Below, piece after piece: positions 1 through 64,000 of a DNA stretch of 64,000 nucleotides. Within the stretch, counting starts at the first letter, position 1. The number at the start of each line of letters is the position of its first letter. A program made the translations under genes and the position numbers. The notes beneath the pieces are model-generated. The model ran no database searches, was not told where the DNA came from, and worked only from the letters and a program-made list of their open reading frames with translations. Source of the stretch: an uncultured Caulobacterales bacterium (GTDB lineage: Bacteria > Pseudomonadota > Alphaproteobacteria > Caulobacterales > Caulobacteraceae); contig CAIOYC010000009.1 of the NCBI GenBank assembly GCA_903862425.1, positions 62,001 to 126,000 on the forward strand, given 5' to 3'.

Positions 1-1387
1 CGTGGGTGTAGCGACCGCCCAAGATAAGCTTGAGCTTGTCGGTGATATTATATTCGCCCTGGCCGAAGATGGCCTCTGCGTCCGTGACCTGGCGGCTACG
101 ATCAGTTTGCTTCTGAGCAAGTCCGTCACCGGATCCGGGTCCAAAAAACTGGTCGAAATCCAGTAGCAGCTCAAGGGGCTGGTTCTGCTGCAGATTTTCG
201 TGAAGGTAATAGACGCCGGCCGTCCAGTTGTACTTAGCTTCGCTATGGCTTGCCCGGAACTCTTGGGTGAAGGCGGTGCTGCGAACGCCCCAATTGATTT
301 CGAGCTCTCGATAAGGCGAGGAATCGGTATCCTCAGGCTCGATCTTGTCGCTGTGCTCGATCGCGGAGATCGACGTTAGGTTCAGATAGCCCGGCGACCA
401 GTCGACGCGCAGGCTGGCATTGATCTCGTTGACACGAAGATGAGCCTGCTTGTTGAAGGCTCCATCGTAGAACCCTTTACCCTGGCTGTAACCGAAGATG
501 TCGACGCACTGGTCGGCGCGCACCTGTGACACCGAGCACAGGGTGGGGTTGAAGAAGAGGGTTCCCGGCTTGAAGTTTCCAAGGTGCCCGTATTCAGCTG
601 GCCGCGTGTCGATCTGCCCGCCATTGACGTTCAGCAAGATTTTGAGGTCGTCCTTGGGCTTCCATTGGAGTTGGCCCCGCACAGCATAGTCGTTCGCTCC
701 GTTTTCCATCTTGCCGGTGAGGCTGTTCTTCTCATAGCCCTCGGAATTATTTTTCACGAAGGCGATGCGACCATCCAGCCCTGGGGCGATCGGGCCGCCA
801 ACGGCGCCTTCGATATTCCAGGTATTGAACGAGCTATATTCGACATGCAGGTTGCCAGTGACGTAATCGGTCGGCTTGGCGCTGACATAGTTTATGGCGC
901 CGCCGGTGGTATTCATGCCGTACAGGGTGCCCTGAGGGCCCTTCAGCACCTCGATACGTTCAAGGTCGAAGATGGAGAAGGTCTGCGAAGCCGACGACGT
1001 TAGATAGACGTCGTCCACATAAACCGCGATCGGACCGGCGTTATTGGTATTCTCGTCGTTAAGGCCGATCCCGCGGATGGTGATGATGGGTTGATTTCCC
1101 GCGCCCTGGGACAAGGCGATGTTCACGTTGGGCGTCACCATGCCGATGTCGGTGGAAGTCTGAATTCCAAGCTTCTGGATGTCTTGCGCCGAGTAGGCGT
1201 TGATGGTGATCGGCACCTTCTGAACGTTTTCGCTGCGGTGCTGCGCGGTGACGGTGATCTCCTCAACCACGCCCGCCGGCGCGGTCGTCGACGGCCCGGC
1301 GACGGTCTGCGCCGCCGCGGCCGATACGAGCGCCATCGTCAAACTTACCGCGCTCGCCGAGAGCGCCAATCGAATCCGCAAAGACAT
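1..1387 (-). CDS. TonB-dependent receptor, N-terminal part (C-terminus beyond window edge)
   Basis: Outer-membrane active-transport receptor of the TonB family; such proteins import scarce or bulky substrates using TonB/ExbBD energy. The minus-strand frame is open from the ATG at 1387 to the window edge (462 codons). Residues 1-27 are a signal peptide ending in AAAAQ. A TonB-box-like stretch, EEITVTAQ, follows at about residue 42, then the plug domain with PITINAYSAQDI, TIRGIG, YVDDVYL and LKGPQGTLYG motifs, then the first barrel strands. The sequence resembles the sphingomonad/caulobacter receptors usually found beside degradation genes. It is the first gene of a catabolic cluster, with an ATAG-N6-CTAT site 42 bases upstream of its start. 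The barrel C-terminus is not visible. Substrate unknown; family call firm. Confidence 0.92.
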   Translation of the reverse strand, partial: MSLRIRLALSASAVSLTMALVSAAAAQTVAGPSTTAPAGVVEEITVTAQHRSENVQKVPITINAYSAQDIQKLGIQTSTDIGMVTPNVNIALSQGAGNQPIITIRGIGLNDENTNNAGPIAVYVDDVYLTSSASQTFSIFDLERIEVLKGPQGTLYGMNTTGGAINYVSAKPTDYVTGNLHVEYSSFNTWNIEGAVGGPIAPGLDGRIAFVKNNSEGYEKNSLTGKMENGANDYAVRGQLQWKPKDDLKILLNVNGGQIDTRPAEYGHLGNFKPGTLFFNPTLCSVSQVRADQCVDIFGYSQGKGFYDGAFNKQAHLRVNEINASLRVDWSPGYLNLTSISAIEHSDKIEPEDTDSSPYRELEINWGVRSTAFTQEFRASHSEAKYNWTAGVYYLHENLQQNQPLELLLDFDQFFGPGSGDGLAQKQTDRSRQVTDAEAIFGQGEYNITDKLKLILGGRYTH

Positions 1388-1429
1388 CGGAGTTCCCCCT
1401 TTATCGCCATTTCACTGTGGCAACTCAAC

Positions 1430-1443
1430 ATAGCAAAAACTAT
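1430..1443 (+). promoter_or_regulatory. Operator site 1 (ATAG CAAAAA CTAT)
   Basis: Perfect ATAG/CTAT inverted half-sites with a 6-base spacer, 42 bases upstream of the receptor start codon. One of six such sites in the cluster. The binding protein is inferred to be the TetR gene at 3184-3858. Confidence 0.6.
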
Positions 1444-1642
1444 ATCATTGGCAACAGTTCGATGACATGGCGCGGACGGGTGGGTCAGGCGCCTCGTTCC
1501 TGAACAAAATTATGGCCTATTCCGGCATAAGTGCCGGAATAATGACTCACTTTTATGGGGTGAGCCTGGAACTGGCCATCCACCCGCGGCGGAGCCTGCC
1601 CGCTGCCAATCGGGAGGACCGCAGGCGGGCCAGATCAACAAT

Positions 1643-1656
1643 CTAGCGTATACTAT
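1643..1656 (+). promoter_or_regulatory. Operator site 2 (CTAG CGTATA CTAT)
   Basis: Same pattern with one changed base in the left half-site; followed by ATG-rich AT sequence like site 1. It lies 255 bases upstream of the receptor start and 91 bases beyond the aldolase stop, so it may be an auxiliary upstream site for the receptor. Confidence 0.45.
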
Positions 1657-1747
1657 ATGTTTTGGCGTGTTGTGGCGGCGAGTGCGAAACCGCGAGCAAG
1701 GACCCAGCGCGGTGCGTATCGCGGGGTAAAATCAACGCCATCCGTTC

Positions 1748-2536
1748 TCAGGCGTCGAAACCGGGACTTTCGCGCTGGAGCCGCCGCAGGCACCCGCTCC
1801 AAGCTAGCTTGCCGATCGGCTCCATACTGGGGCCGCGGCTTGCAGTCTGCCGCGCGACCTCCAGAATCGAAGCTTTCGGTGCGAACAGAACACTATCGCG
1901 GCCACCCGACAGCGCCATCACCTGCTGCTTGCAGGCGCGCTCCAGATAGAACATGCCGACCCAGCACCCGGCCGCGCTCTGGCCCACCGACAGGGTGCCG
2001 TGGTTGCGCAGCAGCATCAGGGTGTTCTCACCCCCGAGATCGGCGACCAGGCGCTCCTTCTCGTCGTGGTTCAGGGCGATGCCCTCATAGTCGTGATAGG
2101 CCAGCCGCGGCAGGACGATCAGGGCGTGCTGGCTGAGCGGCAAGAGGCCCTCGGCCTGGGCGGCCACCGCCACTCCCTGGTCGGAGTGCAGGTGCATGAC
2201 GAAGTGGGCGTCGTCCCGGGCCTCGTGGATGGCCGAGTGGATAGTGAAGCCCGCCGGATTGATGAAATAGGGCGTCTCCTGCAGGATATTGCCCTCCAGA
2301 TCGATCTTCACCAGCGAAGAGGCGGTGATCTCGCCGAAGAACTGGCCGTAGGGATTGATCAGGAAGTGGTGGTCGGTACCCGGGATGCGGGCGGAGATGT
2401 GGGTGAAGATCATGTCGTCCCACCCGTACAGCGCCACCAGACGGTAGAGGGCGGCCAGCTCGACCCGGGTCTTCCATTCCTCGTCGCTCACCTTGCCCTT
2501 GAGCGAGGCGGTGCTCATCAGCGAACCGTCGGCCAT
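1748..2536 (-). CDS. Class II aldolase/adducin family protein
   Basis: 262-residue member of the class II aldolase/adducin (AraD/FucA-like) family, zinc enzymes that cleave or epimerise sugar phosphates or act on related hydroxy-acids. Zinc-binding histidines are visible as H115-x-H117 (HLHSDQG) and H179 (LRNHGTL); the THISAR motif near residue 45 is typical of the family. The start is supported by an AGGAAGAG ribosome-binding site just upstream. It lies directly downstream of the RidA-like gene on the same strand (33-base gap), so the two are probably one operon driven from operator site 3. Stand-alone class II aldolases of this kind in catabolic clusters are rarely characterised; the reaction here is unknown. 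Confidence 0.88.
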   Translation of the reverse strand: MADGSLMSTASLKGKVSDEEWKTRVELAALYRLVALYGWDDMIFTHISARIPGTDHHFLINPYGQFFGEITASSLVKIDLEGNILQETPYFINPAGFTIHSAIHEARDDAHFVMHLHSDQGVAVAAQAEGLLPLSQHALIVLPRLAYHDYEGIALNHDEKERLVADLGGENTLMLLRNHGTLSVGQSAAGCWVGMFYLERACKQQVMALSGGRDSVLFAPKASILEVARQTASRGPSMEPIGKLAWSGCLRRLQRESPGFDA

Positions 2537-2569
2537 GGTCTCTTCCTTTCTAACTCGAGGTCCTCGTCC

Positions 2570-3073
2570 CTATCGGACGGCGACGATCATCTCGATCTCG
2601 ACGGCGATTTGGCCTGGAAGCGAAGCCATCCCGACCGCAGAGCGGGCGTGGGCGCCGATCTCAGGACCGAAGACCTCCATCAGAAGGTCTGAACAGCCAT
2701 TGATGACCATCGGGTGGGCGCTGAAGTCTGGCGCTGCGTTGACCATGCCCAACACCTTGATCACCTTTCGCACGCGCGTGAGCGAGCCGACGGCGTCTTC
2801 GAGGGCGCGGAAGAGATTGAGGGTCGTCAACCGAGCCGCAGCATAGCCCTGGTCCACAGAGAGTTCGGCGCCAACCTTGCCTCTGTGAACAAGGCCTTGA
2901 GGCCCGATCGGTCCTTGTCCGGACAGATACACGAGGTCACCCTCAATCACCGCCGGAACGAAGTTGGCCACCGGTGGGCGCGCCGGTGGCAGGCTCAAGC
3001 CCAGCTGGGAAAGCGCTGCGTAGGGCGCGCCGTCACGGACCGTATCGGCGCCGTTTGTGGGCGTCATGCTCAT
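2570..3073 (-). CDS. RidA/YjgF/YER057c/UK114-family protein
   Basis: 167-residue RidA superfamily protein. Canonical RidA hydrolyses reactive enamine/imine intermediates to ketones. The catalytic arginine and glutamate of RidA (15 residues apart in the family) are both present as R144 (HARSAVG) and E159 (VEIE), so this copy may be active as a deaminase, unlike many Rid paralogues. The N-terminus is about 35 residues longer than typical RidA. First gene of a probable operon with the class II aldolase; operator site 3 sits 96 bases upstream. An imine-deaminase would fit a pathway that breaks down nitrogen-containing compounds, but this is inference. Confidence 0.88.
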   Translation of the reverse strand: MSMTPTNGADTVRDGAPYAALSQLGLSLPPARPPVANFVPAVIEGDLVYLSGQGPIGPQGLVHRGKVGAELSVDQGYAAARLTTLNLFRALEDAVGSLTRVRKVIKVLGMVNAAPDFSAHPMVINGCSDLLMEVFGPEIGAHARSAVGMASLPGQIAVEIEMIVAVR

Positions 3074-3169
3074 GGATCAACTCATCGCGGGATCGATTGG
3101 CGCCGCGAAAGGTCGAGGGCCCGAGCAGCCCCCGTCGCGACATCCTACAAATGCCGGCTACTGCTAGAT

Positions 3170-3183
3170 ATAGCAATAACTAT
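3170..3183 (+). promoter_or_regulatory. Operator site 3 (ATAG CAATAA CTAT)
   Basis: Perfect ATAG-N6-CTAT, identical to site 5, placed between the end of the tetR gene and the start of the ridA-aldolase unit. Ends one base before the tetR stop codon. Confidence 0.6.
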
Positions 3184-3858
3184 TTATCGTTCGTCATTGA
3201 GCAGCGCACGATCCATCATGCGGGCAGCTTCACGAAACAAGACGTCGTGGGGGAGGCGGTCTTCCTCCATCGCCAGCTCATCGACCATCCAGCCGAATTC
3301 CGAGCGGATCCGCAGCCGCTGCCAGAGCAGCTCGGGATCCATGTCCGGCAGCATCTTGCTGTAGAATTGAAAAACTCTGTCGGTATTCATCCGTTGCGAT
3401 TCGAGACGGACGTGGGTCAGGCTGGGCAGCGCCTTCAGCGCCCGCATGGTCCAAATGGCGCCGGGTTCAGTTTCAACGATTTCCGCCGCGATCTTAAACC
3501 ACTCCGCCAACGCCTCGGTCCGCTGTGATCCTTCCGCCCACGAGCCGCCCTGGAACAACCACACTGCGTAGGCGTCGTTTTGGCGTTTGAGGAGACGGCG
3601 CGCCAGAACCTCCAAAACTTCATATTTGTCGTTGAAGTAGCGATAGAATGCTGGCGGCGTCATGTTCACGCGTGCGCAAATGGCGTTGGTGGTCAGCCGT
3701 TCAAAGCCGACGTCAGCCAGGATTTCGCCGGCTGCGCGTACGAGCTTTTCATAAGTTTCGAGCGGCTTCCCCGCCAGCGGGGGCGCCTTCCGCGGCGGCA
3801 TGATCGACTCGGCGACATCGGCTGACTTTGTCTTTTGAGTGGTTTTGGCGGCGGCCAT
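3184..3858 (-). CDS. TetR/AcrR-family transcriptional regulator
   Basis: 224-residue TetR-family repressor. The DNA-binding domain occupies about residues 30-85, with the typical ILADVGFERLTTNAI and MTPPAFYRYFNDK helix-turn-helix motif; the C-terminal part is the variable ligand-binding domain. A lysine-rich tail precedes the domain, so the start could also be the internal ATG at 3801. It lies in the middle of the catabolic cluster, upstream of ridA on the same strand and divergent from MFS transporter 1. It is the best candidate for the protein that binds the six ATAG-N6-CTAT sites, since TetR proteins bind short palindromes and release them on ligand binding. No binding evidence beyond position. 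Confidence 0.9.
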   Translation of the reverse strand: MAAAKTTQKTKSADVAESIMPPRKAPPLAGKPLETYEKLVRAAGEILADVGFERLTTNAICARVNMTPPAFYRYFNDKYEVLEVLARRLLKRQNDAYAVWLFQGGSWAEGSQRTEALAEWFKIAAEIVETEPGAIWTMRALKALPSLTHVRLESQRMNTDRVFQFYSKMLPDMDPELLWQRLRIRSEFGWMVDELAMEEDRLPHDVLFREAARMMDRALLNDER

Positions 3859-4069
3859 GCGGCGGAGTCACTCTGAAGAAAGAGGAGAGGGCGCAGGCTA
3901 GTCCGTGGCGCCCATCGCTTCAAGCAAACGTGGGACCGCGTGGAACTGGCGGACGCGGGTGGCCCAAACCGACTCGGATGGTGATGCCGTATTGGCTGGG
4001 CGACGCTCCGGGCAGTCCGCGCCCGCTTGGACCGACAGGAAACGCAAAAACGTTGACACCGCCAGACAT

Positions 4070-4083
4070 ATAGTAATTGCTAC
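4070..4083 (-). promoter_or_regulatory. Operator site 4 (GTAG CAATTA CTAT on the minus strand)
   Basis: Reads ATAG TAATTG CTAC on the plus strand. On the minus strand it matches the consensus ATAGCAAWAACTATAT, including the AT after the second half-site. Located 44 bases upstream of MFS transporter 1 and in the shared upstream region of tetR. Confidence 0.55.
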
Positions 4084-4127
4084 ACCTATGCGCTCGAATA
4101 TCCCGTCCTTTCGCGAAAGCTAGGTTT

Positions 4128-5333
4128 ATGCACACGGGCTTTGAGAGAGAAGCGGGCGTCGATGGGGTCATCCCGTGGATCGGGGGTCGGCCTACCTCAC
4201 TGCAGGTCGGCGCTTTGCTCCTTATCGGCACGGTGGGCATGATGATTTGTGGCGTCCAGCCAGTGGTTCTGGGCGCGCTCCTGAATGAACACCGGCTCAG
4301 TGCGACTGAGCTTGGCTGGGGTACGACTGCGGAGTTTCTCACCCTGGGTATCGCCATTTCGGCAGCGGGGATTCTTCTAAGAACGCGAAATATGAAGGCG
4401 AAGCTGGCCGTCGCCGCCGTACTGACGATCGTGGCCGACGTCGCGGTGCATGGTCAAAGCGGCCTTGCCATTATCGCCAATCGCGCCGTGTGCGGCGCAG
4501 CCGAAGGCATCCTGGTCTGGTGCACGACCTGCATGATCGCGCGGTCTTCGGCGCCCGCGCGCTGGGCCGGCGTTTTTCTGACCCTGCAGGGCATATCCCA
4601 GTTGCTGTTCGCCGCCGCGGCGCCTGTCACGATCATGGAGACCCTTGGCGCTGATGGGGGTTTCTACGCGCTGGGGGGGTCTGCGGCGCTTGCTCTGGTC
4701 GCGGTCATGGCGATTCCTGATCGGATGGCGGACTTGCCCAAACCCGCAGCTTCAACCGGACGGGCCGCCGGCGCCTATACCCCCGCGGCGGTCGCCAGTT
4801 TGCTCTCGGTGTTCCTGATCGCCGCCTTTTCCATCGGCCTGTACGCCTATCTCGCTCCGCTCGCGACCCAGGCGCACATCGGTGGCCAGGGGCTTGGGCT
4901 GGTCGTTTCGATTTCGTTGGCCACCTCCATCCTGGGGTCCGCCCTGGCGGCGGTCATGGCCAATCGGGTCACTTACTTCGCCGTATTCGTCGTCTGCCTG
5001 GTGGTGAACGCGGCGACCTTGGCGGTCCTGGCGTTCCTTCCCGGCCTCTTCGTCTTCACGGTCGCGGCGGGGGTGTTTGGGTTCTTCTGGCTCTACTTTC
5101 TACCCTTTCAGCTCCCCTTCGTGATCGAAAGCGATCCGACACGGCGCATCGCCGTGATCGTCCCTGGGGCCCAACTCCTTGGCGGCTCTGCCGGCCCGCT
5201 CTTCTGTTCTTTCTTCGTCAACGACTACGAAGCCCGCGGCGCCCTTTGGGTTTGCGGCGCCTGCTTTGTGGTCGCATTTGCGATCTCGCTGGTTCTGCAT
5301 TTCCGGCGGAGCCTCCAAACCCGCTTGCCTTAG
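4128..5333 (+). CDS. MFS transporter 1 of the catabolic cluster
   Basis: 401-residue inner-membrane transporter with about 12 hydrophobic segments and MFS-like architecture. The ATG at 4128 is chosen because an upstream TTG (4077) would lie inside operator site 4. It is clearly paralogous to the protein at 7821-8996: both have GVQPxxLGAL, DEHRL/NEHRL, RAVxGxAEG, ARWAGVFL/TQWAGVFL and DPTRR followed by VPG and GPLxCSFFV. The pair flanks the dimethylformamidase-like gene. Probably imports the cluster's substrate or exports a product; no specificity can be read from the sequence. Confidence 0.85.
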   Translation: MHTGFEREAGVDGVIPWIGGRPTSLQVGALLLIGTVGMMICGVQPVVLGALLNEHRLSATELGWGTTAEFLTLGIAISAAGILLRTRNMKAKLAVAAVLTIVADVAVHGQSGLAIIANRAVCGAAEGILVWCTTCMIARSSAPARWAGVFLTLQGISQLLFAAAAPVTIMETLGADGGFYALGGSAALALVAVMAIPDRMADLPKPAASTGRAAGAYTPAAVASLLSVFLIAAFSIGLYAYLAPLATQAHIGGQGLGLVVSISLATSILGSALAAVMANRVTYFAVFVVCLVVNAATLAVLAFLPGLFVFTVAAGVFGFFWLYFLPFQLPFVIESDPTRRIAVIVPGAQLLGGSAGPLFCSFFVNDYEARGALWVCGACFVVAFAISLVLHFRRSLQTRLP

Positions 5334-5376
5334 GCCGCCAGCCAGAAGTGATGGGGTTCAGGTGCGGCGGCGCTGG

Positions 5377-7593
5377 CTAGTTCGGATGTGACCCTGCGAG
5401 AAATCTGTTCAAGACGTTTTCAAGCACGGTCGAAACGGGCCCCTGAGGCTGTCGATCACGCCAAAGGCTGCCGCAGAACGTGATCGAACCCGCCGCGAAG
5501 ACCGCGCCGCCGCTTGGCATGGCCGTGTAGGTCATATCGGCGCGGACGAGCTCTTGCGCGGGAACGCCAACCAAGCTCAGAGACTCCGTCAGCATATCCT
5601 CTGGCGCGACGCTAAAGGTCGCCGGCAGGCCCTCGGATACCGCCAGCACCACAGCGGACGCGGGAGAGCCGAGCGCCCGATCCATCCGGTCGAGCTCGAA
5701 CCCGGCCGCGCCACCGGCGTTAAGGCCGTAGTCGCCGAGAATGTCGCCCTCGACCCCCTCGAATATCCAGGCGCATGAGCCTGTGACAGAGGCCTGCGTC
5801 CGCCGAAAGTGACCCGCGTCAAAGGGGCCTTGGGCGCTAAATCCGACGCCTGTCAGGCTTTGCGGGAAACGGCCATTGCGCCGCCAAAGGCCGCCGAGTT
5901 GACCATCCAGGGCATGGAAATACTCTCCGGTTTCCGCGGCCCAAAGACGAATGCCGCCTTCGGCCCGCCGGACCTCGATCAGGTCTGGCCGCGCCTTATC
6001 TCTGGCGATGCGCCAGTAGAAGCCGTTGGCGCCGAGATAGGCGAGATTTCCGCCGCCGCCGATGTAGGCCTGCAAGGCGTCGAGTGTGCCCTCGGTGTGA
6101 TACTCCGGATGCGTGCCCGTAATCACCGCCGCATAGTCCCTGATCAGATCGACCCCTTCGTCATCCAAGTCCTCGTCGGTCACCACGTCGAAAGCGTAGC
6201 CCTTGGCCTCCAGCCAAGCGAGAAGATGGGTATCGGCCGGATAATGCCTGACTCCGGAGCCTTTGGGATCATCGGCGAAGACGAAGCCAGGCCGCATTGT
6301 CAGGATCGGCCGCCGCCGCGTGCTGAAGGCGACGCCCGACCCATCTGCGTGCCAATTATAGGTGCTGCGACCATAGGAGCCATAGTCACGGCCGTTGTAC
6401 GGGGAAGCGCCCCACCGCGCTGCGCGGGCCTTGGCCGCAGAGCTCCGATTGCTGAAGAAGCAGTTGGCATAGGCCATGTAAGTATAGGTGGGCGCAAGAA
6501 ACACGAGCTTTGCCTTCGGCCCGCGCCGCTTAGGCAGGACATAAAAGGGCAGGTAGTCTTCGCCGGACTCGCTGGTCAGGTGCAGGGCGTATGCGCCGCT
6601 TTTGAGCTCATCGGGAACGTCGAACGCAAAGCTTTCGCGCCAACCGAAGTCGCCGACATCATCGGCATGGAAGTGAATGGCTGCATACTGGTCGGGCGCA
6701 TGGCGCCAACACATCTCTCGCCCGGTCCAGGTTGAGCCGACGACCGCTCGGGTCGGATCGTTGACGGTTCGCCCCGCGCGGGCCTCGGGTCCGATGCCGG
6801 CGACAATCGTCGAGCCGATGAACTGCGAGAAATCCCAGGTCGCGACTGGGGTGAGGCCTATGGATGCTTGGGCCCAATCGGGCTTGCCAGCATAGCCCCT
6901 CAAAATGGCCGGCGCTTCCAGCTTTCCCGTGAAGCAAGTGCTGGGCTGAGTTGGGCTTGCCGCTAAGAAAAGGCTTCCGCCGCTTGGACTTTCGGCTGGT
7001 CCTGGCGAAACCGTGTCGCTGAGATAGCCGATCCCACCCAGCGGCTGCACGCCGACCGCGATCCGAGAGCTCCGCGGATCAAGACTCAGCCACACGCGGG
7101 TCCAGGCGCCAGGCCTCCAGAGGAAGGGCGTTTCGAGGCTCGCTTCGAAGGTTTTACTTACCAGTTCGCCCCGCACGCCACGCGGCGTAATCGAGAGTTT
7201 GACCGATCCCGCCGGCGTCTGGTGGAAGAGGACCGTCGCCTCCTGCTCAATGTCACAGTTGGTCCAGCATAGGACAGTCCAGGTATGCGGCGAGGTGGGA
7301 TTGAGCCGCGGAGCCTCGTCGATCTCGACCGATGACCCGAGCGGGGGCTCCTGGTGTCGCCCCTCGACCTCCCGCGGAAAAATGCGCGCCAGATCTTCAA
7401 ACCGAAGGCCAAGGCTTTCCGGATTTGGATCTCCCGAAATGACTCGAACGAGCCTTACGTCAAAGCTTCGGCTAGATGTGCTGACAAAGGCGCTGAGAAG
7501 GCCGCCCGGGCGTGCTGAGAAACGATCTAGATACCCGGTGATGGGAAACGCCTTGGTTTCGCGGACGGGCATTCTGAGTGTTGGGTTGATCAT
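5377..7593 (-). CDS. N,N-dimethylformamidase large-subunit-like protein
   Basis: 738-residue protein resembling the large (beta) subunit of N,N-dimethylformamidase, an amidohydrolase that splits DMF to dimethylamine and formate. The family's iron site uses two tyrosines and a glutamate; candidates here are Y370 or Y372 (APTYTYMAY), a tyrosine in the 404-412 stretch (YGSYGRSTYN) and E497 in GTHPEY. The N-terminal half carries a jelly-roll/lectin-like region (about 100-300). The start at 7593 has an AGGGAA site nine bases upstream; a longer reading to 7797 would run through operator site 5. Length matches the family (about 760). No small-subunit gene is visible nearby. The real substrate is probably another amide. 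Confidence 0.85.
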   Translation of the reverse strand: MINPTLRMPVRETKAFPITGYLDRFSARPGGLLSAFVSTSSRSFDVRLVRVISGDPNPESLGLRFEDLARIFPREVEGRHQEPPLGSSVEIDEAPRLNPTSPHTWTVLCWTNCDIEQEATVLFHQTPAGSVKLSITPRGVRGELVSKTFEASLETPFLWRPGAWTRVWLSLDPRSSRIAVGVQPLGGIGYLSDTVSPGPAESPSGGSLFLAASPTQPSTCFTGKLEAPAILRGYAGKPDWAQASIGLTPVATWDFSQFIGSTIVAGIGPEARAGRTVNDPTRAVVGSTWTGREMCWRHAPDQYAAIHFHADDVGDFGWRESFAFDVPDELKSGAYALHLTSESGEDYLPFYVLPKRRGPKAKLVFLAPTYTYMAYANCFFSNRSSAAKARAARWGASPYNGRDYGSYGRSTYNWHADGSGVAFSTRRRPILTMRPGFVFADDPKGSGVRHYPADTHLLAWLEAKGYAFDVVTDEDLDDEGVDLIRDYAAVITGTHPEYHTEGTLDALQAYIGGGGNLAYLGANGFYWRIARDKARPDLIEVRRAEGGIRLWAAETGEYFHALDGQLGGLWRRNGRFPQSLTGVGFSAQGPFDAGHFRRTQASVTGSCAWIFEGVEGDILGDYGLNAGGAAGFELDRMDRALGSPASAVVLAVSEGLPATFSVAPEDMLTESLSLVGVPAQELVRADMTYTAMPSGGAVFAAGSITFCGSLWRDRQPQGPVSTVLENVLNRFLAGSHPN

Positions 7594-7752
7594 CGCAAGC
7601 CATTCCCTGGGCGCTGCAAGAGCCATCGCGACGCGCCCGTGACCGCGAAGACGCGTTCGATCACCCGCCGGAAGTCGGTCCCAGGTGAATGGCCTGCGCG
7701 ACGCTGCGCCGGCGCGCTCAAAGGCATCCCAGATTTGACAATTGAAGCAAAA

Positions 7753-7766
7753 ATAGCAATAACTAT
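7753..7766 (+). promoter_or_regulatory. Operator site 5 (ATAG CAATAA CTAT)
   Basis: Identical to site 3. Lies between the divergent amidase (start 7593) and MFS transporter 2 (start 7821) genes, 54 bases from the latter, so it could control both directions. Confidence 0.6.
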
Positions 7767-7820
7767 ATTTCGAGTCCGGGGCCAAGATCGTCCCCAACAG
7801 CGGAGCGGGTAAGTCTGACG

Positions 7821-8996
7821 ATGGTACAACGGGTGGGGCGGTCGAATGTCGAGCCGACGTGGATCGAGGTTTCGGCCTTTCTGTTCGTCGGCACCATTGC
7901 GCTCTTGTTTGCAGGCGTGCAGCCGCTCCTGCTCGGCGCTCTTGTAGACGAGCACCGGCTGACCGCCAGCGCCCTGGGTGAAGCCGCTACCGCTGAATTT
8001 TTCATGGTGGGGGTGGGCGTTGGGCTGGCCGGCGCGCTCTTTGCGCCGACCCATCTACGCTTAAAGGGCGCTGTGGCCGCCACCGTCTTGATCGCCGCAA
8101 ATCTGCTCGCCGCGCGCCAGAACGGGCTCGCCATCCTGCTTGATCGCGCGGTCGCCGGACTCGCCGAGGGCGGCATGGTCTGGCTGACCGCCTCGTTGAT
8201 TTCACGCACGGCGACGCCTACGCAATGGGCGGGTGTATTCCTGGTGACGCAGGGCGCCGCACAATTTCTGCTGGCGGCAGTGTTGCCGGTCACGGCGATG
8301 AAGCATGGGGGCGCCGACGCCTGTTTTGTCGTGCTGGCCGCCGCCGCAGCTCTGGCTCTTGCAGCGACATTTGCACTGCCAAATTCGCTGCCGCCGTTAG
8401 AAGAGAGTCACGAGCGCCACTCTGGGCCCTATGAAGCCGCCTCGCTTTGGTCTTTGGCTGCTGTCTTCTTCATCTTCGCCTTTTTCATCGGCCTTTTCGC
8501 CTATTTCGAACAGTTTGCCAGCCAAGCTCATCTATCGCTCGCGCAATCAGGCTTGGCGGTCTCCTTGGCGGTCGGCCTCTCCATCCTAGGGTCGGGGGCG
8601 GCGGCTATTTTGGCTAAGCGGATAAGCTATTTCACCACCGCCGTGGTCTGCTTGCCTATCAACCTAATCGTCCTCGCCATCTTCGCCGGACAGCCGGCCG
8701 CCAACCTATTCATCACCGCAGCCGCAGTCTTCGGGTTCTTTTGGGGCTTCTTCATGCCCTTCCAAGTCTCGCTTGTCATCGAGGTCGATCCGACGCGGCG
8801 CTCCTCGCTCCTTGTGCCAGGGATACAGGCCTTGGGGGCCGCGGCCGGTCCCCTAATCTGCTCGTTTTTCGTTTCCAACACCGACGCGCATGGAGCCCTG
8901 GTCGTCATGGTGCTTTGCCTGCTGGTGTCGTGCGCCATCGGCATGGCTTTGCATTTAACCCGCGCCCGTCGCTCATCGTTTGTCCGCCAGGCCTGA
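7821..8996 (+). CDS. MFS transporter 2 of the catabolic cluster
   Basis: 391-residue polytopic membrane protein with about 12 hydrophobic segments, paralogous to the product of 4128-5333 along its whole length. Shared landmarks include the opening GVQPLLLGALVDEHRL, the central TQWAGVFLVTQGAAQ and the late EVDPTRRSSLLVPG. It is divergent from the amidase-like gene and shares operator site 5 with it. The two copies suggest an old duplication with possible split roles, such as import of substrate and of an intermediate, or import and export. No substrate can be assigned. Confidence 0.85.
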   Translation: MVQRVGRSNVEPTWIEVSAFLFVGTIALLFAGVQPLLLGALVDEHRLTASALGEAATAEFFMVGVGVGLAGALFAPTHLRLKGAVAATVLIAANLLAARQNGLAILLDRAVAGLAEGGMVWLTASLISRTATPTQWAGVFLVTQGAAQFLLAAVLPVTAMKHGGADACFVVLAAAAALALAATFALPNSLPPLEESHERHSGPYEAASLWSLAAVFFIFAFFIGLFAYFEQFASQAHLSLAQSGLAVSLAVGLSILGSGAAAILAKRISYFTTAVVCLPINLIVLAIFAGQPAANLFITAAAVFGFFWGFFMPFQVSLVIEVDPTRRSSLLVPGIQALGAAAGPLICSFFVSNTDAHGALVVMVLCLLVSCAIGMALHLTRARRSSFVRQA

Positions 8997-9064
8997 CTTG
9001 CCGCGCGGCTTCGCGCGGGCCGCCATCCCGACATCCTCCGATAAGGGTTCGCACTCTCAATAAT

Positions 9065-9078
9065 ATAGTATAAACTAT
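9065..9078 (+). promoter_or_regulatory. Operator site 6 (ATAG TATAAA CTAT)
   Basis: Perfect half-sites, 62 bases upstream of the P450 start. The AT-rich spacer could overlap a -10 element. Confidence 0.6.
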
Positions 9079-9140
9079 ACGATAGCGTTGCGCCGCTTGG
9101 GGGCGTCGGTCGCTCGGTCGGAGCTTGGAGTGAGGGCGCT

Positions 9141-10364
9141 ATGAACGTTGATCAGCCGCACGGACTGGCGCTGACCGCGCTGGATCCGGAATATCGGGCG
9201 GACCCTTATCCGCGGCTGAAACACCTGCGCGAGACCTGCCCGGTCTATCGCGATCCTTATTTCGGATCGGTGCAGCTGACGCGGTACGACGATGTGCGCG
9301 CCGCGCTAAGCGATCGCAGCCTGTGGCGCGATCCAATTCGGGCTGACGACACCTCCTTGGAACGCCGCCAAATCCTGGCGGAACTTGAGGCCTCTGGGCA
9401 GCCGCGCCAACAGAGCATCTTGACCAGTGACGACCCTGACCACGGCCGCATCCGTGGGCTTCTGACGCCGGTGCTCTATCGACGTTTCTCTTTGTCGCGC
9501 GCGATGGTCAGCGCGGTGGTGGACAAGCATCTGAACGCTTTGGCCGGCCTCGACCGGTTCGATGTCATCGAAAAGATCGCTACGCCGATTCCCATCGAGG
9601 TCGTCGCCCATCTGCTGGGCGTTGACGAAGACCGGCTCGACGAGTTCAGAACCTGGTCTGAGGCCATTGTTCACACCTTCAATCCGGCGCGAACGCCCGA
9701 CCAGACCGCCGCTATGGAAGCTGGCTTCAGGGCGGCCGTCACCTACCTGGGCGGCTTGCTGGAGGAGCGGCGGAGGGCTCCGCAGGAGGACTTGATCAGC
9801 GATCTGGCGGGTTTGCAGACGTCCGGCGCGGAATTGTCGGACGAGGAGATTCGCACCAATTGCCTGACACTGTTGATCGCAGGAAACCTGACGACGACCG
9901 ACGTCATCGGCAATGGGGTGAGGCTCTTTCTGACCCATCCCACCGAACTCGCGAAGCTCAAGGCCCATCCTAACCTGGTCAACGCGGCGGTGGAGGAGAT
10001 CCTTCGCTACGAACCACCGGTCGATGCGACCGCCCGCGTGGCCTCGCACGATCTGGAAATTGGCGGATGCCCCATCCGCAGCCGAGAGGCGATCACTCCG
10101 TTCATCCGGGCCGCCAATCGGGATCCGGCGGCGTTCGAAGCGCCCGACGCATTCGACATCAGCCTCAAGCGGGCTCCGCACGTCGCCTTCGGCGGGGGGG
10201 CTCATATCTGTCTAGGCGCGCCCTTGGCGCGAATGGAAGCACAGGCGGTATTTTCGGGGATTTTCAGCCGTTTTCCCGATCTCGCCCTCGCCGAGGCCAC
10301 GGCCGCGTGGCGCCCACTCCCCTTCTTCAGGGGACTGGAGCGGCTTTTGGTACGCACGGCCTGA
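9141..10364 (+). CDS. Cytochrome P450
   Basis: 407-residue soluble bacterial class I P450 monooxygenase. The heme-binding loop is FGGGAHICLG with cysteine 357; the K-helix ExxR is E286-x-x-R289. In the I-helix the usual AGx(D/E)T reads AGNLTT (247-252), so the acidic residue of the proton relay is replaced by leucine. This may alter oxygen activation or mark a particular subfamily. It needs ferredoxin and ferredoxin reductase, neither of which is seen in this window. A GAGGG ribosome-binding site precedes the ATG. It is followed 64 bases later by the amidohydrolase gene on the same strand, likely one transcript from operator site 6. Probably hydroxylates or N-dealkylates the cluster's substrate. 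Confidence 0.93.
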   Translation: MNVDQPHGLALTALDPEYRADPYPRLKHLRETCPVYRDPYFGSVQLTRYDDVRAALSDRSLWRDPIRADDTSLERRQILAELEASGQPRQQSILTSDDPDHGRIRGLLTPVLYRRFSLSRAMVSAVVDKHLNALAGLDRFDVIEKIATPIPIEVVAHLLGVDEDRLDEFRTWSEAIVHTFNPARTPDQTAAMEAGFRAAVTYLGGLLEERRRAPQEDLISDLAGLQTSGAELSDEEIRTNCLTLLIAGNLTTTDVIGNGVRLFLTHPTELAKLKAHPNLVNAAVEEILRYEPPVDATARVASHDLEIGGCPIRSREAITPFIRAANRDPAAFEAPDAFDISLKRAPHVAFGGGAHICLGAPLARMEAQAVFSGIFSRFPDLALAEATAAWRPLPFFRGLERLLVRTA

Positions 10365-10428
10365 CACACATAGCGAGGTTCGCAAGAACCCGGGCTGCCC
10401 AAGGGGCGGCATGAGGAGGATAGTTTAC

Positions 10429-12156
10429 ATGCCAGAATTTGACCTGATCGTCCGCGGCGGCGAGATTCACGACGGACTGGGGTCGGCGCCCATGATCGGC
10501 GATATTGGCGTGCTGGGTGGCCAAATCGTCGCCATTGGCCAGGTGACTGGAGTGGGCCGCGAAGAGGTGGACGCCCACAACGCCATCGTGACGCCCGGGT
10601 TCGTGGACGTGCACACCCACTATGACGGCCAGGCGACCTGGGAATCGCGTATGTCGCCTTCGTCCAACCACGGGGTCACGACCGTGGTCATGGGCAATTG
10701 CGGGGTGGGCTTCGCCCCTTGCCGACCTGACCAGCGCGATCTGCTGATAAACCTCATGGAGGGGGTAGAGGACGTTCCCGAGGTGGTTATGACCCAGGGG
10801 CTGCCGTGGAATTGGGAAACCTTCCCGGACTACCTCGACGCCTTGGACAAGCGCCAACTCGATATCGACATCGCGGCCCAAATCCCGCATTCCGCGTTAC
10901 GCGTCTATGTCATGGGCGAGCGCGGCGCGGCGCGCGAACCGCCGACGGCGGAGGATCTTGCAGCCATGCGAGCCCTCACCGCCGAAGCGGTGCGCGCCGG
11001 CGCGTTGGGCGTCTCGACCTCGCGCAACATGCTTCACCGGAGCCGGTCCGGCGATCTAGCGCCGAGCCTCTATTCTGAAGAGGACGAGCTTAAGGCGTTG
11101 GCGCTCGGTCTTCGGGACGCCCATGCTGGCGTCTTCCAGATCATTCCCGAGGTGTTCGGCGATGCCGCCCAGGAGTTCGCACTGATGCGCCGCTTGGCGG
11201 AGACCGCCGGCCGGCCCCTGTCGTTCTCGCTCGTGCAGCCGGCCACGGGGGATCCGACGGCCTGGAAAACCTCGCTCGATCTTCTGGCCAAAGCCAACAA
11301 GGACGGTCTGCCCATAAAGGCGCAAGTCTTCCCGCGGCCGGTCGGATACCTCTACGGGCTTGATCTCTCCTTCCATCCCTTTGTTCTCCACCCAAGCTTC
11401 CGGCCGCTGTTGGATTTGCCGCTTGCGGACAAGGTGGAAGCCTTGCGTGATCCGGCGATGCGCCAGCGCCTGCTGGGCGAACAGCCGGAAGACAGCAATC
11501 CGGTGTTCCTGTCGACGGTTGGCGCGTTTCGATTTGCCGTGCCGCTGGGCGATCCCCCGAACTACGAACCGGATCTCGATGAGCAGATGGGGCGCCAAGC
11601 CGCCAAGCGCGGCCTGTCGGTCGCCGAGTACGCCTACGACCTGCTGCTCGAGAAGGAGGGGAGGGCGATCTTCTTCATGCCGGCGGCGAACTACCGCGAA
11701 GGCAATCTAAAGATCGCGCGCGAGATGGTAGACCACCCCGACACGGTGCTCGGGCTCGGCGACGGCGGCGCGCACTACGGCATGATCTGCGACGCAAGCT
11801 TCCCGACCTTCGTCCTTCAGAGCTTTCTGCGAGAGGCTTCCGCCGGGTCGGCCAAAACGCTCGCCGCGACCATTCGGGGATTGACGTCGGAACCGGCGAA
11901 CCTGGTGGGTTTGGGCGACCGGGGACGATTGACGATCGGAGCGAAAGCCGACCTCAACGTGATCGATCTGTCTGGGCTCGGACTCCATGCGCCTGAGGTC
12001 GTCCGCGATCTCCCGGCCGGCGGCCGGCGGCTCCAGCAAAAGGCTGACGGGTACAGGACGACGATCGTCGCCGGCGCCGTCACCTATCGGGAAGGCGTGC
12101 CAACAGGCGCGCTGCCGGGACGGCTGGTTCGCGGCGCGCGGGTTCAGCGTTCTTAG
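10429..12156 (+). CDS. N-acyl-D-amino-acid deacylase/D-aminoacylase-like amidohydrolase
   Basis: 575-residue metal-dependent hydrolase of the amidohydrolase family 3 (D-aminoacylase-like). The metal-binding motif is H62-x-H64 in GFVDVHTHYDGQ; a late GLGDGGAHYG motif and the LTSEPANLVGLGDRG ending of the barrel, followed by an IGAKADLNVID beta-sandwich return, are typical. The ATG at 10429 is preceded by AGGAGG at 10414, which favours it over the earlier ATG at 10411. Probably co-transcribed with the P450. Members of this group hydrolyse N-acyl-amino acids, hydantoin-like or other amide bonds; together with the formamidase-like gene it supports an amide-breakdown role for the cluster. Confidence 0.88.
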   Translation: MPEFDLIVRGGEIHDGLGSAPMIGDIGVLGGQIVAIGQVTGVGREEVDAHNAIVTPGFVDVHTHYDGQATWESRMSPSSNHGVTTVVMGNCGVGFAPCRPDQRDLLINLMEGVEDVPEVVMTQGLPWNWETFPDYLDALDKRQLDIDIAAQIPHSALRVYVMGERGAAREPPTAEDLAAMRALTAEAVRAGALGVSTSRNMLHRSRSGDLAPSLYSEEDELKALALGLRDAHAGVFQIIPEVFGDAAQEFALMRRLAETAGRPLSFSLVQPATGDPTAWKTSLDLLAKANKDGLPIKAQVFPRPVGYLYGLDLSFHPFVLHPSFRPLLDLPLADKVEALRDPAMRQRLLGEQPEDSNPVFLSTVGAFRFAVPLGDPPNYEPDLDEQMGRQAAKRGLSVAEYAYDLLLEKEGRAIFFMPAANYREGNLKIAREMVDHPDTVLGLGDGGAHYGMICDASFPTFVLQSFLREASAGSAKTLAATIRGLTSEPANLVGLGDRGRLTIGAKADLNVIDLSGLGLHAPEVVRDLPAGGRRLQQKADGYRTTIVAGAVTYREGVPTGALPGRLVRGARVQRS

Positions 12157-12181
12157 GGATGGTTGGTCGGCGAGGGGGTAC

Positions 12182-12229
12182 TGTCATCTGTGGACTACCC
12201 CTGCGCTGAAAGGCCTTCAACAGATGACA
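12182..12229. repeat. 10-bp perfect inverted repeat between convergent genes
   Basis: TGTCATCTGT (12182-12191) and ACAGATGACA (12220-12229) are exact reverse complements separated by 28 bases. It lies between the amidohydrolase stop and the convergent tetR stop. It has no T-tract, so a classic terminator is doubtful; it may be a hairpin protecting the 3' ends or a mobile-element remnant. Confidence 0.5.
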
Positions 12230-12274
12230 AAGCCGTAGAGTTAACTTCGGATGCAATGAAGTTGGGACACGTTG

Positions 12275-12850
12275 TCAAACGCCATCGATGCCGAATTTTC
12301 GGACGAGAATGTCCAATCGATCCTCTGCTCCTGCAGCTGGGATACGTTCGGATTGCATCAGGACGACCATTCCATGGAGCGCGCTCCACAGCACTTCGGC
12401 CAAAAATACTGACTCCCGTCGATCCGGCCCAAGCGCCTTGACGAAGACAGCGAAGGCCGCGCGAAGAGCCGCCGGAGTCTCCTCGCTGGCGAATTTGATC
12501 CCCGTCGGCAGGACGAACATCGCCTCGTATACGACCGGGCGCGACCGGGCAAAATCAAGATAGGCGGCACAGACGTTGCGTAAGGCGTCCGTATGGCCGC
12601 TGACGCTTTCCATCGCCGATTCCAAGCGCGCCGCAAGTTCCTCAAATCCCTGGGTGGCCACGGCCGCCATAATCTCGGTCTTGCCTTTGAAATGGCTGTA
12701 GAGGACCGGCTGACTGTAATCGATCAGCCCCGCGAGACGGCGGGTGGTGACAGCGTCCCACCCTTCGGCTTCGGCCAGCTCGCGAGCCCGAGCCAGGATG
12801 AGGTCATAGCGCTCCGCGCGCTGGCGCTCTTTGCGTTCGACGATGGACAT
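12275..12850 (-). CDS. TetR/AcrR-family regulator (second)
   Basis: 191-residue TetR-type repressor. The N-terminal helix-turn-helix (about residues 10-60) reads ARELAEAEGWDAVTTRRLAGLIDYSQPVLYSHFKGK, in two parts typical of the family; the C-terminal domain resembles TetR_C_33/WHG-type domains. The ATG at 12850 is chosen over 12883 because TAGGA lies six bases upstream. It is divergent from the DUF4267-like and SnoaL-like genes across a 103-base gap. TetR genes in this position usually repress the divergent operon and themselves. A TAGC-atc-GCTA palindrome in the gap is a candidate operator. Confidence 0.88.
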   Translation of the reverse strand: MSIVERKERQRAERYDLILARARELAEAEGWDAVTTRRLAGLIDYSQPVLYSHFKGKTEIMAAVATQGFEELAARLESAMESVSGHTDALRNVCAAYLDFARSRPVVYEAMFVLPTGIKFASEETPAALRAAFAVFVKALGPDRRESVFLAEVLWSALHGMVVLMQSERIPAAGAEDRLDILVRKFGIDGV

Positions 12851-12911
12851 AGAAAATCCTACCGCCGAATATTTTTCTGTCAACGATATATTCCCCCTTG
12901 CAGCCCTACGT

Positions 12912-12922
12912 TAGCATCGCTA
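12912..12922. promoter_or_regulatory. Candidate TetR operator (TAGC ATC GCTA)
   Basis: An 11-base interrupted palindrome in the gap between the divergent tetR and DUF4267-like genes. Short, so it may be chance. Confidence 0.3.
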
Positions 12923-12953
12923 GATATTCTGTAGACGACAGGAGTGAACGCAA

Positions 12954-13355
12954 ATGACCCAAGCCCACCTATTGATCCATATTGGATATGTGCTCTCCGG
13001 CCTGATCGCGGCCGCCATTCTCTTCCTCGGCGCGCGCTTCTGGTTGGCGCCAGGAACGGCATCGGCCGGCTTCGGCATTGTCGACTCGCCGCCGCTGTTC
13101 ACCGGCTTCACCGCCTGGCTGTCGGTGAAGGGCACGCGAGACATCGCCGCCTGCCTTTTCGTCATCCTGCTCATGACCAAAGGGTCGCCGCGCCTGCTCG
13201 GCGAATTCATGCTCATCGCCAGCCTCATCGCCTTTGGCGACATGGTGAGCGTCCTTCGCTCGGGCGGAAGCCGAGCCCTCGCCTTCGGCATGCACGGCCT
13301 TACGGGGCTCGTCATTGTCGCCACGGCCGCCTGCCTGATCATCGGCGCCCAGTAA
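12954..13355 (+). CDS. DUF4267-like small membrane protein
   Basis: 133-residue hydrophobic protein with about four membrane-spanning segments (roughly 10-30, 45-60, 68-88, 105-128). The pattern IDSPPLFTGF-like and VKGTRDIAACLFVI matches small DUF4267 proteins. It is divergent from the TetR gene and followed 39 bases later by the SnoaL-like gene. Function unknown; the arrangement suggests the TetR protein controls this pair. Confidence 0.75.
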   Translation: MTQAHLLIHIGYVLSGLIAAAILFLGARFWLAPGTASAGFGIVDSPPLFTGFTAWLSVKGTRDIAACLFVILLMTKGSPRLLGEFMLIASLIAFGDMVSVLRSGGSRALAFGMHGLTGLVIVATAACLIIGAQ

Positions 13356-13394
13356 CAACCGATCTCATTTCTCAACACTGGAAAGGACTACACC

Positions 13395-13832
13395 ATGACG
13401 ACCCCCAATCATGCTGACCTGGTGAAGCTCGGCTACCTCTTCGCGGAGATCATGTCCGGCCACGATGTATCGCGCTTCGACGAGATCAAGGCGCCTACCT
13501 ATGTCAACCATAACGCCTTCGCCGAACCGGGCCTGGATGGTTCAAAGAAGGTCCTCGGGGCCATCATCGCCGGCGTACCCGACCTCAAGGTGACGGCGGA
13601 AGACGTATTCGTTTCTGCGGATGGCTCCCGCGTGGTCGGTCGCTACCGTTACGACGGCACGCACACCGGAAACCTCCTCGGCTACTCCGGCACGGGCAAA
13701 CCCTTCGCCATGCATTCGATCGACATCTGGCGGGTCGAGAATGGAATCTTCGTCGAGCATTGGGACGAGCTCAACACGCTGGAAGTCTTCATCCAAATGG
13801 GCGCCGTCTCCCCGCCTCGCCAACCGTCTTAA
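13395..13832 (+). CDS. SnoaL-like polyketide-cyclase/ester-cyclase family protein
   Basis: 145-residue cone-shaped (NTF2/SnoaL) fold protein. Family landmarks are YVNHNAFAEPGLDG near residue 36, the mid-chain DLKVTAEDVFVSADG, the YDGTHTGNLLG turn and the ending DIWRVENGIFVEHWDELNTL. An AAGGA site lies upstream of the ATG. It is probably in an operon with the DUF4267-like gene. SnoaL-like proteins include cyclases, hydrolases and many uncharacterised proteins, so no reaction is assigned. Confidence 0.85.
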   Translation: MTTPNHADLVKLGYLFAEIMSGHDVSRFDEIKAPTYVNHNAFAEPGLDGSKKVLGAIIAGVPDLKVTAEDVFVSADGSRVVGRYRYDGTHTGNLLGYSGTGKPFAMHSIDIWRVENGIFVEHWDELNTLEVFIQMGAVSPPRQPS

Positions 13833-14175
13833 CTCTGCGCCCCCAACGCAACCAGCGATCCTGGTAACGCTCCGATTTGGAGCATCGCGGAGCCGCAATT
13901 GCCTGCTGGCCGCGGTGGCGCATGGATCGCCATCGCGGCTAGGGCGCCTGACCGATTAGCCTCGATAGGAGACCGCTCTGTGAATCGATGGATTGCGGGT
14001 CGGTGCTGCCATCATCCCCTCGAGACGGCTGATCTCGGGTGAAGAGTTGAAGCGGTAGAACGGCGTCTTCGGCATTTGAGGGCGGGCCATGCCGACCCCT
14101 GGCTGCGGCGCAGCGCAGTGGCTAGTGCAGTTAGGCCGACAGAGCCCATTTTTACCTTCGAACCTGCCCGCCACG
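13833..14175. other. Gap without a supported gene
   Basis: 343 bases between the SnoaL-like and the carboxymuconolactone decarboxylase-like genes, which converge on it. A short minus-strand frame ending at 13956 reads protein-like over its last 35 codons and could be a gene remnant, but nothing recognisable supports it. Confidence 0.4.
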
Positions 14176-14763
14176 TTAGTATGCCTTCAGGTCGGGGTCG
14201 AGCGTCTCGGTCCGTTCGAGCTGCACGCCAAAGGTGTTCAAGATCATCGAGACCTGGGTATATTGGCCGCAGGTGAAGACCACGTCCATGCATTGCTTGG
14301 GGGTAAAGTGCGCTTCAAGCTCCGCCCAAGTAGGGGTGGTGATGAACTGATCGGCATGCAGTTCGTCGGCGCTCCGGATTAGCACCGCCTCGGCGGCGCT
14401 CCAGCCCGCGTTCGCACCGAGCTTGATCCGCTCAATCTCCTCAGTGGTTAATCCCGACTGCAGGCCGATGCGGTGGTGTTGGGTCCACTCATAGCCGGAC
14501 TTACAGAGGTAGCCGGTGCGCAACACGACGATCTCCCGCTGCCGCGGGGAGAGATCGTTTCTCTTGGAGAGGACGTAGGAGCCCCAACCATTGAATCCGA
14601 CGAGTGCCTTGGGCGCATGCGCCAAGGTGCGGAAAATGTTGAGGACTGAACCGGGGTGGTTATTCACCAGAGAATTTAGCCTAAGCGGCGCGAGCACAGC
14701 CTCCTGATCGGCGTTAAGCTGATCATCACTCAGGGGCGATATACGTGGTTGGTTAAGTCTCAT
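14176..14763 (-). CDS. Carboxymuconolactone decarboxylase-family (AhpD-like) protein
   Basis: 195-residue all-helical protein of the carboxymuconolactone decarboxylase/AhpD-like group. The family segment is LRTGYLCKSGYEWTQHHRIG (about residues 82-101), where C88 and H97/H98 are the candidate active-site residues; only one cysteine is present instead of the CxxC of AhpD, so peroxidase-coupled disulfide chemistry is unlikely. The ATG at 14763 has GAGAGG six bases upstream; a longer frame to 14877 is not needed. It is alone on its strand. Function unknown beyond family. Confidence 0.85.
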   Translation of the reverse strand: MRLNQPRISPLSDDQLNADQEAVLAPLRLNSLVNNHPGSVLNIFRTLAHAPKALVGFNGWGSYVLSKRNDLSPRQREIVVLRTGYLCKSGYEWTQHHRIGLQSGLTTEEIERIKLGANAGWSAAEAVLIRSADELHADQFITTPTWAELEAHFTPKQCMDVVFTCGQYTQVSMILNTFGVQLERTETLDPDLKAY

Positions 14764-14972
14764 GGGAAACCTCTCAGGAGGGCTAAGCGTCCAGTGCTTC
14801 GACCTGCCGTAGATGGGACAGGCATCGTCCTTCGGGCCTCTTCTTGGGCTTGGCGTCGGTCTTCTCGATCCGATCATCGAAAGTCTTGATGGTCGAAGCG
14901 ACTGTGTCGATTACCCTTGCTTCGAATGATGGGGACCTATGGCAAACTCAAAATCAGTGTTTGACACGGGCT

Positions 14973-15420
14973 CTAATGCTCCAGATCGGCGCGTACGTGC
15001 ACGGCCGCGCGAAGTAAGAGCAGGGCGGCAGGAATCAATGCGGCGGAGACGGTCGCCAAGGCATATCTCAGGCCGGCAGCGCTCCCAAAGCTGTGCGCTA
15101 ACAGGTCGCTGAGGACACCGACTGAGAGCGGCCCCAGACCGAAGCCAACCAAGTTTGCCACGAACAACGCCACTGCAATGGCGGAGACACGACGGGCCGA
15201 ACCGCACACCGCATGCAGCAACGCATACATCGGAGGATAGGCCGCCCCGGTAGCGACTCCGCCACAAAACAGCAGCGCGATCATCACCCACGGCGCGGCC
15301 ACCAGAAAGGCGCACTGATAGAAGCCGCCAATCGCCAACACGCCCGTGGCAGGAATCCAGGCGAGCCAGCGCAAATCCTGCTTCGAGAGGGGATCGGTGA
15401 GGGCGCCTCCGGTCCCTCTT
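14973..15420 (-). pseudogene. 3' remnant of an MFS transporter gene
   Basis: The minus-strand frame ending at 14973 encodes the last 145 or so residues of an MFS transporter (spinster-like, as seen in sphingomonad degraders): GTGGALTD, then DLRWLAWIPA and about five hydrophobic helices. Homology-like sequence starts abruptly near 15420; the frame has a stop just upstream and there is no N-terminal half. The upstream side runs into another gene in a different frame (15284-15901). This looks like a deletion or insertion join. A short protein could be made from internal starts but would lack half the transporter. Confidence 0.7.
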
Positions 15421-15901
15421 TGCCTTCGTCGATGATCACACCAAAAAGAAGATCGACTTGGTTCAAATGCTCAAAGACAAGCGCTCGGATCTGACGCTCA
15501 AGGGCAGCCTTCGATTTGAATGCATACCAGAAATTATCGGCGCCGTTTGCCTTGCTCGATAGCTTGAAAAATTTGTCGTCACCACGCTCAGCGGCTTCAA
15601 CCAGGGCCGAATATTGTTTGATTTGCTTGGAGCTTAATCCAGAAGACGGCACCCTGACCATGGCATAGCTTGCGCCGTCCGAGATGTTTTCGCCTAGCGC
15701 TCCGTTTTGCTTTATTGTGCCCAAAATAATGACTGAGGTTTCAGTTCCTCGGCCGGCACTTTTTAGAATTTGGCGGTCTTCCTGCTGAAGCGCGTACATC
15801 GTGAACCGGTCGGTGTCATGGATGAGGCGGAATCCATAGTGGCTGAGAACGTCGATAACGTCTGTTTCGTCGGCGGTGGTGGCGGCGAAGAGCAGTGACA
15901 T
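15284..15901 (-). CDS. Hypothetical protein, 3' end fused out of frame to the MFS remnant
   Basis: 205-codon frame of unknown function. The first 160 or so residues look like a real globular protein: a beta/alpha start (LLFAATTADETDVIDVLSHYGFRLIHDTD), a hydrophobic strand TSVIILGTI and a helical AFKSKAALERQIRALVFEHLNQVDLLFGV stretch. After about residue 160 (GKEGPEAPSPIP) the translation is a shifted reading of the MFS remnant, so its natural C-terminus is probably lost. Codon use is more AT-rich than the neighbours, which suggests transfer. No family recognised. Confidence 0.5.
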   Translation of the reverse strand: MSLLFAATTADETDVIDVLSHYGFRLIHDTDRFTMYALQQEDRQILKSAGRGTETSVIILGTIKQNGALGENISDGASYAMVRVPSSGLSSKQIKQYSALVEAAERGDDKFFKLSSKANGADNFWYAFKSKAALERQIRALVFEHLNQVDLLFGVIIDEGKEGPEAPSPIPSRSRICAGSPGFLPRACWRLAASISAPFWWPRRG

Positions 15902-16054
15902 CTAGGCGGTCCGTGGCTGCGTAGGTGTGGGCAATGTTGAGGTGGGCGAACGCCCGCAGATCGGCCCATGTGCGGCGCAGAATGCCATGCGAGCATAGAA
16001 AAGCATCGGTCGTGGCCTAGATTAGCGCCGCGTTGGAGATCCAAGGAGACGGGC

Positions 16055-17068
16055 GTGACAAGCGCCGACAAGACGAGCGATCAGACCGAAGAGCTGGCCG
16101 GGCACTTCAGCGCCTGGCTTGACGAGATCGATCCCGAGCTGGCCGAACTGGAGGTGAGCCTTCCGCAGCGGCCCCTCCAGGCCCTGATCGAGCTGCTGCA
16201 GGTGGGCGCCGTGGTGCCGCATGTAGGCCAAGAGCCGATCGCGCTCGATCGTCTGACGAGCTACGCCGAAGAAGTCTGGTTCAAGGCGCTCTATGCCGCC
16301 GTCGAGCGCTGGTACGTCAACACGTTCGGCGCTGAGGCTATCCGCGGCAAAGGCAATGCCCCGCTTGATGGCGTGATCCTGATCCGCGGCGTGGCCTATG
16401 CCATCTCCGTCCCAACAAACCGCGGCGAGGTGGTCATCCCGGGCAAGCAGGCTTGGATGTATTTCGAAGAGGGTTTGGGCGAGGGGGAGGATGCGCTCGA
16501 CTGGGTGGTCGATGCGCCAGACCTTTCGCGCCTGGATTCGGCGCGCCGTAACGAGGTCGAGGCGCAGGCGCTGAAGGTCGCCTCGGCGCTGCGGCTGATC
16601 AACTTTCGACGGCTCGGATTTGGCAGGGCGGAGCCCGACATCCGAAGCCTGGTGTTGGGGGCTCGTGGCTACATCCAGCAGGCGGCGCGTAAGATCGTCG
16701 GCGCCAAGCCCGAAGATCGGGGACCGGCCTGGTTCGATCTGCAGATGGCGATCGAGTCCGCGTTGAAGCTGGTCATTCGCAACGCCACGGGAGACCAGCC
16801 GAAGAAACACGAGTTCTCGATCCTGCTGCCGCAGGCGGCGGCGCACGGGTTGGTGTTCGATCCCGCGCGGTTTTCCACCTGGCCGTCGTTTCCTGAGATC
16901 AGCGACTATCGCTATCTGCAAGGCACGCCTGGCGGGGTCGAGCGCCTCTTTCAGGCTTATCTGCTGGCGCTGGATCTGGTGGTTGCGGTCTTCTCGCTAT
17001 TCGATCCGCCGCTGCAGTCCGGGGCGGGCCTTCTGCTCCGATATGCGCCGTGGAAGGCGGACGCCTGA
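16055..17068 (+). CDS. Hypothetical protein, possible HEPN-like helical segment
   Basis: 337-residue protein I do not recognise. The GTG at 16055 is chosen because AAGGAGA lies five bases upstream. The N-terminal third is acidic and helical (TEELAGHFSAWLDEIDPELAELEV), the middle has a beta-rich part (GVILIRGVAYAISVP). Residues 227-258 read WFDLQMAIESALKLVIRN and end KKHEFSILL, which recalls the helix and lysine/histidine pattern of HEPN proteins, but this is only a visual resemblance. No signal peptide. It stands alone between the MFS remnant and dnaE2, converging with the latter. Confidence 0.6.
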   Translation: MTSADKTSDQTEELAGHFSAWLDEIDPELAELEVSLPQRPLQALIELLQVGAVVPHVGQEPIALDRLTSYAEEVWFKALYAAVERWYVNTFGAEAIRGKGNAPLDGVILIRGVAYAISVPTNRGEVVIPGKQAWMYFEEGLGEGEDALDWVVDAPDLSRLDSARRNEVEAQALKVASALRLINFRRLGFGRAEPDIRSLVLGARGYIQQAARKIVGAKPEDRGPAWFDLQMAIESALKLVIRNATGDQPKKHEFSILLPQAAAHGLVFDPARFSTWPSFPEISDYRYLQGTPGGVERLFQAYLLALDLVVAVFSLFDPPLQSGAGLLLRYAPWKADA

Positions 17069-17106
17069 CGCGAGCCTCGTCTCAAGGCGCCAAGCGCCGA
17101 TGAGCG

Positions 17107-20100
17107 CTATCGGAAGTCCCGCGTCTTCTGCTTCAGCGTGTCGATATGCAGGTCGGGGATGAAGAAATCCCGGGCCTTCACGCCCTTGGGCGGCCCATCT
17201 CGGGGGTCTGGCCGGCTCGGGCCGCGTGCAAACTCGTCCCCGCGTCCGTGCGGGAGCGGGAAGAGGGCGTTGCGTTCTCCGAGGCTGGCGAGATCGGCGG
17301 AGAGATCGATCAGCCTGTTGGCGACAATGTGCACCACGTCGCCATCGCGCTGTAACCGCCCGACCACACCCAGCATCGAGGCGGACAGGATGATGCGGCG
17401 GTATTTCTCATAGACGGTGGTCCAGATGACCAGGTTGGCTATGCCGCTCTCGTCCTCCAGGGTGATGAACATTACGCCTTTCGCCGAGCCCGGCCGCTGA
17501 CGCATCAGGACAAGACCCGCCGGGCGGACGGCCGCGCCGTCTCGGCCACGGTTGACCACAGCGCAAGGCGCGTAGCGATCGCGCTCCAGGTCCGGCCGGA
17601 GAAAGACCAAGGGGTGATCGCGCAGCGTCAGGCCAAGGTGGCCATAGTCCTCCACCACCTCGCGCCCGCCGGTCATCGGCTTTAGCGCCACGGTGGGTTC
17701 GTCCACCTCCGGCACGACGGCGTGTTCGCGGGCGGAGGCGGCGGCGAACAGGGGCAAGGGCTCGTCCCGCAGCGCCTTGATCGCCCACAGCGCCTCACGG
17801 CGTTCCAGGCCGAGCGAGGGGCGAAACCCGTCGGCCTCGGCGATCTGCACCAGGCTGGCGGCTGGAACGCCGGCGCGGCGCCACAGATCGTCGACCGAGG
17901 TGAACGGCCGATCGGCGCGGGCGGCAATGATGGCGGCGGCATCCTTGTTTGAAAGACCGCTCACCTGGCGAAGACCCAGGCGGACGGCGAAGCGCTCGCC
18001 GTCGTCCAGCCGCTCCAGGGTGCTGTCCCAGCGCGAGGCGTTGATGCAGGTGTGGCGCACCTTCACCCCGTGTTCGCGCGCGTCGCGCACGATCTGGGCC
18101 GGCGCGTAGAAGCCCATGGGCTGGGCGTTCAGCAGCGCGGCGCAAAAGGCGTCGGGGTGGTGGCATTTCAGCCAGGAGGAGGCGTAGGCGATCAGGGCGA
18201 AGGAGGCCGCGTGGCTCTCTGGGAAGCCGTAGGAGCCGAAGCCCTCGAGCTGGCTGAAGGTCCGCTCGGCGAACTCGACTTCGTAGCCGCGCTCGACCAT
18301 GCCGCCGACCAGCTTGTCCTTGAAGTGGCTGACCCCGCCGGTGAACTTGAAGGTGGCCATGGCCCTACGGAGCTGATCGGCTTCGCCGGCGGTGAACCCG
18401 GCGCATTCGATCGCGACCCGCATGGCCTGCTCCTGGAAGAGCGGCACGCCCAAGGTCTTACCGAGCACCTTCTCCAGCTCGGGCTTGGGGTACTCCACCG
18501 GCTCCTTGCCTTCGCGCCGGCGAAGGTAGGGATGGACCATGTCGCCCTGGATCGGGCCCGGGCGCACGATCGCGACCTCAATCACCAGGTCATAGAAGGT
18601 GCGCGGCTTGATCCGGGGCAGCATGGCCATCTGCGCCCGGCTTTCGATCTGGAAGACGCCAAGCGTGTCAGCCTTGCGGATCATGGCGTAGGTGCGCGGG
18701 TCCTCGGCCGGGATGGTGGCGAGGTCGAGATCGACCCCTTTCGCATCGCGCAGCAAATCCAGCCCGCGCTTCATGCAGCTCAGCATGCCGAGCGCGAGGC
18801 AATCGACCTTCATGAACTTCAGAGCGTCGATGTCGTCCTTGTCCCATTCGATCACCTGCCGGTCCTTCATGGCGGCGGGCTCGATCGGAACGAGATCATC
18901 CAGCCGGTCGTGGGTCAGCACGAAGCCGCCGGGATGCTGGGACAGGTGGCGGGGCGTCCCCATCAGCTGGCGCGCCAAATCCAGGGTCAGCTGCAGCCGG
19001 TAATCGGAGAGGTCGAAGTTGAGCTCGGCGGCATGCTTGGGGTCGATCCCTTCCTCGGACCATGACCAGGTCTGGCCAGACAGCGCCTTGGTCATATCTT
19101 CGGGCAGGCCTAGGGCCTTGCCCACATCGCGGATGGCGCCCTTGGCGCGGTAGCGGCTGACCACCGAGCACAGCGCCGCATGGTCGCGCCCATAGGTTTC
19201 GAACACCCATTGCAGCACGATCTCGCGCCGCTCGTGCTCGAAGTCGACATCGATGTCCGGCGGCTCGCGCCGCTCCTCCGAGACGAAGCGCTCGAACAAC
19301 AGGTCGTTGCGGTCCGGGTCGATGGAGGTGATGCCGAGCACATAGCAGACCGCGGAGTTGGCGGCGGAGCCGCGGCCCTGGCAGAGGATGTCCTGGCTCC
19401 GCGCAAAGCGGACGATGGAGTTCACGGTCAGGAAGTAGGGCGCGTATTCGAGCGACTGAATGAGCTTCAGTTCGTGGCGAAGCAGTGCCTTCACACGCTC
19501 GGGAACACCTTCAGGGAAGCGGCGCTCGGCGCCTTCCCAGGTCAGCTGTTCCAAGGCCTGCTGAGGCGTCAGGCCGGGGAGACAGGCCTCCTCAGGATAC
19601 TGATAGGCCAGCTCATCCAGAGAGAAGCGACAGCGATCGGCGATCTCCAGAGTAGAAGCGAGCGCGCCCGGATATTTGGCGAAAAGCCGGTGCATCTCCT
19701 CGGCGGTCTTCAGATGGCGATCGGCATGGCGTTCCCGTCGAAAGCCAAGCTCGTCGATGGTGCAGGTGTGGCGCACGCAGCTCAGCACGTCCTGCAACAG
19801 GCGCCGCTCGGGCGAATGGAACAGGACGTCATTGGTGACCACACAGGCCACGCCGGCCTGGTGGGCCAGGTGAGAGAGCCGATGCAGGCGCATGGCGTCG
19901 CCGGGGCGGCGCCGCAGGCTGAGCGCCAGATAGACGCCGGCGGGGAAGGTCGCCCTCAAGCGTCGAAGCCGCTGGGCGCAAAGCGCATCGGCCTCGTCGG
20001 GGACCAGGATGCCGATGAGGCCTTCGGCATAGTCGGCGAGATCGGACCATTCGAGATGGCACCGGGCCTTGCCCGCGCGCCGCTTGCCGAGCGAGAGCAG

Positions 20101-20379
20101 TCGGCAAAGACGCGAATAGGCCGCGCGGTCTGTGGGATAGAACAGGATGCTCGATCCATCGGTCAGGTCGAGGCGACAGCCGACGATCAGGCGCACGCCC
20201 GTCTCCTTGGCGGCCACGTGTGCTCGCACGATCCCGGCTAAGGAATTGCGATCGACGACGGCCAAGGCCTCGATCCCGTGGGCCGCAGCCTGACGGAACA
20301 GCTCTTCGCAAGATGAGGCGCCGCGCAGGAACGAGAAGTGCGAGGTGACCTGCAGCTCGACATAGCGGGTGTCATGCAT
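17107..20379 (-). CDS. dnaE2: Error-prone DNA polymerase DnaE2
   Basis: 1090-residue C-family polymerase of the mutasome (ImuA-ImuB-DnaE2), which carries out damage-induced translesion synthesis and mutagenesis. The N-terminal PHP domain starts with [10 protein letters not shown]; the polymerase core contains [14 protein letters not shown] and the catalytic [13 protein letters not shown]; the helix-hairpin-helix and OB-fold ([12 protein letters not shown]) follow, and the C-terminus [12 protein letters not shown] is typical. Full length. In relatives dnaE2 directly follows imuB; here an oppositely oriented oxidoreductase gene separates them, so dnaE2 must have its own promoter in the 88 bases before its start. 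No GTTC-N7-GTTC LexA box is visible there. Confidence 0.96.
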
Positions 20380-20467
20380 GGCTTGGCCTATATTGGATCT
20401 GTTCAGGACGGCGCCGATGCGGTGTGGACGCGTTAGCGTGGGACCTCACCGAACCAGGATGCTTGTG

Positions 20468-21322
20468 ATGGACGTTGGATTTATCGGACTGGGCGCGATG
20501 GGCTCGGCCATGGCGGCCAACATCGCCAAGGCGGGGCACACGGTGCGCGCTTGGAACCGTTCCAAGGCAGAACCCATCGAACGGGTCACGCGGGTCGATA
20601 GCGCCGAACAGGCCTTCGACGCGGACGTGGTCGTCACCATGCTGCCGGATGACGCCGCGATCCGCGACGTCATCCTGGAGCCAAGCCTGTTATCCAAGGC
20701 GCGCAAGGGCGCGGTGCACTTGGTCTGCGCAACGATCTCGGTGGCCTTCGCTGAAGAGCTGGCGAAGCGCCATGCGCAAGCCGACGTGCAATATGTGGCC
20801 GCCCCAGTGCTCGGACGCCCGGACGTTGCCGCCAAGGGAGCGCTGAATGTCCTGGCCGCCGGGCCTGCGGCTGCGATCAAGACCGCGGGCCCGGTGCTGG
20901 ACGCGATCGGACAGAAGACCTGGGTGCTTGGCGAGACGCCCAAGCAGGCCAATGCCGCCAAGATCGCCGCCAACATGATGATCACCATGGCCATCGAGGC
21001 GATGGCGGAGGCGGTGGTGATCACCGAGAGCCAGAATGTGGGTCGCGACGCCTTTTTCGAGGTGATCTTGGCCACGCTGTTCGGCGCACGCGCCTATCAG
21101 ACCTATAGCGCCAACATCGCCAGGGAAGATTACGACCCGGGCTTCAAGGCCAAGCTCGGGCTGAAGGATTTGCGCCTGGCCAGCGAAGCGGCGGCGATGG
21201 CGTCGCGCGACTTGCCGATGCTGGCGGCCGTCAAAGGGCAGATGGCCAAGGCGGTCGATGCCGGGCAGGGCGAGCGCGACTGGTCGATCATGGCCGACTA
21301 CACGATCAAGGACGGCGCCTGA
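20468..21322 (+). CDS. NAD(P)-dependent 3-hydroxyisobutyrate dehydrogenase-like oxidoreductase
   Basis: 284-residue member of the beta-hydroxyacid dehydrogenase family (6-phosphogluconate dehydrogenase-like NAD-binding domain). The Rossmann motif is GFIGLGAMGSAMAANIAKAG at residues 4-23; the substrate-binding site appears as VAAPVLGRPDVAAKG and the catalytic lysine lies in QANAAKIAANMM. The ATG at 20468 has AGG nine bases upstream and starts just before the Rossmann strand. It lies between imuB (convergent) and dnaE2 (divergent), which breaks the usual mutasome gene order. Substrate not determinable. Confidence 0.88.
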   Translation: MDVGFIGLGAMGSAMAANIAKAGHTVRAWNRSKAEPIERVTRVDSAEQAFDADVVVTMLPDDAAIRDVILEPSLLSKARKGAVHLVCATISVAFAEELAKRHAQADVQYVAAPVLGRPDVAAKGALNVLAAGPAAAIKTAGPVLDAIGQKTWVLGETPKQANAAKIAANMMITMAIEAMAEAVVITESQNVGRDAFFEVILATLFGARAYQTYSANIAREDYDPGFKAKLGLKDLRLASEAAAMASRDLPMLAAVKGQMAKAVDAGQGERDWSIMADYTIKDGA

Positions 21323-21342
21323 GAGACGATGACGGCACGCGG

Positions 21343-22866
21343 TCATGCGAACAGACCGTGCATGTACCAGCTGAGGTCGCCGGTGACGGGGTGTTCCCCG
21401 TCGCCGCGTCGAAAGACCCAGAACCGCTCTCCGGCTTGGTCTTCGAGCTGGAAGTAGTCTCTGACGCCCTCGCGTTCGCCGCCTCGCACCCACCACTCGC
21501 CGAAGATACGCTCTGGTCCGTCGGCGCGCTTCACGCGATGGCGGATGCCGCGCCAGGTAAAGGCGACCGGCGGCTGGTCAGGCAGGAGCGCCACCGCCTC
21601 AATCTTCTCAGGCCGTGCGAACAGCCGTGTGGGGCGGGGCCAACGCGCTGGCCAGGTGTCGCCGGTGAGCGGCGCGGTCGCGGCCAGCTTCTGCGCTGAG
21701 CGTTCGGGCACATCGCTCTGGGCGGGGGTGAAGCGGTAAAGCCGTTCGGCGCCCAGCCGGTTGATCAGGGTGTCGACCAGATCCTCGACATTGGGCTCGG
21801 GCGCGGCGGTGAGGTCGCTGGCGAAGGGTTTCCAGTCCAAGGGTTCGGCGATGGGGGCGGCCAGCACCATGGTCTCGACGCCAAAGCCCGGATCGACGGT
21901 CTCGAGCTTGTCGCAGAGCAGCCGCGCGAGCCGCTTGATGTCCCGCACCGGCTTGGCGGTGGCGACCCGGATGACCTCGATCCGGTTGTCGACGCGATGA
22001 AAGCGAAGGTCGAGCGCCTTGGCGCCGAGCCCCTTGGCCTCCAGCGCGATGCATAGCGCTTCGACAAGCTTGAGGGTGTAGCGCGCCAAGGTTTCCGGGG
22101 CGCCGATCGGTTCAGCGAAGGCGCGCCGGACAAGGATCAGGTCCGGACTGTCGACGGGTTCGATCGGCTCGGCATAACGGCCATAGGCTTGATCCAGCCG
22201 GCGGCCGAGCTCGGGCCCGAACCGCAGCGCCAAAGGCGCGCGAGGCTTGGTCTCAACCTCCAAGATCACATCGATGCCCATCTTGCCGAGCCCCTGGACC
22301 ATGTCGTCGGGCAGGCGCAGGGCGCGAAGCGGAAGATGGGCGATGGCGCGCCCGCTCTCATCGCCGGCGACCGTGAGGGTGGGATTGGCGACATAGCGGG
22401 CGAGGGCATGGGCGGCGCCCCAGGTTCCGGCGACGGCGGCGCGGGCGGCGACGCCCACGCTCGCCAGGCGCTCGATCATGTCGGTCATCAGCGCCTCCTC
22501 GCCCCCGAACCGGTGGGCGGCGCCGGTGATGTCGAGGACCAGGCCGTCGGGCGGATCGGGCGCGACGATCGGCGCATAGAGCTTGAGCGCCCAGAGGGCG
22601 AGGCGGACCAGAGCGTCGTGGTCGGCCTCGGGATCGGCATCGACCGCCATGGCTTCGGCGCAGAGCGCCCGGGCTTGGGCGGCGGCCATGCCGGGATAGA
22701 GCCGCAGCTTGAGGGCTGCGGCGTCGGCGGCTAGCACCACGCGCTTGCGGCCCAGGCTGCCGACCATCAGGACCGGTGTTTCAGCCGGCGGCGCGGACGT
22801 CCCATGGCGGCGGCGCCAGCGATCGGTCGGCCAGGTCGGCAGGTAGAGCGAGACGACCCGTCTCAT
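21343..22866 (-). CDS. imuB: ImuB, Y-family polymerase-like mutasome protein
   Basis: 507-residue DNA polymerase Y-family protein lacking catalytic activity in characterised homologues; it links DnaE2 to the beta clamp. It begins RRVVSLYLPTWPTDRW; the palm-like region has GMAAAQARAL and GLVLDITGAAHRFGGE where polymerases would carry catalytic acids, and a little-finger/C-terminal tail ends with FRRGDGEHPVTGDLSWYMHGLFA, typical of ImuB. The start at 22866 overlaps the end of the imuA remnant by about 85 bases, as in intact imuA-imuB pairs. Because imuA upstream is broken, the promoter that drives imuB here is uncertain. Confidence 0.95.
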   Translation of the reverse strand: MRRVVSLYLPTWPTDRWRRRHGTSAPPAETPVLMVGSLGRKRVVLAADAAALKLRLYPGMAAAQARALCAEAMAVDADPEADHDALVRLALWALKLYAPIVAPDPPDGLVLDITGAAHRFGGEEALMTDMIERLASVGVAARAAVAGTWGAAHALARYVANPTLTVAGDESGRAIAHLPLRALRLPDDMVQGLGKMGIDVILEVETKPRAPLALRFGPELGRRLDQAYGRYAEPIEPVDSPDLILVRRAFAEPIGAPETLARYTLKLVEALCIALEAKGLGAKALDLRFHRVDNRIEVIRVATAKPVRDIKRLARLLCDKLETVDPGFGVETMVLAAPIAEPLDWKPFASDLTAAPEPNVEDLVDTLINRLGAERLYRFTPAQSDVPERSAQKLAATAPLTGDTWPARWPRPTRLFARPEKIEAVALLPDQPPVAFTWRGIRHRVKRADGPERIFGEWWVRGGEREGVRDYFQLEDQAGERFWVFRRGDGEHPVTGDLSWYMHGLFA

Positions 22867-23269
22867 CACAGGCTTCCAGTTCAAAATCGGCGCATTCGCC
22901 GGCCTTGCAGCGGATGAGCTCGACGAGCCACCGCGCCCGGCCGACGCCTGCGTCTGGCAAGGGAGAAGACGGGAGGGCGCTCACGCGCCAGCGGGTGGAG
23001 GCGGCGGTGGGCTGTCCGAAGTCGGCGGCTTCAGCCTCGCGTCGCCAGCGCCGAACGGCGACGCCCAGGGCGCCGCTCTCTTCGGCGCAGAGCTGAAGAC
23101 GGCGCGAGGCGGTCATTGGCAGGGCGGCGACCTCGCCGACCACGGCCGAGAAGCCGCCATGGCGAAGGCCGTCTTCGAAGGCGGCGAGGACCGATTTCTC
23201 GTCGCCGGCTTCGACATAGATAACGCGGTCGGGGTGCAGGCCGACCTGGGCCAAAGCCGGTGCAAAGAA
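22781..23269 (-). pseudogene. imuA: imuA, 5'-truncated remnant
   Basis: The frame encodes the C-terminal 160 or so residues of ImuA, the RecA-like mutasome partner (FFAPALAQVGLHPDRVIYVEAG..., GLRHGGFSAVVGEVAALPMTASRRLQL, LGVAVRRWRR). Intact ImuA is about 240-260 residues. Upstream of FFAPAL the frame hits a stop at 23276-23278 and similarity ends, so the first 90-100 codons, the ribosome-binding site and the promoter have been replaced by other DNA. A TTG at 23254 could start a truncated protein, but it would miss the N-terminal part of the RecA-like fold. Overlaps imuB as in intact operons. Confidence 0.8.
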
Positions 23270-23270
23270 C

Positions 23271-23723
23271 GGCGGCTACCCCACAGCCAACAATATCGCT
23301 CGGCGCTACCTCGTACCGCCTGATATCGAGCTCTTGGTTCGCTTGTCCTCGTGGCATGAGCGCAATGAGACCTACACCCAGGTCAAATCTGACATTGCTA
23401 TCGGGCGTCTTGAGCTTCGGCGGCGCTACAAGGTCTTTGTAGCGGCCCAAGTCACTGCCACGGCAAAGTTGGTTTGCGGCGAGGATCTGTTCATCAAGCT
23501 GATGACTGACTTTGAAGTGCGGCGCGGTTTTGCCGTCTGGCTCAACCCCGACGTCTCCAGCCGGACGCCGTTCGCTGTTTCTCCAAACTTCGCGAGCTTC
23601 ATGTCGACACGCCGCGAGGTGAGTGCGCTGGCGATCGACAGTCTGGCGCTCAAACCGAGCGCCGCGCCCAAGACCAACTCCATCAACGCGCGATTGCTAA
23701 CCGACCTGCTGTTTCGAGCGTGA
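23271..23723 (+). pseudogene. Orphan 3' gene fragment at the island's left edge
   Basis: An open frame of about 150 codons ending at TGA 23721-23723, starting without a clear initiation codon right at the imuA break. It reads as a well-formed protein end: GGYPTANNIARRYLVPPDIEL, a basic helix AIGRLELRRRYKVFVAAQ, and two hydrophobic strands. An internal GTG at 23334 could start a 129-residue product. I recognise no family. Its abrupt beginning against truncated imuA suggests that a join cut both genes. Confidence 0.5.
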
Positions 23724-23754
23724 GCGCTTTTGGCCGCCTTTGAAGGTCTGGCGA

Positions 23755-25350
23755 TCAAGACGCTGTGGCGAAGACACCAGCCGGAAAGTCGTCGAACAGG
23801 GTCTCGTCCCCATAGGTCGCGTTGTAGAATTTGACGACGCTCTCGATCAAATCGGGATTTCCGTGATCGAGCGCTCTTGGAAAGAGCCGGACTAAGAAGT
23901 TGATGGGCAGGCGAATGTCGCCGCGGTGTTCCATATCTTGGAGCCACGCTTCATAGCGCTTGTACCGGTCATCGGCGATATCAGCGCGAGCCCCTTCGTT
24001 GTAAGCCACATAGATGATGCCGACCTCGCCTGGTGTGATCTGCTTGGTGGCGTCCTGAAAAAGATCCACCGGCGCCCACGCACGCTTTCTGAGAGCGGCT
24101 TCTGAGAGATTCTTCCAGACGAGGCCTATGGGTGAGCGGGCTTCATCGGTGAAGCCCGCTTGAGGGCCGTCGAACCGGCAGACGATGCCATCCCACTCCG
24201 GAACATCACTCTCCCAATCAAACATGCGCTTGAGCAGGATTGGACTGTAGGCCTTGGTTTGGGAGGGGAGGGTGGTTCTGCGCGGCAGCTCCTGGAACGC
24301 CACCTCGCCCCACGGATACTGAAGCGGCCGATCTGCATGCGCCGCCAGACGTTGCGCGAATAGCTTATCGGCGATCTCTTGTGGGTCCAGCTTGTCGGCC
24401 GACACCGTCGCGGTGAGGCTGAAGCGGCCGTACAGGCCGTGAGGCGCGGCGCGTGCGAAGACGCGTTCGAAAATGTCGCGCATTATGGCTTCTTCGGCGA
24501 GCTCATAGGGGTTCAGAGCCTGGCGGCGCTTGCATTCGATGAGCAGAGGGTAGGGCCGATAGGATCGAAGGTCGGCCGTCTTCTCGTGGGTGCGCGGGAT
24601 GAAGGACACTGGCGTTCCCCGGTCAATGCAGCCCGCCGCGACGAACAGTTCAAAGAGGGTGCTATCGGGCTTGTCGTCTTTCCACAGTGACGCGATGCGC
24701 TCAGCCGAGCCGCCGACCTCGCCGAGCGCCTCAAGCTTGCGGCCCAACTGCGTGATTTGCGGCACAAGGGTCGCCCCAGCGAAGTGGTCGTAGCCCGGAT
24801 CGACCTTCAGATAGTCATTGCAGGCATGCAGCGCCTGACGAAAGCGATGGCCCGTTGGAAACTCGCCTTCCGGCCGCATGCCTTTGACGATGGAGATCGC
24901 CCCCGAATCCTGGCGCGCTGACAGATGAAACTGCTCAGCCGGCTCCGCGTCCAGCCAACCCTTGGGCAGTAGGCTGAGAACGGCGTCGAGCGCGTCTGGA
25001 AGGCAGTCGTCGAGATCCGCGGTTTGGTCGACCAACTGGCGCTTGAGACTGCTGCGAGGCCGACGATCGAACGGGTCGTTGTCTGTGCGAGCAGGCCTTA
25101 GATCTTGCATCGAAGGCCCGCCGTTCAACTCAACAGAGGCCTCAATCAAATCGACCAAGGCCGACTGGCGCTGCAGCAGTTGATCTACCGCTTCGCGAAG
25201 CCGCTCCGCCTCGGCGCGAACCTCAGGCGTCCTTTCTCGTGCGGCACGGACACGGGCTTCCACGAGCGCACGCAGCGCTGTTGCAATATCGGCTTCAAGG
25301 GCTTCGACCGACGCGAGCAATGTATCTGGATCAGTTGGCGTCTCGACCAT
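23755..25350 (-). CDS. Unknown island protein with coiled coil and possible PD-(D/E)xK nuclease motif
   Basis: 531-residue protein, not recognised. Residues 10-75 form a predicted coiled coil rich in A, E, R and L. The middle contains E234 (TLFELFVAAG), D260 and then E272-C-K274 (YPLLIECKRR), an arrangement like the D-x(n)-E-x-K core of restriction-endonuclease-like folds, followed by a helix (PYELAEEAIMRDIFERVFARA). The C-terminal half is mixed, with VGIIYVAYNEGA as a buried strand. The ATG at 25350 is chosen because the upstream extension to 25431 is of low complexity. It is cargo of the dusA-linked island beside a toxin-antitoxin pair, so a defence or element-maintenance role is possible; this is inference. 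Confidence 0.6.
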   Translation of the reverse strand: MVETPTDPDTLLASVEALEADIATALRALVEARVRAARERTPEVRAEAERLREAVDQLLQRQSALVDLIEASVELNGGPSMQDLRPARTDNDPFDRRPRSSLKRQLVDQTADLDDCLPDALDAVLSLLPKGWLDAEPAEQFHLSARQDSGAISIVKGMRPEGEFPTGHRFRQALHACNDYLKVDPGYDHFAGATLVPQITQLGRKLEALGEVGGSAERIASLWKDDKPDSTLFELFVAAGCIDRGTPVSFIPRTHEKTADLRSYRPYPLLIECKRRQALNPYELAEEAIMRDIFERVFARAAPHGLYGRFSLTATVSADKLDPQEIADKLFAQRLAAHADRPLQYPWGEVAFQELPRRTTLPSQTKAYSPILLKRMFDWESDVPEWDGIVCRFDGPQAGFTDEARSPIGLVWKNLSEAALRKRAWAPVDLFQDATKQITPGEVGIIYVAYNEGARADIADDRYKRYEAWLQDMEHRGDIRLPINFLVRLFPRALDHGNPDLIESVVKFYNATYGDETLFDDFPAGVFATAS

Positions 25351-25533
25351 AACTCGCCTCGCATCTGGCACGGAGCTTGTCCGGCGAAGCGCAGCGCAAC
25401 GACTGGAGTTCGTCAAACGGCCGGAGCCCACGGGCCGACAGCAGAGGAAGAGCCACAGTTACCTCGCTCGTCAGCGTGATTGGCTCCGATATGGCCACGC
25501 CAAGGCGCCAGGACAACGAACGTCCCACTCAGA

Positions 25534-25860
25534 CTAGGCGATCGCCTGAAGTCCCTTGGCTTTCACAAGGTTCAGCAGCTTGAGCGACGAACCGTTCGGA
25601 CGTTTCTCGCCGCGCTCCCACTTGCTGACCGCGTCACGCCGTACGTTCAAATACTGCGCGAACACCGGTTGGGAGACCTGCTCCCGTTCGCGCAGGGCCC
25701 GGATTTCTTCGGGAGATAAGGGTAGGACCGTGGTCAGGCACATGACGTCGAAGCTGCGCATGGTCGTTTGATCGACCAGGCCGATGCTGTGCAGACCGGA
25801 CACCGACTCGTGGACGGCGGCCAGGATGTCGGACTTAGACGGGCGGGTGTTCTTCGTCAT
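25534..25860 (-). CDS. HTH-type antitoxin (HigA/NadS-like)
   Basis: 108-residue helix-turn-helix XRE-family protein. The C-terminal part (about 50-95) is a Cro/C1-type domain: LSPEEIRALREREQVSQPVFAQYLN followed by RRDAVSKWERGEKRPNG in the recognition-helix position. Its start overlaps the end of the upstream toxin gene by 26 bases, typical of toxin-first type II pairs. Starts at 25866 and 25860 are both possible; GGAG lies ten bases before the latter. Expected to bind the toxin and repress the operon through the palindrome at 26257-26271. Confidence 0.85.
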   Translation of the reverse strand: MTKNTRPSKSDILAAVHESVSGLHSIGLVDQTTMRSFDVMCLTTVLPLSPEEIRALREREQVSQPVFAQYLNVRRDAVSKWERGEKRPNGSSLKLLNLVKAKGLQAIA

Positions 25861-26233
25861 GCTCATCAAGCTCCAAAACCACCAACTCGCCGCGTTCGAT
25901 GGCCCGCGTTAGGGCCTTCTCGTCGTAACTCAGAAGCAGCACCGCCAACGCCTGCAGCGCTTCCAACTCTTTGGCCGTGACGTTCGCCTTTGCATTCTTG
26001 GCGAACCCGAACACGAAGAAGCAATACCCGCCCGTCCGGAAGGCTAGCAAAGTCCGAAAGCCGCCGGACTTGCCCTCGCCCGTGCGTGCCACCCGCTGCT
26101 TGTACACGCCGCCCCCAAGATCGGCGTCGAAGCGACCTTCGACGACATCAGCGGCGGCCTCGGCAAGTTGCGCGTCGGTCAATCCAGCCTTTCTGGCGAA
26201 GCGCGCGAACCACTTGGTCTTGTAAGCGGTCAC
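25835..26233 (-). CDS. RelE/ParE-superfamily toxin
   Basis: 132-residue type II toxin of the RelE group. It begins with TAYKTKWFARFARKAGL and carries DADLGGGVYKQRVARTGEGKSGGFRTLLAFR and FFVFGFAKNAKANV, a pattern typical of chromosomal RelE/HigB-like mRNA interferases, although the catalytic residues are not certain. The GTG at 26233 with GGAGTTAGG upstream is preferred to the TTG at 26251. The gene comes first in the operon, before the HTH antitoxin. Part of the island between imuA and dusA, where it may stabilise the element. Confidence 0.85.
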   Translation of the reverse strand: MTAYKTKWFARFARKAGLTDAQLAEAAADVVEGRFDADLGGGVYKQRVARTGEGKSGGFRTLLAFRTGGYCFFVFGFAKNAKANVTAKELEALQALAVLLLSYDEKALTRAIERGELVVLELDEHDEEHPPV

Positions 26234-26256
26234 GCGCCTAACTCCGGACAATAATA

Positions 26257-26271
26257 TAGCTCTTAGAGCTA
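26257..26271. promoter_or_regulatory. Palindromic operator of the toxin-antitoxin operon (TAGCTCT T AGAGCTA)
   Basis: A perfect 7-1-7 palindrome, 23 bases upstream of the toxin start codon and just after the integrase stop. Position and symmetry fit autorepression by the HTH antitoxin. Confidence 0.6.
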
Positions 26272-26284
26272 GAGATGCAACGCA

Positions 26285-27346
26285 TCACGCGGCTCTGGCT
26301 GCGGCGATCGCGTGCAGGGTCTCCGGCCTGAGGTGGGTATAGCGACGGAGCATCTTCCAGTCCTTGTGCCCGGTCACCAGTGCGACCTGCGGGATTTCGA
26401 AGCCCGCCTCGAACAGCCGGCTGGTGCCCTCGTGGCGAAGATCGTGGAAGTGCAGGTCCTCGATCTTGAGGTCGGCGACCGCCCTCGTGAAGGCCGACCC
26501 TGCGGACTTGTGATGATAGGGAAAAATGCGGTCGTCCATGTTCCCGCGAACCGACCGCTGCTCTTCGATCAGAGCCAGGGCGTCGAAGCCCGATACGGCT
26601 AGGAGCGGGATGCGCTGGTCGTTTCCCTTCTTCTGACGAGGGTCTTTGCGATCGCGGATGGTCAGCATCTTGGTGCGCTCGTTCAGATCGCTCCAGGTGA
26701 CTCGGAAGATCTCTTCCTGACGCATGGCAGTCGCCACGGCGAACTTGATAATCCGGCTCATGGGGATGATCTGGCGAGGATTGCCGTCGAAGAACGCCGC
26801 TAGCCGTTCGAGCTCTTCGTCAGTGGGGCGGCGATCGCGCTCGTTGCCCTTGCCGACCAGCCCCAGACGCTTGAGCGCGATCCGAGCGAGATCGACGGGC
26901 TCGACCCGCACGGGAAGCCCATGAATGGCTGCGGCGTGTGACATGACCAGCTTGATCACGCCGATATCGATGCCGATGGTGACGGGGCCGGCGCCCTGTT
27001 TGGAGCGATCCCGGCCGAACTTGATCAGACGCTCGCGATCAATCTCGACCATGTTCAGTTTGCCAAGCTCGCGCTTGAGCATGGCGAGGGTTGCGTCCTT
27101 GGATCGGCCTGGCGCCTTGCCGACGTCCTTCATGTCCGCGATATGCAGGTCGATCAGCTCTCCGAACGTCTTCAGCTTGGCGACGCGCGATAGGGTAGGG
27201 GTCTCGCCGCGATCGATCTGTCGCTCCGCGTCGATGCCCCAACGCTTGGCGTCTTCGTAGCGGACGAAGTTCTCGCTGATGGAGCGACCCTTGCGGCGAA
27301 CCTGAACCCGCCAGGCGCCGCTTTCTTGTTTGACGATAGAGGCCAT
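26285..27346 (-). CDS. Tyrosine-type site-specific integrase
   Basis: 353-residue phage/island integrase. The N-terminal part has an Arm-binding-like segment (ASIVKQESGAWRVQVRRKGR) and a SAM-like core-binding domain; the catalytic domain shows the family's arginine in ATAMRQEEIFRVTW, HxxR in HDLRHEGTSR, then TGHKDWKMLRRYTHL with the histidine and the catalytic tyrosine. The ATG at 27346 fits the natural N-terminus; a longer frame to 27475 would run through the intergenic region into dusA. It points away from dusA, whose 5' end is 114 bases away. Integrases of this type are known to insert islands at the 5' end of dusA in many Proteobacteria. Confidence 0.93.
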   Translation of the reverse strand: MASIVKQESGAWRVQVRRKGRSISENFVRYEDAKRWGIDAERQIDRGETPTLSRVAKLKTFGELIDLHIADMKDVGKAPGRSKDATLAMLKRELGKLNMVEIDRERLIKFGRDRSKQGAGPVTIGIDIGVIKLVMSHAAAIHGLPVRVEPVDLARIALKRLGLVGKGNERDRRPTDEELERLAAFFDGNPRQIIPMSRIIKFAVATAMRQEEIFRVTWSDLNERTKMLTIRDRKDPRQKKGNDQRIPLLAVSGFDALALIEEQRSVRGNMDDRIFPYHHKSAGSAFTRAVADLKIEDLHFHDLRHEGTSRLFEAGFEIPQVALVTGHKDWKMLRRYTHLRPETLHAIAAARAA

Positions 27347-27351
27347 TTTTG

Positions 27352-27427
27352 CGGTGCAAATCCGGTGCAGTGAGTTGTCGAAGGGCGGCGAAAAGCGTCG
27401 TATTTTGGCGTAAAACGGCGTGCACCG
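27352..27427. repeat. Three copies of heptamer CGGTGCA beside the integrase
   Basis: CGGTGCA occurs at 27352-27358 and 27363-27369 (direct, 11 bases apart) and inverted (TGCACCG) at 27421-27427. Lying between the integrase start and dusA, they may be integrase-binding sites. The first copy extends to CGGTGCAAA, which also occurs at the left island edge (23258-23266). Confidence 0.35.
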
Positions 27428-27460
27428 ATTTCGTACCAACTTTTTGAAGATACTCGAAAA

Positions 27461-28459
27461 TTGCAGCAATATCAATCACATAGATTCGCTGTTGCACCCC
27501 TGATGGACTGGACGGATCGGCATTGCCGCATGTTCCATCGGGCGCTTTCGGGGCGAGCGTTGCTCTACACCGAGATGGTGACGGCGGAGGCTGTGCTGCA
27601 CGGCGACCGCGGCAGGCTGCTCGGCTTCGACCCGGCAGAGCACCCGGTGGCTCTGCAGCTCGGCGGCTCCGACCCGGTGAAGTTGGCGTCCGCGGCGCGG
27701 ATCGGCGCGGACCTTGGTTACGACGAAATCAATCTGAATGTGGGCTGCCCCTCGGACCGGGTACAATCGGGTCGGTTCGGCGCTTGCCTGATGAAGGAGC
27801 CGGACCTTGTGGCCGAATGCATGGCGGCGATGGGCGCCGCGGTTTCCGTACCTGTAACGGTCAAGTGCCGCATCGGCGTGGACGAGCAGGAGCCTGAGGA
27901 GAGCCTCTATGCCATGGTCGACGCCTGCGCGGCGGCCGGGGTCTCTATCTTCGTCGTTCACGCGCGCAAGGCATGGCTCAAGGGGCTGAGTCCCAAGGAG
28001 AACCGGGACATACCGCCGCTCGATTACGGCCTGGTGCAGCGCCTGAAGGCCGACCGGCCCGATCTGACCATCGTGCTGAACGGCGGCATCGAGACTCTGG
28101 ACGCGGCCGAGCGGCATCTTGCCTGGGCCGACGGGGTCATGCTCGGCCGCGCGGCTTATCACACGCCAGGCCTGCTGGCCGAGGTGGACAGCCGGCTATT
28201 CGGCAAGGGCGAAGCGGTAGATGTGCGCTTGGCGCTGGATGCCTACCGCCCTTACATCGCTCGTGCAGTTGAAAGCGGGACAAACTTCTATGCCATAGCG
28301 CGGCATATGCTCGGGCTGTTTTCGGGGCGACCCGGCGCCCGCGCTTGGCGGCGCATCCTGACCGTGGAAGGTGTCAAGGCAGGCGCGGGGCTCGAGGTGC
28401 TGGACCGTGCGCTGGCGGAGGTGGGGCATTCGTCACAGCCTGCCTTAACCCCTTCGTAA
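27461..28459 (+). CDS. dusA: tRNA-dihydrouridine synthase A
   Basis: 332-residue FMN enzyme that reduces uridine 20/20a in the tRNA D-loop. The start of the TIM barrel is HRFAVAPLMDWTDRHCR; the catalytic cysteine lies in NVGCPSDRVQSGRFGACLM; HARKAWLKGLSPKENR is the DusA signature. The only in-frame initiation codon that keeps the conserved VAPLMD strand is TTG 27461, with no strong ribosome-binding site. This fits insertion of the adjacent island at the dusA 5' end, which swaps the native start and upstream region. The enzyme itself looks intact. Its promoter now probably lies in the 114 bases before it. Confidence 0.93.
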   Translation: MQQYQSHRFAVAPLMDWTDRHCRMFHRALSGRALLYTEMVTAEAVLHGDRGRLLGFDPAEHPVALQLGGSDPVKLASAARIGADLGYDEINLNVGCPSDRVQSGRFGACLMKEPDLVAECMAAMGAAVSVPVTVKCRIGVDEQEPEESLYAMVDACAAAGVSIFVVHARKAWLKGLSPKENRDIPPLDYGLVQRLKADRPDLTIVLNGGIETLDAAERHLAWADGVMLGRAAYHTPGLLAEVDSRLFGKGEAVDVRLALDAYRPYIARAVESGTNFYAIARHMLGLFSGRPGARAWRRILTVEGVKAGAGLEVLDRALAEVGHSSQPALTPS

Positions 28460-28533
28460 GCCGCCGCCGCGATGCCTTCGGAACTCGGCTGAATCTTCAA
28501 CGTTGCGGGGTTGTCGGGCGACGGAGGCTGGGG

Positions 28534-29211
28534 ATGAAGCTCGTTTGGGTAGGCTTGGCGGCGGTGGCGCTCGCGGGGGTCGGTGGCGCGGCGAACGCGC
28601 AGGACTGGATGAACAAGGATCGGTGGGCCGTAGGCACCACCATTGGCACCGACGGTTTTGGTGGCGATATAAAGTATTCGGTTTCACCCCAGTTCGTACT
28701 TCGAGCACGGGGCGCGGGGCTGGGCTTCAGCCACAGCGAGAATGACAGCGGCATCCACTATTCGGGCAAGGTGAAGTTCGCCACTGGCGGCGCGTTCATC
28801 GACTGGCACCCCTTCAGCAATGGCTTTTTGATTAGTGGCGGCGTGGTCGCCGGCGATCGCAAGGTCGATCTCAGCGGAACGCCTACCAGCAACGTGACCC
28901 TGTTCGGCAATACCTACACACCGGCCCAGATCGGCAACGTGTCCGGTCGCGCCAAGCTTGATACGGCGGCCGGTTTCCTTGGCCTTGGCTACGACTCGAC
29001 GTTCTCGCGTCGTGGACCGATCGGCATCAGTGTCCTGGCAGGCGTGCAGCTTTCCAGCAGCCCCAAGGTCCGGCTGAGTTCGACAGGGCTTCTCGCCACG
29101 ACGCCTCAACTGCAGGCCGACCTCATCAAGGAGGAGGCGGAACTGCGCGACGACCTCAAATTCGCCCGGTACTACCCGGCGATCTCCGTCGGCCTCAGTT
29201 ACCGGTTCTAA
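28534..29211 (+). CDS. OmpW-like small outer-membrane beta-barrel protein
   Basis: 225-residue exported protein. Residues 1-22 form a signal peptide ending AANA before QDW. The mature part alternates hydrophobic and polar residues as in small beta-barrels (FVLRARGAGLGFS, GAFIDWHPFSNGFLISGGVV) and ends with the aromatic terminus SVGLSYRF expected for BAM recognition. An extended loop rich in T and N lies near residue 125. The ATG at 28534 has GGAG seven bases upstream. Related annotations call such proteins outer membrane beta-barrel or OmpW family; the ligand is unknown. Its end overlaps the convergent protease gene by four bases. Confidence 0.75.
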   Translation: MKLVWVGLAAVALAGVGGAANAQDWMNKDRWAVGTTIGTDGFGGDIKYSVSPQFVLRARGAGLGFSHSENDSGIHYSGKVKFATGGAFIDWHPFSNGFLISGGVVAGDRKVDLSGTPTSNVTLFGNTYTPAQIGNVSGRAKLDTAAGFLGLGYDSTFSRRGPIGISVLAGVQLSSSPKVRLSSTGLLATTPQLQADLIKEEAELRDDLKFARYYPAISVGLSYRF

Positions 29212-29681
29212 CGACGCAGGATCAGGGTTTCGGGTGTCGCTTCGATCCGGGAGAGGCGGCCGAGGAAGCTCATACCGAGCAAGGACGTCTTGGGGCCGTC
29301 CTTCAGAACCAGGGCCTTGACCTCGCGTACAGTCGCGCCGCCAACATCGATGCGGCTGAGGATGACGGGCGCCGCCCTGACCTCGCCCTGGGCGGTGAAG
29401 ACGGGGCGGGAATAGACCAGCTTCTCGGGTTGTAGTCCAAGGCGGCGGGCATCGTTGGCGCTCAACGCCACGGTGGAAGCGCCAGTATCGATCAGGAAGC
29501 GTATCTTCGCTTGCTTTATGTCGGTGAAGGTCATGGCTTCCGCCCAATAGTGACCATCGGCGCTGCGTGGGATGGCCGGCGCAATCTCGGTTCGGGCGCG
29601 GGCCACTGCGATCACCCCGCCGCCGGCTAGTAAGGCCGAAAGGGTCGCGACGGCCAGCACCGTAATTCTATTGAGCAGCAT
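29208..29681 (-). CDS. Retropepsin-like aspartic protease (TIGR02281-type)
   Basis: 157-residue single-domain aspartyl protease with an N-terminal membrane anchor or signal segment (residues 8-28). The catalytic motif is FLIDTGAST (about residues 62-70), with the second retropepsin signature near the end (TSLLGMSFLGRL). These proteins act as dimers in the periplasm or at the membrane in alphaproteobacteria; substrates are mostly unknown. Convergent with the OmpW-like gene. Confidence 0.88.
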   Translation of the reverse strand: MLLNRITVLAVATLSALLAGGGVIAVARARTEIAPAIPRSADGHYWAEAMTFTDIKQAKIRFLIDTGASTVALSANDARRLGLQPEKLVYSRPVFTAQGEVRAAPVILSRIDVGGATVREVKALVLKDGPKTSLLGMSFLGRLSRIEATPETLILRR

Positions 29682-29763
29682 GCAGCTTTCAGCCTGGGCC
29701 GCGGCCGTTTCTGGGCCACCGGGCGCACCCTATCCCGCGCGGCTTTCGATCCCGTGAATCGGC

Positions 29764-29970
29764 CTAGCCGAGTTTTTCGGGACTAATCCGGCTGCGTCGT
29801 GCGGGAAGGGCGATCATCAGGGCGTCGCGCTCCGCATCGCTGTACCGCGCCCAACCTGCGATCTCTGGCAGTGTGCGAAAGCAGCCAAGGCATAGACCGC
29901 TCTCGCCATCGACCATGCAGGTCTTGACGCAGGGCGTCCGGATCGGCCTCGGCGGGGCGAGGTCGCTCAC
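29764..29970 (-). CDS. DUF1289-family small cysteine-rich protein
   Basis: 68-residue protein of the DUF1289 family. It carries TPCVKTCMVDGESGLCLGCFRT, with four cysteines (C14, C18, C27, C30) in a likely metal-binding knuckle, then the family's EIAGWARYSDAERDALM helix. The GTG start overlaps the stop of the upstream thioesterase gene (GTGA), so translation is coupled. Function unknown; its frequent position near thioesterases is known, but no role is established. Confidence 0.88.
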   Translation of the reverse strand: MSDLAPPRPIRTPCVKTCMVDGESGLCLGCFRTLPEIAGWARYSDAERDALMIALPARRSRISPEKLG

Positions 29971-30443
29971 GCCACACCGTCGGGGATGGCGTAGGCGACG
30001 GTGGACTGGGCGTAAGGCGCGCCTATGTCGCCTCCGTGGATAAGCACGTCCGCGGTGGCGATCCTGCGGCCCAGCCGCAGCAGACGCGCTTCAGCCTTAA
30101 GGTCCCCGGGGCGGGCAGGGCGCAGGAAATGCATGGTCAGAGAGGTTGTCACCGCCATGGGCACTTCGCCGATATGGGCCAGCACCATGGCGTAGACGGC
30201 GTGATCGGCGATGCCCATCAGCGTCGGGCCCGAGACCGCACCGCCTGGACGTGTATGCGCCTCGCCGCAGTTGCGGGTCAGAACCAGCCGCCGCGGCTCG
30301 AGCTCGGTGACCATGCCGAAATTGGTCGGATCGGCGCCAGGGAAGGCGCTCAGCAAGAAGGCGTTGAGAGATCGTGTATCCATTCGCAAGCGATCCGCGG
30401 AAGGCGGGGGCATGGGCTGCGATGCGGCTGAAGTCTTGGTCAC
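29967..30443 (-). CDS. PaaI-like hotdog-fold thioesterase
   Basis: 158-residue hotdog thioesterase. The active-site helix region reads HTRPGGAVSGPTLMGIADHAVYAMV (about 62-86, in two parts), with the family's aspartate in ADHA, and the second strand LTMHFLRPARPGDL. The GTG at 30443 is supported by AAGGAG six bases upstream. It is in an operon with the DUF1289 gene. Hydrolyses acyl-CoA thioesters, probably short-chain or aryl, but the substrate is not known. Confidence 0.87.
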   Translation of the reverse strand: MTKTSAASQPMPPPSADRLRMDTRSLNAFLLSAFPGADPTNFGMVTELEPRRLVLTRNCGEAHTRPGGAVSGPTLMGIADHAVYAMVLAHIGEVPMAVTTSLTMHFLRPARPGDLKAEARLLRLGRRIATADVLIHGGDIGAPYAQSTVAYAIPDGVA

Positions 30444-30642
30444 GGGCGCTCCTTAGCACCGGCGCCGCCGGCGCGCGAGACTCGACGCAAAACAAGTTAC
30501 AAAGCATTCATTTAATCGTTCATCTTCATGACGCTTGTGTTATGTAATAAAATGACCTGCATTTAACTTGGATCGTGCGTCAGATGGGCGCATCAAATGA
30601 CTGTCCTTGAGACGCCCCTCTATCAAGAACAGGAACTTGATC

Positions 30643-30987
30643 ATGCTTCGCTCTGCCTTTGCTTCTATCACATTCGCCGCAGCCATTACTGTTGCCGGTG
30701 TCGCCGGCATGGTGTCGCCCGCCTCAGCAGCTGATCGTACCGAGATGAATGACAGCACTTATATCGCCATCGCCCATTGCGCCGGCGTCAGCGAGGGGCT
30801 GGGCGCGGACGCTTCCGGCTTCGACAAGGTCCTGTCGGACCAGGATGTGGGCCGCCAAAGCGTCGTGCTGGAGCGCGCCAAGCAGGTGCGTGACCAAACC
30901 GCCAGCAACGCGCGCCGCGCCGGCGCTGACACCAAGGGTCACCTCCAAGCCGAGTTGGACGGCGCCTGCAGGGCCTATCTGAACTAG
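30643..30987 (+). CDS. Small secreted protein of unknown function
   Basis: 114-residue protein with a clear signal peptide (LRSAFASITFAAAITVAGVAGMVSPASA, cleavage before ADRTE). The mature part of about 85 residues is helical, with two cysteines (in AHCAGV and GACRAYLN) that could form a disulfide. The ATG at 30643 follows AGGAAC. I do not recognise a family. It stands alone upstream of the acyl-CoA dehydrogenase operon. Confidence 0.7.
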   Translation: MLRSAFASITFAAAITVAGVAGMVSPASAADRTEMNDSTYIAIAHCAGVSEGLGADASGFDKVLSDQDVGRQSVVLERAKQVRDQTASNARRAGADTKGHLQAELDGACRAYLN

Positions 30988-31103
30988 GCCGACCAAACTA
31001 AAGTTGACGTTGACGCACGCGTCACTCTTGCCAAGGGGGTAAGCCCCCTTACAATTCTCCCACCGCCGCGGACGACCCCAGCGCGGCGGGTGGGAGAACC
31101 GCT

Positions 31104-32318
31104 ATGAACCTCGATTTCGCCCCCGAAGACGTTGCTTTCCGCGACGAGGTGCGGACCTTCATCGCCGAGAACTATCCGGCCGAACTGCGCGGCAAGCAGG
31201 ATGAGGGCGAGGAGATGTCCAAGGAAGACTTCCTCTCCTGGCACAAGATTCTGGCCAAGAAGGGCTGGGTCGCGCCGTCGTGGCCAAAAGCGCTGGGCGG
31301 CACGGGCTGGACCCCCACCCAGAAGTACATCTGGTCCGAAGAACAGGCCCGTGCGGATACCATCCCGATCCTGCCCTTCGGCATCAACATGGTCAGCCCG
31401 GTGATCTACACCTTCGGCACGGACGAGCAGAAGAAGAAGTTCCTGCCCGCGACCTACAATGGCGAGATCTGGTGGTGCCAGGGCTATTCGGAGCCGGGCG
31501 CGGGGTCTGACCTCGCCGGCCTGTCCACCCGCGCCGAGCGCATCACCGGCGACGACGGCAAGGAATATTACTTGGTCAACGGCCAGAAGACCTGGACCAC
31601 CCTGGCCCAGCACGCGGACTGGGGCTTCTTCCTCGTCCGAACCGACCCGACCGCCAAGAAGCAGGAGGGCATCTCCTTCCTGCTGATCGACATGAAGACG
31701 CCCGGCATCACCGTGCGCCCGCTGATCACCATCGACGGCGCGCACGAGGTCAACGAGGTGTTCCTGGAGAATGTGAAGGTGCCGGTGGAGAACCGCATCT
31801 TCGACGAAAACAAGGGCTGGACAGCAGCCAAGTTCCTCCTCGCCCACGAGCGATCGGGTATCGCGGGCGTAGCGCGCTCCAAGCGCGGCATAGAGCGCCT
31901 GCGCGGCATCGCCTCGACCCAGCCGGGCGACGACGGCGAGCCTCTGCTCAGCGATCCCATGTTCAAGCGCAAGGTGGCCGAACTCGAGATCGACCTGACC
32001 GCGCTGGAATACACCGAACTGCGCACCCTGGCAGGCGAAGCCCAGGGCAAGGGACCCGGCGTGGAGTCCTCTCTGCTCAAGATCAAGGGCACCGAGATCG
32101 GCCAGCGCCTCACTGATCTGGTGCTGGAGGCCGCCGGCCACTATGGCGCGCCCTATTTCCGCGGCTTCCCGAAGGAAGGCGGCAACGCCCTTCCCATCGG
32201 ACCCGACTTCGCTGCCCGCGCCGCGCCGACCTATTTCAACATGCGCAAGACCTCGATCTTCGGCGGCTCCAACGAAATCCAGCGAAACATCATCGCCAAG
32301 ATGGTGCTTGGGCTTTAG
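31104..32318 (+). CDS. Acyl-CoA dehydrogenase (large-type)
   Basis: 404-residue FAD-dependent acyl-CoA dehydrogenase. The N-terminal helical domain begins NLDFAPEDVAFRDEVRTFI; the beta-domain contains WWCQGYSEPGAGSDLAGLST, the standard FAD/substrate-binding signature; the C-terminal domain ends with TSIFGGSNEIQRNIIAKMVLGL. GGGAG precedes the ATG. It is followed 62 bases later by a second acyl-CoA dehydrogenase, a pairing seen in steroid and fatty-acid side-chain degradation (FadE heteromers), so the two proteins may form an alpha2beta2 complex. Chain length specificity unknown. Confidence 0.93.
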   Translation: MNLDFAPEDVAFRDEVRTFIAENYPAELRGKQDEGEEMSKEDFLSWHKILAKKGWVAPSWPKALGGTGWTPTQKYIWSEEQARADTIPILPFGINMVSPVIYTFGTDEQKKKFLPATYNGEIWWCQGYSEPGAGSDLAGLSTRAERITGDDGKEYYLVNGQKTWTTLAQHADWGFFLVRTDPTAKKQEGISFLLIDMKTPGITVRPLITIDGAHEVNEVFLENVKVPVENRIFDENKGWTAAKFLLAHERSGIAGVARSKRGIERLRGIASTQPGDDGEPLLSDPMFKRKVAELEIDLTALEYTELRTLAGEAQGKGPGVESSLLKIKGTEIGQRLTDLVLEAAGHYGAPYFRGFPKEGGNALPIGPDFAARAAPTYFNMRKTSIFGGSNEIQRNIIAKMVLGL

Positions 32319-32380
32319 GGCTTGGGCCTCTAAGAACCGTACCGAACTTTCGACACGAAACGCGCCTCGGGAGGGCCGCT

Positions 32381-33511
32381 GTGGATTTTAATTTTACCGA
32401 AGACCAGACGATGCTGCGCGACTCGATCGCGCGCTATCTGCAGGATCGCTACGACTTCGACACCCGCCGCAAGGTTGTCGCCTCCGAGAGCGGCTGGCGT
32501 CCTGAGGTGTGGAAGGCCTTCGCCGAGGAACTCGGCATCCTGGGCGCTCCATTCAGCGAGGAGCATGGCGGCTTCGGCGGCGGCGCGATCGAGAACATGA
32601 TCGTCATGGAAGAGGTGGGCAAGGCGCTCGTGATCGAGCCCTATCTGTCGACCGTCGTGATCGGCGGCGGTTTCGCTAAGCACTCGGGCTTCGCCGGCGC
32701 GTCGGACCTGATCGGCGGCATCATCGGCGGTGAGACGATCATCGCTTTCGCCTATGCCGAGCCGCAGGGCCGCTACAATCTGGCCGACCTGAAGACCACG
32801 GCCAAGAAGGACGGTGCCGGCTATACCCTCACCGGCCACAAGGCGGTGGTGTGGGGCGCGCCCTGGGCCACCCATTACATCGTCACTGCCCGTACAGGCG
32901 GGAGCCAGAAGGAGACCTCGGGCGTCGGCGTCTTCCTGGTGGAGGCGAGCGCTTCGGGCATCACCCGCCGCGACTATCCCACCGTGGACGGAAGCCGCGC
33001 GTCGGAAATCCAGTTCGACAACACCCCCGGCATCCTGATCGCCGACGACGCCTATGGCCTGGTCGAGCAGGTGACGGACGAAGCCATCGCCGCCCTGTGC
33101 GCCGAGGCCGTGGGCGTGCAGCGCAAGCTGCACGAAGGCACCCTCGACTACACCAAGCAGCGCAAGCAGTTCGGCGCCCCGATCGCTTCCTTCCAGGTGC
33201 TCCAGCACCGGATGGTGGACATGTTCATGAACCTCGAGCAGTCGGTCTCCATGACTTATATGGCCACGCTGAAGCTCGGCGAAGACGCCGAGGAGCGCGG
33301 CAAGGCTGTGTCTTCGGCCAAGGTTCATATCGGCCGCGCCAACAAGTTCCTCGGCCAGAACGCCATCCAGCTGCACGGCGGCATGGGCATGACCGACGAG
33401 CTGGCCATCGGCCACTACTTCAAACGCGCCACCATGATCGAGGGCCTGTTCGGCTCGGTGGATCACCATCTGAAGCGCTACGAGACCCTGTCCTTCGGTA
33501 AGGCCGCCTAG
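32381..33511 (+). CDS. Acyl-CoA dehydrogenase (partner subunit)
   Basis: 376-residue acyl-CoA dehydrogenase starting at GTG with GGGAGGG upstream. It opens DFNFTEDQTMLRDSIARYL and ends with GMGMTDELAIGHYFKRATMIEGLFG in the C-terminal helical domain. The central FAD signature is weaker than in the upstream protein (IIAFAYAEPQGRYNLADL), as is common in the second member of such pairs. Together they probably form one heteromeric dehydrogenase. A strong terminator follows at 33541. Confidence 0.92.
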   Translation: MDFNFTEDQTMLRDSIARYLQDRYDFDTRRKVVASESGWRPEVWKAFAEELGILGAPFSEEHGGFGGGAIENMIVMEEVGKALVIEPYLSTVVIGGGFAKHSGFAGASDLIGGIIGGETIIAFAYAEPQGRYNLADLKTTAKKDGAGYTLTGHKAVVWGAPWATHYIVTARTGGSQKETSGVGVFLVEASASGITRRDYPTVDGSRASEIQFDNTPGILIADDAYGLVEQVTDEAIAALCAEAVGVQRKLHEGTLDYTKQRKQFGAPIASFQVLQHRMVDMFMNLEQSVSMTYMATLKLGEDAEERGKAVSSAKVHIGRANKFLGQNAIQLHGGMGMTDELAIGHYFKRATMIEGLFGSVDHHLKRYETLSFGKAA

Positions 33512-33540
33512 CCAACCCACTGATCTGAAGATCCTTTCCA

Positions 33541-33570
33541 GCCCGTCCCGCATACGCGGGGCGGGCTTTT
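33541..33570 (+). terminator. Rho-independent terminator after the acyl-CoA dehydrogenase pair
   Basis: 11-bp stem (33541-33551 with 33556-33566, one G-U pair), 4-base loop, then TTTT. Confidence 0.85.
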
Positions 33571-33762
33571 GCTTGTCTTGCGCACCTCTGCGACATTGTG
33601 ACATTTGTATGTATAATGCTCCGAACCCTGACGTATTCGGCTTGACGTTTCGCGAGCTTGAGCGCATTTGTTTCTACGACGCGACGACTGGGAGGGTGAG
33701 AACCCCTGAGAGCCGCTCCGTGTCTCTTTCTGGCAACGACCGCTGGTCAAGGAGACATAGCC

Positions 33763-33897
33763 ATGAACACTCAAACCCCGCTGAAGAGCGCCCTCCTGTC
33801 GTTCTTCCAGATCGGCGTCATGCCGCCTCATCGCGGTTCCTATGATTACGAGCCGCCGCGCCCCGTTTCCGCCAATCCGATCAGAACCAAGCGTTGA
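33763..33897 (+). CDS. 44-residue protein of unknown function
   Basis: Small frame MNTQTPLKSALLSFFQIGVM followed by PPHRGSYDYEPPRPVSANPIRTKR. It is framed like a real gene: AAGGAG seven bases before the ATG, TATAAT at 33612-33617 as a possible -10 element, and a perfect hairpin terminator just after the stop. The 150-base leader is long for such a small gene and may hold control elements. The N-terminal half is hydrophobic-amphipathic and the C-terminal half proline- and arginine-rich. I recognise no family. Confidence 0.65.
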   Translation: MNTQTPLKSALLSFFQIGVMPPHRGSYDYEPPRPVSANPIRTKR

Positions 33898-33922
33898 ACG
33901 CCGGCGTCTGATCCGGTCATCG

Positions 33923-33952
33923 AGGCCCTCCGGTTCGCCGGAGGGCCTTTTT
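33923..33952 (+). terminator. Rho-independent terminator after the 44-codon gene
   Basis: Perfect 11-bp stem AGGCCCTCCGG / CCGGAGGGCCT with a stable TTCG tetraloop, followed by TTTT. Confidence 0.9.
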
Positions 33953-34008
33953 CGTTGCGGGCCCCGCCGCCGCCCTCTACCCAAACCGCCAACGGAGGAG
34001 GGAACCCG

Positions 34009-34806
34009 ATGAGCCTGATAACCCTGGAACGTCACGGCCCCGTGGCGGTGATGACCTTGAACCGGCCCGAGAGCCTGAACGCCCTGGGCGCTCCCGGCGA
34101 CGGCGACCAGGTCCGCGCGGCCTGTGAAGAGGTCAATGCCGACCAGTCGATCCGCTGTGTGATCCTCACCGGCGCCGGCCGCGCCTTCTCTGCAGGCGGC
34201 GATGTGAAGGCGATGAAGAACCGCGAGGGCGCTTTCGGCGGCGGCGGCGTGGGCATCCGCGACAACTACCGCAACAACATCCACCGCGTGGTGCGCTCGG
34301 TGTACGGGCTCGAAGTGCCGAGCATCGCGGCCATCAACGGCGCCGCCATCGGACTCGGCTGCGACGTTGCCTGCATGTGCGACATCCGCATCGCTTCCGA
34401 CACCGCCAAGCTCGGCGTCACCTTCCTGAAGCTCGGCATCATCCCCGGCGACGGCGGCGCGTGGCTGCTGCCTCGCATCGTCGGCATGAGCCGGGCCTCC
34501 GAACTGCTGTTCACCGGCGACGTGATCGACGCCAAGACTGCCGCTGAGTGGGGCCTAGTCTCCAAGGCCGTGCCGCACGAGACGCTGATGGACGAGGCCA
34601 TGGCCCTAGCGACGCGGATAGCGCAGCAGCCTCCCCACGCATTGCGCCTGGCCAAGAACCTCCTGCGGCACGGCCAGACCGCGACCTACGACGTCATCAT
34701 GGACATGAGCGCCGCCGCCCAAGCTATCTCCCACCTGACCGAAGACCATATGGAGGGCGTCGACGCCTTGCTGGAAAAGCGCCCTCCGGTGTTCAAGGGC
34801 CGCTGA
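34009..34806 (+). CDS. Enoyl-CoA hydratase/isomerase family protein
   Basis: 265-residue crotonase-fold enzyme of beta-oxidation. It has the oxyanion-hole segments AFSAGGDVKAM (about 60-70) and INGAAIGLGCDVACMCDIRIAS (two parts, about 105-125), and the acidic residue region LGIIPGDGGAWLLPRIVG where hydratases carry one of two catalytic glutamates; only a subset is conserved, so isomerase or another crotonase activity is possible. GGAGGAGGG precedes the ATG at 34009. It sits in a fatty-acid oxidation neighbourhood. Confidence 0.9.
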   Translation: MSLITLERHGPVAVMTLNRPESLNALGAPGDGDQVRAACEEVNADQSIRCVILTGAGRAFSAGGDVKAMKNREGAFGGGGVGIRDNYRNNIHRVVRSVYGLEVPSIAAINGAAIGLGCDVACMCDIRIASDTAKLGVTFLKLGIIPGDGGAWLLPRIVGMSRASELLFTGDVIDAKTAAEWGLVSKAVPHETLMDEAMALATRIAQQPPHALRLAKNLLRHGQTATYDVIMDMSAAAQAISHLTEDHMEGVDALLEKRPPVFKGR

Positions 34807-34819
34807 GCCGTGAGGCTCG

Positions 34820-36637
34820 GTGGTGAGTGACTGGGACGACGAGGATGAGGAGGCAGGCCGCGGCGGTAAGAAGCCGCTGTCCAACCTCGCCATGCTCGGC
34901 TTCTTGTGGCGCCAGTGGATGCGCCGCCCCGCCTCGCTTTTCGCCTCCTTTACCCTCACCCTGGTGGCGGTAGGGCTCGACCTCTGCATCCCTTGGGCGT
35001 CGGGGCGGTTGGTGGACTCCGTCGCGCATCCCGCCGCGAGCAACGGTGGCGCGGGGCAGGCGGGCGCCTGGACCGCCTGGACCGTATTCGTGGCGCTCTA
35101 CCTAGCCTTCTGTCTGGCGCGGAACAGCTTTGGCTGGATCTGGAACCCCTTCGCCGCGCGCAACATGGAGGACATGACCGGCGAGGCCTTCGCCCGCGTG
35201 CAGTCCTTCTCCTCCGACTGGCACGCCAACAACTTCGCCGGGGCCACGGTGCGCCGGCTAAGCCGCGCCATGTGGGGCTACGATTCGGCCTCAGACTCGC
35301 TGGTCATCTTCATCCTGCCCTCAATCCTGGTGCTAGGCGGGCTCAGCCTGTCGATGATGCTGCGCTGGCCGTTGGTGGGCCTGTTTTCGCTCGCTATCTG
35401 CGCGCTCTACATCGCGCAGAACATCATCCTCACCGTCACTTATGTACGGCCCGCCAACCTGAAGTCCAACGCGTTGGACAGCCGGATTGGCGCGTCCCTG
35501 GCCGACGCCGTCACCGCCAACGCCATCGTCAAGAGCTTCGGCGCGGAGGAGCGCGAGACCCGGCGGATGACCGATACGCTGGCGGCGTGGCGCGTGGCGG
35601 TGACAAAGACCTGGAACCGGTTCCAGACCGTCTGGCTGCTGCAGAACCTGTTGTTGGCCGCCCTGCAAGCCGGTCTGTCAGGCCTGATTCTGTGGCAGTG
35701 GATGCAACGGCGCGCCACGCCGGGCGATGTTGCCTTCGCCATCTCCGCCTTCATGCTGATGGCCGGCTACCTGCGCAACATGGGCGAGAACGTGCGCATG
35801 CTGCAGAAGGGCATGGACGACACCCTGGACGTGGCGGTCTACATGCAAACCCCGCCGCAGGTGGCTGATCGGGCGGGGGCGAGCGATTTGATGCGCGGGG
35901 CGGCGCTGTCCGGCCAGCTCGTGTTCGACCGCGTAAGTTTCGGCTATGCGGGGCAGGGCGCGTCGCTCTATCGCGACTTCTCCCTGGTGATCGATGCAGG
36001 GCAGCGTGTGGCGCTGGTTGGGCCGACCGGCTCGGGCAAGTCCACCTTCGTCAAGCTTATCCAGCGACTCTACGATCTCGACGGCGGGCGCATCCTGATC
36101 GGGGGCGTGGACATCGCCGAAGTGACCCAGGCCTCGCTGCGCCAGACCATCGCCCTGGTGCCTCAGGAGCCGATCCTGTTCCACCGCTCCATTGCCGAGA
36201 ACATTGCTTATGCCCGGCCCGGCGCCGCCCAGGCGGAGATCGAGGCGGCGGCGCGGCGCGCGCGGGCGCACGACTTTATCCGCCGCCTGCCCAAGGGCTA
36301 CGAGACCCTGGTGGGGGAGCGTGGCGTGAAGCTGTCGGGCGGAGAACGCCAGCGCGTGGCCATTGCCCGCGCCTTCATGGCCGACGCTCCGATCCTGATC
36401 CTCGACGAGGCGACGTCCTCGCTGGACGTGGAAACCGAAAAGGAGGTGGCGGAGGCTACCGAAGCACTAATGGCTGGGCGCACCACCATCGTCATCGCTC
36501 ACCGCCTATCCACCGTGCGCGGCGCCGACCGGATCCTGGTTTTCCAGGACGGGCGGGTCGTGGAGGAGGGGCGTCATGACGATCTTGTGGCCCGTGGCGG
36601 AGCCTATGCGCGGCTCAGCGCACTGGCGGGAGTTTAA
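34820..36637 (+). CDS. ABC transporter, fused membrane and ATPase domains (MsbA/LapB-like exporter)
   Basis: 605-residue half-transporter. An acidic N-terminal tail precedes a six-helix exporter membrane domain (about 35-320). The ATPase domain has Walker A GPTGSGKST, Q-loop LVPQEPILF, signature LSGGERQRVAIARAF and Walker B ILILDEATSSLD, then the H-loop IVIAHRLST. It begins at GTG 34820, 13 bases after the hydratase stop. It probably works as a homodimer exporting lipid, drug or peptide; substrate unknown. Confidence 0.92.
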   Translation: MVSDWDDEDEEAGRGGKKPLSNLAMLGFLWRQWMRRPASLFASFTLTLVAVGLDLCIPWASGRLVDSVAHPAASNGGAGQAGAWTAWTVFVALYLAFCLARNSFGWIWNPFAARNMEDMTGEAFARVQSFSSDWHANNFAGATVRRLSRAMWGYDSASDSLVIFILPSILVLGGLSLSMMLRWPLVGLFSLAICALYIAQNIILTVTYVRPANLKSNALDSRIGASLADAVTANAIVKSFGAEERETRRMTDTLAAWRVAVTKTWNRFQTVWLLQNLLLAALQAGLSGLILWQWMQRRATPGDVAFAISAFMLMAGYLRNMGENVRMLQKGMDDTLDVAVYMQTPPQVADRAGASDLMRGAALSGQLVFDRVSFGYAGQGASLYRDFSLVIDAGQRVALVGPTGSGKSTFVKLIQRLYDLDGGRILIGGVDIAEVTQASLRQTIALVPQEPILFHRSIAENIAYARPGAAQAEIEAAARRARAHDFIRRLPKGYETLVGERGVKLSGGERQRVAIARAFMADAPILILDEATSSLDVETEKEVAEATEALMAGRTTIVIAHRLSTVRGADRILVFQDGRVVEEGRHDDLVARGGAYARLSALAGV

Positions 36638-36778
36638 TTCGCGTCCGCCCCAAGGCGCGAATCCCGTTGTTTGCGGCGCAGCAACGGCCTATCCATGGCG
36701 CCGAAATGTCATGCTAGAAGCGCCTGCCGCTGGATGCGCCCGATTTTTGAGCGCTTTCGGCCGTTCACCGGAGTTTGA

Positions 36779-37657
36779 ATGACTGAGATCAAGACCGTCG
36801 CCATCATCGGCGCGGGGCAGATGGGATCGGGGATCGCCCACGTCTGCGCCCTCTCGGGCTATGACGTCCTGCTGAACGACGTTTCCAGCGACCGGATCGA
36901 TGCAGGTCTGAAGCTGATCGACAAGAACCTCGCCCGCCAAGTATCGCGCGGCATGGTGACCATGGAGCAGATGCAGGCGGCCTTGCCCCGTATCAAATCC
37001 ACGCCGGAGCTCGAGCTTATCGGCCACGCCGACCTGGTGATCGAGGCCGCGACCGAGAACGAGGAACTGAAAAAGGCGATCTTCAAGAGCATCGCCCCGC
37101 ACCTCGGTGAGCAGACCCTGCTCGCCTCCAATACCTCGTCCATCTCCATCACCCGGCTGGCCTCGACTACTGACCGGCCGGAGCGGTTCATCGGCCTGCA
37201 CTTCATGAACCCGGTGCCGCTGATGAAGCTGGTGGAGATTATTCGCGGCATCGCCACGGACGTCGCCACCTACGAGACCGCCGCCACGTTCGCCCAGTCG
37301 CTCGGCAAGACCACGGCGAATGCCGAGGACTTCCCTGCTTTCATCGTCAACCGCGTGCTGGTGCCGATGATCAACGAGGCGATCTACACCCTTTACGAGG
37401 GCGTCGGTACTGTGGACGCTATCGACACCGCGATGAAGCTCGGCGCCAACCATCCCATGGGTCCGCTCGAGCTCGGCGACTTCATCGGCCTCGACACCGT
37501 TCTGGCCATAATGAACGTGCTGCACGAGGGGCTGGCGGACTCCAAGTACCGGCCGTGCCCGCTGCTGGTGAAGTATGTGGAGGCCGGCTGGCTCGGCAAG
37601 AAGACGGGCCGCGGCTTTTACGACTATCGCGGCGAAACACCCGTCCCCACCCGCTAA
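36779..37657 (+). CDS. 3-hydroxybutyryl-CoA dehydrogenase
   Basis: 292-residue NAD-dependent 3-hydroxyacyl-CoA dehydrogenase, single-function type. Rossmann motif AIIGAGQMGSGIAHVCA at residues 8-24; catalytic histidine in FIGLHFMNPVPLMKLVEII; C-terminal domain with GTVDAIDTAMKLGANHPMGPLEL, typical of Hbd/PaaH. It completes the beta-oxidation set with the dehydrogenases and hydratase upstream, or serves polyhydroxybutyrate/butyrate metabolism. It is read just before the pyrophosphatase gene. Confidence 0.94.
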   Translation: MTEIKTVAIIGAGQMGSGIAHVCALSGYDVLLNDVSSDRIDAGLKLIDKNLARQVSRGMVTMEQMQAALPRIKSTPELELIGHADLVIEAATENEELKKAIFKSIAPHLGEQTLLASNTSSISITRLASTTDRPERFIGLHFMNPVPLMKLVEIIRGIATDVATYETAATFAQSLGKTTANAEDFPAFIVNRVLVPMINEAIYTLYEGVGTVDAIDTAMKLGANHPMGPLELGDFIGLDTVLAIMNVLHEGLADSKYRPCPLLVKYVEAGWLGKKTGRGFYDYRGETPVPTR

Positions 37658-37723
37658 ACTTTCGTCTATGGCCTTTGCGGCCGGTTGGCTGACCGGCCGT
37701 ATATCTGCTTGTCTGGAGCCCTT

Positions 37724-38263
37724 ATGAACCTCGATGCCATTTCCGTCGGCAAGAACCCGCCCGAAGACGTCAATGTGATCATCGAAGTGCCCATCGGCGG
37801 CGAGCCCATCAAATACGAGATGGACAAGGCTTCCGGCGCCCTGGTGGTGGACCGCTTTCTCTACACCTCCATGCGCTATCCGGGGAATTACGGCTTCATT
37901 CCCCACACCCTGTCCGGCGATGGCGATCCGTGCGACGTGATCGTGCTGAACAGCCGCGCCATCGCGCCGGGCGCGGTGATGAGTTGCCGTATCGTCGGCG
38001 TGCTGATGATGGAGGACAATGCCGGCGAGGACGAGAAGCTGATCGCCGTACCCTCCGACTGGCTGACCCAGCGCTATCACCACGTGAAGGACTATACCGA
38101 CCTGCCGCCCATCGCCCTGGCCCAAGTCGAGCACTTCTTCGCCCACTACAAGGATCTGGAGCCCGGCAAGTGGGTGAAGATCAGCGGTTGGGGCGATGCC
38201 GCCAAGGCCCGCCGGTTGGTGCTCGAAGGCATCGAACGCGCCAAGGCCGAAAAGAAGGGTTGA
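37724..38263 (+). CDS. ppa: Inorganic pyrophosphatase (family I)
   Basis: 179-residue soluble pyrophosphatase that pulls biosynthetic reactions by hydrolysing PPi. The metal-binding signature [10 protein letters not shown] (about 65-74) and [20 protein letters not shown] and the terminal [14 protein letters not shown] are all present. The ATG at 37724 is preceded by GGAG. It is transcribed after the hydroxyacyl-CoA dehydrogenase, convergent with the small DUF6356 gene. Confidence 0.96.
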
Positions 38264-38276
38264 GGCGGCTCCCGCC

Positions 38277-38516
38277 TTAGATCATATACTCCGCTTCCGC
38301 CGTCGCGCCGCGGCCGTGACCGCCGGTCAGGCGGTCGTGCAGGGCGACGATTGTGCGGCTGCCGGTCTTCTGACACAGGGCCGGAACGAAGGCGTGCAGC
38401 GTCGCGCCGAGGCCGGCGACCAGCAGCGGCCAGGCAAAGCTGAGCGCGAAGACGAAGTGCTGGCCATAGGTTTCGCCGACCGAGGCCGGGTGGTCGAGGA
38501 AGAGCTTGCGGATCAT
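38277..38516 (-). CDS. DUF6356-like small membrane protein
   Basis: 79-residue protein with HPASVGETYGQHFVFALSFA, one or two membrane segments (about 22-46), and a FVPALCQKTGSRTI loop, the pattern of DUF6356 proteins annotated in many alphaproteobacteria. It starts five bases after the TlpA-like gene's stop, so the two are probably co-transcribed. Function unknown. Confidence 0.8.
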   Translation of the reverse strand: MIRKLFLDHPASVGETYGQHFVFALSFAWPLLVAGLGATLHAFVPALCQKTGSRTIVALHDRLTGGHGRGATAEAEYMI

Positions 38517-38521
38517 GTCGC

Positions 38522-39094
38522 TCAGCCCTTGGCCAGCTTTTCGAGCAACGCCTTAATCCCCGGGCTGGCCCAGTCGGCCTCGCCCTGCACCACGCCGTAG
38601 AGATTACCCTTCCGGTCGTAGACGAAGCTGGTGGGGTAGCCCTCCACCGCCGGCTTCAGCGCAGGGCTGAGCGCGCCCTCGTCGTCGTGAAAGAAGGGCA
38701 GGGGCTTGTTGGCGGCGATGAAGGCCTTGGCCTTGTCCACCGCCGCCTTGGAATCGATCGACACCGGCACGATCGCGATGGGCTTGGCGCCAAAGCCCTT
38801 CTGAAGGATGGCCAGGGTCGGCATCTCCTTCTGGCAGGGCGCGCACCAGGTGGCCCACAGGTTCATCACCACGACCTTACCCTTGAATTCGCTGAGCTTG
38901 TGCGCCTTGCCCGCCGCATCGACGAAACCGATCACGGGATAGACTCCCGCCGCGCGCTTCAATTTTGCCTCCGCGCCAACAATCTTATCGGCCGCAAGCG
39001 CGGCATTGGGTTTGAAGCCGGCAGCGCCGATGACATATAGAGCCAGCGCCCCAGCGATGACGCCGCGCGCCAGTTGAGAAACCCTAAGCTTCAT
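38522..39094 (-). CDS. TlpA-like periplasmic thiol-disulfide oxidoreductase
   Basis: 190-residue thioredoxin-fold protein with an N-terminal signal/anchor (residues 8-34). Redox motif WCAPC in [20 protein letters not shown]; cis-proline in [14 protein letters not shown]. TlpA/ResA-type proteins reduce disulfides in the periplasm, often for cytochrome c or copper-centre maturation. The ATG at 39094 overlaps the ATG of divergent argH inside a single CATG; an upstream start at 39121 is less likely. Confidence 0.9.
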
Positions 39095-40499
39095 GTCCGA
39101 CGACGCCTCCAAGCAAACCAAAGGTCAAAGCCTGTGGGGCGGCCGGTTCGAGCGCAAGCCTGCGGAACTGATGCAGGCCATCAACGTCTCGATCGGCTTC
39201 GACCAGAGGCTGGCGGCGCAGGACCTTCAGGGCTCCCGCGCGCACGCCGGGATGTTGTCCAAACAGGGCGTGATTACAAGCGCGGATGCGGCGGCCATCC
39301 TGGGCGGCCTCGATACCATCGAAGCGGAGATGAAGGCCGGGACCTTCCCCTTCCGCGACGAGTACGAAGACATTCACATGAACGTGGAGGCGCGCCTGGC
39401 CGAACTGATCGGGCCGGTGGCGGGGCGACTGCACACCGCTCGATCGCGCAATGACCAGGTGGCGGTGGACTTCCGCCTGTGGGTCAAGGCGACGTGCGAG
39501 CACACGGTGGGCCAGATTGAGGCGCTGCAAAGGGCGCTGCTTGGTCAGGCCGAGTCCCATGTAGCCACCATCATGCCGGGCTTCACTCATTTGCAGCCGG
39601 CCCAACCGGTCACCTTCGGCCACCATCTGATGGCCTATGTGGAGATGTTCGGCCGCGACTGCTCTCGCTTCCGCGACGCCATCGAGCGCATGAACGAGAG
39701 CCCGCTGGGCGCCGCCGCCCTGGCCGGTTCGCCCTACAATATCGACCGACGTCTGACCGCCGCGACCCTCGGCTTCTGCAGCCCGACCGCCAATTCGCTG
39801 GATAGCGTGTCCGACCGTGATTTCGCCTTGGAGGCCCTGTCCGCCGCCTCGATCTGCGCTGTGCACCTGTCGCGCATCGCTGAGGAGATCGTGATCTGGA
39901 CCACGCCGCAGTTCGGCTTCATCAGCCTCACAGACGCTTTCACCACCGGCTCCTCGATCATGCCGCAAAAACGAAATCCGGACGCGGCGGAGCTGGTTAG
40001 GGCCAAGGTGGGGCGTATCCTGGGCGCCCTGACCCAACTCACCGTGGTGATGAAGGGCCTGCCGCTGGCCTATTCAAAGGACATGCAGGAGGACAAGCCG
40101 CCGGTATTCGAGGCCTTCGACGCCCTCGACCTGTCGCTGGCGGCCATGGCCGGGATGATCGCCGACTTGACGCCCAACACTGAGCGCATGGCCGCCGCCG
40201 CTGGCGCCGGCTACTCCACCGCCACGGATTTGGCGGACTGGCTGGTGCGCACGCTGGACCTGCCTTTCCGCCAGGCCCACCATGTGACCGGCCAGACGGT
40301 GAAACGGGCGGAGCAGTTGGGCGTTGGCTTAGCAGAGATGCCGCTGCACGAACTGCAGGCGATCGAGCCGCGGATCACCACAGAGGTGTTTTCGGTGCTG
40401 ACGCCCGAGGCGTCGGTGGCGAGCCGGATGAGTTATGGCGGGACCGCGCCTGTGCGGGTCCGCGAACAGGTTGAACGCTGGAAGGAACGGCTGGGATGA
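39093..40499 (+). CDS. argH: Argininosuccinate lyase
   Basis: 468-residue enzyme that cleaves argininosuccinate to arginine and fumarate, last step of arginine synthesis. Landmarks: [14 protein letters not shown] at the start, [35 protein letters not shown] and the superfamily signature [16 protein letters not shown]. Complete. Its start codon shares CATG with the divergent tlpA-like gene, leaving no intergenic space, so its promoter must lie inside that gene. The lipoprotein gene follows with an ATGA overlap. Confidence 0.97.
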
Positions 40500-40852
40500 T
40501 CCGCTGGAACACGATGGGGCGCGTCGTCGCCCTCGGCCTCCTGGCCGGCGCCACTCTCACGCTCGGAGCATGCGGCAAGCGCGGTTATCTGGAGCAGCCC
40601 GCGCCCCTGTTCGGCGACCGGGCTCAGGCGCGCTACGCCGCGCAGCAGCAACAGGCTGCGCAGGACGCCGCCGACGCTCAGGCGCTCAAGGGCAAGCAGC
40701 CCAAGGCCGTCGCCGACCAGTCCGACGATTCGCCCCTGACTACGCGCGACATCAAATCGCCCGAACAGAAGAATACGCCCCTGAGTCGCGCGCCCACCGA
40801 TGGGTTGCCTAACCCCGTGGGGCCCTCGATCTCGCCCACCCCGCCGAACTGA
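40496..40852 (+). CDS. Small lipoprotein (YifL/LptM-like position)
   Basis: 118-residue lipoprotein. The lipobox LTLGAC places the lipidated cysteine at residue 26, followed by GKRGYLEQP, the start typical of YifL/LptM-type lipoproteins; the rest is Q-, A- and P-rich and probably disordered. It overlaps argH (ATGA) and precedes lysA, the same order as in E. coli-like yifL-near-lysA arrangements and in many alphaproteobacteria. LptM helps LptD assembly in E. coli; whether this longer protein does so is unknown. Confidence 0.8.
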
Positions 40853-40867
40853 GCGGGAAATCCCAGA

Positions 40868-40883
40868 CTGAGCTTGTCGAAGG
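40868..40883 (+). repeat. CTGAGCTTGTCGAAGG repeat element
   Basis: A 16-base copy of a motif commonly repeated in intergenic DNA of many Proteobacteria (REP-like). Only this copy was noticed in the window. Confidence 0.45.
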
Positions 40884-40940
40884 GCGAGGATTTCTGTCCA
40901 AGGGCGGACCGGCCCGTGATAGGGTCCTGAGGATCGGCGC

Positions 40941-42209
40941 GTGAACCACTTCGACTATCAGGCGGACGGCCAAATGGCGTGCGAGGGGGTGTCCCTGGCC
41001 GCCATTGCCGAGACCGTGGGTACGCCGGTCTACGTCTATTCCACCGCCACCCTGGTACGGCACTTCACGGTCTTCCGCGACGCGTTCAAGACCCACACGC
41101 CGCTGATCGCCTATGCGCTGAAGGCCAATTCTAACCTGTCGGTGATCCGCACCCTGGCGAAGCTCGGGGCCGGGGCGGATACGGTGAGCGAGGGCGAGAT
41201 ACGCCGGGCGCTGGCGGCGGGCGTGCCGGCGGACCGGATCGTCTTCTCCGGCGTCGGCAAGACCGGCCATGAACTGGCCTTCGCCCTCGATGCGGGCGTG
41301 GCCGAGATCAACTTAGAGTCCGAACCGGAGATGGCGCTTCTCGCCCGCATTGCGGCGGATAAGAGCGTGCGCGCCACCCTGGCCATTCGCGTCAATCCGG
41401 ACATCGGCGCAGGCGGCCACGCCAAGATCTCTACCGGCAAGTCCGACAACAAGTTCGGCGTCTCCATGTCGGAGGCCGAGCGGCTCTATGCCCAGGCCTC
41501 CAATACCGCTTCGCTGAACCCGGTGGGCGTCGCCTGCCACATCGGGAGCCAGATCACCGACCTCGCGCCCATGGAGCAAGCCTTCCGCGCCATGCGGGCG
41601 CTGGTGGAGCGACTGCGCGGGGATGGGATGAGCGTGGAGCGTCTCGATCTCGGCGGCGGCCTCGGTGTGCCCTATTTCGACAGCCCTGAGCCTCCTTCGC
41701 CGGGGGCGTTCGGCTCGATGGTCGAGAAGGTGATGGATGGCCTCGATATCCAACTCGCCTTCGAGCCCGGCCGGGTGCTGGTGGCCAATGCTGGGGTGCT
41801 GGTCAGCCGGGTGATCCACATCCATGAGCGGCCGGAGGGAAAGAAGTTCCTCGTGCTCGACGCCGCCATGAACGACCTGATCCGCCCGGCCATGTACGAC
41901 GCCTATCACGACATCCGGCCTGTGGAACAACCCGGCGAGGCCGCGCCGCGCGATGTCTATGATGTGGTCGGGCCGATCTGCGAGACGGGCGACACCTTCA
42001 CCCGCGATCGCACCCTGCCGCTGCTGAAGTCGGGCGATCTGGTGGCCTTCATGACCGCGGGCGCCTACGGAGCCGCAATGTCGAGCGAGTACAATTCGCG
42101 GCTGCTCGTACCCGAGGTGCTGGTGGACGGCGACCGTTATGCGGTGGTGCGCCCGCGCCCCACCTATGACGACATGCTGTCGCGCGAGCCGATGGCGGGT
42201 TGGCTTTAG
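40941..42209 (+). CDS. lysA: Diaminopimelate decarboxylase
   Basis: 422-residue PLP enzyme, last step of lysine synthesis. The PLP lysine is in IAYALKANSNLSV; HIGSQITDLAPMEQA and the GGGLGVPY glycine loop bind the phosphate; PICETGDTFTRDR carries the active-site cysteine, and the terminus RLLVPEVLVDGDRYAVVRPR is typical. Starts at GTG 40941. Follows the lipoprotein gene in the same direction. Confidence 0.97.
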   Translation: MNHFDYQADGQMACEGVSLAAIAETVGTPVYVYSTATLVRHFTVFRDAFKTHTPLIAYALKANSNLSVIRTLAKLGAGADTVSEGEIRRALAAGVPADRIVFSGVGKTGHELAFALDAGVAEINLESEPEMALLARIAADKSVRATLAIRVNPDIGAGGHAKISTGKSDNKFGVSMSEAERLYAQASNTASLNPVGVACHIGSQITDLAPMEQAFRAMRALVERLRGDGMSVERLDLGGGLGVPYFDSPEPPSPGAFGSMVEKVMDGLDIQLAFEPGRVLVANAGVLVSRVIHIHERPEGKKFLVLDAAMNDLIRPAMYDAYHDIRPVEQPGEAAPRDVYDVVGPICETGDTFTRDRTLPLLKSGDLVAFMTAGAYGAAMSSEYNSRLLVPEVLVDGDRYAVVRPRPTYDDMLSREPMAGWL

Positions 42210-42235
42210 CCCTATTTTACGGTCAAGGTTTGCAT

Positions 42236-42826
42236 ATGCGTTCGTACCTGCTCCCCCTTCTCGCCCTGTCGCTGATCCCTGTCGTGGGGCACGCGGCGCC
42301 GCGTAAGCCGACCACGCCCCTGGCGGACGAGAACCTGTTCATCGCCCCCTCTGGACAGCCTTATCGGTCCAAGGCGGGCGAGCCCTACCCCGTGGTGGCC
42401 TGGTTCAACGCCGCCGACACCAACCATGACGGCAAGGTCGACCGCGAGGAGTTCAAGGCAGAGGCCGTGGCCTTTTTCCACAAGATGGATCTGCGCAAGG
42501 ACGGGATCATCGACGACGAGATCATCGCCCTCTACGAGAAGAAGCTCGTGCCGGAAATCCTGGCCGGGGTGGACAATCCCGAACTGATGAACACCACCGA
42601 CAAGAACGCCAAGCGCGGCGCCGCGCCCTATGAACTGATCAATGTGGCCGAGCCGCTGCGCGCTGCCGATCACAGCTTCCGCGGCCGTATCACCTTGAAG
42701 GATGTGGAAGCCCAGGCCGACCTGAACTTCGACTATCTGGATGACGACAAGAAGGGCTTTCTGACTCTCGACAGCCTGCCCCATACCGACGCGCAAGACA
42801 GCGCGACGGTGGCGAGGAAAAAGTAG
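42236..42826 (+). CDS. Exported EF-hand protein
   Basis: 196-residue protein with a signal peptide (residues 1-20, cleaved near GHA-APRK). One clear EF-hand is DTNHDGKVDREEF (about 62-74); a second, weaker loop is DLRKDGIIDDEII, and a degenerate third, DYLDDDKKGFLTLDSL, lies near the end. It likely binds calcium in the periplasm. Role unknown. The ATG at 42236 excludes the overlapping end of lysA. Confidence 0.82.
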   Translation: MRSYLLPLLALSLIPVVGHAAPRKPTTPLADENLFIAPSGQPYRSKAGEPYPVVAWFNAADTNHDGKVDREEFKAEAVAFFHKMDLRKDGIIDDEIIALYEKKLVPEILAGVDNPELMNTTDKNAKRGAAPYELINVAEPLRAADHSFRGRITLKDVEAQADLNFDYLDDDKKGFLTLDSLPHTDAQDSATVARKK

Positions 42827-42829
42827 CCG

Positions 42830-44041
42830 TCAGGTCGCCGGCTTCGTGGTCTTCAGGCTATCACGGTAGGCCTCCACCTCGCGCATGACGCGCAAGACGT
42901 TGCCGCCCCAGATCTTGGCGATATCGGCAGTCGAATAGCCGGCCTTGCGCAGGGCGGCGGTGACTTTGGGTAGGTCCGCCACGTCTTCCATGCCGGTCAC
43001 CCCGCCGCCGCCGTCCCAGTCGCAGCCGATGCCCACATGATCGACGCCCACCACCTTGATGGCGTGCAGCAGAGCCCGCATGAAGGTGTCGAAACTGGCC
43101 CGGTTGGCGACCGGATGGGCCTTGGCATAGGCGTTGAAGTCCAGCGCCACCTTCTTCTGCTCGGCGGGCGAGAGCGTGTCGATGGTATCGATCTTCGCCC
43201 CGGCGGGGTTCATGCTCATGCCGCCGCTGAGATAGACCGAGTTGATCTGGATTACGCCGCCGGCGGCCGCCAGCTTCTTCAGTCGTTCGTCGTCGATGTT
43301 GCGTGGATGGTCGAAAATCGCCTTCACGCCCGAATGGGACAGGATGATCGGCGTCTTCGAAAGGGCCAGCATCTGGTCGAACACGTCGTCCGAAGCGTGT
43401 GAGGCGTCGATGATCACGCCGAGCCGGTTGGCCTCTTTCACCCAGTCGCGTCCGGCGGGGGACAGGCCATGCCAGCGCGGCTTGTCCGTGGCGCTGTCGG
43501 CGAACTGGTTGTTCATGAAGTGGACCGGCCCCGCCAGCCGGACGCCGAGCTTGTAGAAGGTGGTGAACAGGGTCAGATCCTCGCCCATCGGATAGCTGTT
43601 CTCGATGGACTGGAAGACGATGCGCTTGCCGCTGGCCTTGATCCGGGCCGCGTCGTCGGCGGCGAAGGCGAGTGCGAACTTGTCCGGGTGCGCTGCCGCC
43701 ATCTCGCGGATGTGCACCTCGCGCACCAGGGCATAGTCGCGGGCCTTGGCGTAACCCTCGGGCGTCAGCGCTCCCTGCGGGGTGTAGAGGGCGAAGAAGC
43801 CGCCATCCAGATGCCCCTCCACCATGCGCGGATAGTCCACTTGGCTGAGGTCTGTGGCGAAGGTGTGCCGCTGCATGATGTCCCAGCCCGGGCGACCGAA
43901 GTGCTCGGGTGTGTCGAGGTGAGTGTCGAGGGCGATGATGACGCTGTCGGGCGCCGCCGCTTTATGGGGCGCTGGTCTGGACGACGCCACGCCGGCCATC
44001 GCCGCTGTAAGGACAAACAGACCGACTATCGATACGCGCAT
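42830..44041 (-). CDS. Membrane-dipeptidase family (M19) hydrolase, exported
   Basis: 403-residue renal-dipeptidase-like zinc hydrolase. A signal peptide (1-20) precedes DTHLDTPEHFGRPGWD, where the first metal ligands H and D lie; other ligands occur in VDHVGIGCDWDGGGGV and ILSHSGVKAIFDHPRNI. The last domain ends ADIAKIWGGNVLRVM, characteristic of M19. Hydrolyses dipeptides, including D-Ala-D-Ala-like or L-D forms in some members. Divergently placed from nothing; convergent with the EF-hand gene. Confidence 0.92.
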   Translation of the reverse strand: MRVSIVGLFVLTAAMAGVASSRPAPHKAAAPDSVIIALDTHLDTPEHFGRPGWDIMQRHTFATDLSQVDYPRMVEGHLDGGFFALYTPQGALTPEGYAKARDYALVREVHIREMAAAHPDKFALAFAADDAARIKASGKRIVFQSIENSYPMGEDLTLFTTFYKLGVRLAGPVHFMNNQFADSATDKPRWHGLSPAGRDWVKEANRLGVIIDASHASDDVFDQMLALSKTPIILSHSGVKAIFDHPRNIDDERLKKLAAAGGVIQINSVYLSGGMSMNPAGAKIDTIDTLSPAEQKKVALDFNAYAKAHPVANRASFDTFMRALLHAIKVVGVDHVGIGCDWDGGGGVTGMEDVADLPKVTAALRKAGYSTADIAKIWGGNVLRVMREVEAYRDSLKTTKPAT

Positions 44042-44128
44042 GTGACCCTCCGAAGCCGCATGGCTAGCATGGTCTTCAGAGCTTGGCAGCGTCGGCTGGC
44101 TGGGAAAGCCTGGCGGCGGACGGATTGC

Positions 44129-44650
44129 CTAATCCAGCGCCAGAACGTCCGGCCAGCCGCGATACCGGCCGGCCACGTCCATGCCGTAGCCGGCCAGGAA
44201 ACGGCTGGGCGCGTCCCAGGCGACGAAATCGCACGACACCTCGCGCGGCTCCGGCCAGGGCTTCCTGGCGAAACAGGCCGTAAGGATCGTCTCTGCGCCC
44301 GCGTCCTGCATCAGCCGCACCGCCTCCTTCAGCGACAGGCCGGAGTCTATCACGTCGTCCATGATCAATACCGTGCGGCCTTCCACCGGACGCTGCAGCC
44401 CGGCGCGGAGCAGGACGCGACCCGAGGTCTGGGTCTCGTCGCCATAAGACGCGATCCACAGGGCGTCGAAGGCCACGTTGCGGCCGTGGCGGCTGAGGGC
44501 GCGGGTCAGGTCGGCGGCGAACCACAGCCCGCCGGTGAGCAGGCAGACCGCCACGGTGTTGTCGTCGATGCGCGGCGCGATCTCCGCCGCCAGCCGGTCC
44601 ACCCGCTCGGCGATCTCGGAGGCGGGCAGGAGAAGTTCAGGCTCAGCCAT
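44129..44650 (-). CDS. hpt: Hypoxanthine phosphoribosyltransferase
   Basis: 173-residue purine-salvage enzyme forming IMP (and GMP) from the base and PRPP. The PRPP-binding motif is VLIMDDVIDSGLSL (about 94-107); VAVCLLTGGLWFAADLTRAL and FVAWDAPSRFLAGYGMDVAG complete the type-I PRTase fold. The start overlaps the end of the zinc-ribbon gene by eight bases, so the two are translationally linked. Confidence 0.93.
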   Translation of the reverse strand: MAEPELLLPASEIAERVDRLAAEIAPRIDDNTVAVCLLTGGLWFAADLTRALSRHGRNVAFDALWIASYGDETQTSGRVLLRAGLQRPVEGRTVLIMDDVIDSGLSLKEAVRLMQDAGAETILTACFARKPWPEPREVSCDFVAWDAPSRFLAGYGMDVAGRYRGWPDVLALD

Positions 44651-45560
44651 GCGGCGCTTTCGCGGAGGCGGGGAGGGCGTAGGGCGAGCCGGGCGGAAGC
44701 GGCGCGGCCTCCTTGGCCTCCAGCGGTGACGCGGGTGGTGCAGGAGCGGGACCGCGGAGCTTCATGGTCACCGCCGGCGTGGGTGCGACCGGCGCGGCGC
44801 GGGTGACCGTATGAATCACCTTGGGCGCCGCGTGCTTGGAGGTGGAAGCCTTGATGGCGTCGAAGTCGACCTCGACCTGAAAGCCTGCGGCCTGCAGCGG
44901 CGGATCGACGAAGCTGGCGGAGAAGGCGCGAAGCTCTCCGGGCTGGATCGGCCCACCGCCAGGCGTGATTACCTGGCTCAGCAGGCGATGGTTGGCCTTA
45001 TCGAGCAGCATGACGCGGAGCGGCGCAGGGTCGCGCGGATGGGTCTCTATATTGCGCATGTTGCCGGTGATGGTCAGGGCGGCGTGGCCGTCCTTCAGAG
45101 TCGGGCCGCCATCAGCGTCGATGGCCAGGCCGACCGGGTTCACCGGCATGCGCGCGAAGGCATAGGCGCCGGCGGTGGCAGGCAGGATGCGCACCACATC
45201 GGTACGGAAGATCACCGCCACCAGGGCCAGCACGCAGAAGCCTGCCCCCATCACCGCCCAGACCGCGCCCACGGCGGCGGCCTCGCGGGTCTTGCGCTTC
45301 TCAGCGGCCTCCTCGCGCAGGCGGGACGAAACATCGGCGCTCACCCGACCCTTCAGCTTGACTGGCGCTTCGATGGCGACCGGCGGCGCGTCATCGCGAG
45401 GGGCGAAGGAAAGGGGCTCGTCCATGGAGAAGGCGGCGGCCGGCGCAGCCTCGCGCCAAGCATGGCCGCACTGGGCGCAGCGAACCTTGCGCCCCTCGGG
45501 TCCGATGCGCGCCTCGTCCACGAAATAGCGGCTGGCGCACTCTGGGCAGGTCAGTATCAT
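44643..45560 (-). CDS. MJ0042-type zinc-ribbon membrane protein
   Basis: 305-residue protein. Residues 4-34 form the MJ0042 zinc ribbon (CPECASRYFVDEARIG with a second CAQC). One membrane segment follows (about 97-122, AVWAVMGAGFCVLALVAVIF), then a DUF3426-like exported beta domain containing IDADGGPTLKDGHAALTITGNMRNIETH. The C-terminal tail is A/P-rich. Such proteins are common beside hpt and ftsE in caulobacters and rhizobia; function unknown. Divergent from ftsE. Confidence 0.87.
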   Translation of the reverse strand: MILTCPECASRYFVDEARIGPEGRKVRCAQCGHAWREAAPAAAFSMDEPLSFAPRDDAPPVAIEAPVKLKGRVSADVSSRLREEAAEKRKTREAAAVGAVWAVMGAGFCVLALVAVIFRTDVVRILPATAGAYAFARMPVNPVGLAIDADGGPTLKDGHAALTITGNMRNIETHPRDPAPLRVMLLDKANHRLLSQVITPGGGPIQPGELRAFSASFVDPPLQAAGFQVEVDFDAIKASTSKHAAPKVIHTVTRAAPVAPTPAVTMKLRGPAPAPPASPLEAKEAAPLPPGSPYALPASAKAPHG

Positions 45561-45665
45561 GAATGCGAATCTAGGCTGCTGGCCCGTCCACCCCGGGGTG
45601 GCCTATTCCCGACACGCTGTCCATAGAGGGGGCGTGGGACAGGTAAGCGGGAACGGCCGGGTGGG

Positions 45666-46385
45666 ATGTCCAGGCGCGGTGTGAAGGTCTTACCCACGGA
45701 AACGCCCTCCAATGGGCCAGTCTTGGACTTTCAGGGCGTCGCCATGCGCTACGGGCGCTCGCCCGAAGTGCTGCGCGACATTCACCTTACCTTGCCCAAT
45801 GGCTCCTTCCATTTCCTTACCGGGCCTTCGGGGGCGGGAAAGAGTTCGCTGCTGAAGCTGATTTACCTCGCGCACGAGCCGTCGCGCGGACTGATCCGCC
45901 TGTTTGGACAGGACATCGCCACCGTGCCACGCGGCGACCTGCCCCACATCCGCCGACGAATCGGCGTGGTGTTTCAGGAGTATCGCCTGCTCGACCATCT
46001 CTCCGCGTTCGACAACGCCGCCCTGCCGCTGCGTATCGCTGGGCGGAAAATCGAGACCTATCGCGACGATGTGGCCGAACTGCTCGGCTGGGTCGGTCTC
46101 GGCGGGCGGATGCACGCTTTGCCGCCGACCCTTTCCGGAGGCGAGAAGCAGCGTCTGGCCATCGCCCGCGCCGTGGTGGCGCGGCCGGACATCCTGCTGG
46201 CCGACGAGCCGACCGGCAATCTCGATCACGAAATGGGCGAGCGTATCCTGCGCCTGCTGGTGGAGCTCAATCGGCAGGGGACCACCGTGCTGGTCTCCAG
46301 CCACGACCGCGAGCTGGTGGAAAGCTCCGGCATGCCGGTACTGCACCTCGACGGCGGACGCCTACAGGGAGTCGGCGGCGCATGA
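45666..46385 (+). CDS. ftsE: Cell-division ATP-binding protein FtsE
   Basis: 239-residue ABC ATPase of the FtsEX complex, which activates peptidoglycan hydrolases at the septum. Walker [11 protein letters not shown]-loop [13 protein letters not shown], signature [16 protein letters not shown], Walker [14 protein letters not shown]-loop LVSSHDREL. The gene overlaps ftsX with ATGA, giving a coupled operon. An alternative start may lie downstream of the first ATG because the first 16 residues are not conserved-looking. Confidence 0.96.
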
Positions 46386-47302
46386 GCGATCAGGCGCCCC
46401 CTCCCCATCACGATGCAGCCTTACGGCCGGGGCCGCTCCTCCCTACCAAGGACGGGCGGGACGGCGCGCTGATGTTCGTGATCGCCGTGCTGTGCGCGCT
46501 CGCCTGCCTGGCCGTTTTGGGCGGCGCGGCGTCGGACAGGGCGGCGCAGGGGTGGCGCGCCGACCTCAAGGCCTCCGCTACCGTGCAGGTGCGCCCCAAG
46601 TCCGGCGAGACGAGCGCCGAGGCCGCAGCGCGCGGGGCCGAAGCGCTGGCGGGTGTCAAGGGTGTGACCGAGGCGCGGGCGCTCGACCGGGCGGCGGCGT
46701 CGAAGCTGCTGGAGCCTTGGCTTGGTAAAGGCGGCGTACCGGAGGATATGCCGATCCCCGAACTGGTCGCCGTCGATCTCGATCCCGCCCATCCCGCCGA
46801 CACCGCCGCTCTGCAGAGCGCGCTCGACCAGGCGCACGTGGATGGGTCGGTCGACGATCATGGCCGCTGGCTGGGCGATGTGGAGCGCGCGGCGACGACG
46901 GTGCGGCTGGGTGCACTCGGCGCCGCCCTGGTGCTTGCGGCGGCGGCGGGCGCGGCGATCAACTTCGCCACGCGGGCGGGTCTGCAAGCGCGCCACGAGG
47001 TGGTGGAGGTGCTGTATCTTTCGGGGGCGGAGGACCGCTTCACTGCCGCCCTGTTCCAGAATCGATTCGCTCGACTGAGCTTCTTCGCCGGTCTGCAGGG
47101 TCTGGCGGCGGCCGTCGCGCTGTGGGTGGTGCTGCGTCTGGCGGCGCCCGGCGACGGGTTCAGCCCGCTGCTACCGCAGGCTTGGAGCGATCTGCTGCTG
47201 GTCCTGCCCTGTCCCATCCTGGCCAGTGCAATCGGGGCGATTTCCGCGCGAAGCTCGGCTATGTCAATCTTGCGAGGATACGGACATGGCGGGGTGGGTT
47301 AA
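46382..47302 (+). CDS. ftsX: Cell-division protein FtsX
   Basis: 306-residue FtsX-type permease. A cytoplasmic tail, one membrane helix (about 38-58), a periplasmic domain (to about 170), then three helices in the C-terminal half (LGALGAALVLAAAAGAAINF, AGLQGLAAAVALWVVL, LLLVLPCPILASAIGAI). The motif VVEVLYLSGAEDRF before the third helix is typical. Translationally coupled to ftsE; followed nine bases later by the ydcF-like gene. Confidence 0.93.
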   Translation: MSDQAPPPHHDAALRPGPLLPTKDGRDGALMFVIAVLCALACLAVLGGAASDRAAQGWRADLKASATVQVRPKSGETSAEAAARGAEALAGVKGVTEARALDRAAASKLLEPWLGKGGVPEDMPIPELVAVDLDPAHPADTAALQSALDQAHVDGSVDDHGRWLGDVERAATTVRLGALGAALVLAAAAGAAINFATRAGLQARHEVVEVLYLSGAEDRFTAALFQNRFARLSFFAGLQGLAAAVALWVVLRLAAPGDGFSPLLPQAWSDLLLVLPCPILASAIGAISARSSAMSILRGYGHGGVG

Positions 47303-47311
47303 GGTCGAACA

Positions 47312-47959
47312 ATGAAGGGTCTGGCGGTCATCCTGCTTGTGGTGGTGCTGTGGGGCGTGGGTCTGCTGGCCTTCGGAGCACGCGTGGCGAGTTCGACGCC
47401 GGCGCCTGACCCTGCCGTGGCCGACGGCATCGTGGCCCTGACGGGAGCCGGTACGGCGCGGATCGAATCGGCCGTGCAGCTCCTGGAGCGCGGCAAGGGC
47501 CAGCGCCTGCTGATATCCGGCGTGAACCGGGAGGTCAGCCGCAAGGACCTGCAGAGCCTCGTCCACGACTACGGCAAGACGTTCGATTGCTGCGTCGATC
47601 TGGGATTCCGCGCCGCGGACACCCAGGGCAACGCCAAGGAAACCGCCTCATGGGCGGCCTATCACCACTACAAGACGTTGATCGTCGTCACCGCCGACTA
47701 CCACATGCCCCGCGCCTTGCTGGAGCTGCGCGCCGCCACGCCCGGCATCACCCTGAAGCCCTATCCGGTGGCGACCACCGCCCTGAACGCCGACCGCTGG
47801 TGGCGCTCCACCGACAGCGCCCGGCGCATGGCCTACGAATACTGCAAGTACCTCGTGATCCTCGCGCGCGAGTCCGTGCTGCGCCTCGGGGCCAAGCGCG
47901 AGGGACTTGTGGTCGAGACCCCCACCAACACCGTCGCCAAGCCGGTAACCGACGGATGA
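47312..47959 (+). CDS. YdcF/DUF218-family protein
   Basis: 215-residue protein with an N-terminal membrane anchor (residues 2-26) and a DUF218 (YdcF/SanA/ElyC) domain: IVALTGAGTARIESAVQLL, RLLISGVNREVS, TQGNAKETASWA and TADYHMPRALLELRAATP. DUF218 proteins such as ElyC and SanA affect cell-envelope integrity. Placed in the ftsE-ftsX-ydcF-plsC operon, overlapping plsC with ATGA. Confidence 0.9.
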   Translation: MKGLAVILLVVVLWGVGLLAFGARVASSTPAPDPAVADGIVALTGAGTARIESAVQLLERGKGQRLLISGVNREVSRKDLQSLVHDYGKTFDCCVDLGFRAADTQGNAKETASWAAYHHYKTLIVVTADYHMPRALLELRAATPGITLKPYPVATTALNADRWWRSTDSARRMAYEYCKYLVILARESVLRLGAKREGLVVETPTNTVAKPVTDG

Positions 47960-48723
47960 GCGGCTTCGTCTATCCGAAGGCCGGTCCGGTGCGCTGGATA
48001 GGCTCGATCCTGTTCGTGGTCTGGATGTTCGGCCTGGCCATCGTGATGGGGATTCTGTGCCTTCCACTCCTGCTCGGCGCCCGTCGCCCGGCTTTGGAGG
48101 CCATCAGGTTGTGGATGAGGGGCGTCCTGGCCGGGCTCGCCTTTACCGCCGGGCTCGAGGTCGAGGTGCGCGGGCGCGAGAACCTGCCCGAAGGCGCCTG
48201 CCTCATCGCCGCCAAGCATCAGGGCATGCTCGACATACTGCCGCCGTTCACCTACCTCGACGATCCCGCCTTCGTGCTGAAGCAGTCGCTGATGTCGATC
48301 CCGATCTTCGGCTGGTTCGCCGGCAAGGCGGGCATGATCCCCATCGACCGCGAAGGTGCGGCCAAGACCATGCGGACCATGCTGAACGCCGCCAGCGAGG
48401 CGACCAGCGAAGGCCGCCAGGTGATTATTTTCCCCGAGGGCACCCGCAAGGCGCCGGGTGAGGCGCCGGACTATCAGCCCGGCGTAGCGGGCCTCTATCG
48501 CGAGCTCAACGTGCCCTGCGTGCCGGTGGCGACCAATTCCGGGCGCTTCTGGCCGGCGGGCGGCCTGCTGAAATATCCCGGCCGGGCCGTGTTCGAGATC
48601 CTGCCGCCGATCCCGCCGGGCCTGAAGCGCGCCGAGTTCATGCGCCGATTGCAGGCCGACATCGAAGCAGCCAGTGCGCGTCTGCTGTCAGAGAGCTACG
48701 AGCGCGTCCACTCGGGCCAGTAA
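47956..48723 (+). CDS. plsC: 1-acyl-sn-glycerol-3-phosphate acyltransferase (PlsC-like)
   Basis: 255-residue membrane-associated acyltransferase making phosphatidic acid. The catalytic HX4D motif is KHQGMLDI (H84-D89 region); the glycerol-phosphate-binding FPEGTRKAPGE follows, and GMIPIDREGAAKTM is the third block. An N-terminal membrane helix is present. Last gene of the ftsEX operon; its 3' end overlaps the convergent ChaC-like gene by 36 bases. Confidence 0.93.
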   Translation: MSGFVYPKAGPVRWIGSILFVVWMFGLAIVMGILCLPLLLGARRPALEAIRLWMRGVLAGLAFTAGLEVEVRGRENLPEGACLIAAKHQGMLDILPPFTYLDDPAFVLKQSLMSIPIFGWFAGKAGMIPIDREGAAKTMRTMLNAASEATSEGRQVIIFPEGTRKAPGEAPDYQPGVAGLYRELNVPCVPVATNSGRFWPAGGLLKYPGRAVFEILPPIPPGLKRAEFMRRLQADIEAASARLLSESYERVHSGQ

Positions 48724-49221
48724 TTGGTTCATGAAGTCGTCACGGATACCTTCGTCGCCGAGGTGTCCAATAAGGTCGCGCAGGTAATCCGCATTGGGAC
48801 CGGACAGGCCGGAGGCGCCGGCGATCAGACGCGCCTGCACCTCCAGCGTTAGCGGCCCCGCCCATTGCGGATGCGAGCGGTCGGACAGGAAGGTCAGCGC
48901 CTCGACCTTGCGGCCATCCACAAGCTTGACGTGTATATGGCGTTCCACATAGGTCTCGGTCGGCTGTTCGCGCTCCATCAGATAGGCATAGGTCGCCGCC
49001 CAATCCGCCTCCGCCACACGGTAGGCTGCGCCGGTGACCGAGCCCCCGGACACCAGGCCCAGCACCAGCCCTGGCCGTTCATAGGTGCCGCGGTGGTGGA
49101 CCGAATAGATGCAGAAGGCCCGGCGATAGCCGTTCAGCCGCGCGCGCCGCCGCTCAGCGAACGCAAACCCCGGCCGCCACATGAGCGACCCGTAGCCGAA
49201 GACCCAATAGTCCTGATCCAT
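48688..49221 (-). CDS. ChaC-like gamma-glutamylcyclotransferase
   Basis: 177-residue protein of the ChaC family, cytosolic enzymes that split glutathione into 5-oxoproline and Cys-Gly. The substrate-binding YGSLMWRPGF motif starts at residue 9 (FGYGSL); GTYERPGLVLGL and the catalytic glutamate region YLMEREQ follow. ATG 49221 has AAGG close upstream; 49275 is an alternative that adds a basic tail. Convergent with plsC and divergent from hisC. Confidence 0.9.
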   Translation of the reverse strand: MDQDYWVFGYGSLMWRPGFAFAERRRARLNGYRRAFCIYSVHHRGTYERPGLVLGLVSGGSVTGAAYRVAEADWAATYAYLMEREQPTETYVERHIHVKLVDGRKVEALTFLSDRSHPQWAGPLTLEVQARLIAGASGLSGPNADYLRDLIGHLGDEGIRDDFMNQLLARVDALVAL

Positions 49222-49312
49222 CATCACCTTCGGCTCTAGCGCCCCGGCGCGGCGACGGGAACCAGCTTTGCTCATTGGACGATGAGAGCGCTTCCGGCTA
49301 TTGGGCGCGGCC

Positions 49313-50428
49313 ATGAGCAGCATCACGCCCGAAACCGTCCTGAAGCCGCGTCCCAAGACCGGCATCCTCGACATCGAGCCCTATGTGGGCGGCAAGTCCA
49401 AAGTAGAGGGTGTGGCCGAGCCGCTGAAGCTGTCGTCCAACGAGAATATCCTCGGCTCCTCGCCGCTCGCCATCGCCGCCTTCGAGCAGACCGCCCACAA
49501 GCTCCAGCTTTATCCCGACGGCAAGGCCCCCATGGTGCGCGAGGCGGTGGCGACCAAGTATGGACTGGAGGCGGACCGGCTGATCTTCGGCTGCGGCTCG
49601 GACGAGATATTCACTCTTCTGGCCCAGACCTATTGCGAGCCGGGCGACAATGTCGTGCAGGGCCAGTACGGCTTTCTCGCCTACCGCATCGCCGGCCGGG
49701 GAGCCCAGGCGGAGGTGCGCTTCGCGCCCATGCCCAACCTGCGCTTCGATGTGGACCATGCCCTGGCCCTGGTGGACGATCGCACCCGTATCGTCTTCCT
49801 CGACAATCCCGGCAATCCGACCGGCGGTTGGCTGAACCGGGACGAAATCGAACGTCTGCACGACAGCCTGCCCAAGGGCTGCATCCTGCTGCTCGACGGG
49901 GCCTATGCGGAATTCGTCGACGATCCGGCCTATAGCGACGGCATCGACCTGGCGCGGCGCGCGGAGAACATCGTCGTCACCCGCACCTTCTCCAAGATTC
50001 ACGGGCTCGCCGCGTTGCGGGTGGGGTGGGCCTATGCGCCGGCGGAGATGGTCAGCGCGATGGAGCGCATCCGCGCGCCCTTCAACGTCAATCTGCCGGC
50101 CCAGTTCGCGGCGGTGGCGGCCCTCGGCGACGAGGACTTCCAGAAGCGCAGCCGGGAGCTTGTCTGGCAGTGGCGTCCGTGGCTGACCCAGCAGATCGGT
50201 GGCCTGGGACTTGAGGTCATGCCATCCCAGGGCAATTTCGTGCTGGTCGGCTTCCCGCACGAGGGCGAGCGGACGGCCAAGGCTGCGGAGGAATTCCTGG
50301 CCGGTCGTGGCATCCTCGTGCGCGGCCTCGTCAACTATGGCCTACCCGACCACCTGCGCCTGACCATCGGCCTGGAGGCGCACAACCGCGCCGTGGTGGA
50401 TGCGCTGGCGGCGTTCGTCAGCGGCTGA
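49313..50428 (+). CDS. hisC: Histidinol-phosphate aminotransferase
   Basis: 371-residue class-I/II PLP aminotransferase. Opens with KLSSNENILGSSPLAIAAF; the PLP lysine is in TRTFSKIHGLAALRVGWAY; RIVFLDNPGNPTGGWL supplies the cofactor-binding asparagine and LLDGAYAEF the aspartate/tyrosine. Assigned to histidine synthesis by overall HisC pattern; related aromatic aminotransferase paralogues cannot be excluded. ATG 49313 preferred to TTG 49301. Confidence 0.9.
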   Translation: MSSITPETVLKPRPKTGILDIEPYVGGKSKVEGVAEPLKLSSNENILGSSPLAIAAFEQTAHKLQLYPDGKAPMVREAVATKYGLEADRLIFGCGSDEIFTLLAQTYCEPGDNVVQGQYGFLAYRIAGRGAQAEVRFAPMPNLRFDVDHALALVDDRTRIVFLDNPGNPTGGWLNRDEIERLHDSLPKGCILLLDGAYAEFVDDPAYSDGIDLARRAENIVVTRTFSKIHGLAALRVGWAYAPAEMVSAMERIRAPFNVNLPAQFAAVAALGDEDFQKRSRELVWQWRPWLTQQIGGLGLEVMPSQGNFVLVGFPHEGERTAKAAEEFLAGRGILVRGLVNYGLPDHLRLTIGLEAHNRAVVDALAAFVSG

Positions 50429-50488
50429 GCCTCGCCCCACTTCGGACAGGGTTTGCTGGCTGAAGGTCGAGGCCTATTGAGAGACCCT

Positions 50489-51673
50489 ATGCGCCTTGAC
50501 CGACGATCCCTGATGATGATGGCCGCCGCTGCGCCGGGCGCTGCGCTGTCGTCGCGTGTGCTGGCAGCGCCCGGTTTCGCCCACCTCGGCGCGCCGCCGA
50601 CCCTACCCCGGGTGTCCGAGGCGCTGGAGAGCGTGTTGAAGCGCACCGGCGCGCCGGCGCTCGGTTATGCCGCCGTGGGGCCGAACGGGCTGATCGCGCT
50701 GGACGTCGCAGGTCGCCGCCGCATCACCGTGGACGACTACGTGACCCAGGACGATCTGTGGCACATCGGCTCCAACACCAAGGCCATGACCGCCGCCCTC
50801 TACGCCCGCCTGGTGGAGGCGGGGAAGGCCAAGTGGGGCGCGACGCTCAGCGAGCTGTTCCCGGACATCAAGGCCGAAGCGCCGTGGGCGAGTGTGAAAA
50901 TCGAGGACGTGCTGGCTCACCGTTCGGGGGTCAGCGACAATGGCCTGATCGACCAGGGCTGGCTTATCAAGGCCCACAACGATACGCGCCCCGTGGTTGA
51001 ACAGCGGGCTGACTTCGCCGCTCGTCTGCTGACGCACGCGCCGACCGGCAAGTTCGGGGAGTTCGAATACGCGAACGCCAACTACATCCTCGCTGGCGCG
51101 GCCATGGAGCGGATCACCCGCACCGACTGGGAGACCGCCGTTGGCACGGAGTTGTTCGGTCCGCTGCAGATGACAACGGCCGCCTTCGGCCCGCCCACCG
51201 GACCCCAGCCCTGGGGACATGAGCCGGGGCCGAACGGCGTGCTGACACCGGTCGATCCTCTCCACGACGTGGCCGACAATCCGCCCGTTTTCGGTCCTGC
51301 CGGCCGGGTTCACCTTTCGCTGACCGACTATGCCAAGTTCGCGCGGGTGTTTCTGACTGGCGGCGGCGGTTTCTTGTCTCCGCAGAGTCTGGCCAAGCTG
51401 GCCCGGCCCTGGGATGGTAAGGAGGGCTACGCGCTTGGCTGGCAGTATTACGAAAACCGCGGCTGGGCCGATGGGCCGGTTCTCGCACACGAGGGGTCCA
51501 ATACCCTTTGGCGCACCATGGCGCTGATCGCTCCGGCCAAGCCGGTGGCCTATCTGCTCGTCACCAACTGTGGCGGCGATGCAGGCCAACAGGCGGTGCA
51601 ACTGATGGCGGCGCGCCTGATCGCCCAGCAGGTCGATCCCGACGATACGACCGCCGTTACGCCGCCTCGCTAG
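50489..51673 (+). CDS. Beta-lactamase-family serine hydrolase, exported
   Basis: 394-residue protein of the class C beta-lactamase/penicillin-binding superfamily. The N-terminus RLDRRSLMMMAAAAPGAAL looks like a Tat signal (twin arginine). Catalytic SxxK is S-N-T-K in IGSNTKAMTAAL; the tyrosine motif is YANANYILAG, and the third motif region is HEGSN near the end. Family members include esterases, peptidases and lipases; true beta-lactamase activity is not implied. Confidence 0.9.
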   Translation: MRLDRRSLMMMAAAAPGAALSSRVLAAPGFAHLGAPPTLPRVSEALESVLKRTGAPALGYAAVGPNGLIALDVAGRRRITVDDYVTQDDLWHIGSNTKAMTAALYARLVEAGKAKWGATLSELFPDIKAEAPWASVKIEDVLAHRSGVSDNGLIDQGWLIKAHNDTRPVVEQRADFAARLLTHAPTGKFGEFEYANANYILAGAAMERITRTDWETAVGTELFGPLQMTTAAFGPPTGPQPWGHEPGPNGVLTPVDPLHDVADNPPVFGPAGRVHLSLTDYAKFARVFLTGGGGFLSPQSLAKLARPWDGKEGYALGWQYYENRGWADGPVLAHEGSNTLWRTMALIAPAKPVAYLLVTNCGGDAGQQAVQLMAARLIAQQVDPDDTTAVTPPR

Positions 51674-51788
51674 ACCCGTCCGGCCCCCTGGGCGCCAACG
51701 AGGCGTCCCGTGGCTCGCATGATGAAATGATAAAGCGGAGCCATTAGCGCCCGAGCGCATTTACCTGAGCAACAGAGAGGGAAATCTG

Positions 51789-51938
51789 ATGTTCTTGGGA
51801 ATCGCTGGCGTACTCATCGTCCTGTGGCTGCTGGGCTTCTTCGCGTTTCATATCGCGGGCGGGCTAATCCACATTCTGCTCCTGATCGCCGTCGTGGCCA
51901 TCATCTGGAACTTCGTTTCCGGTCGTCGTCGCATCTAG
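51789..51938 (+). CDS. Small hydrophobic membrane protein (lmo0937-like)
   Basis: 49-residue protein with two membrane helices (FLGIAGVLIVLWLLGFFAF and GGLIHILLLIAVVAIIWNF) and a basic end GRRRI, the pattern of lmo0937-family proteins that are widespread and stress-linked in some bacteria. GAGAGGGAA precedes the ATG. Too short to appear in longer ORF searches. Confidence 0.85.
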   Translation: MFLGIAGVLIVLWLLGFFAFHIAGGLIHILLLIAVVAIIWNFVSGRRRI

Positions 51939-52005
51939 CGGCGGATCGAGCGACGAACGTCAGGGCGCGCTGCAAGGCGCGCCCATTACGTTTCAGGCTT
52001 CGCCT

Positions 52006-53283
52006 CTAGGCCTCGCCAGCTGCAATCTCCATCACTTCCTCGACCGTGCGCAGGCCGGGGCGCTGGGCGGTGACGAGGACGGCCATGTTGCCCGGCAGAT
52101 GCTGGTTGTTCAGCATCTTCTCGTGCGCGTCGGGGATCTGGTCCCAGGGGAAGACCTCCGACAGGCACGGATCGATGCGTCGCTCGATCACTAGCTGGTT
52201 GGCGGCCGAGGCCTGCATCAGGTTGGCGAAGTGGCTACCCTGCACGCGCTTCTGGCGCATCCACAGGAAGCGGGCGTCCATGGTCAGGTTGTAGCCCGAT
52301 GTGCCGGCGCATATCACCACCATGCCGCCGCGCTTCACCAGGAAGACCGAGACCGGGAAGGTCTGCTCGCCCGGATGTTCGAACACCATGTCGACATCCT
52401 TCTTGCCGGTGATGTCCCAGATGGCCTTACCGAACTTGCGGCATTCTTTCATATAAGCGGCGAAGTCCTCGCCGTTCACCGGCGGCAACTGGCCCCAGCA
52501 GTCGAAATCCTTACGGTTCAATACCGCCTTGGCGCCCATGCTCATCACATAGTCGCGCTTGGACTCGTCGGAGACCACGCCGATGGCGTTGGCCCCCGCC
52601 GTGGCGCACAGCTGCACGGCGAACACGCCGAGACCGCCCGAGGCGCCCCAGACCAGCACATTGTCGCCCGGCTTCAGCTCGTGCGGCTTGTGGCCGAACA
52701 GCATGCGATAGGCGGTGGCGAGGGTGAGGGTGTAGCAGGCGGCCTCTTCCCAGGTCAGGTGCAGGGGCCGCTTCATCAGCTGGCGCGACTGCACCCGGCA
52801 GAACTGGGCGAAGGAGCCGTCCGGCGTCTCATAGCCCCAGATGCGCTGGGAGGTTGAGAACATCGGGTCGCCGCCGTTGCACTCCTCGTCGTCCCCGTCG
52901 TCCTGATTGCAGTGGACCACCACCTCGTCGCCGGGCTTCCAGCGCTTCACCTTGGCGCCCACGGCCCAGACGATGCCCGAGGCGTCGGATCCAGCCACGT
53001 GGAAGGGCTGCTTGTGGCCGTCGAAGGGCGAGACCGGGGTGCCGAGGGCGGCCCAGACGCCGTTGTAGTTCACGCCCGCGGCCATCACCAGGATCAGGCA
53101 TTCGTCGTCTCCGATGGTGGGTGTGGGAAGCACCTCCACCTGCATGGCGGTGTTGGGTCGGCCGTGACGCTCCTTGCGGATGGCCCACCCATACATGGTC
53201 TTGGGCACGTGGAACGCCGGGGGCATCTCGCCGATCTCGTAGAGATCCTTTTCGACGGGGCGGGTCAGGGTGGCGGCTTCCAT
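52006..53283 (-). CDS. ccr: Crotonyl-CoA carboxylase/reductase
   Basis: 425-residue medium-chain dehydrogenase-type enzyme that reductively carboxylates crotonyl-CoA to ethylmalonyl-CoA using NADPH and CO2, the key step of the ethylmalonyl-CoA pathway for acetate assimilation. The NADPH-binding motif is VWGASGGLGVFAVQL; CNQDDGDDEECNGGDPMFSTSQRIWGYETPDGSFAQF (two parts) is the characteristic insert, and the active-site FEHPGEQTFPVS block is conserved. Start supported by GGAG six bases upstream. Divergent from ecm across a 147-base gap. Confidence 0.97.
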   Translation of the reverse strand: MEAATLTRPVEKDLYEIGEMPPAFHVPKTMYGWAIRKERHGRPNTAMQVEVLPTPTIGDDECLILVMAAGVNYNGVWAALGTPVSPFDGHKQPFHVAGSDASGIVWAVGAKVKRWKPGDEVVVHCNQDDGDDEECNGGDPMFSTSQRIWGYETPDGSFAQFCRVQSRQLMKRPLHLTWEEAACYTLTLATAYRMLFGHKPHELKPGDNVLVWGASGGLGVFAVQLCATAGANAIGVVSDESKRDYVMSMGAKAVLNRKDFDCWGQLPPVNGEDFAAYMKECRKFGKAIWDITGKKDVDMVFEHPGEQTFPVSVFLVKRGGMVVICAGTSGYNLTMDARFLWMRQKRVQGSHFANLMQASAANQLVIERRIDPCLSEVFPWDQIPDAHEKMLNNQHLPGNMAVLVTAQRPGLRTVEEVMEIAAGEA

Positions 53284-53430
53284 TTTACGCTCCGGGTCCG
53301 GCGAACTGTTGCGCCAACCTCAGCCCAAAGGGGCCCATGCCGCAACAACTTTCCGCAATGCAGCATGAATGATGCAGCCTCATGTTGCCGCGTGGCGACG
53401 GGGTGGTTAGGGTCAGGTCGGGAGACTTCC

Positions 53431-55422
53431 ATGAGCGATGACAAGCCGTTCCAGCATGCGCCGGACGCCCCGTGGATATTCCGCACCTATGCCGGTCACT
53501 CCACGGCCGAAAAGTCCAACGCCCTATACCGCTCCAATCTGGCGCGGGGACAGACCGGCCTTTCCATCGCCTTCGACCTGCCGACCCAGACCGGATACGA
53601 CCCCGACCACATCCTGGCGCGAGGCGAGGTGGGCAAGGTGGGCGTGCCCGTCAGCCACATAGGCGACATGCGCGCCTTGTTCGACGGCATCCCGCTCGAC
53701 CGCATGAACACCTCCATGACCATCAACGCGCCGGCGGCGTGGTTGCTGGCCCTGTACGTGGCGCTGGCGGAGGAGCAGGGGGTGGATCGCAAGGTGCTGC
53801 AGGGCACCACACAGAACGACCTGATTAAGGAGTATCTGTCGCGCGGCACCTATATCTATCCGCCCGCGCCCTCGCTCAGGCTGATCTCCGACATGGTGGC
53901 CTGGTGCTATCGGGAGACGCCGAAGTTCAACCCGATGAACGTCTGCTCCTACCATCTGCAGGAAGCGGGCGCGACGCCGGAGCAGGAGCTGGCCTATGCC
54001 CTGGCCACGGCCATCAGCGTGCTCGACGCCGTGAAGGCGGGTGGGCAGGTTCCGGACGAGGATTTCGCCACCGTCGCTTCGCGCATCTCCTTCTTCGTCA
54101 ACGCCGGGGTGCGGTTCGTGACCGAGCTTTGCAAGATGCGGGCGTTCACCGAGCTGTGGGACGAAATCCTGGAGCACCGCTACGGGGTCAAGGACGCCAA
54201 ACATCGCCGCTTCCGCTATGGGGTGCAGGTCAACTCCCTCGGCCTCACCGAGCCGCAGCCGGAGAACAACGTCTATCGCATCCTGATCGAGATGCTGGCG
54301 GTGACCCTGTCCAAGACGGCCCGCGCCCGCGCCGTGCAACTGCCGGCCTGGAACGAGGCGCTGGGCCTGCCGCGTCCGTGGGACCAGCAGTGGTCGCTTC
54401 GCATGCAGCAGGTGCTGGCCTATGAAACCGATCTTCTGGAATACGAGGACCTGTTCGACGGCTCCAAGGTGGTGGAGGGCAAGGTGGCCGAGCTGAAGGC
54501 CCGCGCCATGGATCTGCTCGGTCAGGTGGACGCCATGGGCGGGGCCGCCGCCGCCATCGAGTGGATGAAAACCTCGCTGGTGGGCGCCAATGCGGGCCGC
54601 GTGCGCTCCATCGAGACCGGCGACTTGACCGTGGTCGGGGTCAACAAATGGACCGACTCCGAGGTCTCGCCGCTCTCGGCGGGGGAGGGGATGATCGAGA
54701 CCGTCGACCCGCGTCTCGAAGCCGGCACCGTGCAGCGACTGAAAACCTGGAAGGCCGAGCGCGATGCCGGCGCGGTCGAGGCCGCCCTGACCGCGCTTGC
54801 CGAGGCGGCGCGTTCCGGCGCCAACATCATGCCGCCCTCCATCGCGGCGGCCAAGGCGGGCGTCACCACCGGCGAGTGGGCAGATACGCTGCGCGCCGTG
54901 TTCGGCGAGTATCGTGGTCCGACCGGCGTCGGCATGGTGGTGCTGACCGGCGCCTCGGACGATCTCGACGATGTGCGGGCGGCGGTGGACCAGGTGTCCG
55001 ATGCGCTGGGCCGCCGGCTCACCTTCCTGGTCGGAAAGCCGGGGCTGGATGGTCACTCCAACGGGGCCGAGCAGATCGCCACCCGCGCCCGCGCCGTTGG
55101 TATGGAGGCCATCTATGACGGCATCCGCTCCACCCCGGCGGAGATCGTCGCCCGGGCGCGCGAGACCAGGGCCCATGTGATCGGCCTGTCGATCCTGTCC
55201 GGCTCCCACCTCGACCTCGTGCAGGAGGTCGTGCGCCTGCTCCGCGCCGAGGGGCTGGATCATATCCCCGTTGTGGTCGGCGGCATCGTGCCTCCGGACG
55301 ACGCGCTCGTGCTGAAGCAGATGGGCGTGAAGCGGGTCTATACGCCCAAGGACTTCCAACTCACCGGCATCATGGCCGACATCGTCAAGGTGGCCGAAGC
55401 GGCGGGGCTGCAGACCGCATAG
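53431..55422 (+). CDS. ecm: Ethylmalonyl-CoA mutase (B12-dependent)
   Basis: 663-residue adenosylcobalamin-dependent mutase that converts ethylmalonyl-CoA to methylsuccinyl-CoA, the step after Ccr. The N-terminal barrel has GLSIAFDLPTQTGYDPDH and MTINAPAAWLLALYVALAEEQG; the C-terminal B12 domain carries the cobalt-ligand histidine in GLDGHSNGAEQ, then GLSILSGSHLDLV and GGIVPPDDA. The ATG at 53431 has GGGAG upstream; a much longer upstream frame (from 52912) is antisense to ccr. Position beside ccr separates it from methylmalonyl-CoA mutase. Confidence 0.96.
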   Translation: MSDDKPFQHAPDAPWIFRTYAGHSTAEKSNALYRSNLARGQTGLSIAFDLPTQTGYDPDHILARGEVGKVGVPVSHIGDMRALFDGIPLDRMNTSMTINAPAAWLLALYVALAEEQGVDRKVLQGTTQNDLIKEYLSRGTYIYPPAPSLRLISDMVAWCYRETPKFNPMNVCSYHLQEAGATPEQELAYALATAISVLDAVKAGGQVPDEDFATVASRISFFVNAGVRFVTELCKMRAFTELWDEILEHRYGVKDAKHRRFRYGVQVNSLGLTEPQPENNVYRILIEMLAVTLSKTARARAVQLPAWNEALGLPRPWDQQWSLRMQQVLAYETDLLEYEDLFDGSKVVEGKVAELKARAMDLLGQVDAMGGAAAAIEWMKTSLVGANAGRVRSIETGDLTVVGVNKWTDSEVSPLSAGEGMIETVDPRLEAGTVQRLKTWKAERDAGAVEAALTALAEAARSGANIMPPSIAAAKAGVTTGEWADTLRAVFGEYRGPTGVGMVVLTGASDDLDDVRAAVDQVSDALGRRLTFLVGKPGLDGHSNGAEQIATRARAVGMEAIYDGIRSTPAEIVARARETRAHVIGLSILSGSHLDLVQEVVRLLRAEGLDHIPVVVGGIVPPDDALVLKQMGVKRVYTPKDFQLTGIMADIVKVAEAAGLQTA

Positions 55423-55481
55423 CGGCCTCCCTGGCATGGCCGTTGCGTACCTCGGCTTCAGCCATCCCGGAGCGATCCAAA

Positions 55482-55721
55482 ATGAGCCCGAACCGCAATC
55501 TTCCCGCCCTGATTCCCGGCCAGGCGCAGCGCACCGAAAGCCCCAAAGCGCGCGCTACGGCCTTCGATGCCCAGGTGAGCGGTCAGACCGTCCAGCGCCG
55601 CGGCCTGCGCGGCGGCCAGCCGGTACTGAACGCCGCCCGCGCCGCCTATCTCGACGCCGAGTGGCGTGGCCACGACGACCGGCGCCTGCCCACCGGGACG
55701 TTGCGCGCGGTGGCTGTCTAG
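55482..55721 (+). CDS. Small basic hypothetical protein
   Basis: 79-residue frame: SPNRNLPALIPGQAQRTESP, then RAAYLDAEWRGHDDRRLPTGTLRAVAV at the end. GGAG lies ten bases before the ATG and it is 59 bases after ecm on the same strand. Basic, with an amphipathic RAAYLDAEWRG helix. No family recognised. Coding potential looks reasonable but unproven. Confidence 0.5.
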   Translation: MSPNRNLPALIPGQAQRTESPKARATAFDAQVSGQTVQRRGLRGGQPVLNAARAAYLDAEWRGHDDRRLPTGTLRAVAV

Positions 55722-55771
55722 CCCTCGTTGGCCCGACTTTTGCAGGGGCGTGGCGCGTTTCGGAGCCCGCT

Positions 55772-55837
55772 ATGTCCGCACTCTTCCGCATTCTCGACGT
55801 CGCCGTCGTCGCCCTGATCTTCACCGCCCTGACCTGA
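55772..55837 (+). CDS. Possible 21-residue membrane peptide
   Basis: ATG frame encoding SALFRILDVAVVALIFTALT after the first Met, preceded by GGAG six bases upstream. One predicted membrane helix. Short and may be chance, but the ribosome-binding site and hydrophobic pattern are good. Confidence 0.3.
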   Translation: MSALFRILDVAVVALIFTALT

Positions 55838-55942
55838 AGCGGAGCCGTTTCGCTCACGGCAAATTCGGTTGACCGCCCAGAGTCTGCCGGGCACATCCCA
55901 TTCGCCCCTCGCGTTTTGAGAGGCGACGAGGAGATTTGGACG

Positions 55943-56146
55943 ATGTCCAACGGTACGGTTAAGTGGTTCAACACCACCAAGGGTTTTGGTTTTATCCAGC
56001 CTGAAGACGGCGGCGCGGACGTTTTCGTGCACGTCTCGGCGGTTGAGAAAGCGGGCCTGCGCGGCCTCAACGAAGGCCAGCGCGTGGCCTATGAGGTTCA
56101 AAACGAGCGCGGCAAGGCCGCGGCGGTTAACCTGCGGGCCCTCTAG
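55943..56146 (+). CDS. Cold-shock domain protein (CspA family)
   Basis: 67-residue single cold-shock domain, an RNA/ssDNA chaperone. RNP1 KGFGFIQ and RNP2 VFVHVS are intact ([35 protein letters not shown]). GAGGAG precedes the ATG. Followed by a hairpin terminator. Confidence 0.95.
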
Positions 56147-56172
56147 TCACAGGGACCAGCGCCGGATTTGGC

Positions 56173-56204
56173 GGGCGTCGGTGAACCTCACCGGCGCTCG
56201 TTTT
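56173..56204 (+). terminator. Terminator after the cold-shock gene
   Basis: 12-bp stem with two G-U pairs (56173-56184 with 56188-56199), 3-base loop ACC, then GTTTT. Confidence 0.7.
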
Positions 56205-56206
56205 CG

Positions 56207-57124
56207 TCAGGCCGCCTGCGCCGTCGGCAGGCGCGGCTTTCGCGCCGCCAGTTGGGCAATCGCGACCCCGGCTAGGGCGAGTGCGGCGGCGGCGGCTTGC
56301 AGCGGTGTCATCGCCTCGCCGAAGATCAGCCAGCCGAGTAGGGCGGCCACCACGGGCTGGACCAGCACCACCACGGCCGCCAGCGCCGTCGACAGCCGTC
56401 CAAGCGCCCAGGCGATGGAGCTTTGGCCGATTACATGGGTCAGGCCGAGCGCGGCCAGGGCCAGCCACCCGCCGGTTGAGGCGGGCGTTAATGGTTCGTG
56501 CAGCAGCACGGCGACGAGGAGCAGGATCGGCAGGCCTGGCAGGGTCGTACCGAGCATCACAGCCGTAGTGGAGAAGCGCGCCCGCACCTGACGGACAACC
56601 AGGAAGTAGCCAGCGTACCAGACGGCGGTCATCACCGAGAGCATGTCGCCGAGATAGGAAGGCGCGCGCCCTCCCACCCCGGCCTTGAACACCGCCATGC
56701 CAACCGCACCCAGCACGGCGATGGCCATGCCGAGGAGGAAGATGGGCAGCGGCCGCTCCTTCAGCACCAGCCAGGCGAAGGTGGTGACGATGATCGGAGT
56801 CAGGTTCGACAGTACCGTCGCGTTGGCCACCGAGGTGAAGTGCAGACCGTAGTGCCAGAAGCCGAGGTCGGCCGCGAAAAAGGCCGCGCACAGCCAGATC
56901 ATCGGCGTCTTTAGCGCGGCGAGGGCGTCGCTCGAAGCGCCGGGTCGTCCCACCGCCAGCAGCAGCCAGGGCAGGGCGAAGGCCAGCCGCCAGAAGCCCG
57001 TCGCCGCCGGTCCTGTATGGCCAAGCCGCACGAAGATGGGCGACCAGCCTATGGTGCAGGCGCCGAGGATCAGCACGAGCAATGCGCGGCTGTCGGGCGC
57101 CTTGGCGATTGGCGCGGACGTCAT
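56207..57124 (-). CDS. EamA/DMT-family transporter
   Basis: 305-residue inner-membrane protein with ten hydrophobic segments in two EamA repeats (SRALLVLILGACTIGWSPIFVRLG begins the first in two parts; AVWYAGYFLVVRQVRARFS starts the second). The repeat end PVVAALLGWLIFGEAMTPLQ is the family signature. It probably exports amino acids or metabolites. Downstream of, and in line with, the MFS gene at 57137 (12-base gap). Confidence 0.9.
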   Translation of the reverse strand: MTSAPIAKAPDSRALLVLILGACTIGWSPIFVRLGHTGPAATGFWRLAFALPWLLLAVGRPGASSDALAALKTPMIWLCAAFFAADLGFWHYGLHFTSVANATVLSNLTPIIVTTFAWLVLKERPLPIFLLGMAIAVLGAVGMAVFKAGVGGRAPSYLGDMLSVMTAVWYAGYFLVVRQVRARFSTTAVMLGTTLPGLPILLLVAVLLHEPLTPASTGGWLALAALGLTHVIGQSSIAWALGRLSTALAAVVVLVQPVVAALLGWLIFGEAMTPLQAAAAALALAGVAIAQLAARKPRLPTAQAA

Positions 57125-57136
57125 GCGGCCTGAACC

Positions 57137-58729
57137 CTAGACAACCACGTTCTTGCGCAGCGCCTTGGTCAGGCCGATGCAGCCGAGGAAGTAGTGCAGC
57201 GAGGCCCAGGCGTAGAAGCAGAGGCTGAGCAGCACGCCCTGCTGGCTGCCCCAAGAGAGCGCGCCCTTGCAGGCCATCGCCGCCGCCTTGCCCGCTGCCG
57301 CCGGGGCCCTGCCGCCAGGGCAGGCTTGGGCGAATCCGGTCGCAGGGGCGGGCAGAAGGGTCGGTTTGGCGCCGGCGACCATGTCGATCAGTCCGGTGAC
57401 GATATGCACATAGGACATCAGCGTCTCGCCGGTCGCATGCATCAGGGCGCCGCCAAGCGCCGGCCAGACGCTGAGCGCGCCCGGATGCGCATAGCCGTAG
57501 GCAGCGTAATAGTCGACCAAGGTCCCGGTGAAGGTCGGGCCGCCGCCGAGCGCGATAAAGTTCAGGAAGAAGAACAGCAGGGCCGTGGCCGTGGCCCGCC
57601 GATGCGTCGGCACCGCGTTCTGCGCCACGGCGAAGGTCGGGGCTAGGTAGGTGTAGTGGAAGATGCCGGGGATCAGCAGGATCAGAAAGGTCAGCTGCCA
57701 GCTTGGCCGCGTATAGGCGAGCAGGTAGATCGGCAGGGCGATCAACAGACCGATGGCCGGGGTGAGCGAATACCAAACCGGCGAGCGCCTGGAGAGGCGG
57801 TCGGTGAGGAAGCCGCCCGCCAGCGTGCCGATGCCCGAAGAGAAACCGCCGATCAGCCCCACAAGCAGGCCGGTGAGACCGAGGCTGAGCGGAAAGGTGG
57901 TGTAGATGTACTGCGGCACGAACGCGCCCGAGCCGTAGGAGCCGAACGAGGCGATGGTGACGCCGAGCGCCATGTTGGCCACCGGCCATTGCAGGAACAG
58001 GGCTTTCAGAACCGCGCCGATCTCACTGATTTCGGTCAGGAAGGTGACCTTGGGTCGAACCACCACGGGCGGTTCGACCGCGCCGGGTACGGCGGCGGCG
58101 ACCAAGGCGTCCGCGTGGCCGCGGGGCGGCTCTTTCACGGTCAGCCAGACAACGATGGCCAGAAGGATGCCGGGCAGGCCAACCACGAAGAAGGCGGCGC
58201 GCCAGCCGAACCAGTCGGCCAGATAGCCGCCGATGGCGGCCCCGAACATGGTCCCGAGCGGAATACCGAAGGAGTAGATGGACAGGGCGCTGGCCCGCTT
58301 CTTCGGCTCGTAATAGTCCGAGATGAGCGAGTGGGACGGGGGAGAACAGCCCGCCTCGCCGATGCCGACGCCGAAGCGGTAGAGCGCCATCGTGCCGAAA
58401 TTGCTCGCCGTGCCGCAGAGCGCCGTGAAGCCTGACCAGACGATGAGGGCCAGGGCGATGATGCCCGTCCGCTTCACCCGCTCGGCGATGCGCGCGATGG
58501 GGATGCCGAGGATGGTATAGGTGAGGGCGAAATAGAGCCCGCCGAGAATGCCCATCTGGGCGCTCGACAGATGCAGGTCCTCGCGGATCTTGATACCGAT
58601 GGTGGCCAGGATCGTGCGGTCGACGAAGTTGAGCGTATAGGCCAGCAGCAGCAGGCTGAGCACATAACCCCGGTAGCGGTCGGTGAAATGCGGCCGGGCC
58701 GCCGCGGTGGCCATCGTCACCTCAGCCAT
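57137..58729 (-). CDS. MFS transporter (spinster-like)
   Basis: 530-residue major-facilitator protein with 12 membrane helices and an inserted loop. It starts RGYVLSLLLLAYTLNFVDRTI; the loop signature RxxxG-like SRRSPVWY and GEAGCSPPSHSLISDYYEP are typical of the spinster-type group common in alphaproteobacteria. The C-terminus is extended by about 60 residues. Start at 58729 with a GGGGGAA site. In line with the EamA gene. Substrate unknown. Confidence 0.9.
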   Translation of the reverse strand: MAEVTMATAAARPHFTDRYRGYVLSLLLLAYTLNFVDRTILATIGIKIREDLHLSSAQMGILGGLYFALTYTILGIPIARIAERVKRTGIIALALIVWSGFTALCGTASNFGTMALYRFGVGIGEAGCSPPSHSLISDYYEPKKRASALSIYSFGIPLGTMFGAAIGGYLADWFGWRAAFFVVGLPGILLAIVVWLTVKEPPRGHADALVAAAVPGAVEPPVVVRPKVTFLTEISEIGAVLKALFLQWPVANMALGVTIASFGSYGSGAFVPQYIYTTFPLSLGLTGLLVGLIGGFSSGIGTLAGGFLTDRLSRRSPVWYSLTPAIGLLIALPIYLLAYTRPSWQLTFLILLIPGIFHYTYLAPTFAVAQNAVPTHRRATATALLFFFLNFIALGGGPTFTGTLVDYYAAYGYAHPGALSVWPALGGALMHATGETLMSYVHIVTGLIDMVAGAKPTLLPAPATGFAQACPGGRAPAAAGKAAAMACKGALSWGSQQGVLLSLCFYAWASLHYFLGCIGLTKALRKNVVV

Positions 58730-58837
58730 TGAACCATTCCCCCCGCATACCGCTTGTTCTGTGTGTTGGCCGACTGTAGCGGCCATGTGCGGGCGGCGCC
58801 ATATGGCCGCCGGGTTGATTTTGCAGGCCAAGGCCTG

Positions 58838-59473
58838 ATGGAGGATCGAGTGGAGCTTCTGATCGGCGACAAGCGGTATTCGAGCTGGTCCCTGCGGCCA
58901 TGGCTGGTGCTGAAGCATGTGGATGCACCTTTCACCGAAACCCTGATCCGGCTGCGTCGCCCCGAAACGCGCGACGACATCCTCGCCGCCGGATCGCCCA
59001 CCGGCCAGATCCCGGTGCTGAAGGACGGCGAGGCGGTGATCTACGACAGTCTGGCGATCTGCGAGTATCTGGCTGAGATCTTCCCTGACGCCGGTCTATG
59101 GCCAGCGGACGCCCTGGCGCGGGCGGCGGCGCGGTCGGCGACGGCGGAGATGCACGCTGGTTTTCATTCCCTGCGCGGGGAATGCTCCATGGATCTCAAG
59201 CTGAATGAGACCGTGACTCTGTCGGAAGCCACCCATGTGGACATCCGCCGCATCGTCGAACTGTGGTCGGGGCTGCGCGAAAGGTTCGGTCAAAATGGCC
59301 CCTTCCTGTTCGGAGCCTGGACCATCGCCGACGCCTTCTACACGCCGGTCGCCACCCGCTTTCGCAGCTACGGCGTCAAGCTCTCCGATTTCGGCGACCG
59401 CGGCCCGGCCGGCGCCTACACCGAAGCCCTGCTGGAAACACCGGAGTTCAAGGCCTGGGAGGCGGAGGCTTAA
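58838..59473 (+). CDS. Glutathione S-transferase family protein
   Basis: 211-residue cytosolic GST. The N-terminal thioredoxin-like domain (YSSWSLRPWLVLKH near residue 12; the catalytic serine region), the cis-proline ...GQIPVLKDGEAVIYDSLAICEYLAE glutathione-binding pattern (two parts) and the C-terminal helical domain (FLFGAWTIADAFYTPVATRF) are all visible. Start at 58838 is the best ATG, with a weak AAGG upstream. Physiological role unknown. Confidence 0.92.
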   Translation: MEDRVELLIGDKRYSSWSLRPWLVLKHVDAPFTETLIRLRRPETRDDILAAGSPTGQIPVLKDGEAVIYDSLAICEYLAEIFPDAGLWPADALARAAARSATAEMHAGFHSLRGECSMDLKLNETVTLSEATHVDIRRIVELWSGLRERFGQNGPFLFGAWTIADAFYTPVATRFRSYGVKLSDFGDRGPAGAYTEALLETPEFKAWEAEA

Positions 59474-59525
59474 GCCTCCGCGCTCGCGCTTCCGGACGGG
59501 GCGCCTAAACCTCACAGCCGGAGGG

Positions 59526-60569
59526 TCAGCCGACCATCGCCCAATCCACTGGCTCGCCGCGGTTCAGGTTTCTCGCGGCGGTCTTGCCGAGGATTTCGGG
59601 CAAACGTTTGGGCTCCAGGCCAAAGCCGGGTCGAATGGAGCGTATGTCGGCGGAGGTGAGCACCGCGCCTGCAGCCACGTCGCGCACCACATAGAGAGAG
59701 CGGCGGAACTGGCGGTTGCCGCTCTCTACCTCGCCGCGGTGCAGAACCGGCTCGCCAAGGGACTCCCAGGCGTTTCGACAGTCCTCCACCAGTTGCTTCA
59801 GTTCGGCAGGCTCCAGGCTGAAGGCGCTGTCGGGGCCGCCGTCGGCGCGGGCGAGGGTAAAGTGCTTTTCGATGATGCAGGCGCCGAGCGCCACCGCCGC
59901 CACGGCCGCCGCTGTGCCGGGGGTGTGATCCGACAGCCCCACCGGGCAACCGAAACGGGCTTCCAGCATGGGGATGGCGCGCAGGTTGGCGTCGGCGAAA
60001 CGGGCCGGATAGGCGGAGACGCAGTGGAGCAGGGCGGTGCGGTTCGGACCGCCGGCGGCGTCCAGGGCCTCTTCGATCTCGGACTCCGTTGTCATGCCGG
60101 TGGAGACGATCAGCGGCTTGCCCGAGCGCGCGGCGCGGCGGATCAGCGGCAGGTCGATGGCCTCGAACGAAGCGATCTTGAAGGCGGGGGCGTCCAGGCT
60201 CTCCAGCAGGCCGATGGCGGTGTCGTCGAAGGGGGAGGAGAAGACGATCAGGCCGTGCGCGCGGGCGTGGGCGAACAGGGCGCCGTGCCACTCATACGGC
60301 GTCTGCGCCTCGGCATAGAGGTCATGCAGGGTGCGGCCATGCCAGAGGCCGCCTTCGAGGCGGAAGCCAGGACCGTCATGGTCGATTGTGATCGTGTCCG
60401 GGGTGTAGGTCTGAAGCTTGATCGCCTCGGCCCCCGCCTCGGCGGCGGCGTCGATCAGGGCGAGCGCCCGCTCGAGGCTGGCGTTATGGTTCCCCGACAG
60501 CTCGGCGATGACCAGGGGTGGATGCTCTTTGCCGATCTTGCGACCGGCGATGGCGAAGGGCGCGACCAT
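59526..60569 (-). CDS. pseI: Pseudaminic acid synthase
   Basis: 347-residue NeuB-family enzyme joining phosphoenolpyruvate and a 6-deoxy-AltdiNAc sugar to form pseudaminic acid. Barrel motifs: VIAELSGNHNASLERAL, EAIKLQTYTPDTITID, FSSPFDDTAIGLLE, VGLSDHTPGT, IIEKHFTLARADGGPDSAFS; a SAF (antifreeze-like) domain closes the protein (RRSLYVVRDVAAGAVLT). ATG 60569 with AGGA upstream. Pseudaminic acid decorates flagellin in Caulobacter and is needed for flagella. Divergent from the pseH-like gene. Confidence 0.95.
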   Translation of the reverse strand: MVAPFAIAGRKIGKEHPPLVIAELSGNHNASLERALALIDAAAEAGAEAIKLQTYTPDTITIDHDGPGFRLEGGLWHGRTLHDLYAEAQTPYEWHGALFAHARAHGLIVFSSPFDDTAIGLLESLDAPAFKIASFEAIDLPLIRRAARSGKPLIVSTGMTTESEIEEALDAAGGPNRTALLHCVSAYPARFADANLRAIPMLEARFGCPVGLSDHTPGTAAAVAAVALGACIIEKHFTLARADGGPDSAFSLEPAELKQLVEDCRNAWESLGEPVLHRGEVESGNRQFRRSLYVVRDVAAGAVLTSADIRSIRPGFGLEPKRLPEILGKTAARNLNRGEPVDWAMVG

Positions 60570-60671
60570 CACGATCCTTTCACCGAATTCAGAAGTGGAC
60601 GGTGGAAGACTCGGCCCTTTTGGTTAACACTTTATCGCCGTCTCCCGCCCCACCTCTTGTACCGGCGTCTC

Positions 60672-61244
60672 ATGATCGACCTTCGCGACATCGAGGAAGC
60701 CGACCTCGATCACCTGTACCGATGGCGCAACGAGCCGGAGGTGGATCGCTGGATGTACAGCGACCCGCCCACCTTCGAAGCGCACGAGACCTGGTTCGAT
60801 GCTTTCCTGCGCGATCCGGACCGCAAGGGCTGGATCATCACGCTGGAGGGGCGCCCCTGCGGTTCGCTGACCCTTACGGGCTTGACCAGTCCGCAAAGGC
60901 GGGCGCGGTGGGACTGGTATATCGGCGACGCGGAAGCGCGGGGGCGCGGGGCGGGACGGGCGGCCCAGGCCTTGGGTCTGGAGATCGCGTTCGGCGAATA
61001 CAGCCTGCAACGCGTCTGGGCCGAGGTGCTGGCGGGTAACGAGGTGGCGCTTCGGGCGCAGGCGGCGGCGGGTTTCCGGCGCGAGGGCTATCTGCGCTGT
61101 CATGCCTACAAGCACGGCGAGTTCCGCGACGTGGCGCTGCTGGCCATCCTGGCTTCGGAATGGGCGGAGCGGCGCGAGGCGGTGATGTCCGATCTGCGCA
61201 AGTCGAAACTGATCGCCGGCGGCCCAGCCGTTAAGGTGGCGTAA
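60672..61244 (+). CDS. pseH: GNAT acetyltransferase, PseH/FlmH-like
   Basis: 190-residue GNAT enzyme. Opens with LRDIEEADLDHLYRWRNEPEV; ARWDWYIGDAEARGRGAGRAA holds the acetyl-CoA loop; VLAGNEVALRAQAAAGFRREG is the C-terminal motif. In the pseudaminic acid pathway PseH acetylates the 4-amino sugar; the position next to pseI supports this. It ends 48 bases before the FlaEY-like gene. The start ATG 60672 has only a weak ribosome-binding site. Confidence 0.85.
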   Translation: MIDLRDIEEADLDHLYRWRNEPEVDRWMYSDPPTFEAHETWFDAFLRDPDRKGWIITLEGRPCGSLTLTGLTSPQRRARWDWYIGDAEARGRGAGRAAQALGLEIAFGEYSLQRVWAEVLAGNEVALRAQAAAGFRREGYLRCHAYKHGEFRDVALLAILASEWAERREAVMSDLRKSKLIAGGPAVKVA

Positions 61245-61245
61245 A
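61231..61245 (+). promoter_or_regulatory. Possible CtrA-like site (TTAA-N7-TAAA)
   Basis: TTAA GGTGGCG TAAA lies across the end of the pseH-like gene, 47 bases before the FlaEY-like start. One mismatch to the CtrA consensus TTAA-N7-TTAA. Weak; position is suggestive only. Confidence 0.25.
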
Positions 61246-61292
61246 AGACCTTCGGCGCATTCTCGCCGCCGCAAGCGTGCAAGGCGGTGGAC

Positions 61293-64000
61293 GTGTCCAA
61301 CGGGATTTCCAGTTCAACGGCCTCACTGCTCTCGCAGACCAGCCTGATCGCGTCCTCGCCCTATACCAAGACCAAGAACCCCTACACGGGACAGGTCGAA
61401 TATACGTACAACGCCGCGACCCCGGTCAGCATCGACTCCTCGACCCTGCTCGCAGCCCTCAGCGCGAACACGACGACCACCTCCAGCGCAACATCCGCTG
61501 TGGCCAGCAACGCCGCCAACGCCACCGCGCCGACCTCGCCCTGGTCCTCGACCTCCACAGCGCCTAGCCAGAGTTCGCTGGTCACTTCGGTCACCAATGG
61601 CGCGGCCTTCTTCGATCCTTCCGCCGCCCAACTCGACGCGCCTGCAGGCACGAAGACGCAGGACTACAAAGCGCTGTTCGCCCTCTATCAGGGCCTGAAC
61701 GCGATGGAAGGCCTGGCCACGGCCGCATCCGCCACGGGGGTCAGCTCGGCGCAGCAGGCCGCGTATCAGGCGACCTTCGCCAAGGGCACGACCCAGCTCA
61801 CCGACTATCTGAACTCCACCGCGTTCAAGAATATCGACGTGGCTTCCGGCGCCATCGCCGCCAAGCAGCAGACCACCACCGGCGCGACGCAGGAGACGGA
61901 CACCTATACCTCCAAACCGCTCGTGACCGGCTCGGCCAATACCCCAGTGGACGCCTGGTCGGGCGCTGTGGCCTTTTCCATGTCGCTGAAGTCGCTGAAC
62001 GGCACTTCCAAGACAGTGAACTTCGACCTGTCCGAGATGGGCGACACGCCGCGCACGATGGGCAATGTGGTGTCCTATCTGAACTCCAAGCTCAGCGCGG
62101 CCGGGGTCTATACCCGCTTCGGCGACACCATGACCGCCGGCACTGCGCAGACGGTGACTGTGAACGGGACGGCCCAGACCGTCTCCACCACGGCTAATAC
62201 CTATTCGCTGGTGATCAAGGGCAGTCCCCTCGAGACCCTGACCATGACGCCCGCCACCTCGACCGCGGCTGTCTACCTCACCTCGACACAGGGCGCGCCA
62301 GGCAAGACCACCACCACGGTCACGCCTTCCACCAACGGCGCCGGCTCGACCGTCACCACCACGACGGGCGCCTCGGACGTGGCGTCGATCATCACCAAGC
62401 TGGACGGCGGCTCTGACGCCGTGGCGACCAGCGCCAGCGACGGGGTGGTGTCCAACACCACTGTGGCCAACACGCCGACCGCCGTGCGCGCCACCGCCAC
62501 CGGACCGGACGGCTCGCTCTACGTGCTGGCCGATATCAATGCGACGACGGCGGATAAGCAGGCCCTGAACGGCACGTCCGACGTGGCGCTGATGAAGTAC
62601 GATTCGGCGGGCAACCTGCTCTATACGCGCACGCTCGGCGCGGCGAACGACGCCAACGGTTACGCCATCGCCGTCTCGCCGGACGGGAGCCAGGTGGCCA
62701 TCGCCGGGACCACGACCGGCCCGCTCGACACCTCAGATTCGAGCCAGGCCGCCGACACGACCTCGGGCTTCCTCTCCGTTTTCTCCTCGGCAGGGGAGGA
62801 GCAGTGGACCCAGACCCGCGCCTCCAGCGCCACCGATGCGCCCACCGCCGTCACCTTCGGCGCCAACGGTCAGGTGTTCGTCGCCGGCACGACCCAGGGC
62901 GCCATCATCGGCGGCGGCGGCCAGGTGGGCGGGCAGGACAGCTATATCGAGGGCTTCACCGGCAAACAGGTGACCGCCGGCAACGGGACCAAGAGTTGGG
63001 TCTCCTCCATCAGTTTCAACCAGCAGTTCGGCACCACCGCCACGGACACGCCGAGCGGCGTCGCCGTCTCCGGCAATTCGCTTTATGTCGCCGGGACGGA
63101 GAACGGCCATGCGGTGGTGCGCCAGTACGCGCTTCAGACCTCCGGCGCGCCGACCCTGGCCGCAACCCAGGACCTCGGCGACCTGCAGGGCGGGGAGGTG
63201 GCGGGCATCTCCGTCGCCGCCGACGGCTCGCTGATCGTCGCCGGCGCCACCCACAACGGCGCACTCAGCGGCGCGGTGGGTCAGGCCTACGGCTCTGGCA
63301 AGGAGGGTTTCGTCGCCACCCTCGGCGCGGACCTGACACCGAATACGGTGAACTATGTCGCTGCGCCCTCTGACTTCAGCGCCACCTCGATGACGGTCTC
63401 CAACGGCCAGGTCTATCTCGCCGGCAAGCTGGCCCAGTCCCCGGCTACGGGCCAGACCACCGGCTCGGCCGCCTATGTGGCACAGGTGGATCCGGCCAGC
63501 GGCGCGGTCGGCTGGTCGCGCACCTTGCAGGGCCGCGACGGTATCGACGCCCCGACCAGCGTGGCGGTGGCGCAGGGCGGGACCTCGTCCCTCGACGCCC
63601 TGGGCCTACCCTCCGGCACCATCAGCTGGGCCAAGTCCACCACCATCGTCGGTAATTCCAGCGTCCGCGCCGGCGACCAGTTCACCATCAAGGCCGGCGA
63701 CGGCCTCGCCCAGACTATCACCATCCAGCCCGACGACACCTATGTAACGCTGGCGGCGGAGATCAACCGCGTCACTGGCTATCAGGCCACCGCCACCACG
63801 ACGACAGTAAACGGCAAGAGCGTGCTGCAGATCGTGGCCGCCAACGCGCGCAACCCCGTCACCATAGCCGCCGGGCCCACCGGCAAGAACGCCCTCACGG
63901 CGCTCGGCCTCACGGCTGGCGAGATCACCCCGGACGCCACCCTTGGCAATGTCAGCCCCTACGGCGCGGCGGAGGGGACGGGCTCGAACGCCAAGTCGGT
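61293..64000 (+). CDS. flaEY: FlaEY-like flagellar protein with repeats, C-terminus beyond the window
   Basis: The frame is open from GTG 61293 to the right edge (902 codons) with AAGG eight bases upstream; GTG 61287 is an in-frame alternative. The N-terminus SNGISSSTASLLSQTSLIASSPY is rich in S and T like flagellin-related proteins. From about residue 390 come repeated propeller-like units, such as VAISPDGSQ-type, VFVAGTTQGA, SLYVAGTENG, LIVAGATHNG and VYLAGKL. Residues near 790-880 resemble the flagellin/hook-associated insert (AGDQFTIKAGDG, TLAAEINRVTGYQATA). Together these match the FlaEY regulatory/flagellin-modification protein of Caulobacter, here beside pseI and pseH-like genes. Very high Ser/Thr/Ala content. 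Not seen as a closed ORF because the stop lies outside. Confidence 0.7.
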   Translation, partial: MSNGISSSTASLLSQTSLIASSPYTKTKNPYTGQVEYTYNAATPVSIDSSTLLAALSANTTTTSSATSAVASNAANATAPTSPWSSTSTAPSQSSLVTSVTNGAAFFDPSAAQLDAPAGTKTQDYKALFALYQGLNAMEGLATAASATGVSSAQQAAYQATFAKGTTQLTDYLNSTAFKNIDVASGAIAAKQQTTTGATQETDTYTSKPLVTGSANTPVDAWSGAVAFSMSLKSLNGTSKTVNFDLSEMGDTPRTMGNVVSYLNSKLSAAGVYTRFGDTMTAGTAQTVTVNGTAQTVSTTANTYSLVIKGSPLETLTMTPATSTAAVYLTSTQGAPGKTTTTVTPSTNGAGSTVTTTTGASDVASIITKLDGGSDAVATSASDGVVSNTTVANTPTAVRATATGPDGSLYVLADINATTADKQALNGTSDVALMKYDSAGNLLYTRTLGAANDANGYAIAVSPDGSQVAIAGTTTGPLDTSDSSQAADTTSGFLSVFSSAGEEQWTQTRASSATDAPTAVTFGANGQVFVAGTTQGAIIGGGGQVGGQDSYIEGFTGKQVTAGNGTKSWVSSISFNQQFGTTATDTPSGVAVSGNSLYVAGTENGHAVVRQYALQTSGAPTLAATQDLGDLQGGEVAGISVAADGSLIVAGATHNGALSGAVGQAYGSGKEGFVATLGADLTPNTVNYVAAPSDFSATSMTVSNGQVYLAGKLAQSPATGQTTGSAAYVAQVDPASGAVGWSRTLQGRDGIDAPTSVAVAQGGTSSLDALGLPSGTISWAKSTTIVGNSSVRAGDQFTIKAGDGLAQTITIQPDDTYVTLAAEINRVTGYQATATTTTVNGKSVLQIVAANARNPVTIAAGPTGKNALTALGLTAGEITPDATLGNVSPYGAAEGTGSNAKS

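Follow-up and report, generated by a model that had tools for sequence, protein, structure and literature searches.

The gene at 25350-23755 (-) of the stretch of DNA analysed (64,000 nucleotides, hereafter the window) encodes a member of a family that is new and has no name, made up of predicted PD-(D/E)xK nucleases, probably directed against phages and probably acting alone. Its 531-codon frame is unbroken, and the codons of E234, D260 and E272-C273-K274 all lie inside 24651-24529 (-). The features of the gene are as follows.

23755-25350, minus strand: CDS of 531 aa, predicted PD-(D/E)xK nuclease with an N-terminal helical hairpin
23965-23967, minus strand: R462, C-terminal region, invariant in 37/37 homologues
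24040-24042, minus strand: Q437, C-terminal region, invariant in 37/37
24409-24669, minus strand: predicted nuclease core, residues 228-314 (AlphaFold2 model)
24529-24537, minus strand: E272-C273-K274 (ExK motif), invariant in 37/37
24571-24573, minus strand: D260, invariant in 37/37
24649-24651, minus strand: E234, invariant in 37/37
25126-25329, minus strand: predicted N-terminal antiparallel coiled-coil hairpin, residues 8-75 (AlphaFold2 and heptads)

A tblastn search with the window protein recovered six plasmid homologues, of which those from Sinorhizobium fredii and Agrobacterium leguminum share ~45% identity and the same long N-terminus, and a genome-contig scan with the window sequence alone found no relative. 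Searches with an alignment of these homologues gave 15 loci in genome contigs and four in viral contigs. Two family members used as tblastn queries matched 60 and 62 plasmid records, and one member used as a blastn query matched 53 of 5,426 E. coli genomes, with at least 80% of the query covered in 39. The 37 homologues that were aligned are all distinct, with a median pairwise identity of 27%, and share only seven invariant positions out of 531, namely E234, D260, E272, C273, K274, Q437 and R462. The first five are exactly the residues that the initial annotation had named as a candidate PD-(D/E)xK core, and the chance that five random picks all fall among these seven positions is 6e-11. Because 18 of the 37 homologues came through a seed pattern covering F233-E234, the invariance of E234 is favoured in those rows; no such pattern was involved in the tblastn sets or the E. 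coli blastn set. Seven more matches came from profile searches of other genomes, six of them near full length and all six carrying E...D...ECK, one with an internal stop; one of the matches (L092) is the gene of genome G339, earlier met in part, and no E...D...ECK motif was found in the short, weak match L095. Kept outside the alignment were L019, whose frame ends early, L045, whose pieces lie in different frames and which also carries E...D...ECK, two pieces of the G339 gene (L024 and L029), the weak matches L025-L028, and numerous plasmid and E. coli matches that were partial or near-duplicates.

Structure models, folded from alignments of 19 rows, were of moderate quality for the window protein (pLDDT 72.5, pTM 0.67) and of good quality for its Paraburkholderia relative L016 (pLDDT 86.8, pTM 0.88). 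In both models, a helix bearing the first glutamate precedes three strands that carry the aspartate and the ExK motif, after which come a helix and a further strand, so that the alpha-beta-beta-beta-alpha-beta core of the PD-(D/E)xK superfamily is predicted in two members of the family; in the window protein these elements are helix 228-243, strands 248-250, 261-263 and 269-276, helix 281-304 and strand 308-314. The acid, acid and (D/E)xK residues fall on the right elements in 37/37 homologues. Structure prediction, which had been proposed as a check on the candidate core, thus returned a nuclease core in both models rather than a fold without one.

Comparison of the L016 model by VIA-align gave 236 chains with Z of at least 2. 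Among the best 50 of these 236 rows, 34 are PD-(D/E)xK enzymes, and the others are 11 acetyl-CoA carboxylase rows, three dehydrogenases or reductases, and two rows assigned to no class (SPO1766 and CinA-CinB). The best non-carboxylase row was the CdiA-CT of B. pseudomallei (PDB 4g6v, 12% identity; Z 8.2, rmsd 3.8, 125/132 residues), with Hjc (Z 6.0, rmsd 3.2, 92/114 residues), VRR-NUC (Z 5.0, rmsd 3.2, 82/93 residues) and HindIII (Z 4.7, rmsd 5.5, 140/297 residues) further down; Z values below 8 are common for unmatched models. Rows for the window model were mostly coiled coil and carboxylase, with CdiA-CT at Z 7.0. The acetyl-CoA carboxylase rows equal the best nuclease row of the L016 model, a likeness that was judged to be due to chance given Foldseek E values of at least 0.01 and no shared chemistry. 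Foldseek gave no match at E<=0.001 for either model, a BFVD search none at E<=0.001, and a profile search of PDB sequences a single match at E 2.7. The Pfam domain Mrr_cat (PF04471) gave sub-threshold matches across the motif region in 4/25 and 5/10 members (some shared between the two sets), the best score among the 28 of 37 members scanned against Pfam being 16.0 bits (L012) against a gathering cut-off of 21. Taken together, the models, the VIA-align rows, the Mrr_cat matches and the invariant residues make it very likely that the family has a PD-(D/E)xK nuclease fold. The nuclease matches span L016 residues ~142 to 441, yet align only ~90 to 125 residues, and these ranges suggest that C-terminal strands may join the nuclease sheet with an inserted stretch between. 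The frequency of Hjc, RecU and VRR-NUC among the structural neighbours would also suit a recombination or repair nuclease that happens to be carried by mobile elements, but the sparse accessory distribution, the defence neighbours and the large extra N- and C-terminal parts make this reading improbable.

The coiled coil that the initial annotation had placed at the N-terminus is borne out by both the model and the heptads. AlphaFold2 predicts helices at residues 8-39 and 42-75 of the window protein, with heptad positions L11, V15, L18, I22, A25, L29 and A32 in the first helix and V44, A48, L51, V55, L58, Q62, L65 and I69 in the second. Among the 37 aligned proteins, the hairpin is common only to the window protein and two rhizobial plasmid relatives (L002 and L003).

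Searches against known families returned little. None of the 37 members matched any PADLOC-DB 2.0.0 model at E<=0.01, and at E<=0.1 one of 25 members matched Cas10b (E 0.021). No match better than E 0.008 was obtained from Pfam for the 28 members scanned, and NCBIfam gave one stray match (E 0.0025) for the 37. Sequence matches to DASH_Dad1, KfrA, L9 and flavodoxin were not significant. Three plasmid members bear the product name 'transposase', a name that is unsupported because no transposase family was matched by Pfam (L004 and L005 scanned) or NCBIfam (all three scanned). In the literature, no paper was recognisably about the family from titles and the starts of abstracts, and six member accessions were absent from the main texts searched.

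The distribution of the gene is patchy, which makes horizontal transfer likely. Among 60 genomes of relatives, the gene was present in one, the window genome itself. In the class, a first profile at E<=0.001 matched 6/385 genomes, mostly weakly, with strong matches only in the window's own genome and G339. Profile searches with the window genome included found the gene in 3/398 genomes and 3/60 genera of the order, and in 6/398 genomes and 6/213 genera of the phylum. The family as a whole ranges over Alpha-, Beta- and Gammaproteobacteria and one Acidobacteriota MAG. In a tree of the 37 members, built without the same-family matches G674 and G724, the window protein groups with two Rhizobiaceae plasmid proteins (support 100/100), and a long branch separates it from the rest; the case for transfer is made by the patchiness, the tree being no proof of it.

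The window protein had no match in 50,697 phage records, and a relative used as query had one. In phage 899, the copy lies between the genes for tail-fibre assembly and tail sheath, separated from the latter by a hypothetical gene. The matching site in P2 is occupied by fun(Z), a gene annotated for blocking T5, and section 8 of PMC9519451 describes the fun locus as a second defence-enriched locus of P2. Fun(Z) and the phage 899 homologue thus share a locus, and homology between them was rejected on inspection by eye, in which Fun(Z) showed a P-loop-like GEKGTGKT and no E-D-ECK motif. Three E. coli loci were inspected out of the 53 genomes, and in two of them the gene lies beside a phage integrase: in the first it adjoins the integrase of a prophage whose gene content is P2-like, and in the second (L081, 3970-5433) the frame is whole beside a truncated phage integrase and IS1. 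In the third, a shortened copy abuts IS1. The remaining prophage was not seen alongside the gene in L081.

Of the 60 plasmid records matched by the L016 query, 51 are conjugative plasmids, which would also fit competition between elements. The gene might then serve its own carrier, maintaining the plasmid or island or excluding rival plasmids and islands rather than phages, a role compatible with the integrase and toxin-antitoxin genes that adjoin it in the window. This is quite unlikely, given that prophages and a phage carry copies too, one of them at a site known for superinfection defence, that homologues lie near defence genes in genome contigs, and that the frame has stayed whole in one E. 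coli genome where the adjoining phage integrase is truncated.

Defence-island enrichment of the homologues had been suggested as a check in the initial annotation, and homologues do often lie near defence genes. The 87 ORFs of at least 150 aa (of 153 called) within 5 kb of 16 homologues matched 195 PADLOC models at E<=1e-10, whereas 87 control ORFs, sampled from 179 ORFs in 15 stretches of seven related genomes that are chromosomal rather than mobile DNA, matched nine. Since the models overlap and 25 of the 195 are listed, these figures are not gene counts; among the models listed, the proteins matched include three GajB, two GajA, two LmuB and three bSEFIR. Annotated neighbours include dndB, dndC and dndD beside L005, qatA near L003, and, at other homologues, DUF4007, TIR, Abi with HsdR, and an AAA ATPase with a UvrD helicase; neighbour types across the family include Gabija, Lamassu, Dnd, Qat, TIR and abortive infection. 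A keyword list found no defence names among the annotated neighbours of L035, L038, L039 and L040. On six plasmids, picked on size and annotation before controls were examined, defence names occurred in 9/59 neighbours against 4/109 genes elsewhere on the same plasmids, or 5/109 when a group II intron RT is included (Fisher p 0.01-0.02), with a keyword list composed after the test tables were known; all four control matches fall in one stretch (Moellerella), which has many defence genes of its own. The PLSDB gene tables are incomplete, so genes missing from them may lie closer than the neighbours given. A poly-gamma-glutamate hydrolase gene adjoins the homologue at L002 (9406-10020), L004 (5028-5627) and L008 (7029-7628), being annotated in L004 and assigned in L002 and L008 from two neighbour Pfam matches; two of these three loci are near-identical.

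Across 17 annotated loci (L003-L007, L034-L044 and L046), no neighbour gene is constant, which makes a single-gene system likely, as had been surmised from the window alone. At five of them (L003, L007, L034, L037 and L040), the gene is oriented opposite to the listed genes that flank it. A scan of the four ORFs between imuA and dusA in the window found no cognate DNA methyltransferase, and genes for DNA or SAM methyltransferases lie near only L007, L042 and L044 among the 17 loci, making classical (type II) restriction-modification unlikely. The same loci bear on whether the protein could instead be a tRNase or other RNase with the fold of CdiA-CT toxins that halts growth on infection (abortive infection). 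Its best non-carboxylase structural neighbour, CdiA-CT, is a tRNase, and the window gene adjoins a toxin-antitoxin pair; against this, the list of structural neighbours also holds many DNA nucleases, and the homologues have no constant immunity or antitoxin gene, unlike the toxin CdiA-CT, which is paired with its own immunity protein, and 5/17 are flanked by genes on the other strand, so that we regard an abortive RNase as unlikely.

Because members often adjoin antivirus genes, reside on plasmids and lie inside prophages, the family probably defends against phages on its own. The homologues are accessory rather than confined to core genomes, the outcome that would have counted against the initial annotation, and its view of the gene as a defence or element-maintenance system gains support from the nuclease core and the mobile, accessory homologues, with defence itself read from genomic context. 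We thus favour, with reasonable rather than strong confidence, a stand-alone nuclease directed against phages or, more broadly, mobile elements.

In the mechanism that we propose, E234, D260 and E272 would hold Mg2+ and K274 would activate water, allowing the enzyme to cut nucleic acid, most likely invading DNA. There being no cognate methyltransferase, the host would escape damage because a trigger is required for cutting, which could be a feature or modification of foreign DNA or a phage protein, and which would be sensed by the C-terminal part with the invariant Q437 and R462. In the subfamily of the window protein, the N-terminal hairpin probably forms oligomers or holds the enzyme off. 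A more elaborate version is offered tentatively and is less probable than not to hold in full: one polypeptide may both sense the invader and cut its nucleic acid without a methylase or an ATPase, with the C-terminal strands completing the sheet after an inserted sensor, Q437 and R462 positioned close to either the active site or that sensor, and the hairpin of this clade gating activity by oligomerization. Such a protein, with its own discrimination of self from foreign, would represent a new family of orphan-nuclease defences.

The closest parallels are the orphan PD-(D/E)xK single-protein defences described by Vassallo (2022, PMC9519451) and with DefensePredictor (2026, PMC13092281), which are likewise single genes with no methylase and several of which reside in P2-like prophages, whereas no member of the present family (0/37) matches the PADLOC 2023 models at E<=0.01. 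According to PMC13092281, PD-(D/E)XK domains occur in 13 systems among 31 of those it validated in E. coli, and the E. coli member may already have been tested among them. The family also shows a weak, sub-threshold likeness to the Mrr-type domain over the motif region but differs from it in the large extra N- and C-terminal parts and the invariant Q437 and R462. CoCoNuT systems (PMC11090510) likewise join a coiled coil to a nuclease, but they are described there as a branch of McrBC, and the window island yielded no ATPase gene of that kind. How methylase-free orphan nucleases sense and respond to infection is described as unclear in PMC9519451, and their direct protection of cells is an acknowledged puzzle. 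The family offers four likely catalytic residues and the unexplained invariant C273, Q437 and R462 for mutation; with an E. coli form, a phage-borne form and these mutable invariant residues at hand, the question of sensing becomes directly testable.

In the window, the gene lies in an island with the following further features.

23255-23723, plus strand: ORF remnant (~155 aa) next to a truncated imuA at the left border
25534-25869, minus strand: HTH antitoxin-like gene (HTH_3; phrog_2104)
25835-26251, minus strand: RelE-family toxin-like gene (PF06296, E 5e-42)
26285-27475, minus strand: tyrosine integrase adjoining the dusA 5' end, with a TTG start (the true start may be internal)
27461-28459, plus strand: dusA-like dihydrouridine synthase, its 5' end forming the right border of the element

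Pfam agrees with the initial annotation on the neighbours, namely a RelE-type toxin, an HTH gene, an integrase and a Dus-family gene. In dusA-associated islands, as described in PMC4482086, the integrase lies at the 5' end of dusA and the element is bounded by imperfect direct repeats (attL/attR). The link to dusA stands in the window insofar as the integrase abuts the 5' end of the gene, but a second attachment repeat was found neither in the window (20-mers with up to four mismatches, which matched only to the right of 28600 and on the other strand) nor in the genome (26 bases with up to three mismatches), searches that a more diverged copy could escape, and the far end is putative. The probable left border near 23255 is marked by imuA (22781-23254, -), which is without its N-terminus, a same-genus ImuA having ~80 extra N-terminal residues counted from the first Met; the truncation may impair the imuA-imuB-dnaE2 SOS mutagenesis cassette. 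The ORF remnant at this border had no plasmid match. A border inside a truncated imuA with an ORF remnant, together with the missing second repeat, might mean that the window copy is itself a decaying and functionless relic, which is very improbable given its intact frame and the retention of all seven family-wide invariant residues. As a working defence gene, the nuclease would be kept by the island beside the RelE/HTH toxin-antitoxin pair and the integrase. In the one same-genus genome inspected (G001), no integrase is present at dusA. In a same-genus locus (L059, 7137-8102), the dusA flank holds, by eye, a RES toxin and an Xre-type antitoxin instead of the island. Elsewhere in the window, a 366-aa ORF (15968-17068, +) has a weak HEPN match at E 0.07.
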